Translations under genes and position numbers: made by a program | The notes under the pieces: generated by a model | Databases searched by the model: none | Seen by the model: only the letters and a program-made list of their open reading frames with translations | Told to the model about the DNA's origin: nothing | Part shown: positions 1 to 64,000 of the stretch, in pieces | Position numbering within the stretch: the first letter of the stretch is position 1 | How the letters are laid out: each line of letters starts with the position of its first letter | Assembly (NCBI RefSeq): GCF_014863585.1 | Contig: NZ_CP062253.1 | Span: 3,498,501 to 3,562,500 of the forward strand | Direction: 5' to 3' | Length of the DNA: 64,000 nucleotides | Origin: Pseudomonas gozinkensis | GTDB taxonomy: Bacteria; Pseudomonadota; Gammaproteobacteria; Pseudomonadales; Pseudomonadaceae

Positions 1-621
1 GGAGCGCACCCGGTTGAAAATCACATCTTCCGGCGAGCCGGTATGGCCATGCTGAAAGTGCTGGGCCTGCAACGGCCCGAACGCAGGATGGGGAAAGGCC
101 TTGCGCCATTCACCAGTGTAGAAGCGCGGGGTGTCGCCCTCCAGCGCATTGACGATGGCGTCCAGCTTGGGCACCCATTCGATCCGGGTGTCGCGCAGGT
201 TCCAGATCAGGCCCAGTCTGCCGCCTGGCTTGAGCACCCGGGCGATTTCATCCAGCGCTTCGGTGCTGGCAAACCAGTGAAAGGCCTGCGCACAGACAAC
301 CGCATCCACCGAAGCATCGGGCAGCGGCAGATCTGTTGCCGTACCACTGACGGCCAACACCTGCGGCCAGGCTAGTGACAGTTTTTCCAGCATCTGCGCC
401 ACCGGTTCCACGGCGATTACCTGGGCGCCAGTCGCCACCAGCCGTCCGGTGAACTTGCCGGTGCCGGCGCCAAGGTCGATAACAGTCTTGTGGCCATCGA
501 GGCCCAGTGTGCCCGTCAGCCATTCGCTGACGGCCGGCGGGTAGTCGGGCCGGCCCTTGACGTAGGTGTCGGCGGCGGTTTTGTAGCCACTGGCGGCCGA
601 GTGGTGAACCTGATCTTTCAT
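1..621 (-). CDS. Class I SAM-dependent methyltransferase (3' end outside window)
   Basis: The first 207 codons of a cytosolic S-adenosylmethionine-dependent methyltransferase are present; the C-terminus lies beyond the left edge. SAM-binding motif I (IDLGAGTGKF) is at residues 48-57, the acidic end of strand 2 is E72, and a post-IV motif (RVLKPGGRLGLIWN) is at about 128-141, as in the Methyltransf_11 group. The start ATG at 621 follows GGGAG with a 7-nt spacer. The substrate cannot be read from the sequence. It is transcribed away from the TPR/sigma-factor operon to its right, across a 158-bp intergenic space. The family call is secure; the substrate is unknown. Confidence 0.85.
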   Translation of the reverse strand, partial: MKDQVHHSAASGYKTAADTYVKGRPDYPPAVSEWLTGTLGLDGHKTVIDLGAGTGKFTGRLVATGAQVIAVEPVAQMLEKLSLAWPQVLAVSGTATDLPLPDASVDAVVCAQAFHWFASTEALDEIARVLKPGGRLGLIWNLRDTRIEWVPKLDAIVNALEGDTPRFYTGEWRKAFPHPAFGPLQAQHFQHGHTGSPEDVIFNRVRS

Positions 622-779
622 GGCCAAACTCCCATGGTGGAACTTCAGATCGACAACGAATGCTGACGAGCATAGCGCCGGAAAAAGGGCTTTCCTTTAA
701 CAAAGCCTGACAAAGCAATGAATAAATTTTCACCCTGTGGTGTTCAAAGTGAAACATGTCCCCCTGTGGAGCCTTGCCC

Positions 780-1313
780 ATGACTATCCGTTCCGTTATG
801 TTCGCCGCCCCGTTGCTGGTGGCCGCGGTTTTCGCAAGCCCCCTCGCCTTCGCCAATGGCGATGAAGAGGCGCCGGTACAGAAACCCAACTGCCCCAAAG
901 GCCAGGTGTTCGACACCAAGACGCAGAAGTGCGTGATGCAGACCAGCCATCTGGTGCCCGACGCCGACCGGACCGATTACGCCTACCGTCTGGCCAAGGC
1001 CGGCCGTTATGAAGAAGCCCTGGCCCTGCTCGATACGCTGCAACAACCGAACACCGCCAAGGCCCTCAACTATCGCGGTTACGCGACGCGCAAACTGGGC
1101 CGCACTGATGAGGGCATCGGTTATTACCTGCAATCGGTGAAACTCGATCCGCAGTATGCGCAGGTCCGCGAATACCTGGGCGAGGCCTATGTGATCAAGG
1201 GTCGCGTCGATCTGGCGCAGGAGCAGTTGCAGCACATCCAGAAGATTTGCGGCACGACCTGCGAGGAATACCGGGACCTGGCCGAAGCCATCAACGATTC
1301 ATCGAAAACCTGA
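780..1313 (+). CDS. Exported TPR-repeat protein
   Basis: 177 aa with a Sec signal peptide (hydrophobic residues 7-25, likely cleavage after AFA at 25). The mature protein begins with a short segment holding two cysteines (C38, C51), then about three tetratricopeptide-like helical repeats (about 65-160), and ends in a Cys-rich tail (CGTTC). A more upstream in-frame ATG at 756 exists, but the one at 780 has GGAG 7 nt upstream and gives a proper signal peptide. It is the first gene of a tight run with an ECF sigma factor and its anti-sigma factor, so it may be a periplasmic partner or target of that signalling pair. That role is inferred from context only. Confidence 0.75.
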   Translation: MTIRSVMFAAPLLVAAVFASPLAFANGDEEAPVQKPNCPKGQVFDTKTQKCVMQTSHLVPDADRTDYAYRLAKAGRYEEALALLDTLQQPNTAKALNYRGYATRKLGRTDEGIGYYLQSVKLDPQYAQVREYLGEAYVIKGRVDLAQEQLQHIQKICGTTCEEYRDLAEAINDSSKT

Positions 1314-1333
1314 CACGACACGCGGAGGCGAAC

Positions 1334-1861
1334 ATTTTCAGCGATCAGGCCTTCAGAGCCGAACTCGGGCAACACCTGGCGCGCCTGTGGCGTTACGGCT
1401 TGCTGCTGTCGCGCAATCGGCACGTGGCCGAGGATCTGGTGCAAGCCACTTGCGTGCGGGCGCTGGAGCGTTCGGGCCAGTACGTGGCCGGCACCCGCAT
1501 GGACCGCTGGCTGCTGAGCATTCTGCATTCGATCTGGCTCAATGAAGTGCGCGCCCGCCGGGTGCGCCAGGGCCAGGGCATGATGGATGCCGAAAGCCAG
1601 CTGACCTTCGATGGCGAATACGCCGCGCAGACTCACGTCATGGCGGCGCAGGTGATCCGCCGGGTCGATGCATTGCCGGAAACCCAGCGTGAAACGGTCT
1701 ATCTCGCCTACGTTGAAGGCCTGTCTTATCGCGAAGTTGCCGAGATCCTGCAAGTGCCGATCGGCACGGTCATGAGCCGTCTGGCCACAGCACGCCTGAA
1801 ACTGGCCGAATACCCGCCGCTGCATGCGGTACCGAACAGCCCCGCAGGAGACCGGCAATGA
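1334..1861 (+). CDS. ECF-type RNA polymerase sigma factor, candidate ATT start
   Basis: A 175-aa extracytoplasmic-function sigma-70 factor. Region 2 spans about residues 10-75 (AEDLVQATCVRALER, then the WLLSILHSIWLNEVR promoter-melting segment). Region 4 is at the C-terminus (LPETQRETVYLAYVEGLSYREVAEILQVP helix-turn-helix, quoted in part: LSYREVAEILQVPIGTV). There is no ATG ahead of region 2. The reading frame is open from a TTG at 1247, which would overlap the TPR gene by 66 nt. An ATT at 1334 is preceded by GGAGG (1324-1328) with a 5-nt spacer and gives a normal ECF N-terminus, so it is preferred. The stop overlaps the anti-sigma ATG (ATGA). The stimulus is unknown. Confidence 0.8.
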   Translation: MFSDQAFRAELGQHLARLWRYGLLLSRNRHVAEDLVQATCVRALERSGQYVAGTRMDRWLLSILHSIWLNEVRARRVRQGQGMMDAESQLTFDGEYAAQTHVMAAQVIRRVDALPETQRETVYLAYVEGLSYREVAEILQVPIGTVMSRLATARLKLAEYPPLHAVPNSPAGDRQ

Positions 1862-2616
1862 ATGCGCCTTCCGACGAGCAACTGGTGGCGTATCTGGACG
1901 ATGAACTGGACCGCGAACAACGCGGCCAGCTCGACAGCCTCATCGCCGACGATCCGCTGCTGAGCCTGCGGGTGCAATGGCTCGGCCGCAGCAATCTGCC
2001 GTTCAAGGCGGCCTACGACGAACTGGCGCAACAGGCGCCACTTGACCGTTTGCAGGCTCGGCTCGATGCCGCGCCGTCACCGCAGAAGCCGGGTTTCAGC
2101 CGACGCTGGTTCATCGGCGCAGCCGCCGCAGGCGTGGCGCTCGCAGGTATCGCGGCGGACCGCTTGTTCCTGGCCTGGCAAACGCAGCAATCGCACAACT
2201 GGCGCGAACTGGTGGGCGATTACATGGCGCTGTATGTGCCGCAGACCCTCGAGCATTTACCTACCGACGAAGCCTCGCAACTGGCGCAGTTGCGCACCAT
2301 CGATGCGCGACTGGGCGTAAGCCTGACGCCGGCGAAACTGAAACTGCCCGGCGCGCAGTTCAAACGCGCGCAGCTGCTTGAATACGACGGCGTGCCCATC
2401 GCCCAGATGACCTGGCTCGACGCCACCCACGGCCCGCTGGCGCTGTGCGTCACGCGCACCAACAGCGGCAGCCAGCCGCTGGCCCATGAACGCCGTCACG
2501 GGATGAACGTGGTGTACTGGACCGAGCGTGAACACGCCTGGATGCTGATCGGCCATCATGCGTCGGCCGAACTCGAAAGCCTGGCGAAAACCTTCAAAGA
2601 GCGGCTGAGCGCGTGA
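1858..2616 (+). CDS. Membrane anti-sigma factor
   Basis: 252 aa, overlapping the sigma gene by 4 nt, the usual sign of translational coupling between an ECF sigma factor and its inhibitor. The N-terminal 75 residues are a charged cytoplasmic helical domain (LVAYLDDELD start typical of anti-sigma factors, without the zinc-binding His/Cys set). One membrane segment follows at about 85-101, then a periplasmic domain of about 150 residues. The membrane segment is directly preceded by SRRWFI (81-86), which matches a twin-arginine motif. The periplasmic part ends in a compact beta-rich region (about 185-250). The signal sensed is not evident. Confidence 0.75.
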   Translation: MNAPSDEQLVAYLDDELDREQRGQLDSLIADDPLLSLRVQWLGRSNLPFKAAYDELAQQAPLDRLQARLDAAPSPQKPGFSRRWFIGAAAAGVALAGIAADRLFLAWQTQQSHNWRELVGDYMALYVPQTLEHLPTDEASQLAQLRTIDARLGVSLTPAKLKLPGAQFKRAQLLEYDGVPIAQMTWLDATHGPLALCVTRTNSGSQPLAHERRHGMNVVYWTEREHAWMLIGHHASAELESLAKTFKERLSA

Positions 2617-2666
2617 GTGAACCTGTCGCTATGCTTGGCGAGTGATTATCCAGGGAGGACCCTTTT

Positions 2667-3293
2667 ATGCCGATTTCAACGCGCACTGCCTTATTGGTCA
2701 TCGACGTACAGAACGACTTCACTCCCGGCGGCCAGCTGGCCGTGCCCGAAGGTGATCTGATTGTTCCGCTGATCAATCGCCTCGCCACGCAATTCAAACA
2801 GGTCGTGATTGCCCAGGACTGGCACCCGGCCGGCCATGCGTCGTTTGCTTCCAGCCATCCCGGCCATAAACCCTACGACGTGATTCAACTGCCCTACGGC
2901 GAGCAAGCACTCTGGCCGGATCATTGCGTTCAGGCCACCCAGGGTGCCGAGTTCCACAAGGGTCTGAATCTGCCCCATGCACAGCTGATCATCCGCAAGG
3001 GTTGCAACCCGGACATCGACAGCTATTCGGCGTTTCTGGAAGCGGATCGCGTCACGACCACGGGTCTGGCCGGTTATCTCAAGGAACGCGGGATCGACAC
3101 GGTGTACATGGTCGGGCTGGCGCTGGATTTCTGCGTGATGTTCTCCGCGCTGGATGCACGGGCGGCGGGGTTCAATGCGTTTGTGGTGCTGGATGCGTGC
3201 CGAGCGATTGATTTGAATGGCTCGCTGGCGTCGGCGGTCGAGCGGATGCAGGTGGCCGGGGTAGGACTGATCCAGTCGACTGAACTGCTTTGA
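2667..3293 (+). CDS. pncA: Nicotinamidase (PncA)
   Basis: 208-aa isochorismatase-fold hydrolase that deamidates nicotinamide to nicotinate and ammonia in NAD salvage; cytosolic. The catalytic triad is readable as D13, K111 and C156. The metal site typical of PncA is D51, H53 and H86 (DWHPAGH and WPDHC motifs). Length and motifs match proteobacterial nicotinamidase rather than isochorismatase. A strong ribosome-binding site (GGGAGGA) lies 8 nt before the ATG. It follows the anti-sigma gene by 50 bp and probably has its own promoter; a palindromic repeat lies immediately downstream. Confidence 0.92.
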   Translation: MPISTRTALLVIDVQNDFTPGGQLAVPEGDLIVPLINRLATQFKQVVIAQDWHPAGHASFASSHPGHKPYDVIQLPYGEQALWPDHCVQATQGAEFHKGLNLPHAQLIIRKGCNPDIDSYSAFLEADRVTTTGLAGYLKERGIDTVYMVGLALDFCVMFSALDARAAGFNAFVVLDACRAIDLNGSLASAVERMQVAGVGLIQSTELL

Positions 3294-3300
3294 CCGACTT

Positions 3301-3410
3301 GCTGATCGTTCCCACGCTCTGCGTGGGAATGCCGCCCAGGACGCTCCGCGTCCTTTGTGACGCAGAGCGTCACCGTATGCATTCCCACGCGGAGCGTGGG
3401 AACGATCAGC
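3301..3410. repeat. Dispersed palindromic repeat, family A (copy 1)
   Basis: A roughly 110-bp element whose ends are inverted repeats (GCTGATCGTTCCCACGC on the left, reverse complement on the right). Inside is a nested second palindrome (GACGCTCCGCGTC / GACGCAGAGCGTC). A second copy of the same family lies at 29788-29898. It separates pncA from the convergently oriented histidine kinase gene and may act as a bidirectional transcription stop. It has no coding capacity. Confidence 0.8.
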
Positions 3411-3435
3411 GCTCTGGGTGGGAACTCAGCGATCA

Positions 3436-4737
3436 TCAGGTCGGGGTTGGCAGCCAGAGCCTGAACCGCGCTCCGCCCAACGGCGAACCTTCCGCGGTCA
3501 ACGTCCCGCCCTGCGCTTCCAGTGCCCGACGGCTGATTGCCAATCCCAGACCAAACCCGCCAGTGGCTCGATCCCGGCTGCGATCCAGTCGATAGAACGG
3601 CTCGAAAATCCGCTCCCGCTCGTCTTCCGGAATGCCGATACCATCGTCATCGACCCAGATTTCACACCCCTTCGGGCAGACCTGTACACCGATCTGAATG
3701 CGCTTTTCGCAGTAACGCATGGCGTTGCGCAGCAGGTTCTGAATCGCACGTGCCGTCAGGCGCGGGTCGAGGGAGAAGCGTTCCAGTTGATTGTGCAGCA
3801 GCACATCGATGACGATTTCCGGGGATTCCAGTTCTTCGTCGACGCTGCCCAGAATGCTGTCGATGAACTCGTCCAGCGACACTTCGACCTGCTCCGGCAT
3901 CTTCGCCGGATTCTGCAGGCGGCTGTAGGACAGCAACTCCAGCACCAGCTCATCCAGTTCGCGAATGTGCGCGACCAGCCCTTGCAGGCGTTCGCGGCTG
4001 GCTTGCGGCAAGTCATCGGACAGCGCCAGCGCCAGGCCGAAGTCCAGGCGGGTCAGCGGCGTGCGCAACTCGTGGGACACGGCATTGAGCAGATCCCGTT
4101 GTTGATTGAGCAGGTTTTCGATGTCGCCGGCCATGGTGTCGAACACGTTGGCCAGACTACCGATATTGGAACCCGGGCCGATCTGCGTGCGCTCGCTCAA
4201 ATGGCCCTTGCCGAAGCGTTCGGCCGTGCCCTTTAGCCGCTCCAGATCGCGCCAGTGCGGACGAAACCAGAGCAACAGGCACGCCAGCAGGCTCGCGCCG
4301 ATGAGCACGTTGATGCTCCAGTACAACAAATTCACATCCATCGGATCCGGCGGCACCACCATCTGCACCGCCATTTCGTCGTTCAGCGGCGCGACCGCCA
4401 GCGTGCGCCAGCCCCAGTCGCCCACCCGCACCATGTTCTCGCCGCGCCGCAGACGCTCTTGCTCGATGGCGGTAAAGCCTGGGTCATCGATACGGGCCAG
4501 AACGATGTGCAACGGCTGGAAATCCTTGTCCATCGAGGCCGCCAGCGCCGGCCATTGATCCTGGGGCACCGTGCGAAACTGCTTGGTGATCAGCGATTGC
4601 AGGCCACGGGAATAGTCGAGGTTGTAGGTGACGAACCGCTCCCTGAACGCCATCACCACCAGATCCGGCACCAGATAGATCGCCGCGCTGTAGGAAACGA
4701 TCGTCACCAGATAGAGGCGAAACAGGATTCTGAACAT
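3436..4737 (-). CDS. RstB-like sensor histidine kinase
   Basis: 433-aa inner-membrane sensor kinase. Membrane segments at about 4-28 and 138-158 flank a periplasmic sensor region of about 110 residues. A HAMP linker (about 160-212) follows, then the dimerisation/phosphoacceptor motif NAVSHELRTPLTR with H222. The HATPase domain shows an N-box (NLLRNAMRY), a G1 box (DDDGIGIP) and a G2 box (GFGLGLAI). The gene lies 4 bp downstream of its response regulator and is co-transcribed with it. The architecture and the short periplasmic domain resemble RstB. The pair is divergent from an RND efflux operon it may control. Confidence 0.85.
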   Translation of the reverse strand: MFRILFRLYLVTIVSYSAAIYLVPDLVVMAFRERFVTYNLDYSRGLQSLITKQFRTVPQDQWPALAASMDKDFQPLHIVLARIDDPGFTAIEQERLRRGENMVRVGDWGWRTLAVAPLNDEMAVQMVVPPDPMDVNLLYWSINVLIGASLLACLLLWFRPHWRDLERLKGTAERFGKGHLSERTQIGPGSNIGSLANVFDTMAGDIENLLNQQRDLLNAVSHELRTPLTRLDFGLALALSDDLPQASRERLQGLVAHIRELDELVLELLSYSRLQNPAKMPEQVEVSLDEFIDSILGSVDEELESPEIVIDVLLHNQLERFSLDPRLTARAIQNLLRNAMRYCEKRIQIGVQVCPKGCEIWVDDDGIGIPEDERERIFEPFYRLDRSRDRATGGFGLGLAISRRALEAQGGTLTAEGSPLGGARFRLWLPTPT

Positions 4738-4741
4738 CGAA

Positions 4742-5443
4742 TCAGCATTCCCACTCGGAACGGCTGAACAGGTAACCCTTGCCCCACACGGTCTTGATCT
4801 TGCGCGCCTCGCCGGCGTGGTCGTCGAACTTGCGCCGCAGCTTGGAAATCGCCACGTCCACCGAACGGTCGGTGCCGTTGAACTCTATACCGCGCAGGCG
4901 TTGCAGGATCTGGTCGCGGCTCAGCACTTCCCCGGCGTGTCGGGCCAGTACCACCAGCAGGTTGTATTCACCGCTGGACAGCTCGACCGGTTGTTCGCGC
5001 CAGGTCACGGTGCGCTCGGACAGGTCGATGCACAGATTGCCCATCAGGATCCGGTCGTTGGCAGTCATCGGCTCGCCGAGGCTGCTGCGCCGCAGCAAGG
5101 TGCGCACCCGCGCCAGCAAAACCCTTGGTTCGCACGGTTTGGTGACGTAGTCGTCGGCGCCCATTTCCAGGCCCAGCACCTGATCGTGGCTGTCATCGCG
5201 GGCGGTGAGCATCAGGATCGGCAGCGTTGCCGAGTCGGCGCGCAACAGGCGACAGACCTGCAAGCCATCGAGGCCCGGCAGCATCAGGTCGAGAATCACC
5301 AGGTCCGGCGGGTTGAGCCGTGCCCGTTCGCGCACATGGTCGCCACGGCCGATCACGCTGACGGAATAACCGTTGCGCTCCAGGTAGCTGGAAATCAGTT
5401 CGGCGAGGGCGGTGTCGTCTTCGACCAGAAGAATGTTGGGCAT
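4742..5443 (-). CDS. OmpR-family response regulator, RstA-like
   Basis: 233 aa. The receiver domain carries the acidic pocket D9/D10, phospho-acceptor D52, switch T80 and K102. A winged-helix DNA-binding domain follows from about residue 130 (SSGEYNLLVVLA, then RSVDVAISKLRRK and a GKGYLF wing). It is the first gene of the two-component operon. It faces the efflux genes across about 270 bp that hold a REP doublet and, presumably, both promoters. Control of the pump is an inference from position. Confidence 0.87.
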   Translation of the reverse strand: MPNILLVEDDTALAELISSYLERNGYSVSVIGRGDHVRERARLNPPDLVILDLMLPGLDGLQVCRLLRADSATLPILMLTARDDSHDQVLGLEMGADDYVTKPCEPRVLLARVRTLLRRSSLGEPMTANDRILMGNLCIDLSERTVTWREQPVELSSGEYNLLVVLARHAGEVLSRDQILQRLRGIEFNGTDRSVDVAISKLRRKFDDHAGEARKIKTVWGKGYLFSRSEWEC

Positions 5444-5477
5444 TGATGATCCAGATATTGCAGTGGTGTTTGTCAGG

Positions 5478-5562
5478 GCCTCTTCGCGAGCAAGCTCGCT
5501 CCCACATTGAATTTGTGTCGTTCACAAAACCTGTGGGAGCGAGCTTGCTCGCGAAAGAGGCT
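5478..5562. repeat. REP doublet, type GCGAGCAAGCTCGC
   Basis: Two inverted REP units (left half TTCGCGAGCAAGCTCGCTCCCACA, quoted in part: GCGAGCAAGCTCGCTCCC; right half its reverse complement) separated by about 28 bp, a REPIN-like arrangement. It is flanked by a GCCTCTT/AAGAGGC outer repeat. It lies in the divergent region between the response regulator and the efflux adaptor. Confidence 0.9.
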
Positions 5563-5716
5563 TAACAGTCACGAAATAATTCAAGGCGTAAAGGATATAC
5601 GCCCTCACTCGTCACTGAGCAAAACCCTTACACAATTTCACACAGCGCCTACAAAGCTTCACCGCTACCCTCGGTGACTGTCCGTAGGATGCGCAGATCA
5701 ATATTGGGGGTTGTAC

Positions 5717-6874
5717 ATGTCGAAGAATCTGCTGGCCGGGCTCGGCCTGATCGCATTGGCGCTGACGCTGAGTGCCTGTGATAAATCCTCGAACGCCGAA
5801 GAACAGGCACCGCCGGCCACCGTGCGGATCGAAACCCTTGAGGCGCGCCCCCTGTCGATCAGCAGCGAACTGAGCGGGCGGATTGCTGCGCCACGCATTG
5901 CTGAAGTCCGCGCCCGAGTGGCCGGCGTGGTGCTGCAACGCACCTACCGCGAAGGCAGCGACGTGAAAAAGGGCGATGTTTTGTTCCGCATCGATCCGGC
6001 ACCGTTCAAGGCTGACCTGGACAGCGCCGAAGCGGCCCTGCGCAAGGCCGAGGCCAACGCATTCCAGGCGAAATTGCAGGAGCAGCGCTACGCCCAGTTG
6101 ATCGACGACAAGGCCATCAGCGCTCAGGACTACGACAACGCCCGCGCCAACGCCCGACAAACCGCCGCCGACGTGGCCGCCAACAAGGCTGCTGTAGAAC
6201 GGGCGAAACTGAATCTGGGTTACGCAACCGTCACTGCGCCAATTTCCGGCCGCGTTGGTCGCGCCCTGGTCACCGAAGGTGCGCTGGTCGGCCAGAACGA
6301 AACCACACCCATGGCGCTGATCCAGCAACTGAACCCGATCCACGCCGACCTCACCCAGTCGACCCGTGAGCTCAACGAATTGCGCCGGGCCTTCCGTTCC
6401 GGCCAGTTGCAGCAGGTCGGTCAGGATCAGGTCAAGGCCACGCTGATCCAGGACGACGGCAGCCTTTATCCGCTACCAGGCAAATTGCTGTTCAGCGACA
6501 TCACCGTCGATCCGGGCACCGGGCAGATCATTCTGCGCAGCGAGTTCCCCAACCCGGATCTCGATCTGCTGCCGGGCAGCTACGTTCGTGTGCGTTTGGA
6601 GCAAGGCGTGATCCAGCATGGCCTCACCGTGCCGCAACGCGCTGTACAGCGCGACAGCGCCGGTGTCGCACAAGTCCTGACCGTCGACGATCAGATGCGC
6701 GTCGCCCAGCAGCCGGTTCAGCTTGGCGCTGTGCAGAACGACCGCTGGATCGTTACCGGTGGCCTGAAGGCCGGCGACCGCATTGTCATCGAAGGCCTGC
6801 AACACGCCCGTCCGGGCGAAGTGGTGCAGATCGACGACACCCCTCTTCCACTTGCCCAGACCTCTGGTCAGTAA
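5717..6874 (+). CDS. RND efflux periplasmic adaptor lipoprotein
   Basis: 385-aa membrane-fusion protein that bridges an inner-membrane RND pump and an outer-membrane channel. It has a lipoprotein signal with lipobox LSAC (C21), a barrel-sandwich/lipoyl half near residues 45-95, a long coiled-coil hairpin (about 100-165), the second lipoyl half (NLGYATVTAPISGRVG) and a beta-barrel plus membrane-proximal domain. The ATG at 5717 has a GGGGG tract 6 nt upstream; a TTG two codons earlier is less likely. The RND pump follows after 15 bp in an operon. Closest in layout to the MexA/AcrA group. Confidence 0.9.
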   Translation: MSKNLLAGLGLIALALTLSACDKSSNAEEQAPPATVRIETLEARPLSISSELSGRIAAPRIAEVRARVAGVVLQRTYREGSDVKKGDVLFRIDPAPFKADLDSAEAALRKAEANAFQAKLQEQRYAQLIDDKAISAQDYDNARANARQTAADVAANKAAVERAKLNLGYATVTAPISGRVGRALVTEGALVGQNETTPMALIQQLNPIHADLTQSTRELNELRRAFRSGQLQQVGQDQVKATLIQDDGSLYPLPGKLLFSDITVDPGTGQIILRSEFPNPDLDLLPGSYVRVRLEQGVIQHGLTVPQRAVQRDSAGVAQVLTVDDQMRVAQQPVQLGAVQNDRWIVTGGLKAGDRIVIEGLQHARPGEVVQIDDTPLPLAQTSGQ

Positions 6875-6889
6875 GCAGGACGCTCTTCT

Positions 6890-9800
6890 ATGCCGCAGTT
6901 TTTTATCGACCGCCCGGTGTTCGCCTGGGTCGTCGCGTTGTTCATCCTGTTGGCCGGTGCGCTGGCCATCCCGCAATTGCCGGTGGCGCAATACCCCGAC
7001 GTCGCGCCGCCGCAGATCGAAATCTATGCCGTGTACCCGGGCGCCTCTGCGCAGACCGTCGATGAGAGCGTGGTCAGCCTGATCGAGGAAGAGCTCAACG
7101 GTGCCGATCATCTGCTGTATTTCGAATCCCAGAGCAGCCTCGGCAGCGCCACGATCAAGGCGACATTTCAGCCGGGCACCAACCCGGAACTGGCGCAGGT
7201 TGATGTACAAAACCGTCTGAAAGTGGTCGAGTCGCGCCTGCCGCAAGCGGTCAATCAGCAAGGCTTGCAGGTGGAGAAAGTCTCCGCCGGTTTCCTGTTG
7301 CTGATCACCCTGACCTCCAGTGACGGCAAGCTCGACGACGTGGCGCTCAGCGATTATCTGGCGCGCAACGTGATGAACGAGATCAAGCGCATCGACGGCG
7401 TCGGCAAGGCTCAGTTGTACGGCGCCGAGCGGGCGATGAGGATCTGGGTCGATCCGCAAAAGCTGATCGGTTTCAACCTGACGCCGGCCGACGTCAACGC
7501 CGCCATCGTCGCGCAGAACGCCCAGGTCTCGGCAGGCAGCATCGGCGATCTGCCGAACCCGAGCACTCAGGAAATCACCGCGACGATTCTGGTCAAGGGA
7601 CAACTGTCGACGCCGGAAGAGTTTGCCGACATCGTGCTCAAGGCCAATCCCGACGGCTCCACCGTGCGCATCAAGGATGTGGCGCGGGTCGAGATCGGCA
7701 GCCAGGAATACCAGTTCGGCACCCGTCTGAACGGCAAGCCGTCCACCGCCGTCGGCGTGCAGCTGGCGCCGGGCGCCAACGCGCTCAGCACCGCCACTTT
7801 GATCCGGGCAAAGATGGATGAGCTGTCGCGTTATTTCCCGGCGGGCGTGGAATACAAGATTCCCTACGACACTTCGCCGTTCGTGAAGGTGTCGATCACC
7901 AAAGTGGTCTACACACTCGGCGAAGCCATGCTGCTGGTGTTTGCGGTGATGTTCCTGTTCCTGCAGAACATCCGCTACACCCTGATACCGACGCTGGTGG
8001 TGCCGGTGGCGCTGATGGGCACCTTCGCGACCATGCTCGCGCTGGGGTTCTCGATCAACGTGCTGACCATGTTCGGCATGGTGCTGGCCATCGGTATTCT
8101 GGTGGACGACGCCATCGTGGTGGTGGAGAACGTCGAAAGGATCATGGCCACCGAAGGCCTGTCGCCCAAAGAGGCGACACGCAAGGCGATGCGGCAGATT
8201 ACCGGGGCGATCATCGGCATCACGCTGGTGCTGGTGGCGGTGTTCATTCCGATGGCGTTCATGCAGGGTTCGGTGGGCGTGATTTACCGGCAGTTTTCGC
8301 TGTCGATGGCCACCTCGATCCTGTTCTCGGCGTTCCTCGCCCTGACCTTGACCCCGGCGTTGTGCGCCACTTTGCTCAAACCGATCGCCAAGGGTGAACA
8401 CCACGAGAAAACCGGGTTCTTCGGCTGGTTCAACCGTCGCTTCGAGCAACTGACTGATCGCTATCAGGGCTGGGTCGGCTACGCACTGAAGCGTACCGGG
8501 CGTTATCTGCTGATCTACGTTGTGCTGCTGGTGGGTCTGGGCCTGTGCTTCGCGCGCCTGCCCTCCTCGTTCTTGCCGGTCGAGGATCAGGGTTACACCA
8601 TCACCGACATTCAACTGCCACCCGGCGCGAGCAAGAACCGCACGGTGCAGGTGGTCGAGCAGATCGAAGCGCACAACGCCGGCGAGCCGGGTGTGGGCGA
8701 CAGCACGGTGATTCTCGGCTTCAGTTTCTCCGGCAGCGGGCAGAACGCCGCGCTGGCGTTCACCACGCTCAAGGACTGGTCACATCGCGGCAGCGACGAC
8801 TCGGCAAGTTCGATTGCCGACCGCGCCAACATCGCCCTCAGCCAGATCAAGGACGCTGTGGCCTTCGCCGTGCTGCCACCGCCCGTGGATGGTCTCGGTA
8901 CGTCCAGCGGCTTCGAATTCCGCCTGCAGGATCGCGGCGGCCTCGGTCATGCGACCCTGATGGAGGCGCGCACCCAGTTGCTCGCCGCCGCCGAGAAAAG
9001 CCCGATCCTGATGAACGTGCGCGAAAGCGCCCTGGCCGAAGCGCCGCAGGTGCAGCTGGAAGTGGATCGCAAGCAGGCCAATGCACTTGGGATTTCCTTC
9101 GCCGACGTCGGCAACGTGCTGTCCACCGCCATCGGCTCCTCGTACGTCAACGACTTCCCCAATCAGGGACGGATGCAACGGGTTGTCGTGCAGGCTGAGG
9201 GCGATCGCCGCAGTCAGGTCGATGACTTGCTGAAGATGCATGTGCGCAACGACGCCGGGAAAATGGTGCCGCTGTCGGCGTTCGTCAAAGCCACGTGGAC
9301 TCAGGGCCCTGCGCAACTGACCCGCTACAACGGCTATCCGGCGATCTCGATTTCCGGCGAACCGAAACCCGGCCACAGCACCGGCGAAGCCATGGCGGAA
9401 ATCGAACGTCTTGTGGCACAGGGGCCGAAAGGTCTGGGTCAGGAATGGACGGGGCTGTCGCTGCAGGAGCGTTTGTCGGGGAGTCAGGCGCCGATCCTGC
9501 TCGGGCTTTCGCTGCTGATCGTGTTCCTGTGTCTGGCGGCGTTATACGAGAGCTGGTCGATTCCGACGTCCGTGCTGCTCGTTGTGCCGCTGGGGGTACT
9601 TGGTGCGGTACTGGCAGTGACCCTGCGCGGGATGCCCAACGATGTGTTCTTCAAGGTCGGACTGATCACCATCATCGGCCTGTCGGCGAAAAACGCGATC
9701 CTGATCATCGAGTTTGCCAAGAGTCTGTATGACGAAGGTCACGATCTGATCGACGCCACGCTGCAAGCCGCGCGCCTGCGGTTGCGGCCGATTGTCATGA

Positions 9801-9988
9801 CCTCGCTGGCGTTCATTCTGGGCGTTGTGCCGCTGGCGATTGCCACGGGCGCGAGTTCGGCGAGCCAGCAGGCGATTGGTACCGGGGTGATTGGCGGGAT
9901 GATTACGGCGACATTGGCGGTGATTTTTGTGCCGGTGTTCTTCGTTGTCGTCATAAAGCTCGTACAACGATTCACCACCCCCCACTGA
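6890..9988 (+). CDS. RND multidrug efflux transporter, HAE-1 family
   Basis: 1032-aa inner-membrane proton-driven exporter. It begins with the family signature FFIDRPVFAWV. Twelve membrane segments are interrupted by two large periplasmic loops. Proton-relay residues are present: D406/D407 in TM4 (GILVDDAIVVVENVER) and K934 in TM10 (SAKNAILIIEF). It shares an operon with the adaptor. No outer-membrane factor gene is adjacent, so it presumably uses a shared OprM-type channel encoded elsewhere. The substrate is unknown; sequence features resemble MexB/MexF-type multidrug pumps. Confidence 0.92.
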   Translation: MPQFFIDRPVFAWVVALFILLAGALAIPQLPVAQYPDVAPPQIEIYAVYPGASAQTVDESVVSLIEEELNGADHLLYFESQSSLGSATIKATFQPGTNPELAQVDVQNRLKVVESRLPQAVNQQGLQVEKVSAGFLLLITLTSSDGKLDDVALSDYLARNVMNEIKRIDGVGKAQLYGAERAMRIWVDPQKLIGFNLTPADVNAAIVAQNAQVSAGSIGDLPNPSTQEITATILVKGQLSTPEEFADIVLKANPDGSTVRIKDVARVEIGSQEYQFGTRLNGKPSTAVGVQLAPGANALSTATLIRAKMDELSRYFPAGVEYKIPYDTSPFVKVSITKVVYTLGEAMLLVFAVMFLFLQNIRYTLIPTLVVPVALMGTFATMLALGFSINVLTMFGMVLAIGILVDDAIVVVENVERIMATEGLSPKEATRKAMRQITGAIIGITLVLVAVFIPMAFMQGSVGVIYRQFSLSMATSILFSAFLALTLTPALCATLLKPIAKGEHHEKTGFFGWFNRRFEQLTDRYQGWVGYALKRTGRYLLIYVVLLVGLGLCFARLPSSFLPVEDQGYTITDIQLPPGASKNRTVQVVEQIEAHNAGEPGVGDSTVILGFSFSGSGQNAALAFTTLKDWSHRGSDDSASSIADRANIALSQIKDAVAFAVLPPPVDGLGTSSGFEFRLQDRGGLGHATLMEARTQLLAAAEKSPILMNVRESALAEAPQVQLEVDRKQANALGISFADVGNVLSTAIGSSYVNDFPNQGRMQRVVVQAEGDRRSQVDDLLKMHVRNDAGKMVPLSAFVKATWTQGPAQLTRYNGYPAISISGEPKPGHSTGEAMAEIERLVAQGPKGLGQEWTGLSLQERLSGSQAPILLGLSLLIVFLCLAALYESWSIPTSVLLVVPLGVLGAVLAVTLRGMPNDVFFKVGLITIIGLSAKNAILIIEFAKSLYDEGHDLIDATLQAARLRLRPIVMTSLAFILGVVPLAIATGASSASQQAIGTGVIGGMITATLAVIFVPVFFVVVIKLVQRFTTPH

Positions 9989-9995
9989 TCCCAAT

Positions 9996-10086
9996 TGTGG
10001 GAGCGAGCTTGCTCGCGAAAGCGTCGGCACATTCAACGTTGATGTTGGCTGACCGGACGCATTCGCGAGCAAGCTCGCTCCCACAG
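9996..10086. repeat. REP doublet, type GCGAGCAAGCTCGC
   Basis: An inverted pair of REP units (TGTGGGAGCGAGCTTGCTCGC, cut here at 20: GTGGGAGCGAGCTTGCTCGC; and the reverse complement ending CGCTCCCACA) about 45 bp apart, just after the efflux gene. It could stabilise or end the efflux transcript. Confidence 0.9.
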
Positions 10087-10169
10087 GGATTTGCAAACAT
10101 CCAGCGTTATGGTCACACCTGCCATCGCTGGGCTAAGGTGTCTGAACCACCCTGGCCCATCGAGCTCCC

Positions 10170-10811
10170 ATGCGCTTCCTCGCCCGCACCCACCCTCGCC
10201 TGTCCGCCGCTGCCTTGTTCGGCCTTGCCGTAGGCTTGCTGGCACCCGCCGATTCCATCATCAGCAAGATCCTCATCGGCTGGAACGCCGGGGTCTGGAC
10301 CTATTTGGCTCTGATGCTCTGGCTCACCGCCCGGTCCAAGGCACCGGACGTGAAACAGATCGCAGTCATCGAAGACGAAAACGCCGGGCTGGTGCTGTTC
10401 GTGGTGTGTATCGCGGCGCTGGCCAGCCTGGCGACCATCACCCTCGAACTGGCCGGCAGCAAGGATCTGGATACCCACCACAAATTGATGCATTACGGTT
10501 TTACCGCATTGACGGTCATCGGCTCATGGCTGCTGATCGGAGTTATTTTCTGCGTCCACTACGCCCGGCTGTTTTACACCTGGGACGGCAAGGAGCCGGC
10601 GCTGCGCTTTGCCGAAGGCCTGACGACGCCCAACTATTGGGACTTTCTGTACTTCTCGTTCACCATCGGCGTCGCTGTACAGACGGCAGATGTCGGCGTG
10701 GCCACGCGGGAAATACGCAAGATCGTGCTGGCGCAGTCGTTGATCGGGTTTGTGTTCAATACAGCGATTCTGGGTTTCTCGATCAATATTGCGGCGGGGT
10801 TGTTTGGCTGA
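10170..10811 (+). CDS. DUF1345 integral membrane protein
   Basis: 213 aa with five predicted membrane segments (about 12-30, 32-50, 68-90, 106-130, 185-210). It has the family's [20 protein letters not shown] segment (cut: [19 protein letters not shown]) near residue 155. Function of the family is not established. It stands alone between REP sequences and the accessory cassette; a strong stem-loop follows its stop codon. Confidence 0.8.
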
Positions 10812-10839
10812 GCAGTGTGTCAGATAAAAAACACACAAT

Positions 10840-10887
10840 CGACGCACTGTAAACTGTCAACTCTGACAGTTTACAGTGCGTCGTTTT
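10840..10887 (+). terminator. 20-bp perfect stem-loop, candidate terminator
   Basis: A perfect 20-bp inverted repeat (10840-10859 and 10864-10883) with the 4-nt loop ACTC, followed by TTTT. It starts 28 bp after the DUF1345 stop codon, so it can serve as its terminator. Its inner part is also a lux-box-like dyad listed separately. The stem has moderate GC content, unusual for a Pseudomonas terminator. Confidence 0.6.
10852..10871 (+). promoter_or_regulatory. LuxR-type box (lux box-like dyad), left
   Basis: ACTGTCA-N4-TGACAGT dyad with the CT-N12-AG spacing of LuxR-family operators. It lies 92 bp upstream of the start at 10963. A TGATAG candidate -10 (10895-10900) lies about 36 bp from the dyad centre, where a class II LuxR-activated promoter would have it. 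The same half sites with the same spacing recur at 17018-17037. Confidence 0.5.
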
Positions 10888-10962
10888 AGCAGTCTGATAG
10901 CTCATCCCGAGGGTAGTCTTTATAAAGCGGGATACTTTGTGATGACTATGGAGACTATTTCG

Positions 10963-11457
10963 ATGAACGCGAAAACACTCAACACCCGACAGGCTGCCCG
11001 AGCTGGAACGTGCGAAGGGATGCTGAATGACACCGAGGAATTCAAGGCAACGCTGGTTGAGCTCACCTCGGAGCAATACGAACCGCCACATGGTAAAGCC
11101 CTTAAAATGTTTGCCCGTCATCGCGACGTACAGCAATCTGCTACGAAAGAAATCACTCTTTCTGTCTCCGAAGGAGCGGCTGACGGCGAGTACGACCTGA
11201 CTTACGAACAGACCGTAGTCAGGTTGACTTATGTTCACAATAAAAGTGAAACGGAGGCTTACATCTATTCACAGGTGGGTGGGAAAGCAAAAGTGGAATT
11301 CAATTCCCAAACCGGCGCCCTAAGCGGTGAGCTGATAAACGCGATTGTTGAGTACAGAGAGGGTGAAACGCCGGTCCAACTGAAAATCAATGTAAAATTC
11401 AATGCGGTCAACGGCCTTGTTTTGTACAGTACCTCCCAGCATAAACGCGTCGCGTGA
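10963..11457 (+). CDS. Small beta-rich protein of unknown function
   Basis: 164 aa, not recognised. There is no signal peptide or membrane segment. The N-terminal 25 residues are polar, and the rest alternates short hydrophobic strands with charged turns (ITLSVSEGA, VVRLTYVHN, ELINAIVEYREG, PVQLKINVKFNA), suggesting a small beta-sandwich or barrel. The ATG at 10963 follows GGAG with a 9-nt spacer; the frame is open further upstream but without a better site. Base composition is lower in GC than the flanking core genes. A lux-box-like dyad lies upstream and a bidirectional terminator downstream, so it is a single-gene unit of the accessory cassette. Confidence 0.65.
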   Translation: MNAKTLNTRQAARAGTCEGMLNDTEEFKATLVELTSEQYEPPHGKALKMFARHRDVQQSATKEITLSVSEGAADGEYDLTYEQTVVRLTYVHNKSETEAYIYSQVGGKAKVEFNSQTGALSGELINAIVEYREGETPVQLKINVKFNAVNGLVLYSTSQHKRVA

Positions 11458-11473
11458 CTACTCGCATAAAGTA

Positions 11474-11503
11474 AAAAAGGAAGCCTCATGGCTTCCTTTT
11501 TTC
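11474..11503. terminator. Bidirectional rho-independent terminator
   Basis: AAAAAAGGAAGCC - TCAT - GGCTTCCTTTTTT stem-loop with A and T tracts on both sides, placed between the convergent small gene (plus strand) and the autotransporter (minus strand). Confidence 0.88.
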
Positions 11504-11521
11504 TGCAATCATTGTCAGCAC

Positions 11522-13765
11522 TTACCAATCATAACGTCCACCGATAGTGACGCCCAATGGCTGTTCGATATTGCGGCCATTGCTGTAATCAAAATCGGCA
11601 TGCACATGAAGATTTTTCGTCAGCGTCATGGCAAGGCCCGTAGCCAACTTCAGTCGTGACCCCGACAGATCATTGTTGAAGACATTGTTGTTGACTTCGA
11701 CCTTATTGTTTTTGGCGAATTCGTGCGCCCAACTGGCGCGCAGATACGGCTGCAGGACTCGGCCGCTTTCCAGTTCAATATTACGACCAATTGTTGCGCC
11801 TGCCTCGCCGATAAAGGAATGCATACGATCGCCTTCAGCTTGCAAGTCGTTATCGAGGGAAAAGTTTTTACCCTGAACCACGGACGCAGACCATTGGGTG
11901 AAAGGCTCGACATACACACCATGGCCAAGCGGTATATGGCGACCTACCTCGATTGATCCACCCATTCCTGTGTTGTCATAGTCACCTTTTGCACGCTTGC
12001 CGTCGCTAAGGCTCACTTTCGCCTCGTTACGAAAACGGTTGGCTTTCAAAACACCATCGAAATAAATGCCGGAAACCGCGTCGAGCCAGGTCGCGTAAGT
12101 GCCCAGATAGTAACTGTCGATCTTTCCTGAAGTTCCGGCATCAAGATCAAGGTCGGATTTGCTGTAACCAGCCATTGCACCCACCAACCACTGGGAGTCG
12201 CCAATTGCAGCATCTGCCCCCAGGGTGAAACCTTGCTGAGTTTGCTTATAACCCACGCCAGAACCATCGGCGACATTGTATCTATTGCCGTAAGTGCGGC
12301 CCCAGGCGCCGGCACGACCGCCATTGAAACGCAATTCCCCCATACGCGTACGCAAGGGTGCGAGTTCTCCGAGCAGAATTGTCGAGGGGGTATTGAACAA
12401 GGCGAGAACTGACCTCGCGCCCGGACTGACCGTTCGAGTGCTTGGGTCAAGGATCCAGTCGTTGCCACTTTTTGCCAAGCCGTAAGCATAAGTACCCAGT
12501 TCGACGTTACGGTCCATGAAGAACTGTGCATCGCCTCCAGCGGTCTGGACGACGCGGATAGGTTGCCCAGCCGCCGGATCAACGCCACTGCTCGCAATCA
12601 ATAACTCGTGCGTCCCACTGGCATTGCCAGTGACGTTCAACAAATCGGTCTGCCCGGTGGCGAAATCAGTGCCCATCACAAACCGACCGTTACCGGACAG
12701 CGAGCCCACGTTCAACTGGTAGAACGCATCGTTGCCGCCGAACACCACTGAGCCACCGTTGTTAAGCGTCAATTGTTCAATGCTGCCATTGCCGACCATG
12801 ACCCAACTCGACGTGTCATTGACGGTAGCGCTGGCGACGTTTTCCAAATGACCTGTCAAGGTGGAATTGTTCTGCAGTGTCAAATGTGTCGTGCTGCCCT
12901 GCTCCGAGACAATGTTGCCTGCCAGTTGGCTGTCGTTGACCAATAGTGAAGTATTCGCTCCGCCCTTTACGTCAAGCAATGTGCCGTTGCCCGCGAGTAA
13001 GCGAGCCCGGGTAAGTGAAACGGTGGCTGTCGAGTCTGACGCATTGGCAAAGTCAACCAAAATGGCCGATCCGGTTTGCCCCTGGACGGTCGTGTTTTCA
13101 AGATTCAGGACCGCGGGTCGGACTTCGTTGGGATCCAGATCGATCACGACACCTTCCTGTCCGCCCACTATCGTGCTACCCGTCGCAGATGCCTGACCGC
13201 TGCGCAATCGAAGCCCGTAACTGGTGACTCCAGTGCCGATCAGTGTTGAGTCGACCAGATCAAGGGTACTGAAAGCACTCACCAGCGCTCCGCCCAGAGC
13301 ACCGCTGATCGTGCTGTTGTTGGCAACCGTGACGTGAGAGCCAATCTGCGTAGTAAAGTCACGAATCGCTTGAAGCCCAATGCGATTGCCAGTGATCGTG
13401 CTGTTATCGATCGTGGCGTCACTGTTGCTCAGAAGAACAGCGGCCAGTCCGCCCGTACCGACAACGGTTGCGCCGTTCAGATTGACCTTGGAACCGTTTC
13501 GCGCGGATATCTGTTGGGTTGTACTGCCAGCGTTGACGTTGAGGATAGAACTGTCAGAGGTGATCTGAAACGTCTGCGCACTATTGACGGTTAAGCTCGC
13601 GCCCTGGCTGAGATCCCAGGATTCCGGGGTACCACCGCTTACGGTTTCGTCCCTACCGACAACCGGGGCTGCGGACACCGATGAAATACACACGGAAAAC
13701 AGCGATGTACTTAATACGGTTCTGAAAAACGGGTTGTTTGAGTTGGTTGTCAATTTCTTCCACAT
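11522..13765 (-). CDS. Autotransporter with pertactin-like passenger and beta-barrel
   Basis: 747-aa type Va secreted surface protein. It has a Sec signal peptide (about 1-32, ending SSVSA). The passenger (about 33-440) is built of repeated short strands with many Asn/Ser/Thr turns (STITG, DSTLIG, NSTLTG), typical of a right-handed beta-helix. A junction and C-terminal 12-strand barrel domain follow (about 480-747: RAGAWGRTYGN, then GGRYDW at the end with a terminal aromatic residue). The ATG at 13765 has AGG 8 nt upstream; a GTG three codons earlier lacks a usable site. No protease motif was noticed in the passenger, so adhesion is more likely than proteolysis. Confidence 0.87.
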   Translation of the reverse strand: MWKKLTTNSNNPFFRTVLSTSLFSVCISSVSAAPVVGRDETVSGGTPESWDLSQGASLTVNSAQTFQITSDSSILNVNAGSTTQQISARNGSKVNLNGATVVGTGGLAAVLLSNSDATIDNSTITGNRIGLQAIRDFTTQIGSHVTVANNSTISGALGGALVSAFSTLDLVDSTLIGTGVTSYGLRLRSGQASATGSTIVGGQEGVVIDLDPNEVRPAVLNLENTTVQGQTGSAILVDFANASDSTATVSLTRARLLAGNGTLLDVKGGANTSLLVNDSQLAGNIVSEQGSTTHLTLQNNSTLTGHLENVASATVNDTSSWVMVGNGSIEQLTLNNGGSVVFGGNDAFYQLNVGSLSGNGRFVMGTDFATGQTDLLNVTGNASGTHELLIASSGVDPAAGQPIRVVQTAGGDAQFFMDRNVELGTYAYGLAKSGNDWILDPSTRTVSPGARSVLALFNTPSTILLGELAPLRTRMGELRFNGGRAGAWGRTYGNRYNVADGSGVGYKQTQQGFTLGADAAIGDSQWLVGAMAGYSKSDLDLDAGTSGKIDSYYLGTYATWLDAVSGIYFDGVLKANRFRNEAKVSLSDGKRAKGDYDNTGMGGSIEVGRHIPLGHGVYVEPFTQWSASVVQGKNFSLDNDLQAEGDRMHSFIGEAGATIGRNIELESGRVLQPYLRASWAHEFAKNNKVEVNNNVFNNDLSGSRLKLATGLAMTLTKNLHVHADFDYSNGRNIEQPLGVTIGGRYDW

Positions 13766-13962
13766 AACTGTCACCTGCTAGATTAACGTTAGTGGCCCTC
13801 CTCACAGGCGGCCGACCAATCGAGGGCTGGCAGACTATCCGGATTGTTCAAATATCTATGTAGGATTAATCTCTATTTACCGACGAATATTCCGCGAGAA
13901 TTTCTCGAAAGGGCGAAAAAAGGCGGCGAGTTTTTTATCCTCACCGCGCGTAGTCGTGATCG

Positions 13963-15975
13963 TTAAGGGTTCGGTACAAACTCTTCGCAGAACCGCCCTT
14001 GGCTGTCATCCAGATCCAGTTCCCGGATGGCCACTACTGAATCAGGCGTAGGGTTGTTGCCTGGCCCACCTCGCGAAATTACATACCAGACATGGCCCAT
14101 TGCCAGGTGTGCGGGTTTGAAATCTTCTTCATAAACACCGATTCCGATTACTGCCCCATCCACGGGATAAGTACCCGTTATTAGATACTTCGTTTCAGCA
14201 TCCGTATCAGTAATAGGCGTTGTCGGATCATCCTTTGGATAGGCAATATATTTCAATGTAATCTCCTCGCCATCCACAGTGAAAGCGTTCGGCAATACAC
14301 GCACCAGCAAATTTCGCCGTGGTGTGCCATCCCCGGGGTTTGTAGCAGTAGGGAAGTTCAGAGTCGCACATCCAATTCTTCGGGCCGGGCCTGCAAGATG
14401 GAGTATCTCCGGCGCGACCATTTGAATCGGAAAGGACTCTACAGGGACATCCTGAGTTCCGGACCTGTTTCGATTGTTACCGTCGGGCACATAGAGTTCA
14501 CAGCGTAGAACGTGTGTCAATCCGCCACCTAGTCTATCCACCACATCCCACGGCAGGTTTTCGGAAATGGTTGTGCCTTCTTGCCCGGTAGTCAAAGGAA
14601 CGGTAGCGAACGTTTCAGAGCCAAAAATAAAATCAAGCAACCAACCCTCTTCTGTCGGTGGAATCGCCGGCATAGCCAAACTGGCTTGTATGCCATTATC
14701 GCCATAATCGGACTCCAGGATTTCGTTGTCACTGCCCGCCGTCGTTTTCAGACTTGGCGCTGGAAGGCTTCCACCGACAATTGATATATCAATATCAATA
14801 TCCACCTTGTCGGTTGCCAGCTCCTTGAGACCGCGAAACATCTTGAAGGCCACCGTCCGCTGAACGATACCGTCTGTGTTTCCATATATCTGCTCTACCA
14901 ACGCAGGCGGTGCATAAAACTTAAGTTCAGTCGCAGTTCCGATTCTCTGTTCAGTTCCGACCTGTACGTTGTGCAGAGTAACGACGATCGTGTCTGCTGC
15001 AGAATTCGGCGTAGGGACTTTAACTACAATCTCGACACCCAACGGATCAAAAAGCATGTCTTCACGATCAATCAGGTTATCGCCACCTACACCATTGGCC
15101 AACGTAACAATTGGCGGCTCTACCGTAGCAGGATCAGGATTGGGTTTATGGGACACTTGGCGTTGGCTGAAATTCGAAGTGCGCGCCACATTACCCGCCG
15201 CATCGGTATTTACATAGATCAACCGATTGGGGCCATCACTCGCATTTACGAAAACATCGGCTGGAATTAAGGCATCCCGGTTAGCAGACAGAGGTTCTTC
15301 AAGAACGGGCGTATCGCGCTTGGGATCGGGCGCTGGTCCAAAAAACCAGGCAAAAACATCATTGGCCAAGAAATTAGGCGCGATAAATGGCTTGACGATA
15401 ATACCGGGTTTGCCTTCGAGATATGTCTCATCGATTGGGTCCGTGGGGCCCAGATCGGCAGGCCAGGTAGGTGCGCCTGGTGTACGGTCAGATGGCGGGG
15501 TCTTGACAACGTTGTAACGCGTCCGGTCGATTGCAAAGGAGCTCTCGATTGACGCAACGTCGTTTGTACCGCCCGCATAAAAAATGTAGCGAAAGAACCA
15601 TTCCGTCGGCTCTTCAGGGGTGGGGTCTTCTTTCAGAAAAGATTGCGCAATTTTAAAGGGTTGAGTCCAGTCTCTATCGGCTACCGGCCCCAATTCTAAA
15701 AACTGGCCAGGAAGAATATCGATCCAGGTAGTGGTGTCTTTTTTACGAATCTGCGGTTGAATTGCGTCGTCGTCATCCTCAAGCAATGGCTGTCCGATCA
15801 TATAATCCAGATCTTTATCAAGATGCTCGATACGAATTCGTTTATCACCCGGAATAGTCTGCGCGGGAAAAGTAGGCGCAGGGGGTGGGTCAGCCAGTAC
15901 GCCATCTGCCCTTTTGGTTTTTGATTGAAGTACCGCTTTCCTCGACAACTTGGCTTTCTCAATTATCGCGTTCAT
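13963..15975 (-). CDS. Large acidic modular protein, unknown function
   Basis: 670 aa, not recognised. No signal peptide or membrane helix. The N-terminus is basic (KAKLSRKAVLQSKTKRA), the remainder acidic and rich in Pro, Asp, Thr and Val. It appears built of several beta-sandwich-like units of about 100-120 residues, each with a strand-rich segment and a motif like VAFKMFRGLKELATDKVDI near residues 385-405. A related motif occurs in the neighbouring 267-aa protein (IYRIFRGARLVGMSKVATL). The ATG at 15975 is preceded by GGAG at 8 nt; the longer open frame starts upstream without a site. Probably co-transcribed with the gene ending at 16130. Confidence 0.6.
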   Translation of the reverse strand: MNAIIEKAKLSRKAVLQSKTKRADGVLADPPPAPTFPAQTIPGDKRIRIEHLDKDLDYMIGQPLLEDDDDAIQPQIRKKDTTTWIDILPGQFLELGPVADRDWTQPFKIAQSFLKEDPTPEEPTEWFFRYIFYAGGTNDVASIESSFAIDRTRYNVVKTPPSDRTPGAPTWPADLGPTDPIDETYLEGKPGIIVKPFIAPNFLANDVFAWFFGPAPDPKRDTPVLEEPLSANRDALIPADVFVNASDGPNRLIYVNTDAAGNVARTSNFSQRQVSHKPNPDPATVEPPIVTLANGVGGDNLIDREDMLFDPLGVEIVVKVPTPNSAADTIVVTLHNVQVGTEQRIGTATELKFYAPPALVEQIYGNTDGIVQRTVAFKMFRGLKELATDKVDIDIDISIVGGSLPAPSLKTTAGSDNEILESDYGDNGIQASLAMPAIPPTEEGWLLDFIFGSETFATVPLTTGQEGTTISENLPWDVVDRLGGGLTHVLRCELYVPDGNNRNRSGTQDVPVESFPIQMVAPEILHLAGPARRIGCATLNFPTATNPGDGTPRRNLLVRVLPNAFTVDGEEITLKYIAYPKDDPTTPITDTDAETKYLITGTYPVDGAVIGIGVYEEDFKPAHLAMGHVWYVISRGGPGNNPTPDSVVAIRELDLDDSQGRFCEEFVPNP

Positions 15976-16129
15976 TTTCATCACTCCATCAGTTATAAAC
16001 ACCGCAACGACCAAAACAACTATCTTGACATCACGACCTTTGGTTCGTTAACCCCTTCCCAGAACAACACATATCTTTCCGAACTAACACACGACTTCGC
16101 CGACCTCGCAAACCTCTTATCAACATTGC

Positions 16130-16933
16130 TCAAGGCCCACAGGGAACCGGATCACCAGCAAGCATCCGACTGATTTTCAAAGTTGCAACTTTCGACATTC
16201 CTACTAACCTCGCGCCGCGAAATATACGATAGATCACTGTGGCGGATGCATTAGCAACCATAGGCTCTATATGAGGAACATACGGGTTAACCGTCAGACT
16301 GTATCCAGTCTTGACGTCTTGATCACTCAAGCTCTGACGAATGTTTTCCCAACGAGTGCGGGGGATTTCAACACTGCCCGAACTTGAAGGGCCATAACCT
16401 CTCCAAGTCACTTCGCACCGATCACCTACTTTAGAACCAGTCAATGCTGGAATAACAAGCCAGATACCCGTCCAGATTGCAGGTTCGGTAAAGCAATGAA
16501 CGGTACCCCAAGGATCGGCATCCCGAAAAGTTACCATTTCCAGATCATCACGTACTGGGGAGTGGTCTATTGTCAGATTTCTGTGATCAGAAAAACTTGG
16601 ATGATCCGCAGTATCATAAACTTCATACCATAGCTTGCCCACGCCATCACTTAACAGATATTTCGGTTCAATATGAATGACAAATTCCGGTTTTATATCC
16701 GCTGGAAGATACTCATTTATAATCACTACAGGTATTTGCCCGACTTGTTCATAACGGACAACGAGTTTGTCTCTATCCCCTGGCTGCGTGGCATAGGAAG
16801 GCCAAAGGGGAACCACCACATCAAGGCCTTGGGGAAGCAACTCACTGGGAACGTGTCCCTCAGGATCCTGTGAATGATCCAGTACCCCGATAACTTGAGG
16901 TGGCTTGAAATTCAGCGGCCCACTGACTGACAT
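16130..16933 (-). CDS. Beta-rich modular protein, unknown function
   Basis: 267 aa, not recognised. It lacks a signal peptide. It reads as two Ig-like beta units: residues about 40-140 and about 150-255, the second ending in IYRIFRGARLVGMSKVATL, which resembles segments of the 670-aa protein encoded downstream. The ATG is preceded by GAGGT at 7 nt. A lux-box-like palindrome lies 85 bp upstream with a CTTAAT candidate -10 at the spacing expected for LuxR activation. The 154-bp gap to the next gene on the same strand shows no obvious terminator, so the two may form an operon. Confidence 0.6.
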   Translation of the reverse strand: MSVSGPLNFKPPQVIGVLDHSQDPEGHVPSELLPQGLDVVVPLWPSYATQPGDRDKLVVRYEQVGQIPVVIINEYLPADIKPEFVIHIEPKYLLSDGVGKLWYEVYDTADHPSFSDHRNLTIDHSPVRDDLEMVTFRDADPWGTVHCFTEPAIWTGIWLVIPALTGSKVGDRCEVTWRGYGPSSSGSVEIPRTRWENIRQSLSDQDVKTGYSLTVNPYVPHIEPMVANASATVIYRIFRGARLVGMSKVATLKISRMLAGDPVPCGP

Positions 16934-17017
16934 TTGAACACCTCTTTCAATCTGAAATTCTGTTCGCTAGTGCCTGTTACTGCTGAACAGATTAAGAGCG
17001 CTTTCATAACTTCCAGC

Positions 17018-17037
17018 TACTGTCAGATCTGACAGGT
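17018..17037 (-). promoter_or_regulatory. LuxR-type box (lux box-like palindrome), right
   Basis: ACTGTCA-GATC-TGACAGG on the plus strand; read with the gene it is ACCTGTCAGATCTGACAGTA. The central 16 bp are a perfect palindrome with CT-N12-AG spacing, matching LuxR/LasR-family sites. It lies 85 bp upstream of the start at 16933. The candidate -10, CTTAAT, is at 16991-16996 on the minus strand. Confidence 0.6.
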
Positions 17038-17124
17038 ATTTCTACCGTCTGTCGGATATGCCTGACTTCACCCCCAAAATCGAAGCCATCTTCACTTGAC
17101 GCGAACGAGGCGCTTAGTGTTTCC

Positions 17125-17138
17125 TGAAACCGGTTTCA
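17125..17138. promoter_or_regulatory. PtxS operator
   Basis: Perfect 14-bp palindrome TGAAACCGGTTTCA, the published PtxS recognition sequence, 20 bp before the ptxS start codon. Implies autorepression of ptxS, relieved by 2-ketogluconate. Confidence 0.9.
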
Positions 17139-17158
17139 GACAATAAGAAGACTCAACC

Positions 17159-18187
17159 GTGAACGACTTCTCCGCCGCCCAGCGCAGCCGCGTCACCATG
17201 CTCGACGTCGCCGAACACGCTGGCGTCTCAAAGGCCAGCGTCTCGCGCTTCATCGGCGATGACCGCGCCCTGCTCTCCGATGCCATTGCCCAGCGCATCG
17301 AGCAGTCCATTGCCGAACTCGGCTACCGCCCGAACCAGATGGCCCGTGGCTTGAAGCGCGGCCGTACGCGCCTGATCGGCATGCTGGTGGCCGATATCCG
17401 CAACCCTTATTCGATTGCCGTGATGCATGGCGTGGAGACTGCGTGCCGCCGACACGGTTACAGCCTGGTGGTGTGCAACACCGACCGCGATGACGAGCAG
17501 GAACGCCAGCATCTGGCGCTGTTGCGCTCGTACAACATCGAAGGTTTGATCGTGAACACCCTCGGTCATCACCGGGATGAGCTGAATGAGTTGAAGCGGG
17601 AAATGCCGCTGGTGCTGGTGGATCGCAAGGTCGATGGGCTGGACAGCGATATGGTCGGGCTGAACAACCCGCAAGCCATCGAGATGGCGCTCGCGCATCT
17701 TGAGCAACGCGGCTATCACGATGTGCTGTTGGTGACGGAACCTTATGACGGCACCAGTTCGCGGATCGAGCGGGTCAACAGTTTTCAGCAGCAAATTGGC
17801 CAGCGCAAAAGCATGAATGGTGCGGTGCTGGAAACCGGTTCGAGTCTTGCGGGCGATCTTCAAACCTTTTTGAACACACCTGATTCGGGCCCGAAAGCCC
17901 TGTTCTGCGCCAATGGCGTGGCGGCGCTGGCTTGCACTCTGGCTTTGCGCGAAATTGGCTGCCGGTTGTTCGAGGATGTCGGTTTGATCGCGCTGGATGA
18001 TCTGGATTGGTATCCGTTGGTGGGCAGCGGGATCACCGCACTCGCCCAGCCTACAGAGGAGATTGGTGCGCGGGCGTTTGAGTGTTTGCTCAAGCGATTG
18101 CGTGGGGATGATGAAGCGGCGCGGACACTGGATTTTGCGCCGGTGCTCATTGAGCGTGGTTCAACCCAAGGGAAATCGGCTGACTGA
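17159..18187 (+). CDS. ptxS: LacI-family repressor of 2-ketogluconate utilisation
   Basis: 342 aa. N-terminal LacI-type helix-turn-helix (TMLDVAEHAGVSKASVSRF, residues 13-31), hinge at about 50-60, then a periplasmic-binding-protein-like effector domain (LIGMLVADIRNPYS onward). It represses the downstream kgu operon and itself, with 2-ketogluconate as inducer; this is known for PtxS. The assignment rests on the family, the kgu neighbours and identical TGAAACCGGTTTCA operators before both transcription units. The start is GTG at 17159; no strong ribosome-binding site is visible, and the first residues (MNDFSAAQRSRV) fit PtxS proteins. Confidence 0.93.
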   Translation: MNDFSAAQRSRVTMLDVAEHAGVSKASVSRFIGDDRALLSDAIAQRIEQSIAELGYRPNQMARGLKRGRTRLIGMLVADIRNPYSIAVMHGVETACRRHGYSLVVCNTDRDDEQERQHLALLRSYNIEGLIVNTLGHHRDELNELKREMPLVLVDRKVDGLDSDMVGLNNPQAIEMALAHLEQRGYHDVLLVTEPYDGTSSRIERVNSFQQQIGQRKSMNGAVLETGSSLAGDLQTFLNTPDSGPKALFCANGVAALACTLALREIGCRLFEDVGLIALDDLDWYPLVGSGITALAQPTEEIGARAFECLLKRLRGDDEAARTLDFAPVLIERGSTQGKSAD

Positions 18188-18189
18188 TC

Positions 18190-18292
18190 AGGCCCCATCG
18201 CTGGCAAGCCAGCTCCCACAGGTAATCGGGTGTACTTAAGTTTCGTGAACGATCCCGTATCTGTGGGAGCTGGCTTGCCAGCGATGAGGCCC
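18190..18292. repeat. REP doublet, type TCGCTGGCAAGCCAGC
   Basis: Inverted pair of the second REP type (CATCGCTGGCAAGCCAGCTC and its reverse complement) with a 45-bp spacer, flanked by GGCC. It lies between ptxS and its kgu target operon. Confidence 0.9.
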
Positions 18293-18334
18293 GAAAGAAC
18301 GACACACAACTTGATGATTTTTTTTGAACAAAAA

Positions 18335-18348
18335 TGAAACCGGTTTCA
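18335..18348. promoter_or_regulatory. PtxS operator of the kgu operon
   Basis: Second perfect TGAAACCGGTTTCA palindrome, 13 bp before the kguE ATG, placed to block transcription of kguEKTD. Confidence 0.9.
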
Positions 18349-18361
18349 GAGGTAGATAACA

Positions 18362-19144
18362 ATGAATAAACCTGCCGTTTCCATCAGCCTCTCCAGCTAC
18401 GGCGCCGACCTCGTGCGCCGCCGTGGCCAAGGTTCGTTCATCGAGGTGCTGGCCGCTGCCGGGGCCAATCGCATCGAATGGCGCGAGGAGCTGCTGACCA
18501 ACGAAGTCCCCGAACAACTGGCCGCCGCCACGCGAGCGGAAGGCCTGCAAAGCATCTATTCCTCGCCCACCGAATTGTGGCTTGCCGGTCAGTCGCGCCC
18601 CAATCCCGAACTCATCACCGCGCTGCAAAACGCCGAAGCGTTCGGCTCGAAGTGGCTGAAGGTGTCGCTGGGTTTCTTCACCGACAACAACGATCTGCAG
18701 ACGCTGGGGCAAATCCTTGCGCAAAGCCCGGTGCAACTGCTGGTGGAGAACGATCAGACCTTGCACGGCGGGCGCATCGAACCGTTTCAACGTTTCTTCG
18801 CCGCCGTCGAGCAACACAGCCTGCCGATCAAGATGACTTTCGATATCGGCAACTGGCAGTGGCAAGACCAGTCCGCCACCAGCGCCGCTCGACTGCTGGG
18901 CCGCCATGTCGGCTACGTGCATTGCAAAGCCGTGGCCCGCCGTACCGACGGAAAACTCGTGGCCGTGCCGCCCGCCGCCACTGACCTGCATCTGTGGGAA
19001 CAACTGCTGCGGCACATGGCCCAAGGGGTCATGCGCGCCGCCGAATACCCGTTGCAGGGCGATGACCTGGTCGCACTGACCACGGAACACGTCGCCGCCC
19101 TCGCCCGCCTCGGCCAGTCCCGCCTGGAGCCTGCTTATGTCTGA
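18362..19144 (+). CDS. kguE: KguE, sugar phosphate isomerase/epimerase-like
   Basis: 260-aa TIM-barrel protein of the xylose isomerase-like (AP_endonuc_2) family. It is the first gene of the 2-ketogluconate operon. Metal/substrate residues typical of the fold appear in [22 protein letters not shown] and YVHCKAV. Its exact reaction in the pathway is unproven; an epimerase or isomerase role is usually assumed. The ribosome-binding site is AGAGG, and the end of the gene overlaps kguK by 8 nt, indicating coupled translation. Confidence 0.88.
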
Positions 19145-20159
19145 GATCGATATTCTGTCGTTCGGCGAAACCATGGCCATGTTTGTCGCCGAACAGAGCG
19201 GTGATCTGGCGGCGGTCGAGCAATTCCACAAACGGATTGCCGGGGCCGACAGCAACGTGGCCATCGGGCTTTCGCGTCTGGGTTTCAAGGTGGCCTGGCT
19301 GAGCCGTGTCGGTGCCGACTCGCTGGGACGCTTTGTCGTCGAAACCCTGGCCCGCGAAGGATTGGATTGCAGCCATGTCGAAGTCGACAACGCGCACCCG
19401 ACCGGTTTCCAGCTCAAATCCCGCAACGATGACGGCAGCGATCCGACGGTCGAGTACTTCCGTCGTGGCTCGGCGGCCAGTCATCTGTCGCCGCATTCGA
19501 TCACTCCGATGCTGCTCGGTGCCCGGCACCTGCACGCCACCGGCATTCCGCCGGCGCTGTCCGCATCGGCCCGGGAGATGTCCCGTGAACTGATGACCCG
19601 CATGCGCAATGCCGGGCGCAGCGTGTCGTTCGACCCGAACCTGCGCCCAAGCCTGTGGGCCAGCGAGCGGGAAATGATCACCGAGATCAACCGCCTCGCC
19701 GCCCTCGCCCACTGGGTGTTGCCGGGTCTGAGTGAAGGCCGCTTGCTGACCGGGTTTGAAGATCCGGCGGATATCGCTGCGTTCTATCTGGATCAGGGCG
19801 CTGAAGCCGTGGCGATCAAGCTCGGGCCGCAGGGTGCGTATTACCGCACGCATCTGGATCAGGGTTTTGTCGCCGGGGTGCCGGTCGAAACCGTGGTCGA
19901 TACGGTCGGTGCCGGCGATGGTTTTGCGGTCGGGATGATCAGCGCCCTGCTGGAGCATCAGAGTTTTCCCGAGGCGGTCAGACGCGCCAACTGGATTGGC
20001 AGTCGGGCGGTGCAGAGCCGTGGCGACATGGAGGGTTTGCCGACCCGCTCCGAACTCACCGCTGAATTCGAGGCCGCCTTCGCGAGCAAGGTCGCTCCCA
20101 CAAGTCTTGTGTACGCCACAGACACTGTGGGAGCTGGCTTGCCAGCGATGAGGCCCTGA
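19137..20159 (+). CDS. kguK: 2-ketogluconate kinase, C-terminus extended by REP sequence
   Basis: 340-aa PfkB/ribokinase-family sugar kinase that phosphorylates imported 2-ketogluconate to 2-keto-6-phosphogluconate. The substrate region ([14 protein letters not shown]) is near residue 40, and the anion-hole/catalytic motif [12 protein letters not shown] has catalytic base D261. The domain ends around residue 313 (SELTAEFEA). The last roughly 25 residues (to ...GAGLPAMRP) are translated from a REP doublet that supplies the stop codon. This tail is absent from the family fold and is probably unstructured. Confidence 0.92.
20076..20159. repeat. Hybrid REP doublet inside the kguK 3' end
   Basis: The left unit is the GCGAGCAAG-type (TTCGCGAGCAAGGTCGCTCC). 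The right unit is the other type (GGGAGCTGGCTTGCCAGCGA). All other complete doublets in the window pair units of one type, so this one is mixed. It is translated as the kguK C-terminus. Confidence 0.88.
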
Positions 20160-20217
20160 CAGGCAACACATTTTTTGAACCTGCTGCGACAAAAACAACA
20201 AGCTCAGGAGCAAGACC

Positions 20218-21516
20218 ATGAAAACCGCAACCCTCGCCACCCGCCGCTGGTGGTACATCATGCCGATCGTGTTCATCACCTACAGCCTGGCGTACCTGGA
20301 CCGCGCCAATTACGGTTTTGCCGCCGCCTCGGGCATGGCCGCCGACCTGATGATCACCCCGGGCCTGTCCTCGCTGCTCGGAGCGCTGTTCTTCCTCGGC
20401 TACTTTTTCTTCCAGGTGCCCGGCGCGATCTACGCGCAAAAGCACAGCGTCAAGAAGCTGATCTTCGTCAGCCTGATACTCTGGGGCGGACTCGCCACGC
20501 TGACCGGCGTGGTCTCCAACGCCTATTGGCTGATCGTCATCCGTTTCATGCTCGGCGTGGTCGAAGCGGCGGTGATGCCGGCGATGCTGGTCTATCTCTG
20601 CCACTGGTTCACCCGCGCCGAACGCTCGCGGGCCAACACCTTCCTGATCCTCGGCAACCCGGTAACCATGCTCTGGATGTCAGTGGTTTCGGGCTATCTG
20701 GTGCAGCATTTCAGCTGGCGCTGGATGTTCATCATCGAAGGCCTGCCGGCGGTGCTCTGGGCGTTTATCTGGTGGAAGCTGGCCGATGATCGTCCGGCCC
20801 AGGCCAAGTGGCTCAACGACCAGGAAAAGCACGATCTGGAAAGCGCTCTCGCCGCCGAACAGGTCGGTATCAAAGCAGTGAAGAACTACGCCGAAGCCTT
20901 CCGTTCGCCGAAGGTGATCATTCTGGCGCTGCAATTCTTCTGCTGGAGCATCGGCGTCTACGGCTTCGTGCTGTGGTTGCCGTCGATCCTCAAGGCCGGC
21001 GCGCAGATGGACATGATCGAAGCCGGCTGGCTGTCGGCCCTACCTTATCTCGCGGCGGTAATCGGCATGCTGCTGGTGTCGTGGGGCTCGGACAAACTGC
21101 AAAAGCGCAAACGCTTCGTCTGGCCGCCGCTGCTGATTGCCTCGGTGGCGTTCTACGGCTCCTACGCCCTGGGCGCGGAGCATTTCTGGTGGTCGTACAC
21201 GCTGCTGGTGATTGCCGGCGCCTGCATGTACGCGCCTTACGGGCCGTTCTTCGCCATCGTTCCGGAGATTCTGCCGGCCAACGTTGCCGGTGGTGCCATG
21301 GCGCTGATCAACAGCATGGGCGCCCTCGGCTCGTTCGGCGGTTCGTATCTGGTCGGTTACCTGAACAGCTCCACCGGTTCGCCCGGCGCTTCATACCTGT
21401 TGATGAGTGGCGCGCTGATGCTCTCGGTGGTGCTGACGATTTTTCTCAAGCCCGGCGCCAGCGACCGGGTGACGGCCAAGCGCGTCGCTCCGCGTCCGCT
21501 ACCGGCCCATTCCTGA
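20218..21516 (+). CDS. kguT: 2-ketogluconate transporter, MFS
   Basis: 432-aa major facilitator of the anion:cation symporter (ACS) type with 12 membrane segments. The ACS hallmark YLDRANYGFA lies after TM1 (residues 25-34), and ARSRANTFLIL-type helices follow in the N-half. It imports 2-ketogluconate across the inner membrane; the substrate assignment comes from its place between kguK and kguD under PtxS control. Ribosome-binding site CAGGAG 7 nt before the ATG. Confidence 0.9.
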   Translation: MKTATLATRRWWYIMPIVFITYSLAYLDRANYGFAAASGMAADLMITPGLSSLLGALFFLGYFFFQVPGAIYAQKHSVKKLIFVSLILWGGLATLTGVVSNAYWLIVIRFMLGVVEAAVMPAMLVYLCHWFTRAERSRANTFLILGNPVTMLWMSVVSGYLVQHFSWRWMFIIEGLPAVLWAFIWWKLADDRPAQAKWLNDQEKHDLESALAAEQVGIKAVKNYAEAFRSPKVIILALQFFCWSIGVYGFVLWLPSILKAGAQMDMIEAGWLSALPYLAAVIGMLLVSWGSDKLQKRKRFVWPPLLIASVAFYGSYALGAEHFWWSYTLLVIAGACMYAPYGPFFAIVPEILPANVAGGAMALINSMGALGSFGGSYLVGYLNSSTGSPGASYLLMSGALMLSVVLTIFLKPGASDRVTAKRVAPRPLPAHS

Positions 21517-21537
21517 ATTGATAGAGAGATGACTGCG

Positions 21538-22515
21538 ATGAAGAAGCAGGTTGTGTTGTACAAGAAACTGTCGCCGGCGCTGATGGCGCGTCTTGAGGAA
21601 CAGGTCGATGTGACGCTGATCGACAGCCTCGACGCCGACGGCCTGATGAAACTGCGCGACGCCCTGCCCGCCGCCCACGGTCTGCTTGGCGCCAGCCTGA
21701 AACTGGACGCGGCGCTGCTCGATCTCGCACCGAACCTGGAAGCCATCTCCAGCGTCTCGGTGGGCGTCGACAACTACGACATCGACTACCTGACCCGGCG
21801 CAAAATCCTGCTGACCAACACCCCGGACGTGCTCACCGAAACCACCGCCGACACCGGTTTCGCGCTGATCCTGGCCGCCGCCCGACGCGTAGTCGAGCTG
21901 GCGAACATGGTGCGCGGCGGCCACTGGCACCGCAGCATCGGCCCTGCACATTTCGGCACTGATGTGCACGGCAAGACGCTGGGCATCATCGGCATGGGGC
22001 GGATCGGCGAGGCGTTGGCCCAGCGTGGGCATTTCGGGTTCGGGATGCCGGTGACCTATCACAGCCAGTCGCGCAAACCGGCGGTTGAACAGCGTTTCGA
22101 TGCGCAGTACCGAAGTCTGGAGGAGCTGTTGCAGCAGGCGGATTTCATCTGTCTGACCTTGCCGCTGACGGCGCAGACTGAAGGATTGATTGGCGCCGAA
22201 CAGTTTGCGTTGATGCGCCCGGAAAGCATCTTCATCAACATTTCCCGAGGCAAGGTTGTGGATGAGGCGGCGATGATCGACGCCTTGCGGCATAACCGGA
22301 TTCGCGCGGCGGGGCTGGATGTGTTCGAACGTGAACCGTTGAATCACGATTCACCGCTGCTGCAACTGAACAACGTGGTCGCGACGCCGCACATGGGTTC
22401 GGCAACCCATGAAACGCGTGAAGCGATGGCGCGCTGTGCGGTGGAGAATCTGTTGGCGGCGTTGGCGGGAAAGAAGCCGATGAATCTGGTGAATTCATCA
22501 GCTTGGCAAGGCTGA
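21538..22515 (+). CDS. kguD: 2-ketogluconate-6-phosphate reductase
   Basis: 325-aa D-2-hydroxyacid dehydrogenase that reduces 2-keto-6-phosphogluconate to 6-phosphogluconate. NAD(P)-binding motif GIIGMGRIGEALA is near residue 150. The catalytic triad is readable: Arg in NISRGKVVDE, Glu in FEREPL and His in TPHMGSATHETR. Two in-frame ATGs occur (21529, 21538); GAGAG sits at a usable distance only from the second, which begins MKKQVVLYKK. Last gene of the kgu operon; a REP doublet follows. Confidence 0.9.
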   Translation: MKKQVVLYKKLSPALMARLEEQVDVTLIDSLDADGLMKLRDALPAAHGLLGASLKLDAALLDLAPNLEAISSVSVGVDNYDIDYLTRRKILLTNTPDVLTETTADTGFALILAAARRVVELANMVRGGHWHRSIGPAHFGTDVHGKTLGIIGMGRIGEALAQRGHFGFGMPVTYHSQSRKPAVEQRFDAQYRSLEELLQQADFICLTLPLTAQTEGLIGAEQFALMRPESIFINISRGKVVDEAAMIDALRHNRIRAAGLDVFEREPLNHDSPLLQLNNVVATPHMGSATHETREAMARCAVENLLAALAGKKPMNLVNSSAWQG

Positions 22516-22533
22516 CATTTTCCTATTCTGGAA

Positions 22534-22634
22534 GGGCCCTATCGCTGGCAAGCCAGCTCCCACAGATTTAGCGGTGATCACAATTCCGTGCACACCACCG
22601 ACACTGTGGGAGCTGGCTTGCCAGCGATGGGGCC
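22534..22634. repeat. REP doublet, type TCGCTGGCAAGCCAGC
   Basis: Inverted pair of TCGCTGGCAAGCCAGCTCCC units with flanking GGGCC/GGCC, between the convergent kguD and aruH genes. Confidence 0.9.
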
Positions 22635-22655
22635 AGTCAAGGCAATACACATCTT

Positions 22656-23843
22656 TCAGGCGCTGCGCACCTGGAGAAGTTGCGCAGCGCACAGGGCAAT
22701 CCGCGAGCACGCATCCGCCAGTTTCACCCGATCCACCACCAGCCCGATGCGAATATGCCCTGCCGCACTCGGCCCGAACGCTTCACCGGCCAGCACCGAA
22801 ACCCCATAACCCTCGAGCAACCGCTCGGCAAAATCCTGCGCACCGATCCCGGTCTGGCGCACATCGACCATAACAAACATCCCGCCATCCGGCTTGATCG
22901 GGTACAACCCCGGACAGCCGCGCAGGCGTCCGCACACCAGATCCCTGCGCAAGCGGTATTCCTCGCGCATCTGCGTCACTTCCGGCAAATCCTTCTCCAG
23001 AGCGACCTGCGCGGCTTTCTGCACAAAGTCCGGCAGACCGAACAGCATGCTCAACGACAGGTTCACCAGATGCTCGGCCAACGGTTTCGGCCCGATCATC
23101 CAGCCGATCCGCCACCCGGTCATTGCGTGGGATTTGGACAAACTGTTGATGGTCGCCGTGCGCTCGGCCATACCCGGCAGACTGGCCGGGCTGACGTGCT
23201 CGCCTTCGTATAACAATTCGCTGTAGACCTCATCGCTGATCAGCCACAGGTCATGACGAATGCACAACGCCGCCAGTTCCTGCCAGATCAGCAGCGACAG
23301 ACTGGCGCCGGAAGGATTGTTGGGACTGTTGAGCAACATGGCCCGAGTCTTCGGAGTGATCCGCGCCGCGACATCCGCCGGGTCGACACGAAAACCGTTT
23401 TCCGGACGCACCGGAACAGGCACCACGGTTGCACCGCAGGCGCCGAACACACCTTCATAAGTCACGTACATCGGTTCGGCGACGATCACTTCATCGCCCG
23501 GATCCAGCAGACATTGCGCCACCGAATACACCGCGCATTGCGCGCCGGGCAGCACAATCACATGCTCGGCGTCCACCTCCTGACCGCTGCGCCGCCGATG
23601 GCGTTCAGCAATCCGCTTGCGCAGCTCCAGCCGGCCGCGCACTTCGGAATAATGGGTATCGCCTGCCAGCAGGCTGTCGATGGCGCCGTGGATGATCGGC
23701 AGCGGCGTATCGAAATCCGGATCACCCACGGACAGCAGCAACACATCAATGCCCTCGGCGCGTAACTCCAGCGCTCGGTCGTGAATCCGCCAGGCCGCTG
23801 CTCCCTCCCCGGCGATTCGTTGGGTCAAGGCTGAATAGCGCAT
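22656..23843 (-). CDS. aruH: Class I/II PLP aminotransferase, AruH-like (arginine:pyruvate transaminase)
   Basis: 395-aa fold-type I aminotransferase; cytosolic. The PLP lysine is K237 in SLSKSHAM; D204 and Y207 (ISDEVYSE) contact the ring nitrogen and phenol oxygen, and NNPSG is at 175-179. The N-terminus (RIAGEGAAAW, then LLLSVGDPDFDTP) and C-terminus (VLAGEAFGPSAAGHIR) closely match what is known of P. aeruginosa AruH, which starts the arginine transaminase pathway. The usual aruI and aruRS partners are not here. A chemoreceptor gene ends 41 bp upstream on the same strand. The arginine specificity is therefore a sequence-likeness inference. Confidence 0.7.
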   Translation of the reverse strand: MRYSALTQRIAGEGAAAWRIHDRALELRAEGIDVLLLSVGDPDFDTPLPIIHGAIDSLLAGDTHYSEVRGRLELRKRIAERHRRRSGQEVDAEHVIVLPGAQCAVYSVAQCLLDPGDEVIVAEPMYVTYEGVFGACGATVVPVPVRPENGFRVDPADVAARITPKTRAMLLNSPNNPSGASLSLLIWQELAALCIRHDLWLISDEVYSELLYEGEHVSPASLPGMAERTATINSLSKSHAMTGWRIGWMIGPKPLAEHLVNLSLSMLFGLPDFVQKAAQVALEKDLPEVTQMREEYRLRRDLVCGRLRGCPGLYPIKPDGGMFVMVDVRQTGIGAQDFAERLLEGYGVSVLAGEAFGPSAAGHIRIGLVVDRVKLADACSRIALCAAQLLQVRSA

Positions 23844-23884
23844 GTACGTCTCCTGATTGCGCGGTCTCCAGCCTTCACCCTAGG

Positions 23885-25510
23885 TCAAATCACAAACCGC
23901 GCCACCATCGCGTTCAAATCCACCGCCAGGCGCGACAGTTCGTGGGTCGCGGCGCTGGTTTGATTCGCGCCGGCAGCCGATTGCGTGGCCAGGTCGCGGA
24001 TGTTGACCAGGTTGCGATCGACCTCGCGGGACACCTGCGCCTGCTCTTCCGAAGCGCTGGCGATCACCAGGTTGCGTTCGTTGATCTGGTGAATCGATTG
24101 AGTGATCTGCTCCAGCGCCACGCCAGCAGCGCGGGCCATTTCCAGGGTGGACTGGGTGCGCTGGTTGCTTTGCTGCATCGACTCGACCGCTTCACCGGTG
24201 CCGTTCTGGATGCCGGCGACCATTTTTTCGATTTCCTGGGTCGATTGCGCAGTGCGATGAGCCAGGGCGCGAACTTCGTCCGCCACCACCGCAAATCCAC
24301 GCCCGGCTTCACCGGCACGGGCCGCTTCGATGGCGGCGTTGAGCGCCAGCAGGTTGGTCTGTTCGGCGATGGCGCGGATCACGTCCAGCACTTTGCCAAT
24401 GTCGCGACCCTGAGTAGCCAGACCTTCGATCATCTGTGCGGTGTTCTGCACGTCGTGGGTCATGGTCTGGATCGCGTCCACGGTTTTCACCACCTGATCG
24501 CGACCTTCACGGGCGGCGTGGGTGGACTGGTTCGAGGCTTCGGAGGTCGACACCGCGTTGCGTGCGACCTCTTCCACCGCAGCGGTCATTTCGTTGACAG
24601 CGGTGGCAGCCTGTTCGATTTCGTCGTTCTGTTGTTGCAGACCGCGAGAGGCTTCTTCAGTCACGGCGCTGAGTTCTTCGGCAGCGGCGCCCAGTTGCGT
24701 GGCGGAGCCGGCGATCTGCTCGATGGTCTTGCGCAGATTGGTCTGCATTGCGGCCAAGGCTTCAAGCAGACGCGCCGGTTCGTCCTTGCCATCGACTTCG
24801 ATGGTTTTGGTCAGGTTGCCGCCGGCGATGGTTTGTGCGGCAGCGACGGCACGGTTCAACGGGGTGACAATGCTGCGGGTCAGCAGCCAGGCCAGCAACA
24901 CCGTGGCCAGTGCCGCGATGACCGCCACAATGACGATGCCGGTAATTGCGCTGTCGTAGTGGTCGCCCGCCTGGGTCGAAGCGGTCTTCGCATCGGCGGC
25001 GTTGATCGCAATCAGCTTGTTGAGCTGCTCGCCCATCTGGTCGGTGCCGTCCTTGATCTTCGTGTTGATCAGGGTACGCATCTCATCGACCTTGTCCTGA
25101 CGCGACAAGTCCATCATCTGGTTCTGGGCTTGCAGATAGTTGTCGAGGGTCGTCGCGAAAGTCTGATACAGCGCGCGCTCTTCCGAACCGGCCGGCAATG
25201 CTGCGTAACTGGCCTGGGCGGCACGCACCTTGTCCACCAGCACGCCGATGCGGGTCTGGGCTTCCTGCAGACCGGCCGGATCGCGGTTGACCAGAATGCG
25301 GAATGACAGAATGCGCAGGCGCAAGACGTTTTCCGTGACCACGGCAAGTTGCGTGACGCTTGGCAACTGCGTCGACTCCATCTCCAGCGACGCCTGACGG
25401 ATGATCGACATGCGATTGACGGCGAACACGCCGAGCACGATCACCAGCAAGGCAATAAAGGCAAAACCGAGGAAGGCACGGGGCGCGATATTCAGATTAC
25501 GCAAGGACAT
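23885..25510 (-). CDS. Methyl-accepting chemotaxis protein
   Basis: 541-aa transmembrane chemoreceptor. TM1 is at about 12-32, a four-helix-bundle periplasmic domain at about 35-190, TM2 at about 190-212 and HAMP at about 213-265. A cytoplasmic coiled-coil follows with the conserved tip ([20 protein letters not shown], then [20 protein letters not shown]). No C-terminal pentapeptide tether is present. It lies just upstream of the AruH-like gene on the same strand, so a ligand related to amino-acid catabolism is possible but unproven. Confidence 0.9.
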
Positions 25511-25683
25511 AGGAGGACTCTCGGATAGTTGAAGCTACAAGCGTCCATGCCCTGTTCACTGGCCCGTGGGGCGGGGTTCAGTCCGGCGTCACTGTTTTGG
25601 GAAGTCTTGTGTGCGCCTGATTTCTGTATCGGCCAGGCTTGAGGAAGTTTGCGGGGAAAGATGAAATATTTTTCAAGATGTTG

Positions 25684-25709
25684 CGGGTGTTTCAGCGTTG
25701 AAACACCCG
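25684..25709 (-). terminator. Stem-loop after glycerate kinase
   Basis: CGGGTGTTTCA - GCGT - TGAAACACCCG, an 11-bp perfect stem 25 bp beyond the glycerate kinase stop codon. The T tract on the minus strand is poor, so termination is only probable. Confidence 0.45.
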
Positions 25710-25733
25710 TTGTTTTAGATGATGGGTGACAGG

Positions 25734-26873
25734 TCAGGCCGGGGTTGCCATACGCCAGACGCGAGCGATGTCTGTGGCACGTTCGCGCAACAGGCGCGGC
25801 GCCTCCGCACAAGCTTGCTCGAGGGACATTGGGCCGCTGGTGACGGCGAATGCGGCATCGATACCGTGATCGTAAAGTTCCTGATAGCCCTCGCCCAAAG
25901 TGCCGGCGATGACGATCACGGGAACGCCTTGTTGCTTGGCGATCCGCGCTACGCCGAACGGGGTTTTGCCACGCAGGGTCTGAGCATCGAAGCGCCCTTC
26001 GCCGGTGACCACCAGATCTGCGCCCTTCACCGCATCGGCCAGTCCGACCAGTTCCGCGACTACTTCGACACCGGCCTGGAATCGCGCACCGAGAAACGCC
26101 TTGGCCGCGAAACCCAGTCCGCCTGCCGCACCGCTGCCCGGTTCATCGCGTACGTCATTGCCCAGCGCTTGGGCGCAGAGTTCTGCGAAGTGACCGAGAG
26201 CCTGATCCAGTTGTTGAACTTGCGCAGGAGATGCGCCCTTCTGCGGGCCGAAAATCGCCGAGGCGCCGTGGGGGCCGCACAGCGGATTGTTGACGTCGGC
26301 GGCGATGTCGAAACGGACGTGCGCCAGACGCGGGTCAAGTTCGCTGAGATCCAGTTTTGCAAGTTGCGCCAGCGCCAGACCGCCCGGCACCAGCGATTGC
26401 CCTTGGGCATCCAGCAGTTTCACGCCCAGCGCCTGCATCGCGCCGGCGCCGCCGTCGTTGGTGGCGCTGCCGCCGATGGCCAGAATGACGCGTTGTGCGC
26501 CGGCATCCAGCGCGGCGCGGATCAGTTCACCGGTGCCGAACGTGCTGCTGATGCACGCGTCACGCTGCCCCGGCGGCACCAATTGCAATCCGCTGGCCTC
26601 GGCCATCTCGATGATTGCGGTGTGGTTGTGTGGCAGCCAGCCCCACGCCGCTTCGACCGCTGCACCCAACGGGCCGCGCACGCGGGTGCGGCGCAGTTCA
26701 CCTTCACACGCGGCGAGAATCGACTCCACCGTACCTTCGCCACCGTCGGCCATCGGGCATTTGACCAGCGTCGCCTGCGGCCAGACCTGCGCCAGGCCCA
26801 GCGCGATGGCTTCTGCAACGCCTTGGGCACTCAGGCTGTCCTTGAACGAATCGGGGGCGATGACGATTTTCAT
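25734..26873 (-). CDS. Glycerate kinase
   Basis: 379-aa GlxK/GarK-type glycerate 2-kinase (Pfam Gly_kinase). The N-terminal signature MKIVIAPDSFKDSLSA is intact. Substrate/nucleotide motifs MADGGEGTVE, AIGGSATNDGGAGA, GAAGGLGFAAKAF and VTGEGRFDAQT appear in family order. It phosphorylates D-glycerate to 2-phosphoglycerate. The ATG at 26873 has GGAG 7 nt upstream; the open frame extends further but without a site. The next upstream gene on the same strand is cdaR, whose homologues control sugar-diacid and glycerate genes. Confidence 0.92.
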   Translation of the reverse strand: MKIVIAPDSFKDSLSAQGVAEAIALGLAQVWPQATLVKCPMADGGEGTVESILAACEGELRRTRVRGPLGAAVEAAWGWLPHNHTAIIEMAEASGLQLVPPGQRDACISSTFGTGELIRAALDAGAQRVILAIGGSATNDGGAGAMQALGVKLLDAQGQSLVPGGLALAQLAKLDLSELDPRLAHVRFDIAADVNNPLCGPHGASAIFGPQKGASPAQVQQLDQALGHFAELCAQALGNDVRDEPGSGAAGGLGFAAKAFLGARFQAGVEVVAELVGLADAVKGADLVVTGEGRFDAQTLRGKTPFGVARIAKQQGVPVIVIAGTLGEGYQELYDHGIDAAFAVTSGPMSLEQACAEAPRLLRERATDIARVWRMATPA

Positions 26874-27003
26874 GCGAATTCTCCAGTTCCAATGCCCCTC
26901 ATGCTGCCAGTCGCCTTGCCCGATGACGCCTGTCCGCTGCACAAGTTGGATTGGCGTTTATTGTTCATTTTCACAAAGGCAGGAATTTCGGTGCTGAATG
27001 TTC

Positions 27004-27107
27004 CGGCCCTATCGCTGGCAAGCCAGCTCCCACAGGGTTTTGCATCGTTCACATATTTTGTGCACGCCCGGATACTTGTGGGAGCTGGCTTGCCAGCGAT
27101 GGGGCTC
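27004..27107. repeat. REP doublet, type TCGCTGGCAAGCCAGC
   Basis: Inverted pair (TATCGCTGGCAAGCCAGCTC and reverse complement) between cdaR and the glycerate kinase gene. Confidence 0.9.
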
Positions 27108-27118
27108 TCAAGAACACC

Positions 27119-28240
27119 TCATGCAGTCGATTCAGTCTGGGGCAGCAATTGCACCCCGAGATACAGCGCCAACATGCCATCGAGCTTCAACGGATCGACC
27201 CCGCTCAACTCGGCAATGCGCTCCATCCGGTAACGCAGGCTGTTGCGGTGAATCCCCAAGGCATCGGCGCAGGCCTGGCTCTGCCCGTCGTGATCGCACC
27301 AGCTGCGCAGGGTCGCGAGCAACTGGCCGTTGCTGTCCTTGGCGATGACTTTGCGTAACGGTTTGAGCAGTTCATCCAGTGCATCATCGTTGCGATGGCG
27401 CCAGAGCATCACCGGCAAGCGATAGCGGTTGAGGGTCAGCAACCGTGAACGCGGCAGCACTTCACGACCATAGGCGAGCAAATCGCCGACGCGTCGATAA
27501 CAACGGCGCAGCCCCGACAGCCCATCGGCCTGCCCGCCGACCGCAATGCGCAAAATGTTCCAGCCCAGGCCATCGAGTTTTTCCAGCAGACGATCATGCT
27601 CGACGTTCTGACTCGCCGGACGGCACCAGAGCAGCGACGACTTGGCCGAACTCACGCACCAACTGTCGGGGTAGCGCGTCATCAGCCAGGCACTCAGCGC
27701 CTCGACGGTTTGCCCCGGCCCGTGTTCCAGGCCCAGCTCAAACAGATACGGCACTCGCGTCAGTTGTGGTTTGAGCCCAAGTTGCTGTGCCTCGTCGACC
27801 AGCCTTGGCGAATCCCCCGCCTCGCTCAACAGTAGCGCCAGCAAGTCATCGCAGCGCTGCCGCCGCCATTGCTGCTCGGATTGCTGGTTGCGCTGGCCGA
27901 CCAGCATCTCGGCGGTCATGCGAACCAGTTCGGCGTAAGTGCGCAGTTGCTCCGGCTCGCCGGTAATGCCGAGTACGCCGATCAAACGCTGATCGAGCAA
28001 CAGCGGCAGGTTGATCCCCGGCTGCACGCCTTTCAGATGCACCGCCGTCTGCGCGTCGATCTCCACCACCCGACCGTTGGCCAGCACCAGTTGCGCGCCT
28101 TCGTGGCGGGTGTTGATCCGCTCCGGCTCGCCACTGCCCAGGATCAGGCCCTGGCTGTCCATGACGTTGACGTTGTACGGCAAAATGGCCATGGCCCGGT
28201 CGACGATGTCCTGGGCGAGGTCGTGATCGAGTTCGAACAT
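27119..28240 (-). CDS. cdaR: CdaR-family sugar diacid regulator
   Basis: 373-aa transcriptional regulator. The N-terminal sugar-diacid recognition domain begins FELDHDLAQDIVDRAM and covers about 130 residues. A C-terminal PucR-type helix-turn-helix follows (ALGIHRNSLRYRMERIAEL, about 330-350). In Enterobacteria CdaR activates glucarate, galactarate and glycerate genes; a similar role here is supported by the divergent ACS-type carrier and the downstream glycerate kinase. The ATG at 28240 begins the conserved domain; AAGGA lies 11 nt upstream. Confidence 0.87.
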   Translation of the reverse strand: MFELDHDLAQDIVDRAMAILPYNVNVMDSQGLILGSGEPERINTRHEGAQLVLANGRVVEIDAQTAVHLKGVQPGINLPLLLDQRLIGVLGITGEPEQLRTYAELVRMTAEMLVGQRNQQSEQQWRRQRCDDLLALLLSEAGDSPRLVDEAQQLGLKPQLTRVPYLFELGLEHGPGQTVEALSAWLMTRYPDSWCVSSAKSSLLWCRPASQNVEHDRLLEKLDGLGWNILRIAVGGQADGLSGLRRCYRRVGDLLAYGREVLPRSRLLTLNRYRLPVMLWRHRNDDALDELLKPLRKVIAKDSNGQLLATLRSWCDHDGQSQACADALGIHRNSLRYRMERIAELSGVDPLKLDGMLALYLGVQLLPQTESTA

Positions 28241-28411
28241 AAGGGCTGGAATCCTTGAAAACAGGCGCGGACGGTTGTTCACCCGCACAGGGTCTGGCAA
28301 CAAACCCTGTGCTCAGGCACAAAGACAATCCGGCCAAAGGTGACCGAGACTCTCAGGGCGATCAACGTTACCCTTTGCATCGCAAAAAATCATAATAAAG
28401 AGAGAGCCGCC

Positions 28412-29722
28412 ATGTCGCAGAGCGCCGCTGCCGCCCAGACCATCGCTGACGATAAAAATGCCGTCTACAAACGCATCACCCTGCGTTTGATCCCCTTCAT
28501 CTTCATCTGCTACCTGTTCAACTACCTCGACCGGGTCAACGTTGGATTCGCCAAACTGCAGATGCTCGACGCGCTGAAATTCAGCGAAACCGTATACGGC
28601 CTCGGTGCCGGTATCTTCTTTATCGGCTACGTGCTGTGCGGCGTACCGAGCAACCTGGCCCTGACCAAATTCGGCCCACGGCGCTGGATCGCGCTGATGA
28701 TGATCACCTGGGGCACGCTGTCGACCTGCCTGCTGTTCGTCACCACGCCGACCGAGTTCTACACCCTGCGCCTGTTCACCGGCGCGGCTGAAGCCGGGTT
28801 CTTCCCGGGCGTTGTGCTTTACCTCTCGCAGTGGTTCCCGACCTTCCGCCGTGGCCGGATCATGGCGTTGTTCATGTCGGCGATCCCGGTGTCCGGCCTG
28901 CTCGGCAGCCCGTTTTCTGGCTGGATCTTGAATCACTTCGCTGCGGGCCAAGGTGGCCTTGCCGGTTGGCAGTGGATGTTCCTGTTGCAAGGCATTCCGA
29001 CTGTTGTGCTGGGCGCCCTTGCCTACTTCCTGCTCAGCGACAACTTCGCCAATGCCAAATGGCTGACCCCGCATGAGCGTTCGGTGCTGGAAGCGGATCA
29101 GGCGGAAGACCTGGCGAACAAGCCGAAAACCACCTCCGACTCGTTGAGCGCGGTGTTCAAGAACCCGGCGATCTGGGCCTTCGGCCTGATCTACTTCTGC
29201 ATCCAGAGCGGCGTATACGCGATCAACTTCTGGCTGCCGTCGATCATCAAGAACCTCGGCTTCAGCGACAACCTGGTGATTGGTTGGCTGAGTGCGATTC
29301 CGTATCTGCTGGCGGCGGTGTTCATGCTGGTGGTCGGGCGTTCGGCAGACTTGCGTAAAGAACGTCGCTGGCATTTGGTGGTGCCGATGCTGATGGGTGC
29401 TGTCGGCCTGCTGATTGCGGTGAATTTCGCGGCGAATCCGGCGATTGCGATCCTCGGCCTGACCATTGCGACCATGGGTGCGCTGACGGGTCTGCCGATG
29501 TTCTGGCCGGTGCCGACTGCCATGCTGAGCGCGGGTGCTGCGGCGGGCGGGTTGGCGTTGATCAACTCGATGGGGCAGATGGCCGGGTTCCTCAGCCCTT
29601 ATCTGGTGGGTTGGGTCAAGGACAGCACCGGGTCGACCGATGCGGCGTTGTATCTGCTGGCGGGGGTGATTGTTGGCGGGAGTCTGCTGGCGCTGCGGAT
29701 GACCCGGACGTTGCGGGCCTGA
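28412..29722 (+). CDS. MFS anion/hydroxy-acid transporter (ACS family)
   Basis: 436-aa inner-membrane permease with 12 membrane segments. The ACS hallmark FNYLDRVNVGFAKLQM is at about residues 33-48. Divergent from cdaR across about 170 bp that should contain both promoters. The context suggests uptake of glycerate, a sugar diacid or a related hydroxy acid. A stronger in-frame start is the ATG at 28412 after an AGAGAG purine tract; the frame opens 72 nt earlier without a site. A rho-independent terminator follows. Confidence 0.85.
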   Translation: MSQSAAAAQTIADDKNAVYKRITLRLIPFIFICYLFNYLDRVNVGFAKLQMLDALKFSETVYGLGAGIFFIGYVLCGVPSNLALTKFGPRRWIALMMITWGTLSTCLLFVTTPTEFYTLRLFTGAAEAGFFPGVVLYLSQWFPTFRRGRIMALFMSAIPVSGLLGSPFSGWILNHFAAGQGGLAGWQWMFLLQGIPTVVLGALAYFLLSDNFANAKWLTPHERSVLEADQAEDLANKPKTTSDSLSAVFKNPAIWAFGLIYFCIQSGVYAINFWLPSIIKNLGFSDNLVIGWLSAIPYLLAAVFMLVVGRSADLRKERRWHLVVPMLMGAVGLLIAVNFAANPAIAILGLTIATMGALTGLPMFWPVPTAMLSAGAAAGGLALINSMGQMAGFLSPYLVGWVKDSTGSTDAALYLLAGVIVGGSLLALRMTRTLRA

Positions 29723-29740
29723 TTATTGGCAGACACAAAA

Positions 29741-29770
29741 AAAACGGCCCGATTCGGGCCGTTTTTTATT
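29741..29770 (+). terminator. Rho-independent terminator of the MFS gene
   Basis: AAAACGGCCC-GATTC-GGGCCGTTTTTT stem with a T tract, 19 bp beyond the transporter stop codon. Confidence 0.92.
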
Positions 29771-29787
29771 GACGCTAGATCGTTTTA

Positions 29788-29898
29788 GATCGTTCCCACG
29801 CTCCGCGTGGGAATGCAGCCCGGGACGCTCCGCGTCCCTTCCAGAGCCGAACGCGGAGCGTCCGCGGAGGCATTCCCACGCAGAGCGTGGGAACGATC
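29788..29898. repeat. Dispersed palindromic repeat, family A (copy 2)
   Basis: About 111 bp with the same terminal inverted repeats (GATCGTTCCCACGCTC and reverse complement) and the same nested palindrome around GGACGCTCCGCGTCC as the copy at 3301-3410. The central part differs. It lies 3 bp beyond the stop codon of a gene remnant. Confidence 0.85.
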
Positions 29899-29901
29899 TG
29901 G

Positions 29902-30022
29902 CTAGAGCGGTGTTTCTGTCTTCAACTCGAGATTATCCAGCGCCCGGTTCACCGCCAGTTCACTCAGCATGATCAGTTGCACAATGCCCAGCAGCACATG
30001 TCGCTGCGATCCGTCCGCAACG
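29902..30022 (-). pseudogene. 3' remnant of a DUF6124-type small gene
   Basis: About 40 codons ending in TAG at 29902-29904 read ...GSQRHVLLGIVQLIMLSEL then AVNRALDNLELK, which resembles the C-terminus of the small DUF6124/DUF3077-like proteins common in fluorescent pseudomonads. No start codon or N-terminal half is present: the frame meets a TAA about 55 nt further upstream, and the VOC gene lies immediately beyond. With the terminator and palindromic repeat, this accounts for the gene-free stretch 29723-30086. Confidence 0.55.
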
Positions 30023-30086
30023 GCGCAAGGTTGTGTAGCCTGGGGTGCGTGTCTGAACGTGTCCTTTAAACACCACGATTAAACAC

Positions 30087-30452
30087 TCACAAAATCCCCG
30101 TCTTTGCGTCCAGTTCAAGCACCAAGCCTCCCGGCATCTGCACAAAAATCTGCCAGACCCCATCCTCCGGCACCTGCGCCACCTGATACGACAACCCACT
30201 GCCCTGCACCCGCTTCAAAACCACCGCCGCATCTTCATCGGTACGAAACGCAATATGACTCAACGCCGCCTCATCCAGCGCAGGCTGCTCAATCACATGC
30301 ACCAACGCCTCCCCATCCTGATACAACCAGCGCCCGGGGAACGGAAACGGCGGCCGACGCCCCGGCGTCAATCCCAATAACCCGCCGAAAGCGTCTTGCA
30401 GCGCCTGACCGTCACCAGTGTTGAAGGCCAGATGATCAAATGTCCACGTCAT
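30087..30452 (-). CDS. VOC-family (glyoxalase-like) protein
   Basis: 121-aa single-module vicinal-oxygen-chelate protein: two beta-alpha-beta-beta-beta units, with H7 (TFDHLAFNT) and the second-half LSHIAFRT and LVLELDA strands in the usual ligand positions. The metal and substrate are unknown; the family includes glyoxalases, dioxygenases and resistance proteins. It is divergent from a LysR regulator that overlaps its upstream region and may control it. Confidence 0.75.
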   Translation of the reverse strand: MTWTFDHLAFNTGDGQALQDAFGGLLGLTPGRRPPFPFPGRWLYQDGEALVHVIEQPALDEAALSHIAFRTDEDAAVVLKRVQGSGLSYQVAQVPEDGVWQIFVQMPGGLVLELDAKTGIL

Positions 30453-30549
30453 GTCTGTCTCCTGCGGTTATTCAGGATTTCAGTATCCGCGCTTGCCAAT
30501 CCCGGAAAAATCCCGCAAAACGCCAAGGATCTTCAACGGATTTTTACTA

Positions 30550-31449
30550 ATGAGCTCAATCCTTGATCTGGAAATCTTCGTCCGCACCGCCGACTCCGGC
30601 AGCATTTCCGCCGCCGCCCGGGCGCTTGAGCTGACGCCGGCCGCCGCCAGCATCGCGTTGAAACGCCTGGAAACCCGCCTCGGCATCCGCCTCTTCGCCC
30701 GCTCCACCCGCAGCATGCGCCTGACCGAAGAAGGCCGACGTTATCTGGAAAGCGTGCGTCTGGCGCTGGCCACCCTGGCCGAGGGCGAACAGGCGCTGAA
30801 GCAGCAGACCGAAGGCCTGAGCGGCGTGCTGCAACTGGCCGCGCCGTCGGACTTCGGGCGCAATGTGTTGCTGCCGTGGCTGGACGATTTCAAGCGCGAA
30901 CACCCGCACATTCAGCTGCAATTACTGCTCAACGACCGGCATGCGGATCTGTTTCGCGAAACGGTGGATGTGGCGCTGCGCTTTGGCGTGCCGAGTGATT
31001 CGACGCTGGTGGCGTTGCCGATCCTGCCTGAGCATCGTCGTGTCGCCTGCGCCAGCCCTGCGTATCTGGAGCGCCACGGTACACCGCAAAATCCTGCCGA
31101 ATTGAGCGAGCGCAGCGCCCTGCTCTACCTGCGCAACGGCCGGCCCTATAACACCTGGCGCTTCCATCGCGACGACGAAACGGTCGAGGTCGAAGTACGC
31201 GGCGACTACCTCAGCGACGACGGCGAAGTCGCCCGCCGCTGGGCACTCGCCGGGCACGGCATCGCTTACAAAGCCTGGCTCGACGTCGCCGAAGACGTGC
31301 GCGCCGGGCGGCTGGTGACGCTGTTCGATGACTGGTACGGCGAGAGCGTGCCGTTCAATCTGCTGTGCCCGCACCGGGTGCAGGTGTCGGAACGGGTCAA
31401 AGTGTTGCAGGCGTTTTTGCGCGAGCGTTGCAAGGGGTTGCACCGATAA
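30550..31449 (+). CDS. LysR-family transcriptional regulator
   Basis: 299 aa. The N-terminal winged helix-turn-helix (FVRTADSGSISAAARALELT, then AAASIALKRLETRLG) spans residues 6-45, and the C-terminal effector-binding domain begins near 90. The ATG at 30550 starts the canonical LysR N-terminus; an upstream extension of the frame is open but non-homologous. Divergent from the VOC gene, and 69 bp before an aldo/keto reductase; either could be its target. Confidence 0.88.
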   Translation: MSSILDLEIFVRTADSGSISAAARALELTPAAASIALKRLETRLGIRLFARSTRSMRLTEEGRRYLESVRLALATLAEGEQALKQQTEGLSGVLQLAAPSDFGRNVLLPWLDDFKREHPHIQLQLLLNDRHADLFRETVDVALRFGVPSDSTLVALPILPEHRRVACASPAYLERHGTPQNPAELSERSALLYLRNGRPYNTWRFHRDDETVEVEVRGDYLSDDGEVARRWALAGHGIAYKAWLDVAEDVRAGRLVTLFDDWYGESVPFNLLCPHRVQVSERVKVLQAFLRERCKGLHR

Positions 31450-31518
31450 ATTCACTTTGCCGCGCCGGGCGCTTCTGGTATTTGATGGAAGCTTTCCCAC
31501 CGACAAAAGGATTTCGGC

Positions 31519-32532
31519 ATGAGCTATCGCACACTGGGTCACTCGGGGTTGCAGGTGTCCACCCTCACCCTCGGCACGATGATGTTCGGCGAACAGACCA
31601 GCGCGGAGGATTCGCTGCGCATCATCGACAAGGCCTGGGATCAGGGCATCAATTTCATCGACACCGCTGACGTCTATACCAATGGCCGTTCGGAAGAGAT
31701 CGTCGGCGAAGCCATCGCCCGTCATCGGCATGAATGGGTGCTGGCGACCAAGGTCGGTTTCGGCCCGGTGGACGGCGTGCCGAATCGCAGTGGTTTGAGC
31801 CGCAAGCACATTTTCAATGGTCTGGAGGCCAGCCTGACCCGGCTTGGCACCGACTACCTCGACATCTATTACCTGCACCGCGAAGACCACAACACCCCGC
31901 TGGAAGTGACGATCTCGGCGATTGGCGATCTGATCCGCCAGGGCAAGATCCGTTATTGGGGCCTGTCGAACTATCGCGGCTGGCGGATTGCCGAGGTGAT
32001 TCGTGTGGCGGACAAACTCGGTGTTGATCGGCCGGTCATCAGCCAGCCGCTGTACAACATCGTCAACCGCCAGGCCGAAACCGAGCAGATCACCGCCGCC
32101 CAGACTTACGGCCTCGGCGTGGTGCCTTACAGCCCGCTGGCCCGTGGCGTGCTCAGCGGCAAGTACGCGCCGGACGTGACCCCGGATGCCAACAGCCGTG
32201 CCGGGCGCCAGGACAAACGCATTCTGGAAACCGAATGGCGAGTGGAGTCGTTGCGCATTGCCCAGCAGATTCAGCAATACACTCAGGAGCGTGGGGTCGG
32301 AATTGTCGAGTTTGCGATTGCCTGGGTACTGAACAACGGCGCAGTGACCTCGGCGATTGTCGGGCCGCGTACTGAAGAGCAATGGGATGCGTACACCAAG
32401 GCGCAAGCGGTGAAGATTACGGCGGAGGATGAGGCGTTTATCGACTCGCTGGTGACGCCGGGGCATGCGTCTACGCCGGGGTTTAATGATGTGAGCCATT
32501 TTGTGTCGGGCCGGAAACCGCGTCAGGCGTAA
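31519..32532 (+). CDS. Aldo/keto reductase
   Basis: 337-aa TIM-barrel NADPH-dependent oxidoreductase. The catalytic tetrad of the superfamily is present: D48, Y53, K78 and H120. The NADPH region VPYSPLARGVLSGKY and the C-terminal ASIAGPRT-like segment (TSAIVGPRTEEQ) fit the YajO/Kvbeta-type branch. The substrate is unknown. Ribosome-binding site AAAGGA precedes the ATG. It shares direction with the preceding LysR gene. Confidence 0.9.
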   Translation: MSYRTLGHSGLQVSTLTLGTMMFGEQTSAEDSLRIIDKAWDQGINFIDTADVYTNGRSEEIVGEAIARHRHEWVLATKVGFGPVDGVPNRSGLSRKHIFNGLEASLTRLGTDYLDIYYLHREDHNTPLEVTISAIGDLIRQGKIRYWGLSNYRGWRIAEVIRVADKLGVDRPVISQPLYNIVNRQAETEQITAAQTYGLGVVPYSPLARGVLSGKYAPDVTPDANSRAGRQDKRILETEWRVESLRIAQQIQQYTQERGVGIVEFAIAWVLNNGAVTSAIVGPRTEEQWDAYTKAQAVKITAEDEAFIDSLVTPGHASTPGFNDVSHFVSGRKPRQA

Positions 32533-32533
32533 A

Positions 32534-32709
32534 AGCATCGCGAGCAAGCTCGCTCCCACAGGGTTCTTGGGTGAATACAGATCTTGTGTTCCGCACAGAC
32601 CCAATGTGGGAGCGAGCCTGCTCGCGATAGCGATAGTCGATTCACCACCTATGCTTGATGTGCTGGCCTCATCGTCGGATCGCCGCCCGGAGCAGGCTCG
32701 CTCCCACAG
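32534..32709. repeat. Cluster of three REP units
   Basis: An inverted pair of GCGAGCAAGCTCGC-type units (32534-32560 and 32605-32632), then a third, diverged unit (GGAGCAGGCTCGCTCCCACA, 32690-32709) in the orientation of the first. Fills most of the gap between the aldo/keto reductase and rarD. Confidence 0.85.
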
Positions 32710-32810
32710 GTTTTGTCTCATGTGGGAAATATTGAGCACTCGGCCAATATTCAGCACAAAAACCACGTATCCTGCGCGCCCCGTTTGACCATCACCCCCG
32801 CGAGGACAGT

Positions 32811-33692
32811 TTGTCTAAAGGCATTGCTCTATCGGTGACAGCATCGACGCTGTTTGCCGTCATGTATTACTACACCTCGTTGCTCACTCCGCTGAGCGGC
32901 GTGGAAATCTTCGGTTGGCGGATGCTGCTGACCGTGCCCTGCATGACCGTGTTCATGCTGGTTTCCGGCGAATGGCGGCGGGTGCTCGAACTGCTGCGTC
33001 GGGTGCCTGCGCTGCCGAAGCTGCTCGGTGGCTTGATGCTTTCGTCAGCGTTGCTCGGCGTGCAGTTGTGGCTGTTCATGTGGGCGCCGCTCAATGGCTA
33101 CAGCCTCGATGTGTCGCTGGGCTATTTCCTGTTGCCGCTGGCCATGGTCCTGACCGGCCGCATCGCTTATGGCGAAAGCCTGTCGTACCTGCAAAAAGTC
33201 GCGGTGTTCTTTGCCAGCCTCGGCGTGTTGAACGAGCTGTATCAGGTCGGCGGGTTTTCCTGGGCGACGCTGGTGGTGGTCGTCGGTTACCCGCTGTACT
33301 TCGTGCTGCGCAAATACCTCAAGACCGACAACCTCGGCGGCTTGTGGGTCGACATGACCCTGATGCTGCCGGTGGCGTACTGGTTTGTGCGCGGCGGCGA
33401 GCAGGGCTTCGGCGTGTTCGATCAGTACCCGGCGCTGGCGTGGTTGATTCCGCTGCTCGGTCTGATCAGTGCGTCGGCGCTGGTGGTGTACATCATCGCC
33501 AGCCGGTTGCTGCCTTTCAGCCTGTTCGGTTTGTTGAGTTACGTGGAGCCGGTGCTGTTGCTGGGTGTGGCGTTGCTGCTCGGCGAGAGCATCAAGCCCG
33601 GCGAATGGCTGACCTACATCCCGATCTGGCTCGCGGTGGTGGTGCTGGTGTTTGAAGGGTTCAAGCATCTGATGCGCCAACGGCGCCCGTAA
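32811..33692 (+). CDS. rarD: RarD-type EamA transporter
   Basis: 293-aa ten-TM drug/metabolite transporter. The N-terminus SKGIALSVTASTLFAVMYYY and FGWRMLLTVPC match RarD proteins of pseudomonads. The start is TTG at 32811, preceded by GAGGACAG; no ATG is available at the conserved N-terminus. The substrate is unknown (RarD is named for chloramphenicol sensitivity). A strong terminator follows. Confidence 0.87.
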   Translation: MSKGIALSVTASTLFAVMYYYTSLLTPLSGVEIFGWRMLLTVPCMTVFMLVSGEWRRVLELLRRVPALPKLLGGLMLSSALLGVQLWLFMWAPLNGYSLDVSLGYFLLPLAMVLTGRIAYGESLSYLQKVAVFFASLGVLNELYQVGGFSWATLVVVVGYPLYFVLRKYLKTDNLGGLWVDMTLMLPVAYWFVRGGEQGFGVFDQYPALAWLIPLLGLISASALVVYIIASRLLPFSLFGLLSYVEPVLLLGVALLLGESIKPGEWLTYIPIWLAVVVLVFEGFKHLMRQRRP

Positions 33693-33701
33693 GACGCGCA
33701 G

Positions 33702-33743
33702 TAAAAAGCCCGGCCTGCATTTCTGCAGGCCGGGCTTTTTTAC
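33702..33743. terminator. Bidirectional terminator between rarD and hppD
   Basis: GTAAAAAGCCCGGCCTGCA - TTTC - TGCAGGCCGGGCTTTTTTAC, a 15-bp GC-rich stem with A/T tracts on both sides, between convergent genes. Confidence 0.95.
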
Positions 33744-33755
33744 ATCTGGTGCGGA

Positions 33756-34832
33756 TTACTCGGTAGCGAGTACGCCACGACGCACCTGGTCACGCTCGAT
33801 CGATTCGAACAGTGCCTTGAAGTTGCCTTCGCCGAAACCATCGTCGCCCTTGCGCTGGATGAACTCGAAGAACACCGGGCCCATCAGGGTTTCCGAGAAG
33901 ATCTGCAGCAGCAGACGCTTGTCTTCCTTGTCCGACGCACCGTCGAGCAGGATGCCGCGCGATTGCAGCTGATCGACCGGTTCGCCGTGGTTCGGCAGGC
34001 GGCCTTCGAGCATTTCGTAGTAAGTGTCCGGCGGCGCGGTCATGAAGCGCATGCCGATCTTCTTCAGCTGATCCCAGGTCTTGACCAGGTCGTCGGTGAG
34101 GAACGCCACATGCTGGATGCCTTCACCGTTGAACTGCATCAGGAACTCTTCGATCTGCCCTGCGCCCTTCGACGACTCTTCGTTGAGCGGGATGCGGATC
34201 ATGCCGTCCGGCGCGGTCATCGCTTTCGAGGTCAGGCCGGTGTATTCGCCCTTGATGTCGAAGTAACGGATTTCGCGGAAGTTGAACAGCTTCTCGTAGA
34301 AGTTGGCCCAGTAGGCCATGCGGCCGCGATACACGTTGTGGGTCAGGTGGTCGATGATCTTCAGGCCGGCACCGACCGGGTTGCGATCAACGCCCTCAAG
34401 GAACACGAAGTCGATGTCATAGATCGAGCTGCCTTCGCCGAAACGGTCGATCAGGTACAGCGGCGCGCCGCCAATGCCTTTGATCGCCGGCAGGTTCAGC
34501 TCCATCGGGCCGGTTTCGATGTGGATCGGCTGGGCGCCGAGTTCCAGTGCGCGGTTGTAGGCCTTCTGCGAATCCTTGACCCGGAACGCCATGCCGCACA
34601 CCGACGGACCGTGCTCGGCCGCGAAGTACGAGGCAACACTGTGGGGTTCGTTGTTGAGGATCAGATTGATCGCGCCCTGGCGATACAGGTGCACATTCTT
34701 GGAACGGTGGGTCGCGACTTTGGTGAAGCCCATGATCTCGAAGATCGGCTCCAGGGTGCCAGGTGTCGGCGATGCGAACTCGATGAACTCGAAGCCCATC
34801 AGGCCCATTGGGTTTTCGTATAAATCTGCCAT
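33756..34832 (-). CDS. hppD: 4-hydroxyphenylpyruvate dioxygenase
   Basis: 358-aa Fe(II) VOC-fold dioxygenase that converts 4-hydroxyphenylpyruvate to homogentisate in tyrosine degradation. Iron ligands H162, H241 and E323 are in place ([26 protein letters not shown]). They are offset by one from the P. fluorescens crystal numbering, as expected when Met is counted. The start at 34832 has GAGG 9 nt upstream. Monocistronic; the 246 bp upstream hold its promoter and nothing else recognisable. Confidence 0.96.
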
Positions 34833-35078
34833 GGTTGGCGCCTCATCATTCTTATCAATTAACCAGAGTTATTTGTCAGTAATGCTGAGGCCGGTGGGTG
34901 GCGCACAGGAGATGCCACGCACACTGCGGGCGAGGAAGTCACCGTAGATCAGTTGAAACCCGAATATCTTCATTGTCGACCCAAGGCTCTTGCGGGCGAG
35001 GCTTCTGCTGCCAGAAGACGATTATTATTGTATGCGTAACCCGATTCTACACAGCGTAAATAGGGTTGTCTGCCCTCT

Positions 35079-36026
35079 CTATAAAATCCGCTTTTTTCGT
35101 CCCGGTGCAAGGGGTTTGTTGCACAGCCAGATGCCCGTCAGAATCAGCACGCCGCCCAGGCACATGGCCAGCGTCAGTTGCTCGCCCAGCAGGATGGCGC
35201 CGGCCAGCACGGCGGTCAGCGGGTTGAGTGCAATGAACACGCCCGAGCGCATGGCGCCGATTTTGCGGATGCCATCGTAGTAACCGATATAGGCCAGCGC
35301 CGAGCCGAGCACGCCCAGATAGGCCAGGCTCAGCCATTGGCGTGTGCCAAGCGCAGCCAGCGCTTCAGCGTCCACTTCGCCATGGCTCAGGGCCAGCGCC
35401 CACAACATCAGGGTGCCCAGCAGAATCGAGAAGGTCACGGTCTGCACCGGGCCTATGCTCTGGTTGAGGCTGCGGGAGAACAGCGAATAGACGCCCCAGC
35501 TCAGCACACAACCGAGGATCAGCAGGTCGCCAATCCACGCGTCCCGTGTTTCGCTCAACAGCTGCGGGTTGCGACTGACGATCACCACACCCGCCCCACC
35601 GATGCAGATCGCAATCCCGATCACCTTCAACCGGCTCAGCTGCTCCTTGAACAGCAGCCAGGACGCCAGACCGATCACCGCCGGGTTCAGTGCAACGATC
35701 AACGAGGCCCGGGAAGCGTTGATGTATTGCAACCCATAAAAGAAACACAGGTTGTAGAAAAAAATCCCGAAGAACCCCAGCAGCACCAGTTGCAACCATT
35801 GCCCGGCATTGGGCCGCACCAACGGGATTCGGGCGAGCCTTAGAAACACCAGCAACGCCACGCTGGCCAGCAGAAACCGCAGGCTGGCGGCAAAGACCGG
35901 GCTCAGGCTGCCGGCCAGAAACCGCCCGGCCACCCACGTTCCGCCCCAAATCATGGTGACCAGGGCCAGGTTCAAATAGACGCGCATGTCCGAGGCGGCC
36001 GGACGAACAGGTTCATGACAACTCAT
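35079..36026 (-). CDS. EamA/DMT-family exporter
   Basis: 315-aa ten-TM drug/metabolite transporter with two EamA repeats (MIWGGTWVAGRFLAG near residue 27 and LGCVLSWGVYSLFSR in the second half). The ATG at 36026 has GGGAG just upstream; the frame is open a further 57 nt. It is divergent from a LysR gene at 36104 and is its most likely target. The substrate is unknown. Confidence 0.82.
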   Translation of the reverse strand: MSCHEPVRPAASDMRVYLNLALVTMIWGGTWVAGRFLAGSLSPVFAASLRFLLASVALLVFLRLARIPLVRPNAGQWLQLVLLGFFGIFFYNLCFFYGLQYINASRASLIVALNPAVIGLASWLLFKEQLSRLKVIGIAICIGGAGVVIVSRNPQLLSETRDAWIGDLLILGCVLSWGVYSLFSRSLNQSIGPVQTVTFSILLGTLMLWALALSHGEVDAEALAALGTRQWLSLAYLGVLGSALAYIGYYDGIRKIGAMRSGVFIALNPLTAVLAGAILLGEQLTLAMCLGGVLILTGIWLCNKPLAPGRKKRIL

Positions 36027-36103
36027 AACGCTCCCAACGATGAGACTGACGGATGACGTATCATTCGATTGATTCCTCATCATCGTAAAATGAGTCTTTA
36101 CTC

Positions 36104-36976
36104 ATGACCCTGACCCAACTCGAAATCTTCTCGCTCGTGGCCGAATTGCGCGGCTTCACCCTCGCCGCCCATCGCCTGGGGATTTCCCAGTCAGCGGTGT
36201 CCCACGCCTTGAAGTCGCTGGAACAGGAATTGGGCGTCGAACTGCTGCGCCGACATCAATCCCAAGTGGAACTGAGCGACATCGGCGAGCAACTGCTGCT
36301 CCGGGCACGGGCGATGCTCGGGCTGGCCAACACGTTGCGTCAGGAGGCAGCGGATGCTCGCGGCATGAAGCGCGGAACCTTGCGCATCGGCTCGTTCGGG
36401 CCGACGTCCTCGATCAAATTGTTGCCGAGGATCCTTCAGCAGTATCGCGAGGCACATCCGGGGATCGAAGTGCACATCGATGAAGGCCCGGACCGGCAGG
36501 TGATTCAGTGGCTGGAGGAGCGGCGGATCGATATCGGATTTGCGGTGCTGCCCGAGGAGCGCTTCGACACCTTTGCCCTGATCGAAGATCAGATGGTTGC
36601 CCTGCTCCCGCTAGGTCACCCGTTGGCGGTGCGCGAATCAGTGACTCTTAAAGACTTGTGCAAAGACCCGTTCGTGCTGACCGAGGCCGGTTCATCGGAG
36701 CTGGTTTCGCGCCTGTTCAACGCCGCCCGGCTGAGCCCGAACATCCGCTTCCGCTGCTCGCAACTGCTCAGCACCCTCGACACCGTTGGCCGGGGCGATG
36801 CGATGACCGTGGTGGCTGAAAGTTCGTTGCCCTTCGATCCCGACCCGCGCTACATCAAACGACCACTGTCGCCCGCAGTAAGTCGGCAAGTCGGCCTCGC
36901 GGTGCTGGACCAGCGCCAGGCATCGCCCGCCACACTGGCATTCATTCAGCTGGCGACACGGCTGGATTACCGCTGA
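36104..36976 (+). CDS. LysR-family transcriptional regulator
   Basis: 290 aa. Winged helix-turn-helix at residues 1-60 (FTLAAHRLGISQSAVSHALK); effector domain begins near 88 (GTLRIGSFGPTSS). Divergent from the EamA exporter with a 77-bp shared promoter region, a typical regulator/target pair. Confidence 0.9.
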   Translation: MTLTQLEIFSLVAELRGFTLAAHRLGISQSAVSHALKSLEQELGVELLRRHQSQVELSDIGEQLLLRARAMLGLANTLRQEAADARGMKRGTLRIGSFGPTSSIKLLPRILQQYREAHPGIEVHIDEGPDRQVIQWLEERRIDIGFAVLPEERFDTFALIEDQMVALLPLGHPLAVRESVTLKDLCKDPFVLTEAGSSELVSRLFNAARLSPNIRFRCSQLLSTLDTVGRGDAMTVVAESSLPFDPDPRYIKRPLSPAVSRQVGLAVLDQRQASPATLAFIQLATRLDYR

Positions 36977-37082
36977 GCGGCGCAAGCGTCACTGGCCATC
37001 TATCATGGGCTCAGACCTTGGGCTTTGCGCGCACGCTTCGCCTGCTATCGAGAGTTCCATTCCACTGCGACAGGATGCGCCC

Positions 37083-38618
37083 ATGCCACTGACCGTCAGG
37101 CCCCGCCGCAAGCGCAGCACCCGGATTATCGTGACATTGCTGTGCGGCCTGCTACCGATCGCGCTCGGCAGCGTGATTCTTTACATGCAGGCCGAACGCG
37201 CCCTCCAGCAGAGTTCGCAACACACCGCCGAGGAGGCCCTGCGTCAATTCGAACTGATGCTCGACAACACCGCCCAGGCTGCCCGGGAGCTACTGCCGCT
37301 GGCAGGCCAGACTTGCGAGACCGTCAAACTGGCCTTGCGTGAGCAAGTCACCCGCCGACCGTTCGTGCGCTCGACCAATCTGGTGTGGGACGACAATCTC
37401 TATTGCAGCTCGCTGTTCGGCGACTTCAAGGAAGCCGTCAATCCAGGCGATTACGCCCAAGGCAAGTTATGGCTCATGAACGGCAACCCGGTGACACCCA
37501 ATACCGCACTCCTGGTGTATCGCCTGAGCGAAGGGCGCGGTGGCGCACTGACCACGCTGGACGGCTATCACCTGAGCAACATCCTGCGCCTGATCGGCCG
37601 GCACACATTGTTGTTGCTGCAAGTCGGCAACAACTGGCTCTCGGCCGACGGCAAAGTGCATCAAGGCGCCCTGCCTGCGTTGCCGGTTGCACAAAGTACC
37701 TTGCACTCATCGCACTATGCGTTCACGGTCAGCGCCGCTTTTGCGGAAGGCGAAACCTGGCGCTACATGAAAGACGAATATCCACCGCTGTTCAGCCTGC
37801 TGATGTTCTTCGGTGCGGTATCGGGAGCGATCGGCTACATCGTGCAGAAGCGCTCCACGTCGCCCAGCCACGAAATGCTTCGGGCACTGGAGGCGGGAGA
37901 ATTCATTCCCTACTTCCAACCGGTGGTGCACGGCGACAGCAAGCGCTGGTCGGGCACGGAAGTGCTGATGCGCTGGAACCATCCCAAGGAGGGGCTGGTG
38001 CGTCCGGATCTGTTCATACCCTTTGCCGAACACTCCGGGCTGATCGTGCCGATGACCCGCGCCTTGATGCAGCAGACGGCTATCGTGCTGGGGCCGCTGT
38101 CATCGACCTTCACCGCGCCTTTCCACATTGGCATCAACATCACCGCCAGCCACTGCCACGATCTGGAACTGGTTGAGGACTGTCGTGAATTTTTGTCAGC
38201 TTTCCGGCCGGGCAGCATCAGCCTGGTCCTGGAGTTGACCGAACGCGAGCTGATCGAGCCGTCCGACATCACTCATCAATTGTTCACGCAGCTGCGCGCA
38301 ATGGGCGTGAAGATCGCAATTGACGACTTTGGCACCGGCCATTCAAGCCTTGGGTACTTGAGAACTTTCAATGTCGACTTCCTCAAGATCGACCAGACAT
38401 TCGTTGCCATGATCGATAAAGATGCCCTGTCCCGACACATCCTGGACAGCATCATCGAGCTCTCCACCAAACTGGATCTGGGGATTGTGGCCGAAGGTGT
38501 GGAAACACAGGCCCAGTGCGATTATCTGGCCGCCCATCATGTCAACTTTCTGCAGGGTTACCTTTTCGGCAAGCCGATGCCGGCGGCCGACTTCATCGAA
38601 GCATTAAGTCATCATTAA
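37083..38618 (+). CDS. CSS-motif cyclic-di-GMP phosphodiesterase (EAL)
   Basis: 511-aa membrane enzyme that degrades c-di-GMP. TM1 is at about 15-35. A periplasmic CSS-motif domain (CETVKLALREQ, then LYCSSLFGD) carries redox-sensitive cysteines known to control such proteins. TM2 is at about 240-258 and the EAL domain from 270. Catalytic motifs are complete: TEVLMRW in the EAL position, ELTERELIEP, IDDFGTGHSSL, DFLKIDQTF, VAEGVETQ, QGYLFGKP. The ATG at 37083 is chosen because it begins just before the arginine-rich TM1 border. Probably monocistronic. Confidence 0.88.
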   Translation: MPLTVRPRRKRSTRIIVTLLCGLLPIALGSVILYMQAERALQQSSQHTAEEALRQFELMLDNTAQAARELLPLAGQTCETVKLALREQVTRRPFVRSTNLVWDDNLYCSSLFGDFKEAVNPGDYAQGKLWLMNGNPVTPNTALLVYRLSEGRGGALTTLDGYHLSNILRLIGRHTLLLLQVGNNWLSADGKVHQGALPALPVAQSTLHSSHYAFTVSAAFAEGETWRYMKDEYPPLFSLLMFFGAVSGAIGYIVQKRSTSPSHEMLRALEAGEFIPYFQPVVHGDSKRWSGTEVLMRWNHPKEGLVRPDLFIPFAEHSGLIVPMTRALMQQTAIVLGPLSSTFTAPFHIGINITASHCHDLELVEDCREFLSAFRPGSISLVLELTERELIEPSDITHQLFTQLRAMGVKIAIDDFGTGHSSLGYLRTFNVDFLKIDQTFVAMIDKDALSRHILDSIIELSTKLDLGIVAEGVETQAQCDYLAAHHVNFLQGYLFGKPMPAADFIEALSHH

Positions 38619-38852
38619 CTTGTCTGGATAAATCCTGACACGCCGACAGCGCGCACCAAATTGATACAAAACAACGTTGTTGTTACATGAAGAAAAAGTC
38701 AGGATTTACTCTTGTCGCATTAACTACTACAATTTTTCTTACCTGTAGCAAGATACGCAGGTGAGCCATTATCACCGAGTCGCTTCAAGGCTCTTGGCTT
38801 ATAGCTTTGTTTGCGGTTGGTATCAGCCAAACACACTATTGGAGTAAAGATA

Positions 38853-39218
38853 TTGTCCAGACTCGCTGAATTTCGTGCAGCTGAAAAGGCCCTTCAGGAA
38901 CAGCTCAAGCAGCTGGAATCGCTGAAGAACGATGCCGGGCTCAAGAAAGAAATCGAATTCGAAGAAAAGCTCCAGGGGCTGATGAAAACCTATGGCAAAG
39001 GCCTGAAAGACATCATCGCCATTCTCGATCCGAACCCGGCAAAATCCGGTCTGCAATCGACCGCCGCACCTAAAACCCGCCGCGCTCGCGTGGTCAAGGT
39101 CTATCAGAACCCGCACACCGGCGAGCTGATCGAGACCAAGGGTGGCAACCACCGTGGCCTGAAAGCCTGGAAGGAACAATACGGTGCAGCCACCGTTGAT
39201 TCCTGGTTGCGCGGTTAA
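38853..39218 (+). CDS. mvaT: MvaT/MvaV-family H-NS-like xenogeneic silencer
   Basis: 121-aa nucleoid-associated protein. An N-terminal coiled-coil oligomerisation domain (RLAEFRAAEKALQEQL...) is followed by a linker and the C-terminal AT-hook-like DNA-binding domain (RRARVVKVYQNPHTGE, then KGGNHRGLKAWKEQYG). The start is TTG at 38853 with GGAG 8 nt upstream, giving the SRLAEF N-terminus conserved in these proteins. It silences AT-rich acquired DNA, so the cassette at 10.8-17.1 kb is a plausible target. It could be either paralogue, MvaT or MvaV. Confidence 0.88.
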   Translation: MSRLAEFRAAEKALQEQLKQLESLKNDAGLKKEIEFEEKLQGLMKTYGKGLKDIIAILDPNPAKSGLQSTAAPKTRRARVVKVYQNPHTGELIETKGGNHRGLKAWKEQYGAATVDSWLRG

Positions 39219-39233
39219 TCCCTCGCAAACATG

Positions 39234-39263
39234 AAAGCCCTGCATATGCAGGGCTTTTTTTTG
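39234..39263 (+). terminator. Rho-independent terminator of mvaT
   Basis: AAAGCCCTGCATATGCAGGGC followed by eight T residues (halves AAGCCCTGCA / TGCAGGGCTT), 16 bp after the stop codon. Confidence 0.95.
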
Positions 39264-39425
39264 GACAATATTTAACAAATGCAACGATTTTTCTGGCGGG
39301 AAAGTTGAATCTCAAACCGCTCTCGCGCTGAAACTATGCTTCCGAATGTTGCTCCGTTAGCCGGAGATTAACTTTGTGTTTAATCAGTTCCGGTATCTAA
39401 CACCACACTGGTCACGAACAGATGA

Positions 39426-39944
39426 CTAAAATTTCAGGCTGTTTCGTGCAGCCATTATGTCGTCGCCGCTCGCCTTATAAACCTCTGCCTGCCCGGCATA
39501 CGAAAGTACGTAAGCCTTATCCGCCTCGACCGCTGCAACCAATGTTTGCGACAACACGTGACGACCGTTTTCAGTCACCGTACAAGTGGTCTCAAGCGCG
39601 GTCAGCGAGCCCAGCGTACTCGCGTGAACCTTGTTGCAGACACTCTGATAACCGCTCTGGAAAAAGTCCTTCTGCACCGACTTGCGCATCTCCAGCAACA
39701 CGCCCTGCAAGTTGACCTGATGACCACTTTCCACGCGAGTCATCGTCAACTCCATCACCATGACCTGATTGCCATCGGCGTCAGTCTTCACTGCGCGCTG
39801 ACGGGAGACTTCAGGGGATGTTTCGGGCAGCGCTTCGACTTCCCAGCCGGCGGGCCAGGTGATGCTCGGCGCATCGGCGAAGGCCGGCAGCGCCAGCAGG
39901 GAAAAACCCAGGAAAACGAACAGCGATTTGAACGGTCGGATCAT
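39426..39944 (-). CDS. Exported DUF4946-like protein
   Basis: 172 aa. Sec signal peptide (hydrophobic core LFVFLGFSLLALP, cleavage after AFA near residue 20). The mature domain begins PSITWPAGW and contains two cysteines that could form a disulfide (VCNKV, TTCTV). The family likeness (DUF4946) is recalled from the PSITWPAGWEVE motif; function is unknown. ATG at 39944 is chosen as the start of the signal peptide; a GTG four codons upstream is possible. Convergent with mvaT. Confidence 0.7.
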   Translation of the reverse strand: MIRPFKSLFVFLGFSLLALPAFADAPSITWPAGWEVEALPETSPEVSRQRAVKTDADGNQVMVMELTMTRVESGHQVNLQGVLLEMRKSVQKDFFQSGYQSVCNKVHASTLGSLTALETTCTVTENGRHVLSQTLVAAVEADKAYVLSYAGQAEVYKASGDDIMAARNSLKF

Positions 39945-40086
39945 TACCAGAGGCACTCGCGGATTGAGCCGTAAAGTCTGAGGCCCGCCCGCTCGCAGGG
40001 CAAGCCCGCGCTTTCGGTTTGGCGATGCTGCCAGGCATGCGTATCATTGCGCCCATTCACTCGCCCCAATTTGTTACGGAGGGCCC

Positions 40087-40608
40087 ATGAGCCTGCACGA
40101 ACTGAACACCTTCCCTGGCGTCACCGCCACCCCGGACAGCGCAACCCGCAACTTCGTGTTCAACCACACCATGCTGCGCGTCAAAGACATCACCCAGTCG
40201 CTGGACTTCTACACCCGCGTACTGGGTTTCTCGCTGGTAGAGAAGCGTGATTTCCCGGAAGCGGAATTCAGCCTGTACTTCCTCGCCCTGGTCGACAAAT
40301 CGCAGATCCCGGCCGACGCCGCTGCACGCACCGAGTGGATGAAGTCGATTCCCGGCATTCTGGAACTGACCCACAACCATGGCACCGAGAACGACGCGGA
40401 TTTCGCCTATCACAACGGCAACACCGACCCGCGCGGTTTCGGCCATATCTGCATTTCGGTGCCGGACATCGTTGCCGCTTGCGCACGCTTTGAAGAGCTC
40501 GGCTGCGATTTCCAGAAGCGCCTGACCGATGGCCGCATGAAGAGCCTGGCGTTCATCAAGGATCCGGATGGCTACTGGGTCGAGATCATTCAACCGGCGC
40601 CGCTTTAA
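40087..40608 (+). CDS. gloA: Lactoylglutathione lyase (glyoxalase I)
   Basis: 173-aa metalloenzyme that converts the methylglyoxal-glutathione hemithioacetal to S-lactoylglutathione. The four metal ligands of the family are visible: His in [10 protein letters not shown], Glu in LELTHNHG, His in GFGHICISV and Glu in WVEIIQ. The length and N-terminal extension correspond to the Zn-type, longer GloA form. Ribosome-binding site GGAGG precedes the ATG by 6 nt. Confidence 0.94.
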
Positions 40609-40640
40609 AGCTGAACCTGGGTAGAAAGCACCCCGCAAAG

Positions 40641-40671
40641 AAAAAACCCCATCAGCGATGATGGGGTTTTT
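40641..40671. terminator. Terminator between gloA and ahpF
   Basis: AAAAACCCCATCA - GCGA - TGATGGGGTTTTT stem-loop with A and T tracts, serving both convergent genes. Confidence 0.95.
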
Positions 40672-40689
40672 CTGTTTCAGGCCCGGGAA

Positions 40690-42252
40690 TTACGCCGGAG
40701 CCGAAGTGCGGATCAGGTGATCGAACGCGCTGAGGGAAGCTTTGGCGCCCTCGCCCACTGCAATCACGATCTGCTTGTACGGCACAGTGGTCACGTCGCC
40801 GGCGGCGAAGATGCCGGGGATCGAAGTTTCACCACGGTTGTCGACGATAATCTCGCCACGCGGCGACAGCTCGATGGTGCCTTTGAGCCAATCAGTGTTG
40901 GGCAGCAGACCGATCTGCACGAAGATCCCTTCCAGCTCGACAGTGCGCAGCTCGTCAGTAGTGCTTTCCTTGTAGCGCAGGCCGTTGACTTTCTGACCGT
41001 CGCCGGTGACTTCGGTGGTCAGCGCACTGGTGATCACGGTGACGTTCGGCAGGCTGTGCAGCTTGCGTTGCAATACGGCATCGGCGCGCAACTGAACGTC
41101 GAACTCCAGCAGGGTCACGTGGGAGACGATACCGGCCAGGTCGATGGCCGCCTCGACGCCGGAGTTACCGCCGCCAATCACTGCCACACGCTTGCCTTTG
41201 AACAGCGGACCGTCGCAGTGCGGGCAGTACGCCACGCCTTTGTTACGGTATTCCTGCTCGCCCGGCACGTTCATTTCACGCCACCGCGCGCCGGTCGCCA
41301 GAATCACACTCCTGGCCTTCAGGGTCGCGCCGCTGGCAAAGTGAACTTCATGCAGCTCGCCATTCTTGCCAGGGATCAGCTTGTCGGCGCGCTGCAGGTT
41401 CATGATGTCGACGTCGTACTGCTTGACGTGCTCTTCCAGCGCGGTCGCCAGTTTCGGGCCTTCGGTTTCCTGCACGGAAATGAAGTTTTCGATGGCCATG
41501 GTGTCCAGCACCTGACCGCCGAAGCGCTCGGCCGCAACACCGGTGCGAATGCCTTTACGTGCGGCGTAGATCGCCGCCGAAGCACCGGCCGGGCCACCGC
41601 CGACTACCAGCACATCAAAGGCTTGCTTGGCGCTGATTTTCTCGGCCTGACGCTCGATGGCGCCGGTGTCGAGTTTGGCGAGGATTTCTTCCAGGCCCAT
41701 GCGGCCCTGGCCGAAGTTTTCGCCGTTCAGGTAAATGCTTGGCACAGCCATGATCTTGCGATCGTTGACTTCGTCCTGGAAAAGCGCGCCGTCGATGGCG
41801 ACATGGCGGATGTTCGGGTTCAGCACGGCCATCAGGTTCAGCGCCTGAACGACGTCCGGGCAGTTCTGGCAGGACAGCGAGAAGTAAGTCTCGAAGTTGA
41901 ACTCGCCTTTGAGCGAGCGGATCTGTTCGATCACTTCGACACTGGCCTTCGAAGGGTGGCCGCCGACTTGCAGCAGGGCCAGCACCAGCGAAGTGAATTC
42001 ATGGCCCATCGGGATGCCGGCGAAACGCAGGCTGATGTCGGCACCGGGGCGGTTGATCGAGAACGATGGTTTGCGTGCATCGTCGCCGCTGTCGATCAAG
42101 GTAATCTGGTGCGAAAGACTGGCAACGTCTTTCAGCAGGTCGAGCATTTCACGGGATTTCGCACCGTCGTCGAGTGAGGCAACGATCTCGATCGGCTGGG
42201 TGACCCGTTCCAGGTACGATTTCAACTGGGCTTTAAGATTGGCGTCCAACAT
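40690..42252 (-). CDS. ahpF: Alkyl hydroperoxide reductase subunit F
   Basis: 520-aa flavoprotein that passes NADH electrons to AhpC. The N-terminal double-thioredoxin-fold domain has the redox pair C128/C131 (SCQNCPDVV). The thioredoxin-reductase-like part has an FAD motif ([14 protein letters not shown], 214-227) and the active CxxC C343/C346 (AYCPHCDG). The stop-proximal [13 protein letters not shown] motif is present. ATG preceded by AGGAG. It lies downstream of ahpC on the same strand, but a strong terminator separates them, so ahpF may have its own promoter or depend on read-through. Confidence 0.96.
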
Positions 42253-42282
42253 ACGGGCGATCTCCTGACTTTATTTGAGGCG

Positions 42283-42317
42283 AAAAAAAGCCCGAGCGAA
42301 TCTCGCCCGGGCTTTTC
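42283..42317 (-). terminator. Terminator after ahpC
   Basis: AGCCCGAGCGA - ATC - TCGCCCGGGCT stem with A tract on the left and TTTT on the right, 64 bp past the ahpC stop codon and 31 bp before the ahpF start. Confidence 0.85.
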
Positions 42318-42380
42318 TATTGGGCGGTGCAGCTTACTTAAGTAGGTGCGGAGTTCCGCCCTGCATTGCGTGTCACAGAC

Positions 42381-42944
42381 TTAGATCTTGCCGACCAGGT
42401 CCAGGGACGGAGCCAGAGTGGCCTCGCCTTCTTTCCATTTGGCCGGGCAAACTTCGCCTGGGTGAGCAGCGACGTACTGAGCAGCCTTGATTTTGCGCAG
42501 CAGCTCGGAAGCGTCACGGCCAACGCCGCCATCGTTCAGTTCAACGATTTTGATCTGGCCTTCAGGATTGATCACGAAGGTGCCACGGTCTGCCAGACCA
42601 GCTTCTTCGATCAACACGTCGAAGTTGCGGGAGATAACGTGGGTCGGGTCGCCGATCATGGTGTATTCGATTTTGCCGATGGCTGGCGAAGTGTTGTGCC
42701 AGGCAGCGTGGGCAAAGTGGGTGTCGGTCGAAACGCTGTAGATCTCTACGCCCAGTTTCTGGAAGGCGGCGTAGTTGTCAGCCAGGTCTTCGAGCTCGGT
42801 TGGGCAAACGAAAGTGAAGTCGGCCGGGTAGAAGAACACTACGGACCATTTGCCTTTCAGGTCAGCGTCCGAGACTTGTACGAAGTCGCCGTTTTTGAAC
42901 GCGGTAGCTTTGAACGGTTTTACTTGGCTGTTGATGATAGGCAT
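42381..42944 (-). CDS. ahpC: Alkyl hydroperoxide reductase subunit C (peroxiredoxin)
   Basis: 187-aa typical 2-Cys peroxiredoxin that reduces H2O2 and organic peroxides. Peroxidatic cysteine C47 ([12 protein letters not shown]) and resolving cysteine C166 (GEVCPAKW). N-terminus [16 protein letters not shown] matches AhpC; the ATG at 42944 has GGAGAG upstream. The open frame continues another 198 nt but only through promoter sequence. OxyR control is expected in Pseudomonas; I could not identify a convincing four-part OxyR site. Confidence 0.96.
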
Positions 42945-43044
42945 TGATGACTCTCCGTCAGGGTTGTGAATTCGATGGGGGAATCCTACCCAGTCACTCG
43001 ACGGATGGCTCATTGGCAAACCTGATGCTGCTGATTTGTTTTCG

Positions 43045-43067
43045 CTATTAGCTGAGGGTATTAATAG
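43045..43067. promoter_or_regulatory. Dyad in the ahpC promoter region
   Basis: CTATTA-N11-TAATAG inverted repeat, about 100 bp upstream of the ahpC ATG and 14 bp beyond the recombinase stop. It may be an operator; its CTAT/ATAG half sites are reminiscent of OxyR but the spacing does not fit the published pattern. Confidence 0.3.
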
Positions 43068-43080
43068 AAGAAAACGATAT

Positions 43081-44019
43081 CTACGGCGACAGCGGCTTAT
43101 CCGTAATCCGGGCCATCCCGTGAAAGGGGCTCGCTTCAACATAGCGCATGGCGGACTTCATATCCTTCCAGCCCACGTAACTCATCAACGATTTGAGATC
43201 CCAGCCGCTTTGATGGGCCCATGTTGCGAAGCCGCGACGCAGGGAATGGCTGGTGTAGCGCTCGGCGGAGATACCGGCTCGCTCCAGGGCCTGACGCAAC
43301 AACGGAATCACGCTGTTGGCGTGCAAACCCTCTTCGCTCAGATTGCCCCAGCGGTCGACGGCGCGGAACACCGGGCCTCGCACCAGTGCTGCCTCGGTGA
43401 TCCATTCGATATAAGCCTGCACCGGGCACAGCTTCAGCAGCGCCGGGGCCTGATAAGTCTGTCCGAGGTTTTCCCGATCACCCTTGCTGCGCGGAAGGTA
43501 CAGGGTGATGCCGCTGCCAGCGTGGGCCTGAACATGCTCGATCTGCACCCGACACAGTTCATCACTGCGAAAGCCGCGCCAGAAGCCCAGCAGAATCAAT
43601 GCCCGGTCGCGGCAAGCTCTTAAAAGCAGCGGCCTGTCTTGTTGTTCACGGGCGTCTTTCATTTCCTGCTCCAGCCAGGCGACGGTCTGTTCAAGATCGC
43701 GCAGTTGCAATGGCTCGGCCTGCTTTTCCTGCGCGGGATGCAGCGCACGAATGCCCTTGAACACTTTGCGCACCACCGGCGACTTGGTGGGATCGGCGAA
43801 GCCCTGACTGTTGTGCCACTGCGCCAGCGCCGACAGACGCAACTTCAGCGTGTTGACCGACAACACGCCGGCATGCGCCACCAGATACCGCGCGATGCTG
43901 TCCGCTGTCGCCGGCAGAAACCCTCCCCACGCAGATTCGAAGTGCTCGATAGCCGCGCGATAACTGCGGCGGGTGTTGTCGCGGGTGGCGGCTTGCAGGT
44001 AGCGATCAATATCGCTCAT
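43081..44019 (-). CDS. Tyrosine-type site-specific recombinase/integrase
   Basis: 312 aa. An N-terminal SAM-like core-binding domain (about 5-95: [14 protein letters not shown]...) is followed by the catalytic domain. Catalytic residues: R151 ([11 protein letters not shown]), a Lys near 179, H258 and R261 (SHSLRRG), W284 where most integrases have His ([11 protein letters not shown]), and nucleophile Y293. The ATG at 44019 has GAGAG upstream. It is divergent from a kfrA-like gene; there is no tRNA, att-like duplication or island cargo nearby. It is likely a resident recombinase with an unknown job rather than the end of a prophage. Confidence 0.85.
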
Positions 44020-44148
44020 GGGCTGATTCTCTCGTGGCGTACTGAGGGTTCGTGCAGAAACGGATTTTATGGGTTTCACATGGGGTAATACCAGTATATC
44101 CCGCCCATTTATCGATGCTTGTTTCACTTTATTTTCAACATGGTACAC

Positions 44149-44181
44149 TTCGCACTTTGGTGGCATGTACCACAGTACGAA
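44149..44181. promoter_or_regulatory. 33-bp imperfect palindrome between recombinase and kfrA-like gene
   Basis: TTCGCACTTTGGTGG / CATG / TACCACAGTACGAA: outer halves TTCGnACTnTGG repeat as an inverted pair. A further TGGTACA (44141-44147) pairs with TGTACCA (44166-44172). It ends 15 bp before the kfrA-like ATG and so is well placed as a KfrA-type autoregulatory operator in a divergent promoter. Confidence 0.55.
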
Positions 44182-44196
44182 ATGGTAGGAGCAGAT

Positions 44197-45201
44197 ATGG
44201 CCCGTGGCGGCGTTAACAAAGCAGTAGTCCAGATCGCGCGCACAGCGATCCTCGCCCGTGGCGAACACCCCAGCATCGATGCAGTACGCATTGAGCTGGG
44301 CAATACGGGTTCAAAAACCACGATTCATCGCTACCTGAAAGAGCTGGATGACGGCAGCGAACCGGCCGATGCTTCGGCAGAACCCATCGATGACGAACTC
44401 CTCGCTCTCGTCACGCGCCTTGCCCAACGCCTGAAAGAACAGGCGCAAGAACCGATTGACCAGGCGCGCGAGCAGTACGAACAACAGCGCCAGACGCTGG
44501 AGGACGAGCTGAATCAGCTTCGTCAGGATCATGCGCAACTGGAGAAGAAGCACGACATCCAGACTGCCGCGCTGGCCAAGGAATCCGAAGCCCTGAGCGA
44601 TACCCGCTCGATGCTGCAGACCGAACAAACCCGCAACGCCGGGCTGAATCAGGCGCTGGCCGATTTTGAATTGCGCTTGCAAGACAAGGACGAGCAGATC
44701 CGCTCGCTGGAAGAAAAGCACCTGCACGCCCGCGATGCGCTTGAACACTACCGCAACGCCATCAAGGAACAGCGCGAGCAGGAACAGAGCCGTCACGAAA
44801 CTCAGGTTCAGCAATTGCAGATGGAGCTTCGTCAGGCGCAGCAAAGCGCACTGGTACGTCAGGACGAAATCACCCAACTGCACCGCGACAACGAACGCCT
44901 GCTGACCGAAAATCGCGGCACCGTGCGCGAACTGAGCCTGATGCAGGATCAGCTCAAGCACAGCAATCAGCGTCAGGATCAACTGCTGGAGCAAGCCAAT
45001 CGCGTCGACAGCGAGCGCACCCTCCTCCAGGAACGCCTGCGCGTGGCCCTGCTGGAAAGCCAGACGCTCAAGCAGAACGTCGACGAGCAATCGCAGCTCA
45101 ATCAGTCATTGGAGAAGGAATTGACCAAGGCGCAAGACAGCCTGCGCCTGGCTACCACCGTTGCGGCAGCGCCAGACGCAGCAGAATCGAAAAAGACTTA
45201 A
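44197..45201 (+). CDS. KfrA-like DNA-binding coiled-coil protein
   Basis: 334 aa. The N-terminal 65 residues form a KfrA_N-type helix-turn-helix domain ([20 protein letters not shown]). The remainder, from about 65 to 315, is an almost unbroken alpha-helical coiled coil rich in Gln, Glu, Arg and Leu. KfrA of IncP plasmids is an autorepressor with a role in segregation, and this chromosomal relative has the same layout. GGAG precedes the ATG at 44197 by 6 nt. Its stop codon overlaps that of gor by 3 nt on the opposite strand. Confidence 0.85.
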
Positions 45202-46556
45202 GCGCCGACCGGCGTACGCATCGTGACAAATTCTTCGGCCGCCGTCGGGTGCACCCCGATGGTGTCGTCGAAGTCACGTTTGGTGGCGCCAGCCTTCAAC
45301 GCAATTGCCAGACCCTGCACGATCTCGCCGGCATCCGGGCCGACCATGTGACAGCCCAGCACCTTGTCGGACTTGCCATCGACCACCAGTTTCATCAGCG
45401 TACGCTCCTGGCAGTCAGTCAGGGTCAGCTTCATCGGCCGGAAGCGGCTTTCGTAGATCACGACGTCGTGACCCGCTTCCCGCGCTTCTTCTTCGGTCAG
45501 GCCGACGGTGCCGATATTAGGCAGGCTGAACACGGCCGTCGGGATCATCTTGTAATCCACTGGACGATATTGCTCAGGCTTGAACAGACGTCGCGCCACC
45601 GCCATGCCTTCAGCCAGCGCCACCGGCGTCAACTGCACACGCCCGATGACATCGCCCAGCGCCAGGATTGACGGCTCGGTGGTCTGGTATTGCTCATCGA
45701 CTTTGATGAAGCCTTTGTCGTCGAGCTGCACATCGGTGTTTTCCAGACCCAGATTGTCCAGCATCGGACGCCGACCAGTGGCGTAGAACACGCAATCCGC
45801 TTCCAGTACGCGGCCGTCCTTGAGGGTGGCCTTCAGGCTGCCATCCGATTGCTTGTCGATACGGGCAATGTCGGCATTGAATTGCAGATCCAGACCGCGC
45901 TTGGTCAGTTCTTCCTTCAAGTGGTTACGCACCGAACCGTCGAAACCGCGCAAGAACAGATCCCCGCGATACAGCAACGTCGTGTTGGCGCCCAGCCCAT
46001 GGAAAATCCCGGCAAATTCGACGGCGATGTAACCGCCACCGACGACCAGTACACGCTTGGGCAATTCTTTGAGGAAGAACGCCTGGTTCGAGCTGATCGC
46101 ATGCTCATGCCCCGGAATCTCGGGGATCTGCGGCCAGCCACCGGTGGCGATCAGAATATTCTTCGCGGTGTAGCGCTCGCCGTTGACCTCAACTTCGTGC
46201 GGACCAACGATTTTCGCGTGGGCTTCATGCAGCGTCACACCGCTGTTGACCAGCAGATTGCGATAAATGCCGTTCAGGCGATTGATCTCGCGATCCTTGT
46301 TGGCAATCAGCGTCGCCCAATCGAAATCCGCCTCACCCAGGCTCCAGCCAAAACCCGAGGACTGTTCGAAGTCTTCGGCAAAGTGGGCGCCGTACACCAA
46401 CAGTTTTTTCGGTACGCAACCGACGTTGACGCAGGTACCGCCCAGATAACGGCTCTCGGCCACGGCCACTTTCGCACCGAACCCGGCAGCAAAACGTGCA
46501 GCCCGCACACCGCCGGAACCGGCACCAATCACATAAAGGTCAAAATCGTAGGCCAT
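45198..46556 (-). CDS. gor: Glutathione-disulfide reductase
   Basis: 452-aa FAD-dependent NADPH:GSSG reductase. FAD motif [11 protein letters not shown] (11-21), redox disulfide C42/C47 ([13 protein letters not shown]), NADPH motif [15 protein letters not shown] and the C-terminal active-site HPTAAEE with the catalytic His. The presence of VNVGCVPKK distinguishes it from lipoamide dehydrogenase or mercuric reductase. GAGGAG precedes the ATG. Close to ahpCF and thus part of a peroxide/thiol-defence neighbourhood. Confidence 0.95.
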
Positions 46557-46661
46557 TTCTATCTCCTCGGCAGGCGATCAGCATACCCGCAGACGCTTAT
46601 TGAGCAAGTCTCTACTGCACGAGGACGGGCAATACCGGGAGGTTCTACGGTTAGCATTTGA

Positions 46662-48191
46662 TTAATGACATTCTGCCGGCAGAACCTTTGGCAAGCGCAA
46701 CGTACGCCTGGCAATCAGAATTGCTATCAGCGCCAGGCCGAAAGCGAGCCACGATGCCAATGTAATTCCGCCTTCAAATGCACTTCCCGCCTGCTGCATC
46801 AACTGTTGCGCTTGATCCCCCGCCAACCCCGTCGCAACATGATGAGCGCCAGCCAGCGTTTCACTTGCCAGCATCGTCTGAACATCGCTCAAAAACGCTG
46901 GAAGCTGCAGGTCTGCTCGGTAGTGAGCCGTCACCAGGCCGCCAAGCAGAGTAGTACCCAGCACCACGCCCACTTCATAGGCTGTTTCACTGATGGCGGA
47001 TGCCGCCCCTGCCTTCGCTGGGGGCGCTGCCGACAAAATCACATCATTGGAAACCGTAGCGATCGCCCCCACTCCGATGTTGAGCAACGCGAACGCCACT
47101 ACCAATACCGCAAGACTGCTGCCCATGCTGGCCACCAGCAAAAAGGCCGCACCGGTGAAGGCCACCAGAATCGGTATCAGTACATGCACCGGCATACGCT
47201 GCGCGACTGGGACGACCGCCATTCCAACCATAATCGCCATGATTTGCCCCGGCACCAATGCAAGACTCGCACTCAAGGGCGCCATTTGCAGAACAATCTG
47301 CAAAAACTGAGTCGTGAAGAAAACGAAGCCGACAAGAAACGCAAGACTCATCAAATTGATAAGGACTGACCCGCTGAAAGTGCCATTGCTGAACAGGGTC
47401 ATGTCCATCAGGGGTACAGGAAGACGCAACTGGCGACGTACGAATATCCAGCCTGCCAGTGCACCTACCAGAAACGTGCCAAACACAACCCCGTCAATGC
47501 CCTCACTGGCGCCATGCTTGATGCTGTAAACGATACAACCCAGTGCGGCCATCGACTGAAGGATGCTGATCGGGTCCAGCGGACCCGACGCATCACGCTC
47601 TGATTCAGGGAGCAATAGCGGCCCCAGTACTAACAATGGAATCAGGACGGGAACCGCCAACAGAAAAATCGCGCCCCAATCAAAGAACTGCAGCAACACC
47701 CCTCCCACCAAAGGCCCTAATGCCGAGCCGACAGTCAGCGTGGTTGCCCAGATCGCTACTGCCACTCTGCGCTCTTCTCGATCCTCAAACACCGAACGTA
47801 TCAATGCCAGCGTGGAGGGCATCAACATCGCACCGAAAACCCCCATGCAAGCCCGCCCGATAATCAGCTGCATCGATGTTGCGGAATATGCGGTCAGCAC
47901 CGAGACCACCACAAACCCGAACGAGCCGATAAGCAGCAACTTACGGTGCCCCACCCGATCACCCAGGCTACCCATCGAAACCAGCAGTCCTGCGAGAACC
48001 AACGAATAGGCATCGATCATCCACAGCTGCTGGCTGGCAGTTGGACGCAAGGCTTCGGCGATTTTGGGTAACGCGAAACCCAATACGGTGTTATCAACGG
48101 TCACCAGCAGCACTGGCAACATGAGCACCGCCAGCCCTGACCAGCGACGGGCACTTGATCTTCGTGCGGTAGCCATATTCTCTGACGCCAC
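46662..48191 (-). CDS. DHA2-type MFS drug exporter, SmvA-like
   Basis: 509-aa fourteen-TM proton antiporter of the QacA/SmvA group. DHA2 motifs: LLVTVDNTVLGFALPKIAEAL (cut: VTVDNTVLGFALPKIAEAL, about 33-51), LGDRVGHRKLLLIG after TM2 (motif A), and the antiporter motif C region SALGPLVGGVLLQ. Typical substrates in the group are quaternary ammonium and cationic dyes; the substrate here is unknown. The start is taken as GTG at 48191, 8 nt after AGGAG; a TTG at 48200 is too close to that site. Confidence 0.85.
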   Translation of the reverse strand: MASENMATARRSSARRWSGLAVLMLPVLLVTVDNTVLGFALPKIAEALRPTASQQLWMIDAYSLVLAGLLVSMGSLGDRVGHRKLLLIGSFGFVVVSVLTAYSATSMQLIIGRACMGVFGAMLMPSTLALIRSVFEDREERRVAVAIWATTLTVGSALGPLVGGVLLQFFDWGAIFLLAVPVLIPLLVLGPLLLPESERDASGPLDPISILQSMAALGCIVYSIKHGASEGIDGVVFGTFLVGALAGWIFVRRQLRLPVPLMDMTLFSNGTFSGSVLINLMSLAFLVGFVFFTTQFLQIVLQMAPLSASLALVPGQIMAIMVGMAVVPVAQRMPVHVLIPILVAFTGAAFLLVASMGSSLAVLVVAFALLNIGVGAIATVSNDVILSAAPPAKAGAASAISETAYEVGVVLGTTLLGGLVTAHYRADLQLPAFLSDVQTMLASETLAGAHHVATGLAGDQAQQLMQQAGSAFEGGITLASWLAFGLALIAILIARRTLRLPKVLPAECH

Positions 48192-48376
48192 AAGCAACAC
48201 TCCTTATTGCTGGAGAATAAATTTCACAACCGTCCTTCGACGATCATGAAACGCTTTCCTCCGCACCTCCCTGGCGAAGACGAGTCAGTTCAGCAGCGAA
48301 TATGCTGGCTGACAATCGAACATTTGTTTCACATTGCATCGCGAATCGAATCGAGATGCGCTATTTCTCCCCAGAA

Positions 48377-48413
48377 ACGCAAACGCCCCGAACATGTCGG
48401 GGCGTTTGTTTTT
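48377..48413 (-). terminator. Terminator after galU
   Basis: AAACGCCCCGA - ACATG - TCGGGGCGTTT stem-loop about 55 bp beyond the galU stop codon, with T-rich sequence on the distal side on either strand. Confidence 0.85.
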
Positions 48414-48464
48414 AGCGTCACACTATTCAGACCGTGTGACGTACCTTCAGACAGTCAGGCTTTA

Positions 48465-49304
48465 TCAGTAAGCCTTGCCAGTCTTGTAGAAGTTTTCGAA
48501 GCAGAAGTTGGTTGCTTCGATGTAGCCTTCAGCACCACCGCAGTCGAAACGCTTGCCCTTGAACTTGTAGGCCATCACGCAGCCATTCTGGGCTTGTTTC
48601 ATCAGGGCGTCGGTGATCTGGATTTCACCGCCCTTGCCTGGCTCGGTCTGTTCGATCAGGTCGAAGATGTCCGGGGTCAGGATGTAGCGGCCGATGATCG
48701 CCAGGTTCGACGGCGCGTCTTCCGGCTTTGGCTTCTCAACCATGCTGTGAACGCGGTAGATGTCGTCGCGGATCATTTCGCCAGCGATGACGCCGTACTT
48801 GCTGGTTTCCTGCGGATCGACTTCCTGAATGGCAATGATCGAGCAGCGGAACTGCTTGTACAGTTTGACCATCTGGGTCAGTACGCCGTCGCCTTCGAGG
48901 TTGACGCACAGGTCGTCCGCCAGCACCACAGCAAACGGTTCATCACCGATCAATGGGCGACCGGTCAGGATCGCGTGACCCAGGCCTTTCATTTCGGTCT
49001 GACGGGTGTAGGAGAACGAGCACTCGTCCAGCAGCTTGCGGATGCCGACCAGGTATTTTTCCTTGTCGGTGCCTTTGATCTGGTTTTCCAGCTCATAGCT
49101 GATGTCGAAGTGGTCTTCCAGGGCACGCTTGCCACGGCCGGTCACGATGGAGATCTCAGTCAGACCAGCATCCAGGGCTTCTTCGACGCCGTACTGGATC
49201 AGTGGCTTGTTTACCACCGGCAGCATTTCTTTGGGCATGGCCTTAGTCGCTGGAAGGAAGCGAGTACCGTAACCGGCTGCTGGGAACAAGCATTTCTTGA
49301 TCAT
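48465..49304 (-). CDS. galU: UTP-glucose-1-phosphate uridylyltransferase
   Basis: 279-aa nucleotidyltransferase that makes UDP-glucose for LPS and exopolysaccharide. N-terminal nucleotide loop LFPAAGYGTRFLPATKAMPKEM (cut: PAAGYGTRFLPATKAMPKE), VVNKPLIQYGVEEA, and FAVVLADDLC (metal-binding) are all characteristic of GalU. Start ATG after AAGGA. Divergent spacing to the next plus-strand gene is 247 bp. Confidence 0.96.
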   Translation of the reverse strand: MIKKCLFPAAGYGTRFLPATKAMPKEMLPVVNKPLIQYGVEEALDAGLTEISIVTGRGKRALEDHFDISYELENQIKGTDKEKYLVGIRKLLDECSFSYTRQTEMKGLGHAILTGRPLIGDEPFAVVLADDLCVNLEGDGVLTQMVKLYKQFRCSIIAIQEVDPQETSKYGVIAGEMIRDDIYRVHSMVEKPKPEDAPSNLAIIGRYILTPDIFDLIEQTEPGKGGEIQITDALMKQAQNGCVMAYKFKGKRFDCGGAEGYIEATNFCFENFYKTGKAY

Positions 49305-49551
49305 ATAAGTCCTTGAAAGGGCTGTGTGTACGAGTTTCGGCGCAGTCTAATCAGGCGGCGTACACCTTACAATGCCCCGCGCTGGCTAACCGGTGTCAAC
49401 ATAGAGAAATAATCTGGTGGATAGTTCAATCCGCACACAGGGGTTGCGCATTCAGCGTAGACCAAAGATGCCGAAACAGCGCATCGACCTGCGCCCGATC
49501 GCCCGTTTCCCGCTATCATGGCGCCTTTGAACCGGCCAACGAGGCAGATAG

Positions 49552-49740
49552 ATGTCCGCAGCAAAAATCATCAACGGGTACACCGTCGACAAGGCGAAAG
49601 ATGGGCAGTGGCATATCACCGCCGCCAACGGCGAAGATGTGTCCGGGCCATTGCCCACTGAAGCGATGGCGATTGAAGTAGCCGCGGTGCTCGATTACAC
49701 GCCTCCTGCACCGAAGCGTCGCGGCAAGGATCAAGACTGA
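49552..49740 (+). CDS. Small conserved protein
   Basis: 62 aa, no signal peptide. A compact beta-beta-beta-alpha layout (INGYTVDKAKDGQWHITAAN, then MAIEVAAVLDYT) with a basic tail (KRRGKDQD). AGGCAG precedes the ATG at 5 nt and a terminator follows, so it is a genuine gene. Not recognised beyond being a common Pseudomonas small protein. Confidence 0.75.
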   Translation: MSAAKIINGYTVDKAKDGQWHITAANGEDVSGPLPTEAMAIEVAAVLDYTPPAPKRRGKDQD

Positions 49741-49759
49741 TCGGCAACGACGAACCCCG

Positions 49760-49789
49760 GCCCTGCCCTCGCGCAGGGCTTTTTTTTGG
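49760..49789 (+). terminator. Rho-independent terminator
   Basis: GCCCTG - CCCTCGCG - CAGGGC followed by eight T residues, 20 bp past the stop codon of the 62-aa gene. Confidence 0.9.
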
Positions 49790-49882
49790 ACTGCTCACAA
49801 AGACGTGGCCAATCGCTATAACCTTTTCATGCCGGCGCTGTCATAGCGTCTAGCCCCCTCCTCCTCGAAGATGAACATTGCC

Positions 49883-50179
49883 ATGACCAACCGCCCCCTC
49901 ATCAGCTTTCTGCCCCTGATTGCGTTCGCGACCCTGGCCGGTTGCGCCACCTCGCAGCCAACCTATCTGAACAACGGCGAACAGGGGTTGAGCATCGACT
50001 GCTCCGGTGAAGCCAATTCCTGGGCCAGCTGCTATGAAAAAGCTGACGCGTCCTGCGCCGGCACCGGTTATCGCATCGTCGGGACCGACGGTACACCAGC
50101 GCCCAAGGAAAGCGACAAGACGCTGGGCGTCGATGTCGGCAACTACAAAAACCGCAGCGTAGTGGTGGTCTGCAAATAG
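49883..50179 (+). CDS. Small outer-membrane lipoprotein candidate
   Basis: 98 aa. Lipoprotein signal peptide with lipobox LAGC (C21). The mature part is short and polar, with three further cysteines (IDCSGE, SCYEK, SCAGTGY) and a C-terminal VVVVCK that could form two disulfides. An alternative ATG four codons earlier (49871) is possible; neither start has a strong ribosome-binding site. Function unknown; convergent with the 76-aa gene. Confidence 0.72.
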   Translation: MTNRPLISFLPLIAFATLAGCATSQPTYLNNGEQGLSIDCSGEANSWASCYEKADASCAGTGYRIVGTDGTPAPKESDKTLGVDVGNYKNRSVVVVCK

Positions 50180-50181
50180 AC

Positions 50182-50412
50182 TTACATGTGAATTTCGGCG
50201 AATTTGATCCCCAACCCGCGTACGACTTCAATCAGGTCGTCGACTCGGCTAAAGGATTCGACTTCGTCGTTATCGTCGACCAGGAAGTAGCTGCGACCGG
50301 CGCTTTTCTTGAAAAACACGATCCACTCCCCCGGATTCGCCGGATTCTGGATCACATGGGTAGCGGCAATGAGCCCTTCCTTGTGTCGCTCCCGCACCTG
50401 TTCTCTCTTCAT
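50182..50412 (-). CDS. Small conserved cytosolic protein
   Basis: 76 aa: a basic N-terminal helix (MKREQVRERHKEG), central strands (GEWIVFFKKSAGRSYFLVD) and an acidic C-terminal helix (RVDDLIEVVRGLGIKFAEI). GGAG precedes the ATG at 6 nt. Not recognised. It starts about 70 bp after the end of the lipoprotein gene upstream on the same strand. Confidence 0.75.
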   Translation of the reverse strand: MKREQVRERHKEGLIAATHVIQNPANPGEWIVFFKKSAGRSYFLVDDNDEVESFSRVDDLIEVVRGLGIKFAEIHM

Positions 50413-50484
50413 TCACTGCTCCAGAAATGACAATGCCGCCACAGCAACGCTGTGACGGCATCAATGCTGACTGACGACAGTCTA

Positions 50485-50841
50485 TCAGCCGGAAATACAG
50501 GCGGTGGCGGCTTTGCGCACGTCCCACGGTCGCAGCGGCACATTGGACATCCGCTCATGCAGCTTGATACTGCTGCCGCCGGAGCGATCCTCGATGTCGA
50601 ACACCGCAGCAGGACCCGATCCCAGCTTGCCCGGAACGATGACCCGAACTTCATCCTTGTGCCGCTCTACCTGCAACGCACCCCGGCTGTCGGACAGCTT
50701 TTCGGCCAGGCATTGAGCATACTCATGGGGTTTCTTGCCGGAAATGACGCTCATGGTCGGCAGCGTTTCATTGATTTCCGAAACGCTTGCGCAACCACCC
50801 ATTGCCAATGCCAACGGCAGAATCACCACACCCCACTTCAT
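50485..50841 (-). CDS. Lipoprotein of unknown function
   Basis: 118 aa with lipoprotein signal (lipobox AMGGC, C17). The mature domain is about 100 residues of mixed alpha/beta (HEYAQCLAEKLSDSRG, then VRVIVPGKLGSGPAAVFDIE) with cysteines C45-like and near the C-terminus (ATACISG). The ATG at 50841 has GGAG 7 nt upstream; the longer open frame lacks a start signal. Possibly in a two-gene unit with the 76-aa gene. Confidence 0.75.
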   Translation of the reverse strand: MKWGVVILPLALAMGGCASVSEINETLPTMSVISGKKPHEYAQCLAEKLSDSRGALQVERHKDEVRVIVPGKLGSGPAAVFDIEDRSGGSSIKLHERMSNVPLRPWDVRKAATACISG

Positions 50842-51052
50842 ACAAAATCTCCAATAAAGACCCTCCGACAGCACGAATGCCGTTTTTCTCCGAGGCTCAC
50901 TGCATTTAACCCACATCGAATCGTGAATATCTGTTTTTAATTGTCAAAGCGGTGCCCGACGGCCGGATAATAACCCGTCCGGGCTGATAAACTGCGCCAA
51001 TCGACAATGCTATCGTTTTGATTTTGTAGAAAAAGCCCTTCTGGAGGCGCCC

Positions 51053-51355
51053 ATGAAATTCATTCACCAGCGCGAGCACCTCAACGAAGACGACATCGTC
51101 GTCATTCAATGCTCGCAAACCTGCAACATCCGCTTGATGAACGACGCCAACTTCCGCAGCTTCAAGAATGGCGGCCGCCATACCTATCACGGCGGTGCTT
51201 TCGACACGTTCCCGGCCCGTATCACCGCGCCTAGCACCGGTTTCTGGAACATCACTATCGACACCGTCAACCGCCGCGCGATCAGCGTGACCCGCAAGCC
51301 GACCCTGACGCATTCGATCAAGATCATTCGCCGCTCGAGCTCCAAACTCAGCTGA
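51053..51355 (+). CDS. DUF1883-type protein
   Basis: 100 aa, all-beta with a conserved N-terminus MKFIHQREHLNEDDIVVI and a central HTYHGGAFDTFPARI motif; matches the DUF1883 family as I recall it. No signal peptide. GGAGG lies 7 nt before the ATG. Followed after 34 bp by a 56-codon gene on the same strand. Function unknown. Confidence 0.75.
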   Translation: MKFIHQREHLNEDDIVVIQCSQTCNIRLMNDANFRSFKNGGRHTYHGGAFDTFPARITAPSTGFWNITIDTVNRRAISVTRKPTLTHSIKIIRRSSSKLS

Positions 51356-51389
51356 GCAGTTCCGCCAACGCAGACAGGTAAGCATCAAC

Positions 51390-51560
51390 GTGGCCCAAAC
51401 GACCAAATACGTGATCAAGTACAAACTCAACGGTGAACGCCGCTTCGAGTTCGCCCAACTGGAAAACGGCACCCAGGAAGAAGCCAAGGCAGCGCTGAAT
51501 GCCCTGCACGGCCAGAGCGACGATGTGATCAGCGACATCAGCGTCAGCAAGGCCCTGTAA
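51390..51560 (+). CDS. Very small conserved protein, GTG start
   Basis: 56 aa reading MAQTTKYVIKYKLNGERRFE..., with two antiparallel strands and a helix (EEAKAALNALHG), ending VSKAL. The start is GTG at 51390, 11 nt after an AGGTAA ribosome-binding site. Codon use is like neighbouring genes, and the frame has a regular hydrophobic pattern. Likely co-transcribed with the DUF1883 gene. Not recognised. Confidence 0.6.
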   Translation: MAQTTKYVIKYKLNGERRFEFAQLENGTQEEAKAALNALHGQSDDVISDISVSKAL

Positions 51561-51570
51561 GACCCGGACG

Positions 51571-51605
51571 AAATTCGACCGCAAGCGGCGGAGTGTTGCG
51601 GCCGG
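51571..51605 (+). promoter_or_regulatory. Candidate Ada box upstream of the 2OG oxygenase/alkB unit
   Basis: GACCGCAAG, CGGAGTGTT and CGGCCGG occur in the same order and spacing as at 53051-53086 before ada. The GAC lies 74 bp from the oxygenase ATG, against 75 bp for ada. The GACCGCAAG element resembles the GCGCAA part of the enterobacterial Ada site. Confidence 0.6.
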
Positions 51606-51650
51606 GTGGACGGCCCAGACTGATACCTGAATGTAAGCCAAGGAATCAGC

Positions 51651-52376
51651 ATGTCACCCTCACCCTCACCCTCACCCGCCTCCCCGCTCGATGCGCTGGA
51701 CTGGAACGCCCTGGAGCAGCAACTGGATCAGGACGGCTGTGCCGTCATCCGCACGCTACTGCGCCCGGACACCTGCGATCGGTTGAGTGCACTTTACCCG
51801 CACAGCGAACCGTTCCGGTCCCAGGTGATCATGGCCCGCCACGGTTTCGGGCGCGGGGAATACAAATACCTGCGCTATCCGCTTCCATCCGTGGTTGAAC
51901 GCCTGCGCAGCGCGTTATACCCGCGACTCGTGCCTCTGGCCAACCGCTGGCATGAACGAATGGGCCTGCCAGCGCGCTTTCCAGAGCAACACCGCGAGTT
52001 TCTCGAGCGCTGCCACGCCGCCGGTCAACTGCGACCTACACCGCTGTTGCTGCAATACGGCCCGCAGGACTACAACTGTCTGCATCAGGACCTGTACGGT
52101 GAACATGTCTTTCCGTTGCAAGTGGCGATTCTTCTGTCAGAACCTGGCGAAGATTTCACCGGCGGTGAGTTCGTCCTGACTGAACAACGCCCAAGAATGC
52201 AGTCGCGTCCGTTGGTGATGGATTTGAGAAAAGGCGACGCGCTGATCTTTGCCGTCAACCAACGCCCGGTCAAAGGCGTGCGCGGCGACTATCGGGTGAC
52301 CATGCGCCACGGCGTCAGCCGGCTGCACAGCGGAAAGCGGCATACTCTGGGCATCATCTTCCACGACGCGACCTGA
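51651..52376 (+). CDS. 2-oxoglutarate/Fe(II) oxygenase of the DNA-repair-associated PF09859 type
   Basis: 241-aa double-stranded beta-helix dioxygenase. Iron ligands H145 and D147 (CLHQDLYGE) and H220 (TMRHGVSRL); a likely 2OG-binding Arg is in SGKRHTLGII. The layout and HQDLYGE motif fit the family described as an oxygenase acting on damaged DNA. The N-terminus is a low-complexity SPSPSPSP run encoded by a CCCTCA tandem repeat. AlkB follows after 5 bp, so both are one operon, behind a promoter box shared with ada. This points to alkylation-damage response. Confidence 0.8.
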   Translation: MSPSPSPSPASPLDALDWNALEQQLDQDGCAVIRTLLRPDTCDRLSALYPHSEPFRSQVIMARHGFGRGEYKYLRYPLPSVVERLRSALYPRLVPLANRWHERMGLPARFPEQHREFLERCHAAGQLRPTPLLLQYGPQDYNCLHQDLYGEHVFPLQVAILLSEPGEDFTGGEFVLTEQRPRMQSRPLVMDLRKGDALIFAVNQRPVKGVRGDYRVTMRHGVSRLHSGKRHTLGIIFHDAT

Positions 52377-52381
52377 CGATC

Positions 52382-53044
52382 ATGCAAACCACCTTCGATC
52401 TATTCGCCGACACAGAATCCGAGCAGCCCCGGCGCGCCGAACAGATTGGCGAGCAATCCTGGGTGTTGCGCGGCTTTGCCCTGCCGCAAATCGAGCAATT
52501 GTTGCCGGCCCTGGAATCGATCATCGCCTGCGCCCCGCTGCGGCACATGATGACGCCCGGGGGCTTCAGCATGTCGGTGGCCACCAGCAGTTGCGGCGCA
52601 CTGGGCTGGATCACCGATCGGAGCGGCTACCGCTATTCATCCGAAGACCCCGTTAACCATCGGCCCTGGCCGGCCATGCCCGAAGTTTTTCGCGAGTTGG
52701 CCCAGGCAGCAGCGAAACGCGCCGGATTTGCCGACTTCGTGCCGGATTCCTGCCTGATCAATCGTTATGTCCCAGGCGCGAAGATGTCGTTGCATCAGGA
52801 CAAAGACGAAAATGCCTACGAAGCCCCGATCGTTTCGCTGTCATTGGGCCTGCCCGCAACATTCCTGTTCGGCGGTTTCGCGCGCGGCGACAAGAGCCAG
52901 AAAATCTCGCTGCTGCACGGCGACATGGTGATCTGGGGCGGTGTCGACCGACTGCGCTACCACGGCATCCTGCCGATCAAGCCTGGCCGGCATCCGCGCC
53001 TGGGCGAACAGCGCTTCAACCTGACGTTTCGCACCGCTGGATAA
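52382..53044 (+). CDS. alkB: DNA oxidative demethylase AlkB
   Basis: 220-aa Fe(II)/2OG dioxygenase that removes N1-methyladenine and N3-methylcytosine from DNA. Iron ligands H138, D140 and H194 (LHQDKDE, RYHGILP), 2OG-binding R211 and R217 (RFNLTFR), and the nucleotide-flipping MSVATSSCG and GWITD segments are present. No strong ribosome-binding site: translation is probably coupled to the upstream oxygenase gene 5 bp away. ada follows after 88 bp with its own box. Confidence 0.94.
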   Translation: MQTTFDLFADTESEQPRRAEQIGEQSWVLRGFALPQIEQLLPALESIIACAPLRHMMTPGGFSMSVATSSCGALGWITDRSGYRYSSEDPVNHRPWPAMPEVFRELAQAAAKRAGFADFVPDSCLINRYVPGAKMSLHQDKDENAYEAPIVSLSLGLPATFLFGGFARGDKSQKISLLHGDMVIWGGVDRLRYHGILPIKPGRHPRLGEQRFNLTFRTAG

Positions 53045-53050
53045 TCCTGC

Positions 53051-53086
53051 AAAGTTTGACCGCAAGGGTCGGAGTGTTCCGGCCGG
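53051..53086 (+). promoter_or_regulatory. Candidate Ada box upstream of ada
   Basis: Second copy of the shared element (GACCGCAAG, CGGAGTGTT, CGGCCGG), immediately after the alkB stop codon, with the GAC 75 bp before the ada ATG. Confidence 0.6.
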
Positions 53087-53132
53087 TGGCACTGGTTAAC
53101 CTGAAATTCAACAGGTCAACGGACTCTCCATC

Positions 53133-54200
53133 ATGAAAACGCTTTCCACCTCGCTGAACACTGAAGACGATCCACGCTGGGCCGCTGTCGTCGCACGCGA
53201 CCCTCGGGCGGACGGTCAGTTTGTCTATGCCGTGAAAACCACCGGCATCTATTGCCGCCCCAGCAGCCTGGCGCGCTTGCCGAAACCGCAGAACGTCGAG
53301 TTCTTCGACACCGCCGAGGACGCCGAGGCAGCGGGCTATCGGCCCAGCAAACGGGCGGGCAAGGATCAGACCGAAGTCGCCGCGCAACATGCTGCGACCG
53401 TCGCGGCAGCCTGTCGCCAGATCGAAGCGTCGGACAGCCTGCCGGCGCTCAACGATCTTGCCGAAACCGCCGGCCTGAGCGCCTTTCATTTTCATCGAGT
53501 GTTCAAAGCAGCAACGGGGCTGACGCCGAAAGGCTACGCCGCCGCGCATCGCTCGCGCCGGGTTCGTCAGCGCCTGGCAGACGGCGGCTCGGTGACCGAC
53601 GCGCTATATGACGCCGGCTTCAATTCCAACAGCCGTTTCTACGAGGCGGCCGATCAGGTACTGGGCATGAAACCCGGCGACTTCCGGGCGGCCGGGCAAA
53701 ACAATGACATCCGCTTCGCCGTCGGCCAGTGCTCGCTCGGGGCCATTCTGGTGGCGCAGAGCGAGCGCGGGATCTGCGCGATTCTGCTGGGGGACGATCC
53801 GCACCGATTGGTGTGCGACCTGCAGGACCAGTTTCGCCGGGCCAACCTGATCGGCGCCGATGCCGAGTTCGAACAGCTGATCGCTCGCGTCGTCGGCTTC
53901 ATCGAAGCGCCTGCCATCGGCCTCGAGTTACCGCTGGATGTGCGCGGCACGGCGTTTCAGGAACGGGTGTGGCAGGCGCTGCGCGAAATACCGGTCGGCA
54001 GCACCGCCAGCTACGCGGACATCGCCTTGCGTATCGGCTCGCCAAAAGCCGTGCGCGCAGTGGCCCAGGCTTGCGGCGCCAACAGCCTCGCGGTGGCCAT
54101 TCCGTGCCACCGCGTGGTGCGTAGCGACGGCAACCTCAGCGGCTACCGTTGGGGTGTGGAACGCAAGCGCGAGCTGTTGTTGCGCGAAACGCAGACTTAA
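53133..54200 (+). CDS. ada: Ada regulator/O6-methylguanine-DNA methyltransferase lacking most zinc cysteines
   Basis: 355 aa with the three Ada parts in order. The phosphotriester-repair domain (about 1-80) has the acceptor cysteine C41 (TTGIYCRPS). The AraC-type helix-turn-helix pair is at about 95-185 (NDLAETAGLSAFHFHRVFKA). The C-terminal O6-alkylguanine transferase has acceptor C325 in IPCHRVV. Positions that hold the other three zinc cysteines of E. coli Ada (C42, C69, C72) are S45, S72 and A75 here, while the surrounding RPS..., AAGYRPSKR motifs are otherwise conserved. The start ATG has only a weak ribosome-binding site. Confidence 0.92.
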   Translation: MKTLSTSLNTEDDPRWAAVVARDPRADGQFVYAVKTTGIYCRPSSLARLPKPQNVEFFDTAEDAEAAGYRPSKRAGKDQTEVAAQHAATVAAACRQIEASDSLPALNDLAETAGLSAFHFHRVFKAATGLTPKGYAAAHRSRRVRQRLADGGSVTDALYDAGFNSNSRFYEAADQVLGMKPGDFRAAGQNNDIRFAVGQCSLGAILVAQSERGICAILLGDDPHRLVCDLQDQFRRANLIGADAEFEQLIARVVGFIEAPAIGLELPLDVRGTAFQERVWQALREIPVGSTASYADIALRIGSPKAVRAVAQACGANSLAVAIPCHRVVRSDGNLSGYRWGVERKRELLLRETQT

Positions 54201-54655
54201 CGCAGGCCAATGTAAATCGCCACCGATTCGGGGCCGGTATAGGCCTCGAAGTCGGTGGCAAATCGACGCTCGACCTGCGGATTGGCTTCAAAGTACTGCC
54301 AGATACGGCCCCAGGTCTCGATGACCGCGCCAGGCAGCGCGCCGCGACCTTCGAACACCAGATAGTTGCCGCTTTCGATCCGGATCGTCGCGAAATCTGA
54401 CGATGGTTCGCTCACCGCCACCCCGGCGGTGACATCGAAGGCTCCGCTGGCATCCGACTCGTAAGCCGAGTACACGCCATAGACTGACGACTCGCTCAAT
54501 TTGCCGGGAATCACCTCGGCCAGCCCCTTGGCAAAAAACTGTCCCCACATCGGACCGATCTTCGCAGTTTCCGGTTTGTGCTCGGCGGTGTTGGTGGTGC
54601 GTACGCGCAGACCGGAAACCGTGAATGAATCGACGTATTGCTGTTGTAAGTCCAT
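54197..54655 (-). CDS. GyrI-like/AraC effector-binding domain protein
   Basis: 152-aa stand-alone SOUL/GyrI-type small-molecule-binding domain (VSGLRVRTTN, then GPMWGQFFAK and the YGVYSAYESD loop, ending FEAYTGPESVAIYIGL). Such proteins sequester ligands or toxins, or are relics of regulators. GGAG lies 11 nt before the ATG at 54655. Its stop codon overlaps that of ada by 3 nt on the opposite strand. Confidence 0.8.
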   Translation of the reverse strand: MDLQQQYVDSFTVSGLRVRTTNTAEHKPETAKIGPMWGQFFAKGLAEVIPGKLSESSVYGVYSAYESDASGAFDVTAGVAVSEPSSDFATIRIESGNYLVFEGRGALPGAVIETWGRIWQYFEANPQVERRFATDFEAYTGPESVAIYIGLR

Positions 54656-54716
54656 CGAAAACGCCACTCCATTAGCTCGAAGTGCGGCCCGGGCGGGCCG
54701 CGATGGCGCTAATGTG

Positions 54717-55700
54717 TCAGCGATTGACGTCGACCACAACCCGCCCGCGCAACTGTCCGGCGAGCAACTTCGGGGCCGCTTCGAGGACTTCGCCGAGGCC
54801 GATTTCATGGCTGATCAGCGGCAACAGGGCGAAATCCAGATCCTTCGCCAGACGATCCCAGGCCTCGATGCGACGGGCCTTGGGCTGAGTCACGCTGTTG
54901 ATCCCGGCCAGCGTCACGCCGCGCAGAATGAACGGCGCCACCGACGCCGGGAAATCCATGCCCTGAGCCAGACCGCACGCGGCCACCGTGCCTTCGGCCC
55001 GAGTGCTGGCGCAGGCATTGGCCAGCGTGTGGCTGCCGACCGAATCGATAACACCCGCCCAGCGCTCCTTGGCCAGCGGTTTTCCGGGTTCGGACAGAGT
55101 GGCGCGATCAATGATTTCGCCGGCACCCAGTTGTTTCAGATATTCGTGCTCCGACACCCGACCGGTCGAAGCGACCACGCGGTAGCCCAGCTTGCTCAGC
55201 AATGCGATGGCAAAACTGCCGACGCCACCGTTGGCGCCGGTCACCAGCACTTCGCCCTGTTGCGGTGTCACGCCGTTACGCTCCAGCGCCATGACGCACA
55301 GCATCGCCGTATAACCCGCCGTGCCAATGGCCATGGCTTGCGCGGCGGTGAATGCCTCGGGCAGCGGAATCAGCCAGTCACCGTTCAATCGCGCCTTTTG
55401 CGCCAAGCCGCCCCAGTGGCTTTCACCGACGCCCCAGCCATTGAGCAGCACCGAATCGCCAGCCTTGTAGTCCGGATGCGAGCTGACTTCGACGGTGCCC
55501 GCCAGATCGATCCCCGGCACCATCGGAAACTTGCGCACCACCGGGCTGCTGCCGGTGATCGCCAGGCCGTCCTTGAAGTTCAGCGTGCTGTACGCGACGC
55601 GAACCGTCACGTCGCCCTCCGGCAACTGCTCGTCACTGATCTCTTGCAGGTCGGCGCGATAACCACTGTCGTCTTTGTCGATCAAAATGCCTTTGAACAT
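54717..55700 (-). CDS. acuI: AcuI/YhdH-family acryloyl-CoA reductase-like oxidoreductase
   Basis: 327-aa medium-chain NADPH-dependent reductase without catalytic zinc. N-terminal GroES-like domain ([16 protein letters not shown] and [10 protein letters not shown]), then a Rossmann domain with [18 protein letters not shown] and VVASTGR. Motifs and length fit YhdH/AcuI, which reduces acryloyl-CoA. GAGAGG precedes the ATG at 5 nt. It stands alone, with the GyrI-like gene downstream on the same strand. Confidence 0.85.
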
Positions 55701-55914
55701 GACTGCCTCTCACGGGTGGAATTCAGGATGTCGAGGGATTGGAATAGCACACTGCAACATTTTGCCCCACTCGACCTTTAGCCAATCGGGCCCGAACGCC
55801 GAGCCAGCGCCGGCTGTTCAAGCTACAAATCTGTGCTGGTCATAGGGGTGGCTTTGCGTTAAAAAACCGGCTGCTATCGTCCCTGCCCTGTTTTGTCGTC
55901 GGAGAAGCCAATCC

Positions 55915-57905
<1,991 letters not shown>

Positions 57906-58586
57906 ATGTCGCTGACGAGTGCCGATTTCGCGGCGATCTGGCTGACCCTGAAACTGGCGTCCCTGACCACCGCGATCCTGCTGGTCGTCGGCACTCCGAT
58001 TGCCCTGTGGTTGTCGCGCAGCCGTTCCTGGCTGCGCGGCCCCGTCGGCGCGATTGTCGCATTGCCGTTGGTGCTGCCACCGACGGTCATCGGTTTTTAT
58101 CTGCTGCTCGCGCTCGGCCCCAACGGCTTCATTGGCCATTTCACCCAATGGCTGGGGCTCGGCACTTTGACGTTCAGCTTCACCGGCCTGGTGATTGGCT
58201 CGGTGCTCTATTCCATGCCGTTCGTGGTGCAGCCTTTGCAAAACGCCTTCTCCGCGATCGGCACTCGTCCACTGGAAGTGGCCGCGACATTGCGCGCCAA
58301 TCCCTGGGATACCTTCTTCAGCGTGATCCTGCCTCTGGCTCGTCCCGGTTTCATCACTGCAGCAATCCTCGGTTTCGCCCACACCGTCGGCGAATTCGGT
58401 GTAGTGCTGATGATCGGCGGGAATATTCCCGACAAGACCCGGGTGGTTTCCGTACAAATCTACGACCACGTCGAAGCCATGGAGTACGCGCAAGCGCACT
58501 GGCTGGCCGGGGCGATGCTGGTGTTTTCGTTTCTGGTGTTGCTGGCGCTGTATTCCAGCCGCAAGACCCGCGCGGGCTGGAGCTGA
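57906..58586 (+). CDS. modB: Molybdate ABC transporter permease
   Basis: 226-aa inner-membrane permease with about five membrane helices and the coupling-helix motif ([24 protein letters not shown]-like, near 118-138). It begins directly after the modA stop codon. [13 protein letters not shown] is the usual ModB TM signature. Confidence 0.95.
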
Positions 58587-58589
58587 TCG

Positions 58590-59669
58590 ATGATTGATGC
58601 ACGTCTGAAACTGGGCTGGTCGGGCTTCAGCCTCGATGTTGACCTGCAGATGCCCGGTCGCGGTGTGACAGCGCTGTTCGGTCAGTCCGGCTCGGGCAAG
58701 ACCACGTGCCTGCGCTGCATCGCCGGGCTCGAACGCGCGCCGCAGGCCTTTATCCGCATCAATGACGAGGTCTGGCAGGACAGCGAAAAAGGCATTTTCG
58801 TGCCGCCGCACAAACGCGCGCTCGGTTATGTCTTTCAGGAAGCCAGCCTGTTTCCGCACCTGTCGGTGCTGGCCAATCTGCAATTCGGCCTCAAGCGCAT
58901 TGCCAAGGCGCAGCGCCGGGTCGACATGACCCAAGCCACCGAACTGCTGGGCATCGGCCACTTGCTTGATCGTCACCCGCAACACTTGTCCGGCGGCGAG
59001 CGCCAGCGTGTCGGCATCGCCCGTGCGCTGTTGACCAGCCCTAAATTGCTGCTGATGGATGAGCCTTTGGCAGCCCTGGACAGCCAGCGCAAAAGCGAAA
59101 TCCTGCCCTACCTGCAACGCCTGCACGACGAACTGGAAATCCCGGTGCTGTATGTCAGCCACGCGCAGGACGAAGTGGCCAGGCTCGCCGATCACCTGGT
59201 GCTGCTCAGCGACGGCAAAGCGCTGGCCAGCGGCCCGATTGGCGAAACCCTGGCGCGGCTCGACCTGCCGCTGGCCATGGACAACGACGCCGGTGTGATC
59301 ATCGAAGGCCAGGTCAGCGGCTACGATGCCGACTATCAATTGCTCACCCTGCAACTGCCGGACTCATCACTGAGCATTCGCGTGACCCACGCGCCGATGA
59401 CAACGGGCCAGAGACTGCGTTGCAAGGTTCATGCGCGTGACATCAGCCTGACCCTGCAAAACAGCGAGTTCAGCAGCATCCTCAATCGCCTGCCGGTCAC
59501 GGTCGTCAGCGAACAGCCGGCCGATAACGCCGCGCACGTGCTCATTCGCCTCGATGCCGGCGGGACACCGTTGCTGGCGCGCATCACTCGCTATTCACGG
59601 GATCAGCTTGGCGTGCATCCAGGTCAGCCGTTGTGGGCCCAGATCAAGGCTGTCGCGGTATTGGCGTAA
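58590..59669 (+). CDS. modC: Molybdate ABC transporter ATPase
   Basis: 359 aa: ABC ATPase with Walker A GQSGSGKT (31-38), Q-loop YVFQEA, signature LSGGERQR, Walker [13 protein letters not shown] and switch His in VSHAQDE. A C-terminal TOBE/Mop-like domain (about 290-359) binds molybdate. Four nt after modB with a GGAG ribosome-binding site. Confidence 0.95.
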
Positions 59670-59742
59670 ATCCGCGGGCACGACCGTCATGGCGTGCGGT
59701 CAATGGCTTTAACAGCCTGATTTGCCGCGAAGGAAGTCCGCC

Positions 59743-60780
59743 ATGCCCGATACTGCGCTCACCGAGGTGTTGCCTTCGGATCTGCATTACGTCGATGACA
59801 CGCAGCCCGGTATCACCCGCAAAAAACTGCGCGGAAAATTCGCCTACTTCGATCCCGCAGGCCAGCGCATCACCGATCCCGACGAGATCAAACGCATCAA
59901 CGCACTGGCCGTTCCGCCGGCCTATGTCGACGTGTGGATCTGCGCCGACCCGCGCGGCCACCTGCAAGCCACCGGCCGCGATGCCCGTGGACGCAAGCAA
60001 TATCGCTATCACACACGATGGCGTGAAGTGCGCGACGCGGACAAATATTCGCGTTTGCGAGAATTCGGTCTGGCGCTGCCCAAGCTGCGTAAACAGCTGG
60101 AAGCGCTGCTGGCATCGCCGGGCTTCAGCCGAGACAAAGTCATGGCCACGGTCATCACGCTGCTCGACGCCACGCTGATCCGCGTCGGTAACACGCAATA
60201 CGCGCGGGACAATCGCTCCTACGGCCTGACAACGCTGCGCAGCCGGCATGTCGAAGTCAACGGCAGCGCGATCCTGTTCCAGTTTCGTGGCAAAAGCGGT
60301 ATCGAACATCAGATCACGGTGAAGGACCGGCGACTGGCGCGAATCATCAAGCGCTGCCTGGAAATTCCGGGGCAAAACCTGTTTCAGTATCTGGATGAAA
60401 ATGGCGAGCGGCACACCGTCAGCTCCTCTGACGTCAACACCTACCTGCAAACCCTGACCGGCGCGGATTTCACCGCCAAGGATTACCGGACCTGGGCCGG
60501 CAGCGCCCTGGCATTGGCGGTCCTGCGGGAATTGCAATGGGAGTCCGAGACCGAGGCCAAACGGCATGTGGTCGAGATGGTGAAGGGCGTCGCCCGCCAA
60601 CTGGGCAATACGCCGGCAGTCTGTCGCAAGTGCTACATCCACCCGGCGGTGGTCGAGCATTTCATGCTCGGGGCTCTGGCCGAGCTGCCGAAACCGCGCA
60701 TCCGCAAGGGCCTGCGCAAGGAAGAAGTCGCGCTGGCGCTGTTCCTTGAGCGAATGCTCGAGAAGGCAGACACGCCTTGA
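59743..60780 (+). CDS. DNA topoisomerase IB (poxvirus type)
   Basis: 345-aa type IB topoisomerase that relaxes supercoils through a 3'-phosphotyrosine link. The N-terminal domain reaches about residue 95. The catalytic core has R147 (LIRVGN), K184 (RGKSGIEH), R249 (KDYRTWAGS), N289 in the place of the vaccinia His, and nucleophile Y298 (RKCYIHP). Bacterial relatives share the NTPAV...Y.HP context. The ATG at 59743 follows AGGAAG. Separate from modC by 73 bp. Confidence 0.9.
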   Translation: MPDTALTEVLPSDLHYVDDTQPGITRKKLRGKFAYFDPAGQRITDPDEIKRINALAVPPAYVDVWICADPRGHLQATGRDARGRKQYRYHTRWREVRDADKYSRLREFGLALPKLRKQLEALLASPGFSRDKVMATVITLLDATLIRVGNTQYARDNRSYGLTTLRSRHVEVNGSAILFQFRGKSGIEHQITVKDRRLARIIKRCLEIPGQNLFQYLDENGERHTVSSSDVNTYLQTLTGADFTAKDYRTWAGSALALAVLRELQWESETEAKRHVVEMVKGVARQLGNTPAVCRKCYIHPAVVEHFMLGALAELPKPRIRKGLRKEEVALALFLERMLEKADTP

Positions 60781-60923
60781 AGCCTTCGACCGTCTCGACT
60801 AGGCTACGCCCTCCCACATCCCCAGGACGACCGCAGAAGTGAACAACTAAGCCTTCAAAAATGTAATCGCGACACGCCCTTCATGGCGCTTGTCAGTGTT
60901 CACGACATTTTTTGGAGGTGCCG

Positions 60924-62549
60924 ATGACTCACGTCTCGCGTACGCCTGCTCTCGTCTCCGTGAATCAACTGGGTTTTCAGTTCGCCAATGGCGAGACGAT
61001 CTTCACTGCACTCAATCTGAAATTCGATCACACCCCGACCGCCATTGTCGGGCGCAACGGCGTTGGCAAAAGCGTGCTGGCGCGCCTGATCGCCGGACAT
61101 TGGCAACCTACCAACGGCAGCGTGACGCGCGCCGTGGCGACGACCTACGTGGCACAAACCTTTGTCGCGACACCCGGCGAGACGGTCGCCGAGTCCACCG
61201 GCAGCGTCGCGATTCTTCAGGCGCTGGAGCGAATGAACCGGGGCTGCGGATCAGTCAAGGATTTCGACCTCATTGGCGAACAATGGGATCTGGCGCAGCG
61301 TCTGCGGCGCATGCTCGATGACGCCGGGCTGACAGAAGTTGCCTTCACCGATCACACCGGCAACCTCAGTGGCGGCCAGCAAGCGCGCATCGCCCTGATT
61401 GGCGCGTTTATGAGTCAGGCTCCTCTGCTGGTCCTCGATGAGCCGACGAACCATCTGGACGCATCGGGACGGCAATGGCTGATGAACTCGCTGGAGCGCT
61501 GGCAAACTGGTTTGATCGTCGTGAGCCATGATCGGCAACTGCTCGACCGGATGCAGCGGATCGTCGAATTGAGCGCGTCGGGTGCAATTGAATTCGGTGG
61601 CAATTACTCGGCATTCCGCGAGCATCAGCGAATCCATCAAGCCGCGGCGCAAGCACGTCTCGACCACGCCAGAAGCGAACGCCAGCGCGAGCGGAATCGG
61701 CTACGGCGCGAACACGACACGATACAGCGCCACGCTGCCAACTCTCGACGCAACGCCGAAACCGCCAACATTGCCAGTTTCGAATACGTGGCGATCAAGG
61801 GCGCCGCCCGGGAAATCATGGGGCATGTCCGTCAGGGTCATCAGGCCCGCAAGTCAGAGCTCGATGCCCAGGTACGCGAGGCTTACGCCAAGGTGCAACC
61901 CGAGGACAGCGTGTTGATCAATTTGCCCGGGAGCGCCGTGCCGAACAACCGTCAGATCTGCACGCTGATCGACGCTCGGCTGCCCTGGCTGCCAAACGGC
62001 GCACTGAGCCTTACGATCCACGGCCCGATGCGGATCGCTGTCAGCGGGCCCAACGGCTGTGGCAAATCAACCCTGTTGAAAGTGCTCGCCGGGGAACTGT
62101 CACCCGTCGATGGAGCCGCCACGACTCACGTGCCCTTCGCATTCCTTGATCAGCAACTGGCGCAACTGGACGATCAGCGTTCCATCACCGAACAGCTGAT
62201 GATGCAAGGGGCTGCGCTGACCGAAGGCACCCTGCGCAGCTATCTCGCCCACTTGCAGCTGGATGCGAGCCGCGCGACCGCCCCCTGTGTTTCGTTGAGC
62301 GGTGGCGAGCGCCTGAAAGCGGCGCTGGCACTGGCCTTGTGGCGAGCGGATCCTGCGCAGCTGTTGCTGTTGGATGAGCCTACCAATCATCTGGATCTGC
62401 CGTCGGTGGAAGCATTCGAACGGGCGGTGCAGGCATTTCTTGGCGCCATTGTCGCCGTTTCCCACGATCAGGACTTCCTCTCAGCACTGAATCCGACCCA
62501 CCACCTGCGCTGGCTCCCATCAGGCTGGCAACTGCACCCGACGAACTGA
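60924..62549 (+). CDS. ABC-F family ATPase
   Basis: 541-aa soluble protein with two ABC domains and no membrane helices. First: Walker A GRNGVGKS (43-50), signature LSGGQQAR, Walker B LLVLDEPTNHLD. A charged arm/linker follows (about 215-300; many Arg/Glu/Gln). Second: GPNGCGKS, LSGGERLK, LLLLDEPTNHLD. ABC-F proteins act on ribosomes as translation factors or antibiotic-protection factors; the subgroup is not certain. GGAGG precedes the ATG at 60924. The 143 bp upstream hold its promoter. Confidence 0.88.
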   Translation: MTHVSRTPALVSVNQLGFQFANGETIFTALNLKFDHTPTAIVGRNGVGKSVLARLIAGHWQPTNGSVTRAVATTYVAQTFVATPGETVAESTGSVAILQALERMNRGCGSVKDFDLIGEQWDLAQRLRRMLDDAGLTEVAFTDHTGNLSGGQQARIALIGAFMSQAPLLVLDEPTNHLDASGRQWLMNSLERWQTGLIVVSHDRQLLDRMQRIVELSASGAIEFGGNYSAFREHQRIHQAAAQARLDHARSERQRERNRLRREHDTIQRHAANSRRNAETANIASFEYVAIKGAAREIMGHVRQGHQARKSELDAQVREAYAKVQPEDSVLINLPGSAVPNNRQICTLIDARLPWLPNGALSLTIHGPMRIAVSGPNGCGKSTLLKVLAGELSPVDGAATTHVPFAFLDQQLAQLDDQRSITEQLMMQGAALTEGTLRSYLAHLQLDASRATAPCVSLSGGERLKAALALALWRADPAQLLLLDEPTNHLDLPSVEAFERAVQAFLGAIVAVSHDQDFLSALNPTHHLRWLPSGWQLHPTN

Positions 62550-62620
62550 CCTGTGTATTTTTTGCACGATTGGTCAGGGCTTCTATAGTTGATCTGGTAC
62601 GAATCAGCCGCGGTGACGCC

Positions 62621-62851
62621 ATGGAAGACATATTCGTCGTGAAGCGCTGCAACAAGATCGTCATCCACGGCCGGCGCGCCGGAGAAGCGCTCCATGAGCC
62701 CGCCGAAGCCCTGGGCTGGTATCGCATCTGCGACACGCGAACCGGCGGTTTCATCGGCGATGGCTACGACCGGGAAGAAGACGCCCGCAAGGAATGTCAT
62801 AGGCTCAACGCCGCCAGCTCGCGAGTGACCGCCCCCGAGTCTTCGGGCTGA
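62621..62851 (+). CDS. Small conserved protein
   Basis: 76 aa, no signal peptide. Strand-turn-strand pattern (DIFVVKRCNKIVIHG, then LGWYRICDTRTGGFIGDGY) and a C-terminal helix (REEDARKECHRLNAA). The upstream ribosome-binding site is weak. The frame has Pseudomonas-like codon use. Not recognised. Confidence 0.65.
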   Translation: MEDIFVVKRCNKIVIHGRRAGEALHEPAEALGWYRICDTRTGGFIGDGYDREEDARKECHRLNAASSRVTAPESSG

Positions 62852-62910
62852 TAGCTGTCATTTACGGGTCTATACTCAAACCAGCTGAAGGAGCAGCGCC
62901 CCAACGGCAG

Positions 62911-62935
62911 AGAGCTCGCGCTTGCGGGCTTTTTG
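62911..62935 (+). terminator. Terminator between small genes
   Basis: AGCTCGC - GCTT - GCGGGCT followed by TTTTT, 60 bp after the 76-aa gene and 36 bp before the next start codon. Confidence 0.75.
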
Positions 62936-62970
62936 CTGCCACCGAGCGGATTAATGAACGGAGGTGTTCC

Positions 62971-63201
62971 ATGTCCGAAAAAGAGTCCATCACCACTCTC
63001 CTTACCTTGCTCGAGGCTCGGGAGGCGCGTCTCGCGGCAGCGTGCAAAGAGATCGCCGACTGGGTCGATCATCAAGGCGGACACCCGACCGCCCTGCGCA
63101 TCCGCGACCGGTTGAACGATATCGACAAGGACACTCCGCTGATTCGCAGTACCTTGTCTTCGCTCAAACCCATCGATCGGCCATTGCCACGATTCAGATA
63201 A
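62971..63201 (+). CDS. Small helical protein
   Basis: 76 aa with two long amphipathic helices (ITTLLTLLEAREARLAAACKE and TALRIRDRLNDIDKD). No signal peptide. A strong GGAGGT ribosome-binding site lies 6 nt before the ATG. Not recognised; it may dimerise through its helices. Confidence 0.7.
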   Translation: MSEKESITTLLTLLEAREARLAAACKEIADWVDHQGGHPTALRIRDRLNDIDKDTPLIRSTLSSLKPIDRPLPRFR

Positions 63202-63283
63202 TTCGTCGATTCGCCTGCTGCGTGAAAGAACCCCTTTGGTCGTGAGAGGTCAATACCTTTACACGTCACCAAGGAGGCGTCTT

Positions 63284-63568
63284 ATGGTCATTCATTTCAA
63301 AATCGACGGTCACCTGGCCTGTGGGCACAAGGGCAACAACCTCTCCTCCAGCAGCGAACTCAATCGAGTGAAATGCCGTAGTTGCCGCAATACCGACGCA
63401 TACAAGGATGCACGCAAAGATCAGCGCAATGCCGCGCGGCGCGCGGCTCGCCACTCCAGAGCTGCGCACACGGCGTCCGACTGGCGTTCGGAATGGATCG
63501 AGCGATTGACCGCGATGGCAGGACTTCAGCGCTTGCCTAGAGGGTTTACCGGGCAAGCATTTGTCTGA
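63284..63568 (+). CDS. Small basic protein with a Cys/His cluster
   Basis: 94 aa. The N-terminal half carries C-x-H (LACGHKGNN) followed by CRSC (VKCRSCRN), a plausible zinc ribbon. The C-terminal half is rich in Arg/Ala (NAARRAARHSRAA) and ends with a Trp-containing helix (SDWRSEWIERLT). The ATG at 63284 has AAGGAGG 8 nt upstream. The composition fits a nucleic-acid-binding protein; not recognised. Confidence 0.7.
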   Translation: MVIHFKIDGHLACGHKGNNLSSSSELNRVKCRSCRNTDAYKDARKDQRNAARRAARHSRAAHTASDWRSEWIERLTAMAGLQRLPRGFTGQAFV

Positions 63569-63570
63569 AC

Positions 63571-63602
63571 AAAAAATGGGCCGATTGAATCGGCCCTTTT
63601 TG
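63571..63602 (+). terminator. Rho-independent terminator
   Basis: GGGCCGATT - GA - ATCGGCCC stem with A and T tracts, just past the 94-aa gene. Confidence 0.9.
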
Positions 63603-63653
63603 CTGTTCGCTAAACGCTCTGGTGATTAGAGCCCGGTTAATGGAGTAGTCGAC

Positions 63654-63947
63654 TTACTTCGTTTCCTTTACTTGGCAAACTCCATTGGCTTTGTTCTTGC
63701 CCGTGTACGAAACATCGGGTGAGCCGTCAGGCATGATCGTGAGCGAGATGGTCACGCCGCTGCCTTTGGCTTCGAAGGCGTTATCGTTGAATTTCTTCAG
63801 CTTCCCTTCTTTCCCATTGATATAGATCGGGCCACCTTTGTCCGCGTGGACCTCGATATTTCCAGGACATGTTGCGTTCAACAGCGGGATGCCGGCTTGA
63901 GCAACGGCGGAAGACAAAAGCAAAACGCTCAGTAGCAATCTCTTCAT
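63654..63947 (-). CDS. Small exported protein
   Basis: 97 aa with a Sec signal peptide (KRLLLSVLLLSSAVAQA, cleavage near residue 18). The mature domain of about 80 residues is beta-rich (GGPIYINGKEGKL, GVTISLTIMP, PDVSYTG) with two cysteines (NATCPG and GVCQV) that could form a disulfide. Three adjacent ATGs occur; AAGGA is best spaced for the third. Function unknown. Confidence 0.75.
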   Translation of the reverse strand: MKRLLLSVLLLSSAVAQAGIPLLNATCPGNIEVHADKGGPIYINGKEGKLKKFNDNAFEAKGSGVTISLTIMPDGSPDVSYTGKNKANGVCQVKETK

Positions 63948-64000
63948 CATCATTGTCCTTTGTTGGATTGACCAAGAAAGAAGCAGTAGCTCCCACCCTC

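What the first reader, a model, noticed from the sequence alone, without database searches (positions are those of the whole stretch)
10852..17037. Two matching lux-box-like operators bracket the accessory cassette
ACTGTCA-N4-TGACAGT occurs at 10853-10870, and ACTGTCA-GATC-TGACAGG at 17019-17036. Both keep CT-N12-AG spacing, as in LuxR/LasR-type sites. They point inward, lie 92 and 85 bp from the first start codons of the cassette, and each has a plausible -10 about 35 bp from the dyad centre (TGATAG, CTTAAT). No luxR or luxI gene is in the window, so a LuxR solo or quorum regulator elsewhere could switch on both ends together.
Basis: partly seen in the sequence, partly recalled or inferred. 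Interest (0 to 1): 0.72.

Follow-up and report, generated by a model that had tools for sequence, protein, structure and literature searches.

The report
LuxR-solo operator pair in genome-wide regulon
Two matching DNA switches facing a four-gene cassette in a Pseudomonas chromosome belong to a set of 28 such sites, and across the genus their occurrence follows orphan quorum-sensing-type (LuxR) receptors whose direct target genes are largely unknown, so those targets can now be tested.

Summary
CTGTCA-N4-TGACAG occurs 28 times in this 6.56-Mb Pseudomonas genome (0.3 expected; backward control 0). By start codons that I chose, 25 of 28 lie 58-121 nt from a gene start; a -10-like hexamer peaks 31 nt from the dyad centre, as at lux-box promoters (0 of 2000 shuffles). 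The 17019 site is kept upstream of all 25 readable homologues of the leftward gene, the 10853 site in 6 of 6 genomes with the small gene. In 149 genomes, those with >=3 motifs (80) carry an fpr-flanked PpoR-type LuxR solo, a second LuxR solo beside methionine-salvage genes, or its HTH-only relative in 76 of 80; those with fewer in 4 of 69. Groups were drawn after seeing the data and are phylogenetically clustered. Of this genome's two autoinducer-domain LuxR genes only the fpr-flanked one fits. Targets include beta-propellers, Tc-toxin-like genes, an amylase and this autotransporter cassette. Binding and expression were not tested; the ligand is unknown. The 10853 dyad also sits in a covarying 20-bp stem, unexplained.

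The parts
10853..10870 (+). dyad ACTGTCA-ACTC-TGACAGT, lux-box-like operator of the rightward small gene
   Evidence: kept with 0-1 mismatch in 6 of 6 genomes with the small gene
10840..10883 (.). perfect 20-bp inverted repeat with 4-nt loop enclosing the dyad; outer arms covary between species
10893..10898 (+). -10-like hexamer TCTGAT, 31 nt right of the dyad centre
   Evidence: sequence; family position
10963..11457 (+). small gene, 164 aa, no Pfam family above its cut-off
17019..17036 (-). dyad ACTGTCA-GATC-TGACAGG, operator of the leftward genes
   Evidence: kept upstream of 25 of 25 homologues read
16991..16996 (-). -10-like hexamer CTTAAT, 31 nt from the dyad centre
   Evidence: TAAT at the same place in 21 of 25 homologues
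17044..17055 (-). second conserved element CCGAC-N3-CGGT upstream of the dyad, binder unknown
   Evidence: CCGA in 25 of 25 and CGGT in 23 of 25 homologous promoters
16130..16933 (-). first leftward gene, 267 aa, no Pfam or NCBIfam family
13963..16014 (-). second leftward gene, 683 aa (ORF from its first TTG), no Pfam or NCBIfam family
11522..13774 (-). third leftward gene, 750-aa pertactin-type autotransporter (PF03797, PF03212)

Best explanation
The two dyads are operators of one genome-wide regulon. A LuxR-family dimer binds CTGTCA-N4-TGACAG centred near -42.5, next to RNA polymerase, and activates promoters whose -10 lies 31 nt downstream. In this genome the regulator is most likely the fpr-flanked, PpoR-type LuxR solo at C1:5650890-5651594 (locus L012). 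The 17019 site would drive 267-aa gene, 683-aa gene and autotransporter leftward, and the 10853 site the small gene rightward, so both ends of the cassette go on together with about 26 other sites. Shown: the sites, their conservation, the promoter geometry and the co-occurrence with LuxR genes. Inferred: binding by this LuxR, activation rather than repression, the signal (AHL from others, or unknown), and that the three leftward genes are one operon.
For: 28 sites against 0.32 expected and 0 backward; 1004 sites against 15 backward in 149 genomes (sums). The -10 peak at offset 31 is reached by 0 of 2000 shuffles; the opposite-side control has no such peak (746 of 2000). Dyad kept upstream of 25 of 25 readable homologues, down to 27% protein identity. 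Genomes with an L012-type match at E<=1e-45 have >=3 motifs in 41 of 41. All nine genomes with >=3 motifs but no L012-type match better than 1e-12 carry a second LuxR solo family, which is in 13 of 149 genomes. Overall 76 of 80 motif-rich against 4 of 69 motif-poor genomes have one of three LuxR types. The genome's other LuxR (L011) is in 3 of 80 motif-rich genomes. An Arg in the recognition helix is in 33 of 36 proteins from motif-rich and 1 of 17 from motif-free genomes. CT-N12-AG fits lux boxes (recalled consensus).
Against: No binding or expression data. Co-occurrence is phylogenetically clustered: the tree of 61 LuxR proteins needs only 3 label changes, so genomes are not independent. Cut-offs and the HTH-only group were set after seeing the counts. 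Four motif-rich genomes are unexplained (G030, G051, G057; G087 has the L012-type gene split over two ORFs), and four genomes with the second LuxR have 0-1 motif. Five of the 27 genomes with only a 1e-25 to 1e-35 L012-type match are motif-rich, and four of 30 in the 1e-35 to 1e-45 band have no motif. This genome's own LuxR has Ser where most motif-rich relatives have Arg, and of 8 proteins from genomes with 1-2 motifs 3 have Arg. No dyad with up to 2 mismatches lies by the luxR gene itself. A response regulator in the regulon also tracks part of the distribution.
Confidence: 0.72

Rival explanations
1. The operator is bound by the NarL-type response regulator encoded behind its own copy of the dyad (C1:2187286-2187900), with a sensor-like gene downstream, an EvgAS/BvgAS-like system; the LuxR co-occurrence is shared ancestry.
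For: The dyad at C1:2187164 lies about 114 nt (centre to chosen ATG) upstream of this regulator, which has receiver and GerE domains; the next ORF has two periplasmic SBP_bac_3 stretches (a kinase domain was not read, the locus ends). An orthologue of at least 51% identity is in 36 of 149 genomes, all motif-rich. In G124 a 48% hit starts 79 bp after a dyad, so 36 may be too low. Control of autotransporters and toxins is typical of such systems (recalled).
Against: At that cut-off 44 of 80 motif-rich genomes lack it; their best listed hits (43-48%) are hardly better than those of motif-free genomes (43-46%). It does not account for the nine genomes explained by the second LuxR family. Standing downstream of the dyad, it looks like a regulon member.
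Confidence: 0.12
2. An unidentified regulator of another family binds the dyad, and the LuxR correlation reflects clade history.
For: The label needs only about 3 changes on the LuxR tree; no other regulator family was screened over the genomes.
Against: Lux-box symmetry and -42.5 geometry; the gap left by one LuxR type is filled by another LuxR type.
Confidence: 0.14
3. The 10853 dyad is mainly a hairpin (transcript end or insulator after the DUF1345 gene) and not an operator.
For: 20-bp perfect stem, z -9.2 on the + strand; the consensus scan lists it as terminator-like on the minus strand; 7 of 20 pairs are changed on both sides and 0 of 500 shuffles reach the covariation score.
Against: The core CTGTAAACTGTCA is invariant in sequence in 4 of 6 genomes while the outer arms covary; G111 keeps the dyad (1 mismatch) but not the stem; by eye no run of 5 T follows the stem on the + strand in the window or relatives (TTTT in the window); a -10-like hexamer stands at offset 31 in the window. 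Templated correction of quasi-palindromes could also make arms covary.
Confidence: 0.15
4. The dyads are chance or repeat-borne palindromes.
For: Some sites share flanks through paralogous genes (L019, L020, L022).
Against: 0.32 expected against 28 found; conservation upstream of orthologues; backward control.
Confidence: 0.01

Closest known systems
PpoR / subgroup A LuxR solos of fluorescent pseudomonads (Bez 2021, PMC8546723; Subramoni 2009, PMC2703642)
   Same: The candidate regulator has autoinducer and GerE domains and lies between a ferredoxin-NADP-reductase-like gene and a methyltransferase gene (PF05175), the context given for subgroup A and PpoR (paper passages).
   Different: Many subgroup-A-like relatives with recognition helix QSTVNFHIR sit in genomes without the motif; motif-linked members differ there. 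Bez et al. report no direct evidence for gene targets of Ppu16R (section 18); the PpoR microarray lists putative direct or indirect targets in P. putida (passages).
PsaR1 LuxR solo of P. syringae pv. actinidiae (PMC3909224; neighbour listed in PMC10134790)
   Same: The second LuxR family here also lies beside methionine-salvage genes: an acireductone-dioxygenase gene (PF03079) in L158 and, by eye, an enolase-phosphatase-like ORF in L155; the review lists an enolase-phosphatase gene next to psaR1. The link to PsaR1 rests on this context only.
   Different: It is absent from the window's genome (best hit of that query there is L012 itself). In the passages I saw, the paper leaves target genes for future study.
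lux/tra/las boxes (recalled)
   Same: CT-N12-AG dyad, centre near -42.5, class II geometry.
   Different: Arms CTGTCA/TGACAG; spacer often GATC here and often GAAA/GAAG in six other genomes; an additional upstream CCGAC-N3-CGGT element at the 267-aa gene promoters.
EvgAS/BvgAS-type systems (recalled)
   Same: Control of autotransporters and surface proteins; one such response regulator is in the regulon.
   Different: Its distribution does not match the whole motif range.

Membership tests
lux-box-type operator | about 16-20 bp dyad with CT-N12-AG | tested here: met
   (consensus recalled)
lux-box-type operator | centred near -42.5 relative to the start site (seen as -10 about 31 nt from the centre) | tested here: met
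   peak at offset 31, 0 of 2000 shuffles; start sites themselves not mapped
lux-box-type operator | bound by a LuxR-family protein | not testable with these tools
   only co-occurrence
subgroup A (PpoR-type) LuxR solo, for the gene at C1:5650890-5651594 | autoinducer-binding plus GerE domains | tested here: met
subgroup A (PpoR-type) LuxR solo, for the gene at C1:5650890-5651594 | flanked by ferredoxin-NADP reductase and 23S rRNA methyltransferase genes | tested here: met
   reductase: NF008178 E 2e-65, below its curated cut-off, and PF00175; methyltransferase: PF05175 E 3e-50, its substrate not tested
subgroup A (PpoR-type) LuxR solo, for the gene at C1:5650890-5651594 | no luxI in the genome | tested here: inconclusive
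   no PF00765 match, but the search rang in no control genome
subgroup A (PpoR-type) LuxR solo, for the gene at C1:5650890-5651594 | binds AHLs | not testable with these tools
   W, Y, DP, W and G of the canonical pocket are present by eye (positions recalled)
intrinsic terminator (10840-10883) | stem followed at once by a run of T | tested here: inconclusive
   listed on the minus strand only, tail ATTGTGTGTT; 7 such sites found in the stretch against 7.0 in shuffles; by eye no T-run in relatives

The most novel reading that the evidence does not exclude
One old surface/host-interaction regulon runs through the genus Pseudomonas under a single operator, CTGTCA-N4-TGACAG, while its controlling receptor has been swapped between two LuxR-solo lineages (PpoR-type beside fpr, PsaR1-like beside methionine-salvage genes) and an HTH-only LuxR, and was lost together with the operators in other species groups. 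It would be the missing regulon of the most widespread orphan quorum receptor of fluorescent pseudomonads.
Probability: 0.5. Interest if true: 0.78.

Novelty: new member of a known kind. Interest (0 to 1): 0.68.

Why it matters
Bez et al. 2021 call subgroup A the most widespread among P. fluorescens species and say its molecular mechanism of response is unknown (passages); for the member they tested they found no direct evidence for gene targets (section 18). A defined operator with 28 predicted sites in one genome, and 1004 in 149 genomes, gives a direct list to test. It would link orphan quorum receptors to surface proteins, Tc-toxin-like genes and an autotransporter cassette. Motif searches in the held library (the 16-mer and six further spellings) found no description of the operator.

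Tried and rejected
Other LuxR of the genome (L011): an orthologue in 9 of 149 genomes, 3 of them motif-rich; rejected as the regulator. Intrinsic terminator at 10853: not settled; listed on the minus strand by the scan, not supported by relatives. Autoregulation of luxR: 42 LuxR loci (L011, L012, L063-L102) were scanned with up to 2 mismatches; the one hit, in L098, has 2. 17019 site as a ptxS operator: the hexamer at offset 31 on the ptxS side is TGCCTG (by eye); the dyad is kept (1 mismatch) at the 267-aa gene in G111, where no ptxS hit was found in the 14.5 kb fetched, and in G058, where ptxS is found only as fragments. Phage origin of the cassette: no near match in the phage collection. 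Named relatives: the one genome-contig scan gave one locus, P. koreensis, with both dyads. Literature: no paper; (LuxR, lux box, Tc toxin) no paper; two unrelated papers; some searches gave the LuxR-solo papers, of which I saw passages (PMC8546723 also its outline and section 18).

Structure prediction of the 267-aa protein was not obtained: the machine was busy three times, so the function of the two family-less leftward proteins stays open.

Rows dropped before counts: four paralogous promoters in the second -10 test and in the own set (24 of 28 kept); loci L057, L058, L060, L061, L062 in the footprint count, because their matches lie inside longer ORFs whose start is outside the locus (25 of 30 loci counted; 60 genomes had a match). 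In the HTH-only group G060, G122 and G030 were left out as matches of 29-34% identity in longer ORFs, while G067 and G089, whose HTH matches contain stop codons, were kept in; 'HTH-only' is judged from open-frame length, not by reading each protein. The HTH comparison used 61 proteins (own plus 60 fetched) of the 145 genomes with a match. In the six exception genomes 18 of 45 sites were read.

Full report
CHECK. The first is also the core of a perfect 20-bp inverted repeat, 10840-10859/10864-10883. The window lies at C1:3498501-3562500 of a 6,563,527-base single-contig Pseudomonas genome (genus by gene content and the P. koreensis relative).

GENOME-WIDE SET. The 16-mer CTGTCA-N4-TGACAG occurs 28 times in this genome; the same pattern read backward occurs 0 times, and base composition predicts 0.32. 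Nine sites are exactly CTGTCAGATCTGACAG. With start codons that I chose by direction, ORF length, codon and Shine-Dalgarno score, 25 of 28 sites lie 58-121 nt (centre to start) from a gene start, median 94.5. Likeness to TATAAT downstream peaks at offset 31 from the dyad centre (mean 2.68 of 6, against 1.40 over all offsets); none of 2000 shuffles reaches it, also with four paralogous promoters left out, while the opposite side shows no such peak (746 of 2000). This is the geometry of a lux box centred near -42.5 (recalled).

CONSERVATION AT THE CASSETTE. Homologues of the 267-aa gene (16130-16933) match in 60 of 149 genomes at E<=0.001, many of them partial matches in longer ORFs. Of the 30 loci fetched (best matches), 25 include the gene start, and all 25 have the dyad upstream: 23 exact, 2 with one mismatch (L048 was first read in the wrong orientation and confirmed). 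TAAT stands at the -10 place in 21 of 25, and a further element CCGAC-N3-CGGT lies at fixed spacing upstream (CCGA 25 of 25, CGGT 23 of 25). The small gene (10963-11457) is found in 6 of 149 genomes, all with the dyad: 4 exact, 2 with one mismatch. In the five relatives the four genes stand in the same order and orientation, with dyads at both ends when one mismatch is allowed. Variations: G016 has an additional ORF between autotransporter and small gene, G136 a further gene with its own dyad next to the small gene, G058 a broken small gene and only fragments of ptxS, G111 no ptxS hit in the stretch fetched. A named relative, P. koreensis (NZ_JAOEJU010000001), has both dyads.

THE HAIRPIN. At the 10853 site the arms extend 14, 13, 12 and 13 pairs beyond the 16-mer in four genomes, 7 in G058 and 1 in G111. 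Over the six sequences 7 of 20 pairs have changes on both sides, and the covariation score 0.223 is not reached in 500 shuffles (mean 0.094) nor by slid versions (at most 0.150). Long symmetric flanks recur: 9 of 28 own sites have 4 or more extra pairs. The terminator-type scan lists the stem on the minus strand only, and by eye no T-run follows it in relatives. I leave its role open.

WHICH REGULATOR. The genome has two PF03472 genes. L011 (C1:2757057) has orthologues in 9 of 149 genomes, 3 of them motif-rich, and is out. L012 (C1:5650890) lies between a ferredoxin-NADP-reductase-like gene and a methyltransferase gene, the context of PpoR and subgroup A (PMC8546723, passages and section 18; PMC10134790, passages). 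Over 149 genomes the motif occurs 1004 times against 15 backward. With an L012 match at E<=1e-45, 41 of 41 genomes have at least 3 motifs; from 1e-35 to 1e-45, 25 of 30; from 1e-25 to 1e-35, 5 of 27; from 1e-12 to 1e-25, 0 of 7; weaker than 1e-12 or none, 9 of 44. Those nine exceptions spoke against L012 as the sole regulator. All nine carry a second LuxR solo; it is in 13 of 149 genomes, and the other four have 0, 0, 1 and 1 motif. Where I looked at its neighbours they include methionine-salvage genes (an acireductone dioxygenase in L158; others by eye). A further group of 27 genomes, all motif-rich and one also in the first group, has a short ORF that matches only the HTH of that second LuxR, at 41-67% identity. 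Together the three types are in 76 of 80 motif-rich and 4 of 69 motif-poor genomes. I drew these groups after seeing the counts. In the recognition helix an Arg is present in 33 of 36 proteins from motif-rich genomes, 3 of 8 from genomes with 1-2 motifs and 1 of 17 from motif-free genomes; a second Arg shortly after it shows the reverse, 2 of 36 against 16 of 17. L012 itself has Ser at the first place. The tree of 61 proteins needs at least 3 changes of the label (well-supported branches force 2), so the sample is clustered and the counts are not independent.

RIVAL REGULATOR. One dyad stands before a NarL-type response regulator with a sensor-like gene behind it. Its orthologue (at least 51% identity) is in 36 genomes, all motif-rich, while 44 of 80 motif-rich genomes lack it at that cut-off. 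In G124 a 48% relative also starts 79 bp after a dyad. I take it as a target, possibly an amplifier.

TARGETS. Of 28 predicted target proteins outside the window scanned with Pfam, 15 have no family at E<=0.001. Found are DUF5122 propellers (two), YNCE/lactonase-type propellers (two, one below cut-off), Ig-like domains (partly below cut-off), a VRP1 protein and an SpvB protein (parts of a Tc-toxin-like cluster), a maltotetraose-forming amylase, HMG-CoA reductase, a SET-domain protein and the response regulator. In the window: a pertactin-type autotransporter and two proteins without family. This reads as a surface and host-interaction regulon, by inference; HMG-CoA reductase does not fit that label.

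MECHANISM AND MEMBERSHIP. Most likely a LuxR dimer binds the dyad and activates from about -42.5; the ligand is unknown (P. putida PpoR binds 3-oxo-C6-HSL: passages). It works like a lux-box system; that the site is a member (bound by LuxR) was not testable here. A PpoR microarray (PMC2703642, passages) and a PplR RNA-seq (PMC11543582, passages) exist for P. putida and P. plecoglossicida; that these species belong with the motif-free genomes here is recalled, not tested. I saw no operator in those passages. Searches for the motif in the held library found nothing relevant.

Noticed in passing
window 17044-17055 (minus strand): CCGAC-N3-CGGT, a second element at fixed distance upstream of the dyad in the 25 homologous promoters (CCGA 25 of 25, CGGT 23 of 25); binder unknown, possibly a co-activator site.
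   Followed up: partly
window 17125-17138: TGAAACCGGTTTCA palindrome just before the ptxS-like LacI gene, likely that gene's own operator (recalled); a separate system from the lux-box-like site.
   Followed up: no
L027, L028 (genome C1:5132880-5150100): Three dyads in a cluster with VRP1- and SpvB-type genes (Tc-toxin-like components) and a DUF5122 propeller.
   Followed up: partly
L029:1997-3300: A dyad 72 nt (centre to start) before an HMG-CoA reductase gene followed by ORFs that look like mevalonate-pathway genes by eye, unusual company for a surface-protein regulon.
   Followed up: no
   Followed up: partly
L012 and its orthologues: The LuxR is 73% identical to its nearest relative and 56% or less to the others listed, while a 35-residue stretch of the neighbouring reductase in L081 is 88.6% identical although the LuxR there is 37%; the receptor seems to evolve fast.
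   Followed up: no
L016, L019, L020, L022: A paralogous family of FPGGTPI/LGGTPI-type proteins of about 400-600 aa, each with its own dyad 91-97 nt (centre to chosen start) upstream, as if promoter and gene duplicated together.
   Followed up: partly
L112 (G058): The small cassette gene is split into two ORFs, its dyad has one mismatch, and ptxS next door survives only as fragments.
   Followed up: partly
L109:9774-10493 (G016): An additional ORF between autotransporter and small gene that looks transposase-like by eye.
   Followed up: no
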